Shown: positions 1 to 10,942 of the stretch, piece after piece
Numbering within the stretch: the stretch's first letter is position 1
How the letters are laid out: the number at the start of each line of letters is the position of its first letter
From: Candidatus Sumerlaeota bacterium
GTDB lineage: Bacteria > CG03 > SLGR01
Length of the DNA: 10,942 bases
Assembly (NCBI GenBank): GCA_007136585.1
Contig: SLGR01000161.1
Span: 1-10,942, forward strand
Direction of reading: 5' to 3'
Translations under genes and position numbers: made by a program
The notes under the pieces: model-generated
The model's input: the letters and a program-made list of their open reading frames with translations, nothing else
Databases searched by the model: none
What the model was told of the DNA's origin: nothing

Positions 1-11
1 AAAAATTTAAA

Positions 12-1208
12 ATGGCCGAGGAGATAATAAGGGTGATTCATAAAGCTACAGGTATACCTGACGCAGAGTACTCCAGGCTTATCAAACCTGAACTTTACAG
101 GACACTTCTGGATCAGCCGCAGAAAATTATAAAAAAAATATATATGTCCAAAAGTTCTCCCGAAGATACTCTCACAGCGCTAAAAGTTGTCGGGGTTAAG
201 CCTGAGATCATTTCGGAGATTAAAAACATTATACATTACCAGCCCGAAGTTGAAGACAGGCTTTTCTTATTGACGCATAAATGGAGGATTAGCGGACGTG
301 AAGCAGAGTACCTGAAACTCCTCAGTATGCGTCTTCCCTACGAGAAGAGGGCTGAAATAGAGCGTTTTCTTGATTCAGAAACGGGTTTTGCCGCCCTTAT
401 TGAGAGCGATCTCGGGGATATTGCTGCGGATCTCGGCATAGAAAGCATAAAACCCGGCAGAGTTTCATATTACAGAGATGGTATCCTGACCCTTGAGAGG
501 GGGCTCCTTAATAAACTGGGGCTTATGAGCCTTAATATGGAAGATAAGACCCTTATCAGGAAAATAATCGGAACCAAACTCGCCTACGAGAAGGCTTCGG
601 AAGCTGCCGCCGGGGATAAGCGCCTGCTGACCAGCCTCTATCTTTCAGAACTTGAGGATATCTCAATGAACCTGGAGGGCCTTGAGAGCGGTATTGACCA
701 TATAGCTCTTCCGCTTTTCACCGATCTTGTGCTTATGAGTGATAGTATGCTCCTTGGACCTGAGGAGCTGAGCCGCGACCTTGAGAAACTTATGAGCGGC
801 AGGGCGTACAGGAATATACCTGAGCCCGTAAAACGTGAGGTCATAGAGAGGATAACCTCCCTGAGCGTTATGCTGGGCGAGGCTATGATAATAGACCCGG
901 TAAGCCTGCCCGGGGCGGTATCACCTGAGGAGATATCATCTCTTGAGCAGGTAAGCGGCATAGGGCGTATTGTGAGGGCCATAGTAAATTACGGCTCGGA
1001 GTTCGTGGGTCTGACGATTCTTCCGGCGGGGCTTCCCTATGCCGGAAGGGGCCTTGACGCCTTCAGGCCTGAGTACCTGCTCCGGACAGGGTTTGAGGGC
1101 CGTATATACGCCTTTGTTGAGCGTATGAGGGTCTCTCTGGGATTAGGCGCCAGGAGCGATATGGCCCCTGAACTCGGCAAGATAGTAAACATACTCTACG
1201 CCAACTGA
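12..1208 (+). CDS. Hypothetical protein, possibly 5'-partial
   Basis: I do not recognise this 398-residue protein. It is acidic to neutral and largely helical by eye, with no signal peptide or clear membrane segment. The frame is open to the left edge (two sense codons precede the ATG), so it may be the 3' end of a longer gene. The ATG at 12 has no Shine-Dalgarno and follows an A/T-rich leader (AAAAATTTAAA), much like the start at 1426, which mildly supports it as a true start. Residues about 150-215 loosely recall an M48-type metallopeptidase core: Y-R-D-G-I-L-T-L-E-R-G-L-L, then I-I-G-T-K-L-A-Y where H-E-x-x-H would sit, then S-E-L-E-D. The zinc ligands are absent, so if the match is real the domain is inactive. 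It is followed by a regulated promoter region, so it is probably not in the same transcript as the genes downstream. Confidence 0.75.
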   Translation: MAEEIIRVIHKATGIPDAEYSRLIKPELYRTLLDQPQKIIKKIYMSKSSPEDTLTALKVVGVKPEIISEIKNIIHYQPEVEDRLFLLTHKWRISGREAEYLKLLSMRLPYEKRAEIERFLDSETGFAALIESDLGDIAADLGIESIKPGRVSYYRDGILTLERGLLNKLGLMSLNMEDKTLIRKIIGTKLAYEKASEAAAGDKRLLTSLYLSELEDISMNLEGLESGIDHIALPLFTDLVLMSDSMLLGPEELSRDLEKLMSGRAYRNIPEPVKREVIERITSLSVMLGEAMIIDPVSLPGAVSPEEISSLEQVSGIGRIVRAIVNYGSEFVGLTILPAGLPYAGRGLDAFRPEYLLRTGFEGRIYAFVERMRVSLGLGARSDMAPELGKIVNILYAN

Positions 1209-1331
1209 TGCTTGCGGTTCTTAAAAGGTCTTTTTAAATTTCACAATAGAGCTCTTCTGAAGGATCTTTCCCCCTAAAAAAAGGCTGTTTTTAGCAGGTT
1301 CCCAACCCTAAATATAGACGATAAAAACAGA

Positions 1332-1371
1332 TTTCACACTCCTTTCACAAAAACTTCTAACCAATTTCACA
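1332..1371 (+). promoter_or_regulatory. Phased TTCACA direct-repeat array (response-regulator-like operator)
   Basis: TTTCACA occurs at 1332-1338, 1343-1349 and 1365-1371, spaced 11 and 22 bp. The empty phase position holds a degenerate copy, TTCTAA at 1355-1360. The result is four units at an exact 11-bp period. Seven-base direct repeats with 4-bp spacers are the layout used by OmpR/PhoB-family response regulators, and TTCACA fits the TT(A/C/T)ACA unit known for Bacillus PhoP. The array ends 11 bp before a TATAAT, where activator sites replace a -35 box. A further isolated TTTCACA lies at 1239-1245. That this is an operator is inferred from spacing and position, and the regulator is unknown. 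Confidence 0.5.
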
Positions 1372-1382
1372 TATCTGAGGTA

Positions 1383-1388
1383 TATAAT
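1383..1388 (+). promoter_or_regulatory. Candidate -10 box for the 1426 gene
   Basis: A perfect TATAAT lies 37 bp before the ATG at 1426 and 11 bp after the repeat array. No good -35 hexamer sits 16-18 bp upstream, which suits activator-dependent initiation. A start site near 1395 would give a 5' leader of about 30 nt. A second TATAAT at 1406-1411 is too close to the ATG to leave more than a very short leader. Confidence 0.45.
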
Positions 1389-1425
1389 TTATATAGAAAA
1401 GAAATTATAATTCTATTTAAATAAA

Positions 1426-1992
1426 ATGAACTTAAAAGCAAGATACCAAATAAAGAGAGTTTTTTCACTGGGGCTTACGGCCTCTGTCTGTATAGTATTT
1501 ATAAGCTCGTTCTTCGCCTTCCGCGGGGAGACCCCCGGCCTTTACGACATATTCAGCGAGACGGTATCAGCGGCCTCCCCGGCCGCGGTAAACATAAACC
1601 TCGCCGTAAGCACCCGCGGTGAGACCGCCCCTTCCGGCGAGGAGACGGAGGAATCGGGCTATTACGGTCTTGTCTTTCTTCCCGGAAGCGTTACGGTCTT
1701 AAGCGCCGGCGCGGCTCTTGCGGCATTTCTCGGAGTGGTTTCAGCTGTACTGCTGGGAGCGGGGTTGCGAGGTTTTACGAAACGGGAGGTTTCACTTAAA
1801 GGGGTCTTGCGACATTACAGGTTGCGATCTCTTAAATTTCTGACTCCTATTCAAAAGAGGATGCTCTGTCTTTCGGAAATGTATGATACCAACCCTATAC
1901 TTGTAAGGGTCCGGGGGTCAAAACCCGTGTTCTGTCATAGGCGGAACACGGGTTTTTTCTTTAGCCCAGTAGCGAAGGGGGCAGCGCTGTGA
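1426..1992 (+). CDS. Small hypothetical protein with two predicted membrane segments
   Basis: This 188-residue protein belongs to no family I recognise. A basic N-terminus (K4, R6, K10, R11) precedes a hydrophobic segment at residues 13-32. An acidic, Ser/Thr/Glu-rich stretch of about 50 residues follows, then an Ala/Gly/Val-rich segment at 88-112 and a basic tail. This predicts a membrane hairpin with a short external loop. The ATG has no Shine-Dalgarno but lies just after an A/T-rich leader and a good -10 box. The stop overlaps the giant gene's GTG (GTGA at 1989-1992), implying coupling. The tail after residue 114 changes in base composition and includes an intrinsic terminator (codons 166-179), so the last ~75 codons may not be true coding sequence. 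The Ala-rich second segment resembles in style the hydrophobic stretches of the giant protein. Confidence 0.6.
   Translation: MNLKARYQIKRVFSLGLTASVCIVFISSFFAFRGETPGLYDIFSETVSAASPAAVNINLAVSTRGETAPSGEETEESGYYGLVFLPGSVTVLSAGAALAAFLGVVSAVLLGAGLRGFTKREVSLKGVLRHYRLRSLKFLTPIQKRMLCLSEMYDTNPILVRVRGSKPVFCHRRNTGFFFSPVAKGAAL
1921..1962 (+). terminator. Strong intrinsic terminator inside the end of the 1426 gene
   Basis: A perfect 12-bp stem (AAACCCGTGTTC at 1921-1932 with GAACACGGGTTT at 1944-1955) has an 11-nt loop and runs into TTTTTTCTTT. It lies 27 nt before the giant gene's start and within the open frame of the small upstream gene. It could end the small transcript, or act as an attenuator whose hairpin is blocked when ribosomes translate through it. 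A small hairpin just upstream (ACCCT 1892-1896 with AGGGT 1906-1910) and a GGGT/ACCC pairing (1915-1918 with 1923-1926) that would use the terminator's 5' arm fit a folding switch, but this is unproven. Confidence 0.75.
1975..1991 (+). promoter_or_regulatory. Ribosome binding site and GTG start of the giant gene
   Basis: AAGGGGG at 1975-1981 lies 7 nt before the GTG at 1989, the only purine-rich Shine-Dalgarno-like site in the window placed correctly for a start. An in-frame TAG at 1962-1964 limits how far upstream the gene can begin. The next in-frame options, GTG at 1998 and ATG at 2046, have worse spacing or would cut into the signal-like segment. Confidence 0.55.
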
Positions 1993-2087
1993 GTTTCGTG
2001 AATAGTTTTTACACGAAGCTGGTAAACGCCCTCCTTACGGGAGCGATGCTCTTTACCAGCGTAGCAGCCGACTTTTCCTACGCCTCC
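1989..2087 (+). other. Signal-peptide-like N-terminus of the giant protein
   Basis: Residues 1-33 have a short N-region with one lysine (K10), then a hydrophobic core L11-A27 (L-V-N-A-L-L-T-G-A-M-L-F-T-S-V-A-A), then a polar F-S-Y-A-S with small residues suited to cleavage near A32/S33. This suggests export across the inner membrane, or an uncleaved anchor. Confidence 0.55.
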
Positions 2088-5000
2088 AGGGTATCGGTCC
2101 CCGATTCGGCGCTTGATATACCCTTTGAGCTGGGTCAGGTTGTTGATGAGCATCTGACCCGGGGGCGGGCCCCTGAGGTTCTGCTTATAAAGGACCTTCA
2201 CGCCAACTACGAGGTACAGAAGAATATCCAGGAGATAATAGAGGCAGCCTCAGGAAGCGGACGTATAAAACGGATAGGAATGGAGGGAGACCCCGACGGC
2301 GAGGTGATAGATACCTCCATAATCTCTACAATCCCCAACGAAACGGTAAGGGAGAGGGTTCTTCAGTACTTTATGGAGAAAGGTATGATCCGGGGCCCCG
2401 AGGCCTACAGCGTTCTTAACCCGGACGCCGCGCCTCTCATCGGAATAGAGAACCCCGAACTTTACCAGAGGAACCTTGACGTTCTTCTCTCCTCGCTTAA
2501 CAACCGTGAGAATACTGTCCGTCACCTCCAGAGCATAAGGGAGATTTTACGCGAGCTTGAGAACCGGGCTCTCTCCTCGTCGTTAAGGAGGTTTCGGACC
2601 CATCACGCGCTCTACCGCCAGAATAACCTTTCGTCGGGTGTTTTTCACAGGTACCTGCGCGAGTGGGGAAAGGAGGCCGGGCGCCCTGTAAGGGTCATAT
2701 CCCCGGAGTATGCCAGGTATATGAAAGTTTCGGAGCGTCTCTCGGATCTTGACGAGCGTCGCCTGAGGAGAGAGTACGACCGGCTTGTAAGGAATATAAA
2801 CCCGGTTGATATGAGCGCTCTGGAGCAGTTCAGAGACATATTCCGGACCCCGGAGCCGATGTACGAGAGCATAGTCCGTCAGATAAACTCAGACAGCGCA
2901 TACTCCAACCTGAGGCAGTATATTGAGGCTATGGAGGAGATGAGGCGTATAAACACCTACCGTATAGTCAAGGAGGAGCAGAGGGTGATAGAGGAGATAG
3001 GCAGGGCCCTCTGCCGAAACGGGACTGAAGAGGACCTTCTCTTTGTATCGGATTACCTGCAGGTGATGACGAAGTTTCTCTTAAACCAGGTGACCCGCGA
3101 TGAGCTTAAGTACTTCCGTAAAAACTCAGAGAGGTTCAGGAAAAGTTTCAGTCGTCTTTCCGGGGAGTACGGGCGGCATATGAGCCGTCTTGACGGAATA
3201 CTGCATACGCTCTCGCCGTACGTGGAGGAGATGAGCGTATTCTACGACCTTGCGGAGAGAAGGGACGAGTATTTCGTAAAGAACTTTGCCGCAGACGAGC
3301 CGCAGCGCAACCGGACCTCTGTTATGATACTGGGAGGTTTTCATTCCGAGGGTGTGACGGAGCTTTTGAGGGAGAAGGGGATCTCCTACAGCCTTGTTCT
3401 GCCCCGGGTGACGGCCCACTCGTCGGAGATGATAGAGACCTACTACCGTCTCCTGCGCGGGGATAATATGCTTACCTACAACGAGCTTATAGACGAGCGC
3501 CTTGCGGTAAGCGCGATATTCGGGATGGATTTCTTCCCGATGCAGGCTACTCTTGCGAAAATGGCCGAACGTCTGGCATTTGAAATTAATGATGAAGGCA
3601 GGCAGCCTTCCAAGGAGGAGTTTGCGGAGATTGTTGCGGGAAGCTTCCGGAGCTGGGACGGAAATCCTGTAGAACATGAGTCAGTCTACGTAGAAGAACG
3701 TGGATGGGTGACGGAACTCTTTGTAAGGCTTACTTTCAGGAAAGACGGGTACTTTGAGGAAGTGACTGTCGGGTATGACGGGAGAAGGCTGCGCATAGTA
3801 AGCGAAGGCGAATCCAACCGCGAGTTTGAGGCTGCTATAGCCGGGGAACTGGCGCAGAAGGTCCAGGAAATACGGGATAATGAGGTTCTGAAAAACCTCA
3901 ATCCGAAAGCTATAGCAGTTCTTGCCGGGGTTGACCCGTTCGGACTCTTAGGAAGCGCTGCGGAGATATCGGTATCTGAGGTTGAGTCTGCCATATCCGC
4001 GGCGGGTTTTTCCGAGAGTGTGGAAGTATTGGAAGATGAAGACAGAGGGATGGTTTACATCTATAACCGGCAGGAACTTAGTAACCGGATTGCTTCAAAC
4101 AGGTTCCTCTCTGCTTACAGAGGCAGAGAGGTTGAAGAGGCGCTTCTGGAAGTTCTGAGGGAGTCCGAGAACGGCAGGGGTATGGAGGCCCTAAGGGCGC
4201 TTACGGGTTTTCCCTCGGGTATAACCGTTATGCTTGGTGAAGACCGCGGAGCGGAGCGGGACGGACGTTCCGCGGAAGAGCTTCTGCGTGAGGTCTCCGA
4301 TGAGGGGTTTGAGGAATTTCTGCGCGACGATTTACCCGAAGTTTCCGCCCGGATTCAGCGTGAACGCCGGCGCAGCAGGTTATCAAGAGTATTCAACAGG
4401 CGCACTGCGGCGCCTGTTGTAATCGCCTCCCTTGCGCTGGGCGGTGCGGCGTTAGCGGTATTTGGAACCGGGGCCCTTGCTACGGCCGGGACAGTCTCCG
4501 CTGCGCTGCTGGGAGCTGCGGCCCTGGGAACTCTTATCCGCCGGATATTTGCCGGGAGGCGTGATATTGCGCGGCGCCGCGAGTTCCGGGATTCACATAC
4601 GGAAGCCGCAAGATTATATAAGCATCAATCTGAATTCCACAGGAATTCTATTGAGGGATTTCCGGTACTTCCGGCTGAAATTTTCGGTACGAGTAAAGAC
4701 ACGGATATTGTTTCTGTTTTGGAAGAAGCCACAAAGGAAGTTACTGATGAAGATCCCCTGGTATCATTCCACGGTTCAATGACTTATACATTGGCTAATG
4801 ACGGAACTATTCAATGGAATCTTATTAACGATATTGATATTGAGCTTTATATTGACTCTTTTCCCAGGGGAGCTCGCGAATATTTTGAGAGGCTTTATAA
4901 GGTTTCTGGTAATATTGCTGAAAAATTAAGAGAAAAAGGTCTTAATGTTGAGGCTGAGGAAATAATTCCGTCAGATATGCCGTTTATCAAGCTGAAGCTT

Positions 5001-8000
5001 ATAACTTCAACAGGCCGGAAAATAGAAATAGATATTCAATTAAATGGGTATGATGTTCTGACTGAGAGCACGGATGATTACAGTTTTCATAATTACCAGT
5101 ACACAAAGTGGTATTTCGGAAATATTCAAGAGCTTGACGGGAGACTTGAATCTGCCGGCGCCTATGAGATTGCTCTTATTAATGCGGGTTCTTACAAAGA
5201 AAAGCTTGAGGAGGTTAAATTACTTGCTGAAACAGGAGAAATAACTCCTAAAATATTAAAACGGATATACCAGCTTGCCAGGATAAGAGGCCTGCACCAA
5301 GATGAAACATTTAGACCTCTTCCTGATAAATATGTTGAATTAAAGAATGAGGATATCTCTCCTCAGGAGCTTGAGGAATACATAAAGGATATCATAGTTA
5401 GACTTACTGTGACAACAGAAGATATCATAATTGAGTTTCTGGAAAAATATCATCCTGGTTCCGGTATCACGGCGGAAAATGTAAGGTCTCGTTTGAACAC
5501 TGTTCTTATCGAGGAACTGAGAAATATCGGGATAATGGAAGCAGGCCAGCAGGAAAAAATTATTGAATTTTACGGAAGAGACGCTGTTGCCTTAAGAGAG
5601 AGAATATCCAAGGTAAAGAATTTGATTGATGCCGTGAAAAGACATACCCCGGTAAAGTTTGACGAAGCGCATATTTATGAGATACTTCTTCTTTATGAAA
5701 CCCTGCCCCTGGAGAGTTTAACCGATGATCAGGCTAAAGCGGTAGCAGAAGCCCATGCGGTAGGTTTCGGCCCTATAGGCCATTATGAGTTTGGCGATAT
5801 TAGTAAGAAGGCCAGGATTTTAAGAGATAAAGGTTTTGACCGCAGGCAGAGAAGAATGGCCATAGAATCCGGGTTGGCCGGCCGTATGGATACTTATGAA
5901 ATACCGGCTCTTATCTGCCAGGATACCGGTCAGAAGCTTCTTGAAGGAAATATTTCCGGAACCTACGGAAGGGCAGAGGAAGCGCTTCTGTTTACAGAAG
6001 AAGAAAGGTATGCTTCAAGAAAACACTTTGAGATTATAGAGAGAGAGGGGATATTTTATATAAAGGATTTGGGTTCTAGTAACGGAACCGTTATAACTTA
6101 CGACGGCATCCGTACGAATCTTTTGAGGGAACCGGAAGCCGAATATCTACTGACTCCCGGAACCGTTATTGAGGCCGGAGGAAGAAAGATACTTTTCGGT
6201 ATTATTGAAGAAAGGGCTGAGCCGGATCCCTCGGTCAGGGAAGAAGTATTTGAGATTGGCCAGGAGTATACTGAATACGGTCACAGGATAAACGGGGGGC
6301 AGAGCGAGAGCCGCGCAGATCCGACTTCAAGAGAAGTAATAAAAGTAGACTGGGAAAACGATAAGGATCTTAGAGACCTGTATGAAAAGATTATTGGTAA
6401 ACTTGGCGGCAGAAGACCCGGTGAACTCACGGGTGACGAGAAAGGGCGGCTCCTGCAGGAGGTTTTCAATACTGTTAGGGAACATACAGAGTTTCCGTCC
6501 GATGAGGTTCTGCGTCAGTTTGAAGAAAAATGGAGGGGCCGGGATTATCCTGTAGGTAAAAGCCTTCTTTTCAGCGGCGAGAGCCCGGCGGTTGCCGTAT
6601 GCCGTCATATGGGCATTCTTTCGGCCGCGGTACTTGAGAGGCTCATAGAGCAGGGATATCTTTCCGGGAAGATTTTTTATGTAAGAGGCATAGGGCACGG
6701 TTGGGCTGTTTATAAGTCAAGCGGCGGTGACTTTACTGTTCTGGATATAGCTCAGAATAACTTTATTGACATGAGCAGTCCTGCAGCGATATATTCTATA
6801 GGAAAGTCTTTTCACAGGTATTTTGAGTTTTTTCCGGAAGAGGCCGCAGAACTGACTGATACGGGTTTAACCCGGAGAGTTGTTCCCTCCGAAGCCGGGA
6901 TTGCGAGAGATTTAGCTGATATAGGAATAACCAATGAAAATATTCAGCAGGAAATAATCTCCAAATACCGGGATAACCTGTATAATTTAACTGAAAGAGT
7001 ATCCCGGATTGAAGAAATACTTGATGCCCTGAAAGCCCATACTACCTCACCGTTTCGGGATAATGCAGACCTTGCCACTTTATTATTTGAGACTCTCCTG
7101 CAAGACCCCTCCCTTGATATAACTATTGTTAATGAAATATTGACGGCGTTTGAAGCCATAAAGTCAGAGTTCGGCATAACCTTAACCGAAGAAAGAAAAG
7201 CCGGGCTTCTTGAGTTGCTGTTGCTCTCTATTACCGAAGATAAACTTATTGAGTTTAAGAAAATAACTAATCTCGTTAATTACAGCGATAAAGAAAAAAT
7301 CAGACTTGTATTTGGCTTATTTTTTACTGAAGGCCGGCTTCTTGAGGAAAGGGACGATCCATTTATTTTAGAGGAGGATCCCGACAGGACACTTTATATA
7401 GCGGCAGATTTTAATCCGGGTGAAATAGAAAATGTGGAGGTTGTTGACCATCATAGGGAAGGGATGGAATACCTTTCCACAGCTACCACAGAAGCACTAT
7501 CTCAAAAAGACATTCTTCTGGAAAAATTTATGAAGGGAAGCTATGAGAACATTATAATTACCAGGAACCATACTGATGCCGACAGCGTTCTGTCCGAGAT
7601 GATGCTGCGGGGTTTATTTCCCACCCGGGAGTTAATTGAGAGGGCCGTAAAGACTTCCCAGTACTGTGATTATTTTTACTATGAGGGGATGGAGCATTAT
7701 ATAGAGCCAATGGTGCTAAACCTGAAGTTCAGAAACGAACCAGTGTCAAAACTTGAGGTTATTAAAGAAGTTGAAAACCCGAGCGACAGAAGTTACCAGA
7801 AATACAGTCAATATAATGATAAGCTTCTGAGACAAGCCCAAAGAATTAGAACTGAAGCCAATATATATGTAACAGGTAAAATAGCTGTAGTTGACCCGGG
7901 GTTCTCCGCTGACCCCGCAGCAGTATATCGCGTCTTGAGGGACAGAGATGTTGATGTAGCTGTCATTTATAGAGATAAATCCGGAGCGGAACTCGATGGT

Positions 8001-10942
8001 ATATACAGATATTCTGTTGGAACGGTTCCGGGAAGAGGAGCAGGGTATGATCTCTCTGAAGTATTCTCAATTTTAAACGAGCTTGAAGAAAACAGAGTCG
8101 CAGCCCTGCTTAGGACTCAGGAGCTACTGGCCGACGAGGTTGCAGGTGAAAAGCTAAAAGAGCTTTTAAACGAGATACAGATCTCACTTAAGCGCGGAGA
8201 GTTATGGTACGGCCGGAATTCGGTAATAGGCAGCCGCAACAGTCTTCTTCCCCCGGATACTGTAAGAGAGGCTTTGGAAGAACAATTCATGATAGATGAG
8301 AAGCCTCAGTATGCCTCTTCCTTGGGCGCGGCGGCGGTTTCCGCCGTTCAGGCATTTGCCGGGGCGGGCGCGGTATTACTTGCCGGGCTCTCGTTCTTCT
8401 CCGGTGTTCCGCTTATATCCGCCCTGTTTAACGTAGCTAAGACCATTCTATACCGGAGTGCTGTTCCCGGGGGCATAGCGGCCGAGGTTGTTGATGGGGA
8501 AGTAAAGATAAACCTTCCTGAGACCCATCCGCTTTACAAGGTTGCTCTCTTCCACGAGGCCGGACATCTTTTCCTTAACCGTTTCGGAATACCTAACTTT
8601 ATCCAGGAACTCATAATGCATTCAATTGATTTTATGGGTCTTCTCATTCCCAGGGAGCTGCTTAGCAGTATGGCAGGTCTGACCGAGTACTCTCCCGAAC
8701 ATATCCGGTTAAGGGAGGCTCTTTCCCGCGCAGGTATTGCGGAGTCAGCCCAGGATGGGATAATTAAAGATTATGAAGGAAGATATGAAGATTTAACAGA
8801 CCGTATATCCCTGGCTCTGGAAATTATAAAAGTCCTTCAGAAAACAACGGCTCTTCCTGATGAGTCTGTTTCCGCGTTAACCGAAAGGCTCCTCAGGCTT
8901 CCGGAAGAGGATTACCGGAAGATACTTGATACAGAAAAACCCGATGACACTACTGAAGCTTCATATGCCAGAATGGCCGGTTACGCCCTGCCCCTTATTT
9001 CAGTTTTCCCCGAAGAAATCACGGATGATATTATTATGGACAGGTTGCCGGGTGATATAACTCCGGGACATTCCACTCTTATAGGTCTCGACGACGGAAA
9101 ATTTATTGGGAAACTTACCAGAAAATCCGAAGAAGCTGTTGCAGATGAGCTTGGCTTCCTCCTCGGTAAGGTTCTCGGCATACCGGTTGTTTCAAACAGG
9201 GCCTTTAAACTCAGTGAATACGAGCAGATGCTGATAGTTGAAAAGACGGAGGATTTTTCTGAGATAATTCTGGTCAGCGAGCTGCTTGAAGGTAAAAAGG
9301 AGCTTGAAAATTTTGATGAGTTGAGCGGCGAGAACCTTGAACTCCTGAAAAAATCCGCGGTCCTGAGGGTTCTCCTGGGCGATTCAGATATGAAACACCA
9401 AAATTATGTCTATGATTCAGCAGGGCGGCTTTACGCTCTTGATTTCGGATTGGGGTCCGTTCTGAGCGATATAAGAGAACCCAAGGCCAACCTTATAGAA
9501 AGGGTTCCCTCGGAAATTTTAGAAGAGATGGAGTATGAAGATATAAGAGAAGTCCTTGAACTGCTAAATGGTCTGGATGAGAGTTTTCTTGAAGGGATAG
9601 CGCAGTCTTTTGTGGAGAGAGGTCTTCTTGAGTCCAGGGACGGGGATAATATGGCAGAGGTTCTTCGGGATAGGATCAAGGGGTTTGAAGGTCTGGATCC
9701 CGGATTATCGGATGCTTTTAAGGAAGTTCTGTCACGCAGGGAGCCCTCAGAAGAAATAATACCGGGGGAGGAGTATATAGATAAGCTTCTGGGTTACGGT
9801 TTCTCATCTGAAGAAGCAAAGACTATAATCAGCCTCTACTCTTCTACACAGGAACTTCTTGACAGGATATCGCAGATTGAGAAGATAATTGATCTTCTCA
9901 GGAAAGAAACCGGACCTCCCCTGGGTTTCGAAAACGAGGCGGTTTTCATGCGGGCTGCCTTAAGAGTACCGGAATTTAACCTCAGTCGGATAAGCAGCAG
10001 ATACGATTTTTTTGATGATCTGATACTTGAAGAACTCAGCACCCTGGCCCTCCGCCCCCTCAGAAGCAACGCCGTAATGCCTGAGAAAGCCGAAGAATGG
10101 ATATCTCTAAACACTAAAGATAAAAGAGCAGAAGACCTTGCTGAATTTATAGTTGAGAACATCACTCATATCTCACAGAGGGATTTTGAGAGAGCCCTTA
10201 GAGTAACTCTGGAAAGCTTTAAAGAAAGCGTCTCGGGAAGGCCCTATGCTGTAGTTGTTATGGGGCGCTATTCAAAGAGCGCAGGGTGGGTTCTGAGGCT
10301 TGCCGCCGATATGGGGCTGCTGGATATGGAAGGTGTTGAAATTATAGATGTTCACAGACCTGACGGGAAAGGGAAATGGCTGAGGCTGAGTGAAAAAGAG
10401 GGGATTAAAGATTTTCTTGTTTTAGACGACGCTTCTTATTCCGGAACCCAGATAGCCAAAGATATGATTAAGGGTAGCAGTGTGGCCTTCGGTGAAGGCG
10501 GGCTTAATATACACTTCGGGATACCTTTTATCACTTCCGCGGCCCGGGAAGAGATACAGAGGGAGGTTAAGAACCTTCAGAGCAAAGCTGAGTTTCATAG
10601 CGCCGAAACTATGAAATCCTTGCCTGAAATAGTTAGGGAAATATATTCTGATGACACGAATTTGGCGTTTTATTACCTTTCACTGATTGAAACATTCTGT
10701 GATACAGAGAGCCCCGCAGTTACAATATTTGACCACAAGGTCGCGGATAAGGTTTCACTTCCCGAGTTTTTAGAAGAAGGAAAATCAATACTTTCCTTCG
10801 TTGACGAAACAGTAAGATTCATACCCGTTACAGAACCTCCGTACAGGAAGCAGGTTTTTGATGATGAGATTTACGAACCTGTTACGCGCCGGGATGAGCC
10901 TCTTTACTCAAGGGCCCGGGGCGCAGCTGCGGTTTCCGCGGT
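1989..10942 (+). CDS. Giant membrane-associated multi-enzyme protein, 3'-partial
   Basis: A single frame stays open from the GTG to the right edge: at least 2,984 residues with no stop, and the C-terminus lies outside the window. Modules in order by residue: signal-like segment 1-33; ChaN/TraB-like domain 63-525; uncharacterised 526-805; hydrophobic hairpin 809-850; nucleotidyltransferase fold 925-1020; FHA 1310-1406; transglutaminase-like 1518-1595; DHH-like phosphoesterase 1798-2038; hydrophobic 2112-2155; HEAGH metallopeptidase around 2189; HipA/PI3K-like kinase 2358-2496; phosphoribosyltransferase-like 2752-2935; start of a third hydrophobic segment at 2978. A diverged ~45-residue repeat occurs four times between modules. 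Catalytic motifs are intact in most modules, so decay looks unlikely. Composition is GC-rich with GAG codons up to about position 4,600, then more A/T-rich with GAA, suggesting mosaic assembly. Giant proteins are known from Omnitrophota and a few other lineages. The function of this one is unknown; a secreted or envelope-anchored effector scaffold is one reading. Each domain call needs a profile search. Confidence 0.93.
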   Translation, partial: MSFVNSFYTKLVNALLTGAMLFTSVAADFSYASRVSVPDSALDIPFELGQVVDEHLTRGRAPEVLLIKDLHANYEVQKNIQEIIEAASGSGRIKRIGMEGDPDGEVIDTSIISTIPNETVRERVLQYFMEKGMIRGPEAYSVLNPDAAPLIGIENPELYQRNLDVLLSSLNNRENTVRHLQSIREILRELENRALSSSLRRFRTHHALYRQNNLSSGVFHRYLREWGKEAGRPVRVISPEYARYMKVSERLSDLDERRLRREYDRLVRNINPVDMSALEQFRDIFRTPEPMYESIVRQINSDSAYSNLRQYIEAMEEMRRINTYRIVKEEQRVIEEIGRALCRNGTEEDLLFVSDYLQVMTKFLLNQVTRDELKYFRKNSERFRKSFSRLSGEYGRHMSRLDGILHTLSPYVEEMSVFYDLAERRDEYFVKNFAADEPQRNRTSVMILGGFHSEGVTELLREKGISYSLVLPRVTAHSSEMIETYYRLLRGDNMLTYNELIDERLAVSAIFGMDFFPMQATLAKMAERLAFEINDEGRQPSKEEFAEIVAGSFRSWDGNPVEHESVYVEERGWVTELFVRLTFRKDGYFEEVTVGYDGRRLRIVSEGESNREFEAAIAGELAQKVQEIRDNEVLKNLNPKAIAVLAGVDPFGLLGSAAEISVSEVESAISAAGFSESVEVLEDEDRGMVYIYNRQELSNRIASNRFLSAYRGREVEEALLEVLRESENGRGMEALRALTGFPSGITVMLGEDRGAERDGRSAEELLREVSDEGFEEFLRDDLPEVSARIQRERRRSRLSRVFNRRTAAPVVIASLALGGAALAVFGTGALATAGTVSAALLGAAALGTLIRRIFAGRRDIARRREFRDSHTEAARLYKHQSEFHRNSIEGFPVLPAEIFGTSKDTDIVSVLEEATKEVTDEDPLVSFHGSMTYTLANDGTIQWNLINDIDIELYIDSFPRGAREYFERLYKVSGNIAEKLREKGLNVEAEEIIPSDMPFIKLKLITSTGRKIEIDIQLNGYDVLTESTDDYSFHNYQYTKWYFGNIQELDGRLESAGAYEIALINAGSYKEKLEEVKLLAETGEITPKILKRIYQLARIRGLHQDETFRPLPDKYVELKNEDISPQELEEYIKDIIVRLTVTTEDIIIEFLEKYHPGSGITAENVRSRLNTVLIEELRNIGIMEAGQQEKIIEFYGRDAVALRERISKVKNLIDAVKRHTPVKFDEAHIYEILLLYETLPLESLTDDQAKAVAEAHAVGFGPIGHYEFGDISKKARILRDKGFDRRQRRMAIESGLAGRMDTYEIPALICQDTGQKLLEGNISGTYGRAEEALLFTEEERYASRKHFEIIEREGIFYIKDLGSSNGTVITYDGIRTNLLREPEAEYLLTPGTVIEAGGRKILFGIIEERAEPDPSVREEVFEIGQEYTEYGHRINGGQSESRADPTSREVIKVDWENDKDLRDLYEKIIGKLGGRRPGELTGDEKGRLLQEVFNTVREHTEFPSDEVLRQFEEKWRGRDYPVGKSLLFSGESPAVAVCRHMGILSAAVLERLIEQGYLSGKIFYVRGIGHGWAVYKSSGGDFTVLDIAQNNFIDMSSPAAIYSIGKSFHRYFEFFPEEAAELTDTGLTRRVVPSEAGIARDLADIGITNENIQQEIISKYRDNLYNLTERVSRIEEILDALKAHTTSPFRDNADLATLLFETLLQDPSLDITIVNEILTAFEAIKSEFGITLTEERKAGLLELLLLSITEDKLIEFKKITNLVNYSDKEKIRLVFGLFFTEGRLLEERDDPFILEEDPDRTLYIAADFNPGEIENVEVVDHHREGMEYLSTATTEALSQKDILLEKFMKGSYENIIITRNHTDADSVLSEMMLRGLFPTRELIERAVKTSQYCDYFYYEGMEHYIEPMVLNLKFRNEPVSKLEVIKEVENPSDRSYQKYSQYNDKLLRQAQRIRTEANIYVTGKIAVVDPGFSADPAAVYRVLRDRDVDVAVIYRDKSGAELDGIYRYSVGTVPGRGAGYDLSEVFSILNELEENRVAALLRTQELLADEVAGEKLKELLNEIQISLKRGELWYGRNSVIGSRNSLLPPDTVREALEEQFMIDEKPQYASSLGAAAVSAVQAFAGAGAVLLAGLSFFSGVPLISALFNVAKTILYRSAVPGGIAAEVVDGEVKINLPETHPLYKVALFHEAGHLFLNRFGIPNFIQELIMHSIDFMGLLIPRELLSSMAGLTEYSPEHIRLREALSRAGIAESAQDGIIKDYEGRYEDLTDRISLALEIIKVLQKTTALPDESVSALTERLLRLPEEDYRKILDTEKPDDTTEASYARMAGYALPLISVFPEEITDDIIMDRLPGDITPGHSTLIGLDDGKFIGKLTRKSEEAVADELGFLLGKVLGIPVVSNRAFKLSEYEQMLIVEKTEDFSEIILVSELLEGKKELENFDELSGENLELLKKSAVLRVLLGDSDMKHQNYVYDSAGRLYALDFGLGSVLSDIREPKANLIERVPSEILEEMEYEDIREVLELLNGLDESFLEGIAQSFVERGLLESRDGDNMAEVLRDRIKGFEGLDPGLSDAFKEVLSRREPSEEIIPGEEYIDKLLGYGFSSEEAKTIISLYSSTQELLDRISQIEKIIDLLRKETGPPLGFENEAVFMRAALRVPEFNLSRISSRYDFFDDLILEELSTLALRPLRSNAVMPEKAEEWISLNTKDKRAEDLAEFIVENITHISQRDFERALRVTLESFKESVSGRPYAVVVMGRYSKSAGWVLRLAADMGLLDMEGVEIIDVHRPDGKGKWLRLSEKEGIKDFLVLDDASYSGTQIAKDMIKGSSVAFGEGGLNIHFGIPFITSAAREEIQREVKNLQSKAEFHSAETMKSLPEIVREIYSDDTNLAFYYLSLIETFCDTESPAVTIFDHKVADKVSLPEFLEEGKSILSFVDETVRFIPVTEPPYRKQVFDDEIYEPVTRRDEPLYSRARGAAAVSA
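2175..3560 (+). other. ChaN/TraB/EreA-like domain
   Basis: Residues about 63-525. A beta strand runs into L-L-I-K-D-L-H-A-N-Y-E (D69, H71), followed by I-G-M-E-G-D (E99). After a long charged helical insert comes V-M-I-L-G-G-F-H-S-E-G (H452) with L-L-R-E-K-G-I. An early His motif, a strand ending in E, and a late G-x-H-x-x-G-hhxLLxxxG segment are the hallmarks of the ChaN/TraB/erythromycin-esterase-like superfamily, whose members include haem-uptake proteins and metal-dependent hydrolases. The match is by motif order only. The helical insert at residues ~150-420 is unusually long, and the substrate is unknown. Confidence 0.45.
3561..4400 (+). other. Uncharacterised region of the giant protein
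   Basis: Residues about 526-805. It contains a beta-rich stretch near 575-600 (alternating charged and aromatic residues, as in F-V-R-L-T-F-R-K-D-G-Y-F-E), a hydrophobic A-I-A-V-L-A-G-V-D-P-F-G near 640, and acidic helices, ending in a very basic R-E-R-R-R-S-R-L-S-R just before the membrane hairpin. I recognise no catalytic motif. Confidence 0.5.
4413..4538 (+). other. First hydrophobic hairpin of the giant protein
   Basis: Residues 809-850 form 42 uncharged residues rich in Ala, Gly, Leu and Val, long enough for two membrane helices with a G-T-G turn. Strongly basic runs flank both sides (R-R-R-S-R-L-S-R before, L-I-R-R-I-F-A-G-R-R-D after). By the positive-inside rule this fits a hairpin with both ends in the cytoplasm, which conflicts with simple export of the whole chain. 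Confidence 0.65.
4761..5048 (+). other. Nucleotidyltransferase-fold domain (pol-beta superfamily)
   Basis: Residues about 925-1020. F-H-G-S (G929, S930) is followed after 17 residues by N-D-I-D-I-E-L (D948, D950), and the third acidic strand is K-I-E-I-D-I-Q-L (E1013, D1015). This is the G-S...D-x-D...D pattern of the pol-beta nucleotidyltransferase superfamily, with all metal-binding acidic residues present, so activity is plausible. Known members transfer AMP or other nucleotides to proteins, RNA or small molecules; the target here cannot be read from sequence. It lies just after the first membrane hairpin, where the gene's base composition also changes. It is followed by helical sequence leading to repeat copy A. 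Confidence 0.7.
5514..5648 (+). repeat. Inter-domain helical repeat, copy A
   Basis: Residues 1176-1220. This is one of four diverged copies sharing G-I about 6 residues in, I-I near 16-17, a Tyr near 20, E-R-I-S near 29-32, and I-D-A-V-K-R-H-T at the end. It aligns without gaps over 45 residues to copy B. It lies between the nucleotidyltransferase and FHA modules. Confidence 0.75.
5916..6206 (+). other. FHA domain
   Basis: Residues about 1310-1406. All signature residues of the forkhead-associated fold are present: Y-G-R (G1327, R1328), S-R-K-H (S1343, R1344, H1346), and D-L-G-S-S-N-G-T (S1363, N1365, G1366, T1367), then a strand I-L-F-G-I-I. In the family, the Arg and the Ser bind phosphothreonine and the Asn orients the peptide backbone, so this is very likely a working phosphothreonine reader. 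FHA domains commonly pair with Ser/Thr kinases, and a kinase-like module lies about 1,000 residues further along the same chain. This is the most secure domain call in the gene. Confidence 0.9.
6540..6770 (+). other. Transglutaminase-like (papain-fold) Cys-His-Asp domain
   Basis: Residues about 1518-1595. The candidate triad is A-V-C-R-H-M-G (C1538) at the start of a helix, G-I-G-H-G-W-A-V-Y (H1570, W1572), and F-T-V-L-D-I-A-Q-N (D1586). C-R-H at the head of a helix, an H-x-W strand, then h-L-D is the order of the transglutaminase-like clan, and the C-R-H start resembles the EDR1/CTR1-type peptidase-like subgroup. Members act as proteases, amidases or cross-linkers; the reaction here is unknown. 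It directly follows the FHA module and a charged linker and precedes repeat copy B. Confidence 0.65.
6909..7043 (+). repeat. Inter-domain helical repeat, copy B
   Basis: Residues 1641-1685. It aligns with copy A over 45 residues without gaps: D-I-G-I against N-I-G-I, E-I-I against K-I-I, T-E-R-V-S against R-E-R-I-S, and L-D-A-L-K-A-H-T against I-D-A-V-K-R-H-T. The two DNA sequences are well diverged, so this is not a recent duplication. It sits between the transglutaminase-like and DHH-like modules. Confidence 0.75.
7380..8100 (+). other. DHH-type phosphoesterase-like domain
   Basis: Residues about 1798-2038. V-V-D-H-H-R-E-G (D1820, H1821, H1822) is the name-giving motif, and N-H-T-D-A-D-S-V-L-S (H1861, D1863, D1865) matches the metal-binding H-x-D-x-D-x-h-x-S motif. 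A C-terminal segment, G-R-G-A-G-Y-D-L (2015-2022) plus L-N-E-L-E-E-N-R, could be a DHHA1-like substrate lobe. Family members hydrolyse phosphodiesters or pyrophosphate (RecJ, nanoRNase, cyclic-dinucleotide phosphodiesterases). In the canonical order H-x-D-x-D comes before D-H-H. Here it comes after, suggesting a circular permutation or a distinct subfamily. A search is needed to choose. Confidence 0.55.
8295..8348 (+). repeat. Membrane-module lead-in repeat, copy 1
   Basis: Residues 2103-2120 read D-E-K-P-Q-Y, four residues, then G-A-A-A-V-S-A-V. The same pattern returns at the right edge, where it begins D-E-P-L-Y and ends G-A-A-A-V-S-A. It marks the entry to a hydrophobic segment, so membrane modules in this protein appear to be reused units. 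Confidence 0.7.
8322..8456 (+). other. Second hydrophobic segment of the giant protein
   Basis: Residues 2112-2156 are almost uncharged for about 38 positions, Ala/Gly/Leu/Val-rich with F-F and F-S-G-V-P turns, then A-K-T-I-L-Y-R. It is long enough for two membrane helices. It directly precedes the HEAGH domain, a layout common in membrane-tethered metallopeptidases. Confidence 0.65.
8457..8700 (+). other. HEAGH zinc metallopeptidase-like domain
   Basis: Residues about 2157-2238. The strand-turn E-V-K-I-N-L-P leads into H-P-L-Y-K-V-A-L-F-H-E-A-G-H (H2189, E2190, H2193), the zinc-binding H-E-x-x-H helix with the catalytic Glu in place. The third ligand is not certain: E2207, H2211 or D2214 are candidates, and there is no metzincin H-E-x-x-H-x-x-G-x-x-H extension. 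The domain is short, and repeat copy C follows at once. It may cut the megaprotein itself, a membrane substrate or an external protein; the sequence does not say which. Confidence 0.6.
8718..8849 (+). repeat. Inter-domain helical repeat, copy C
   Basis: Residues 2244-2287, one residue shorter than A and B. Shared positions include A-G-I, G-I-I-K-D-Y, L-T-D-R-I-S, E-I-I-K-V-L and a closing T-T. It lies between the metallopeptidase and kinase modules. Confidence 0.65.
9060..9476 (+). other. Kinase-like domain (HipA/PI3K-type)
   Basis: Residues about 2358-2496. A glycine-containing loop and strand D-G-K-F-I-G-K-L supply a candidate ATP-binding Lys (K2375). E2387 in A-D-E-L-G-F-L-L-G-K-V-L-G-I-P-V fits the helix-C Glu, in the E-x-hhx-L-G-hP setting typical of HipA and PI3/4-kinases. 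The catalytic loop is L-L-G-D-S-D-M-K-H-Q-N (D2467, H2470, N2472) and the metal site is A-L-D-F-G (D2485). All core residues are present, so activity is plausible. Whether it phosphorylates protein or lipid is open. Helical sequence to residue 2590 may be its C-lobe. It could create phosphothreonine for the FHA module in the same chain, though this is only an inference. Confidence 0.65.
9783..9911 (+). repeat. Inter-domain helical repeat, copy D
   Basis: Residues 2599-2641, two residues shorter than A and B between the G-F turn and the D-R-I-S block. Shared blocks are G-Y-G-F, T-I-I-S-L-Y, L-L-D-R-I-S, and I-E-K-I-I-D-L-L-R-K-E-T. It joins the kinase and phosphoribosyltransferase modules. Confidence 0.7.
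10242..10800 (+). other. Phosphoribosyltransferase-like domain
   Basis: Residues about 2752-2938. The opening strand A-V-V-V-M-G-R-Y-S-K-S-A-G-W leads into a helix. The PRPP-loop motif is F-L-V-L-D-D-A-S-Y-S-G-T-Q (D2813, D2814, S2818, G2819, T2820), which matches the hhhhDDxxxSGxT pattern of type I phosphoribosyltransferases. A late conserved-looking block V-T-I-F-D-H-K-V-A-D-K-V-S (2910-2922) probably belongs to it. Enzymes of this fold move ribose 5-phosphate onto bases or, in some bacterial systems, act in regulation or modification. No base-binding hood can be identified, so the substrate is unknown. Confidence 0.6.
10893..10942 (+). repeat. Membrane-module lead-in repeat, copy 2 (cut by window edge)
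   Basis: D-E-P-L-Y, four residues, then G-A-A-A-V-S-A repeats the entry to the hydrophobic segment found 866 residues earlier. A third hydrophobic segment probably begins here and continues beyond the window, so further modules are expected downstream. Confidence 0.65.

What the first reader, a model, noticed from the sequence alone, without database searches (positions are those of the whole stretch)
1989..10942. A giant gene carrying at least eight different enzymatic or binding modules in one chain
One frame of at least 2,984 codons holds motif sets for ChaN/TraB-like, nucleotidyltransferase, FHA, transglutaminase-like, DHH-like, HEAGH peptidase, HipA/PI3K-like kinase and phosphoribosyltransferase-like domains, with membrane stretches between them. 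I know no described protein with this combination. The intact catalytic residues argue for selection on the whole chain. It could be a membrane-bound effector scaffold, possibly for contact with other cells.
Basis: partly seen in the sequence, partly recalled or inferred. Interest (0 to 1): 0.93.

Follow-up and report, generated by a model that had tools for sequence, protein, structure and literature searches.

The report
Shuffled multi-enzyme giant protein family
The long gene is real and is one of about eleven giant genes in this uncultured bacterium that share the same start and end pieces but carry different sets of enzymes in between, each apparently switched by a built-in transcription stop signal just ahead of it; what the proteins do is still unknown.

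Summary
Observation confirmed: one open frame, 1989-10940, 2,984 codons, no stop before the contig ends (the window is the whole contig). It belongs to a multi-copy family, not a one-off fusion. Members share (1) a head: signal-peptide-like N-terminus plus a domain predicted to have the TIKI/ChaN/erythromycin-esterase fold; (2) a variable middle of unrelated enzyme modules, several introduced by a recurrent ~80-residue helical linker (four copies here); (3) a conserved ~300-residue tail. Window ORF 3-1205 is the tail of a preceding giant gene. Head and tail occur in the same 4 of 16 genomes of the phylum; the tail has 11 places in this genome. Frames in a relative reach 13,409 codons. A small membrane-protein gene (1426-1992) overlaps the giant start by 4 nt. 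All 16 examined members of its family carry a stem in their 3' end (15 followed by a T-run), with compensatory changes, so the giant is probably under attenuation control. Best guess: exported multi-enzyme effectors; that function is inferred only. FHA and phosphoribosyltransferase have Pfam-level support, the head fold support; the other modules rest on conserved motifs, the transglutaminase on motif alone. Giant proteins are known in this clade; this architecture appears undescribed in the papers I could search.

The parts
3..1208 (+). C-terminal end of a preceding giant gene: linker remnant (residues 5-55) and conserved tail domain (nt 273-1205) ending ...NILYAN
   Evidence: tail profile E 6.4e-101 in the genome search (this sequence was in the profile); linker profile; 337 nt at 92% identity to the end of giant ORF C115
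1426..1992 (+). small membrane-protein gene (188 aa, two hydrophobic segments), member of a family found directly upstream of giant genes; overlaps the giant start by 4 nt (GTGA)
1920..1956 (+). intrinsic-terminator-like hairpin (17 pairs, -25.3 kcal/mol) followed by TTCTTT, inside the 3' end of the small gene; encodes its conserved P-x-F...GFF motif
1974..1981 (+). GAAGGGGG, ribosome-binding-site-like, 7 nt before the GTG start
   Evidence: sequence itself
1989..10942 (+). giant gene, 5' part (2,984 codons, no stop before the contig end; tail missing)
1989..2084 (+). signal-peptide-like N-terminus, ...DFSYA|S; the pattern [DN][YF]xxAxA is kept across most of the family
   Evidence: alignment A1
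2106..3419 (+). head domain (residues 40-477), TIKI/ChaN/Ere superfamily fold; D69, H71, E99, H452 invariant
4407..4538 (+). hydrophobic hairpin (residues 807-850) with strongly positive flanks
4596..5468 (+). nucleotidyltransferase-like module (residues 870-1160); low GC (37%, GC3 31%)
5517..5756 (+). helical linker copy 1 (residues 1177-1256)
5967..6173 (+). FHA domain (residues 1327-1395)
   Evidence: Pfam PF00498 E 1.3e-6; FHA hits across genomes
6249..6902 (+). transglutaminase/papain-like module, Cys1538-His1570-Asp1586, by motif only
   Evidence: sequence; no profile support
6912..7160 (+). helical linker copy 2 (residues 1642-1724)
7329..8303 (+). DHH-phosphoesterase-like module (residues 1781-2105) with motif order DHH then HxDxD
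8289..8708 (+). hydrophobic segment plus HExxH metallopeptidase-like module (residues 2101-2240)
8721..8954 (+). helical linker copy 3 (residues 2245-2322)
8961..9779 (+). kinase-like module (residues 2325-2597), D2465/D2467/N2472/D2485 kept in a paralogue
9786..10019 (+). helical linker copy 4 (residues 2600-2677)
10095..10592 (+). phosphoribosyltransferase-like module (residues 2703-2868; homology extends to about 2975)
   Evidence: Pfam PRTase-CE E 6e-6

Best explanation
The gene encodes a member of a polymorphic family of giant, probably exported, multi-enzyme proteins. Shown: members are built as constant head (signal-like N-terminus + TIKI/ChaN-like domain), variable middle, constant ~300-residue tail; an ~80-residue helical linker precedes several modules and travels with them (linker+PRTase, linker+DHH); modules are reshuffled between paralogues; a small membrane-protein gene with a conserved embedded terminator hairpin lies immediately upstream. 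Inferred: the head and tail carry the protein to or through the envelope; the middle is a payload of enzymes that act on protein, nucleotide and nucleic-acid substrates in another cell, perhaps released by the metallopeptidase modules found in many members; head and tail stay fixed because they serve delivery, the middle varies because it faces changing targets. A transcript of the giant that starts upstream must read through the hairpin (there is little room for a promoter between it and the start codon), so expression of this costly gene is probably gated by attenuation coupled to translation of the small gene, or by an antiterminator.
For: Head in 4/16 phylum genomes and tail in the same 4/16, tail absent from the other genomes of a 386-genome sample. 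Head and tail in one ORF: a complete 1,089-codon G001:C2 gene and three nearly complete ones of 2,246-4,454 codons. Linker: leave-one-out recovery of each window copy at 17-33 bits against at most 3.4 bits in 100 shuffles; present in giants of three genera. Shuffled modules. Payload diversity by Pfam: PPDK, adenylate kinase, GH130, protein kinase, calcineurin phosphatase, methyltransferases, topoisomerase IB, gyrase C-terminal repeats, SNF2 helicase, PLD, M48, ABC1 kinase, CheR, FHA. Head fold: ChaN Z 9.5, EreC 8.8, HopBA1 8.3, BcR135, RRSP, PMT, most of which PMC6254334 lists as TIKI superfamily; the H71-E99 spacing of 28 equals BcR135 H85-E113 and RRSP H3902-E3930. Small gene and hairpin.
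Against: No expression, localisation or activity data. Most members are cut by contig ends, so full architectures are rare. The head fold rests on a model of mean pLDDT 76.6 with moderate Z; Foldseek alone gave no match at E<=0.001. The charge pattern around the 807-850 hairpin would by the positive-inside rule put both flanks in the cytoplasm, which fits poorly with an exported chain. No secretion system was tied to these genes. ATP- or DNA-dependent payload enzymes would equally suit a cytoplasmic protein.
Confidence: 0.45

Rival explanations
1. Polyprotein: the chain is cut by its own or partner peptidases into separate enzymes that work for the cell itself, the giant frame being a way to co-express and co-export them.
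For: HExxH motifs in many giants, of several unrelated kinds (M48); linkers between modules would suit cleavage sites.
Against: No processing site shown; several giants carry no HExxH motif; topoisomerase, SNF2 and PPDK modules have no evident job outside the cytoplasm.
Confidence: 0.2
2. Cell-surface or periplasmic scaffold/adhesin for attachment or predation, as proposed for giant ORFs of Omnitrophota, with the enzyme modules mostly structural or acting at the surface.
For: Signal-like N-terminus, hydrophobic segments, LysM-like stretch in G001:C41 read by eye; precedent in PMC10066038.
Against: No adhesin or carbohydrate-binding domain of the kinds named there appeared in the scanned members; catalytic residues are conserved between homologous modules.
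Confidence: 0.2
3. Cytoplasmic or conflict-system giant (polyvalent-protein-like) of mobile-element origin.
For: Polyvalent proteins also mix metallopeptidase, nucleotidyltransferase and SNF2 domains (PMC5512222); PRTase-CE, by my own recollection of its name, comes from conflict systems.
Against: No match in phages, plasmids, PHROGs or PADLOC, and none to the head in viral contigs; the few neighbours examined look chromosomal; signal-like N-terminus.
Confidence: 0.08
4. Near-neutral accretion: domains accumulate in a tolerant giant frame without a joint function.
For: Extreme variety of domains and a strong mosaic of GC3 (0.66 in the head, 0.31 in the nucleotidyltransferase).
Against: Conserved active-site residues, constant head, tail, linker and hairpin; at least 119 kb of a 1.88-Mb assembly is spent on the family.
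Confidence: 0.07

Closest known systems
Giant ORFs of Omnitrophota, Elusimicrobia and CG03 (PMC10066038; PMC12057145; PMC11573180)
   Same: very long frames in related uncultured bacteria, membrane segments, suspected role in contact with other cells
   Different: those reports stress adhesin or carbohydrate-active domains and poor conservation; here there is a constant head and tail, a linker, a TIKI-fold domain and a coupled small gene
Gigantic multi-enzyme Omnitrophota proteins with Skillet-clade lipocone domains (PMC12419801)
   Same: many unrelated enzymes, peptidases and transmembrane segments in one chain; proposed to act on prey
   Different: lipocone domains were not tested for here; that paper describes no shared head, tail or attenuator in the passage read
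MARTX toxins
   Same: constant ends around a variable block of effector domains; a TIKI-family domain occurs in one effector (PMC6254334)
   Different: no RTX-type repeat match in 173,780 residues and no cysteine-protease domain hit; no evidence of toxicity
Polyvalent proteins of phages and conjugative elements (PMC5512222)
   Same: metallopeptidase as a recurring module, many enzymatic domains per chain
   Different: signal-like N-terminus, no phage or plasmid match
TIKI/EreA/ChaN superfamily
   Same: predicted fold and three of four catalytic residues with the same H-E spacing
   Different: sequence not matched by a corresponding Pfam model; first Glu of 2His/2Glu is Asp; large helical insert

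Membership tests
TIKI/EreA/ChaN superfamily (head domain) | parallel beta-sheet core fold shared by ChaN, BcR135, HopBA1, RRSP, PMT | tested here: met
   AlphaFold2 model whose best matches outside helical bundles are members of this superfamily, Z 9.5 to 6.3 over 140-186 residues; moderate Z, so fold level only
TIKI/EreA/ChaN superfamily (head domain) | 2His/2Glu active site | tested here: inconclusive
   H71, E99, H452 invariant in 13 sequences, H-E spacing 28 as in BcR135 and RRSP; the first Glu is an invariant Asp69
TIKI/EreA/ChaN superfamily (head domain) | hydrolase activity | not testable with these tools
   needs purified protein
Giant ORFs of Omnitrophota and relatives | single frame longer than 20 kb | tested here: met
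   not for the truncated window (8.95 kb), but for family members in G003: 9,921, 11,855 and 13,409 codons, each still open at one end
Giant ORFs of Omnitrophota and relatives | sequence homology to the described Omnitrophota giants | not tested
   the genome-contig scan with the head gave only records labelled Elusimicrobia/Elusimicrobiota; the published giants were not fetched
Polyvalent proteins | encoded by phages, prophages or conjugative elements | tested here: not met
   no match in phage or plasmid records or PHROGs for the window protein, none to the head in viral contigs
MARTX toxins | RTX repeats and inducible cysteine protease domain | tested here: not met
   no such Pfam hits in the scanned members, no GGxGxDx[LIVF] match; most members are truncated
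Polymorphic toxin systems (CDI/Rhs type) | variable toxin at the C-terminus with adjacent immunity gene | tested here: not met
   the C-terminus is a conserved part; immunity genes not searched
Transcription attenuators / intrinsic terminators | GC-rich stem followed by a T-run, upstream of the regulated gene | tested here: met
   15 of 16 small-gene family members against 1 of 94 other ORF ends, compensatory pairs
Transcription attenuators / intrinsic terminators | termination and conditional read-through | not testable with these tools
   needs transcription assays

The most novel reading that the evidence does not exclude
A new polymorphic delivery system: giant chains with fixed head and tail that carry interchangeable linker-enzyme cassettes into other cells, each locus gated by a terminator hidden in the coding end of a co-translated small membrane protein.
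Probability: 0.25. Interest if true: 0.88.

Novelty: new variant of a known kind. Interest (0 to 1): 0.7.

Why it matters
Giant bacterial genes have been catalogued but are hard to assign because few domains are recognised and architectures look unique. A constant head, tail and linker give handles for finding all members, bounding the gene, and cutting the chain into testable pieces; the embedded terminator gives a direct, testable handle on how such a costly gene is switched. The catalogue of payloads (kinases, nucleotidyltransferases, topoisomerase, SNF2, peptidases) would, if delivered, be a large new source of effectors acting between microbes.

Tried and rejected
Chance frame or assembly artefact: rejected, because homologous long frames occur in separately assembled relatives. 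Same module order elsewhere: not found; the modules are reshuffled. Phage or plasmid origin: no match in phages, plasmids, PHROGs, PADLOC or (head only) viral contigs. Profile searches of head, tail, PRTase, DHH and nucleotidyltransferase alignments against PDB sequences gave nothing convincing; the nanobody hits for the PRTase were taken as chance. A joint alignment of TGase-DHH-zincin-kinase for one fold job was misaligned by partial rows and was dropped. The DHH model is poor (pLDDT 50, pTM 0.45, best Z 4.4); its hit list is rich in RecJ, Cdc45, NrnA, GdpP and family II pyrophosphatases, which is a hint only. More homologues of the kinase and DHH modules were sought in 16 and 386 genomes; only the one homologue of each already known came back above noise. 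Extending the contig: no other contig shares its 3' end. Rfam: no match. The transglutaminase call remains motif-only.

Full report
WHAT IS THERE. The window is a complete 10,942-nt contig of an 88%-complete, 1.88-Mb genome in 257 contigs. A single frame runs from GTG 1989 to the contig end, 2,984 codons without a stop. The start looks right: the first residues align with those of homologues in other genera, a GAAGGGGG motif lies 7 nt upstream, and the start overlaps the stop of the preceding ORF as GTGA. ORF 3-1205 is open at its 5' end.

THE FAMILY. A whole-protein search in the own genome gave 14 places, most in other very long frames. Relatives of the same order have the same kind of gene; public records of these relatives are labelled Elusimicrobia bacterium. 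In G003 frames of at least 9,921, 11,855 and 13,409 codons occur, two of them head to tail.

HEAD. Residues 1-550 form the shared N-terminal unit: a hydrophobic signal-like stretch ending in a [DN][YF]xxAxA pattern and a domain with invariant D69, H71, E99 and H452. No corresponding Pfam model matches. An AlphaFold2 model from 13 sequences (mean pLDDT 76.6, pTM 0.68) aligns to ChaN (Z 9.5, 186 residues), EreC (8.8), HopBA1 (8.3), BcR135, RRSP and PMT; a helical-bundle group (TTYH) ranks among them by the helical insert alone. A paper on RRSP lists PMT, HopBA1, BcR135 and ChaN as structural relatives in the TIKI superfamily and names the 2His/2Glu residues (PMC6254334). The window's H71 and E99 have the same spacing of 28 as H85/E113 of BcR135 and H3902/E3930 of RRSP; the residue two before the first His is Asp, not Glu.

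TAIL. ORF 3-1205, and the ends of many other giants, share about 300 residues that close with a C-terminal motif such as NILYAN, HILYAK, NIKHAL. It is in 4 of 16 phylum genomes, the same four that carry the head, with 11 places in the own genome and 12 in G001, and in no other of 386 sampled genomes. No convincing Pfam or PDB match. Head and tail sit in the same ORF in a complete 1,089-codon gene (G001:C2) and in three nearly complete ones. So the window holds the end of one giant gene and the beginning of the next.

LINKER. Four divergent copies of an ~80-residue segment, predicted helical from its sequence pattern (no structure was computed for it), occur at residues 1177-1256, 1642-1724, 2245-2322 and 2600-2677. 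Each is recovered by a profile of the other three at 17-33 bits, against at most 3.4 bits in 100 shuffles. The same segment is found in giants of G000, G001 and G003, and travels with the module behind it: linker+PRTase in three other giants, linker+DHH in G003:C53.

PAYLOAD. FHA is certain (Pfam). The PRTase-CE hit is just under the curated cut-off (26.8 against 27 bits) but has four homologues with shared motifs. Nucleotidyltransferase, metallopeptidase, kinase and DHH have homologues in other giants with the active-site motifs kept. In the DHH module DHH (1820) comes before HxDxD (1861-1865), the reverse of the usual order as I know it; the structure model is too poor to confirm a permuted fold. 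The transglutaminase call rests on Cys1538/His1570/Asp1586 alone. Other members carry quite different enzymes: PPDK, PEP-utilising domain, calcineurin phosphatase, methyltransferases, protein kinase, adenylate kinase, GH130, gyrase C-terminal repeats, ASCH, topoisomerase IB, HHH, SNF2/helicase, HD, PLD, starch synthase, VanW, ABC1 kinase, M48, CheR, FHA. Some of these members are identified by tail, head, linker or module; a few (for example G003:C25 second ORF) also by lying next to another giant.

SELECTION AND COMPOSITION. Head against the C161 paralogue: dS 0.48, dN 0.099, so purifying selection on the head. For PRTase and kinase, pN/pS is 0.5-0.6 but dS is near saturation, so this is weak. 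GC3 falls from 0.66 in the head to 0.31 in the nucleotidyltransferase, consistent with modules of different origin.

SMALL GENE AND HAIRPIN. A ~190-residue protein with two hydrophobic segments (two predicted in the window copy) precedes most heads whose upstream region is present; it often overlaps the giant start by 1-4 nt. Within its 3' coding end lies a terminator-like hairpin (window 1920-1956). Of 14 members first examined, 13 have the hairpin with T-run; the fourteenth keeps the stem without one. Among 96 control ORF ends 3 were positive, but 2 of these are themselves members of the small-gene family by the earlier profile search. That makes 16 stems, 15 with a T-run, against 1 of 94 other ORF ends. 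The regrouping of those two was made after seeing the result, though on an independent criterion; without it the count is 13 of 14 against 3 of 96. Stem positions 4-6 show compensatory pair types (hand-anchored alignment, one row in a shifted register, and the sequences are related). The conserved P-x-F...GFF of the protein is what the two arms and the T-run encode, so RNA structure may explain that conservation. Because the hairpin ends about 30 nt before the giant start, a transcript of the giant that begins upstream must read through it. Attenuation is inferred, not shown.

COMPARISON. Giant ORFs are known in Omnitrophota, Elusimicrobia and CG03 (PMC10066038, PMC12057145, PMC11573180), and gigantic multi-enzyme Omnitrophota proteins have been proposed to act on prey (PMC12419801). 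I found no description of this head-linker-tail family or of its embedded terminator in the library; preprints, including the main survey of giant genes cited by those papers, are not held, so absence of a description is not established.

VERDICT. The finding is stronger as a family than as a single odd protein. Structure of the family: confident. Export: plausible. Delivery into other cells: a guess worth testing.

Noticed in passing
window 1920-1956: Terminator-like hairpin inside the coding end of the small gene, conserved with compensatory changes across its family; it encodes the protein motif GFF at that end.
   Followed up: yes
window 270-693 and L004 10402-10825: The tail of the upstream giant is 92% identical over 337 nt to the tail of another giant (C115) while the rest differs; the C20/C150 and C24/C243 tails are also near identical, which suggests recombination or gene conversion between tails.
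   Followed up: partly
L116 9188-10348, L042 449-1564, L044 3657-4796: A ~380-residue signal-like protein, with weak RHS-repeat hits in two of the three, lies upstream of the small gene in three loci.
   Followed up: partly
L031 14779-15916: Two small-gene paralogues in tandem before one giant gene in G003.
   Followed up: no
L042 (G001:C41), giant residues about 985-1010: LysM-like sequence directly after a hydrophobic segment, read by eye.
   Followed up: no
window 7446-7584: DHH motif precedes HxDxD, a reversed order that may mean a circularly permuted DHH phosphoesterase.
   Followed up: partly
L056 8142-9836: A stand-alone 565-residue relative of the head domain in a genome of another phylum.
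   Followed up: no
L112 (G001:C140) residues 695-840 and 2549-2689: Two copies of the hydrophobic segment plus HExxH module within one giant protein.
   Followed up: partly
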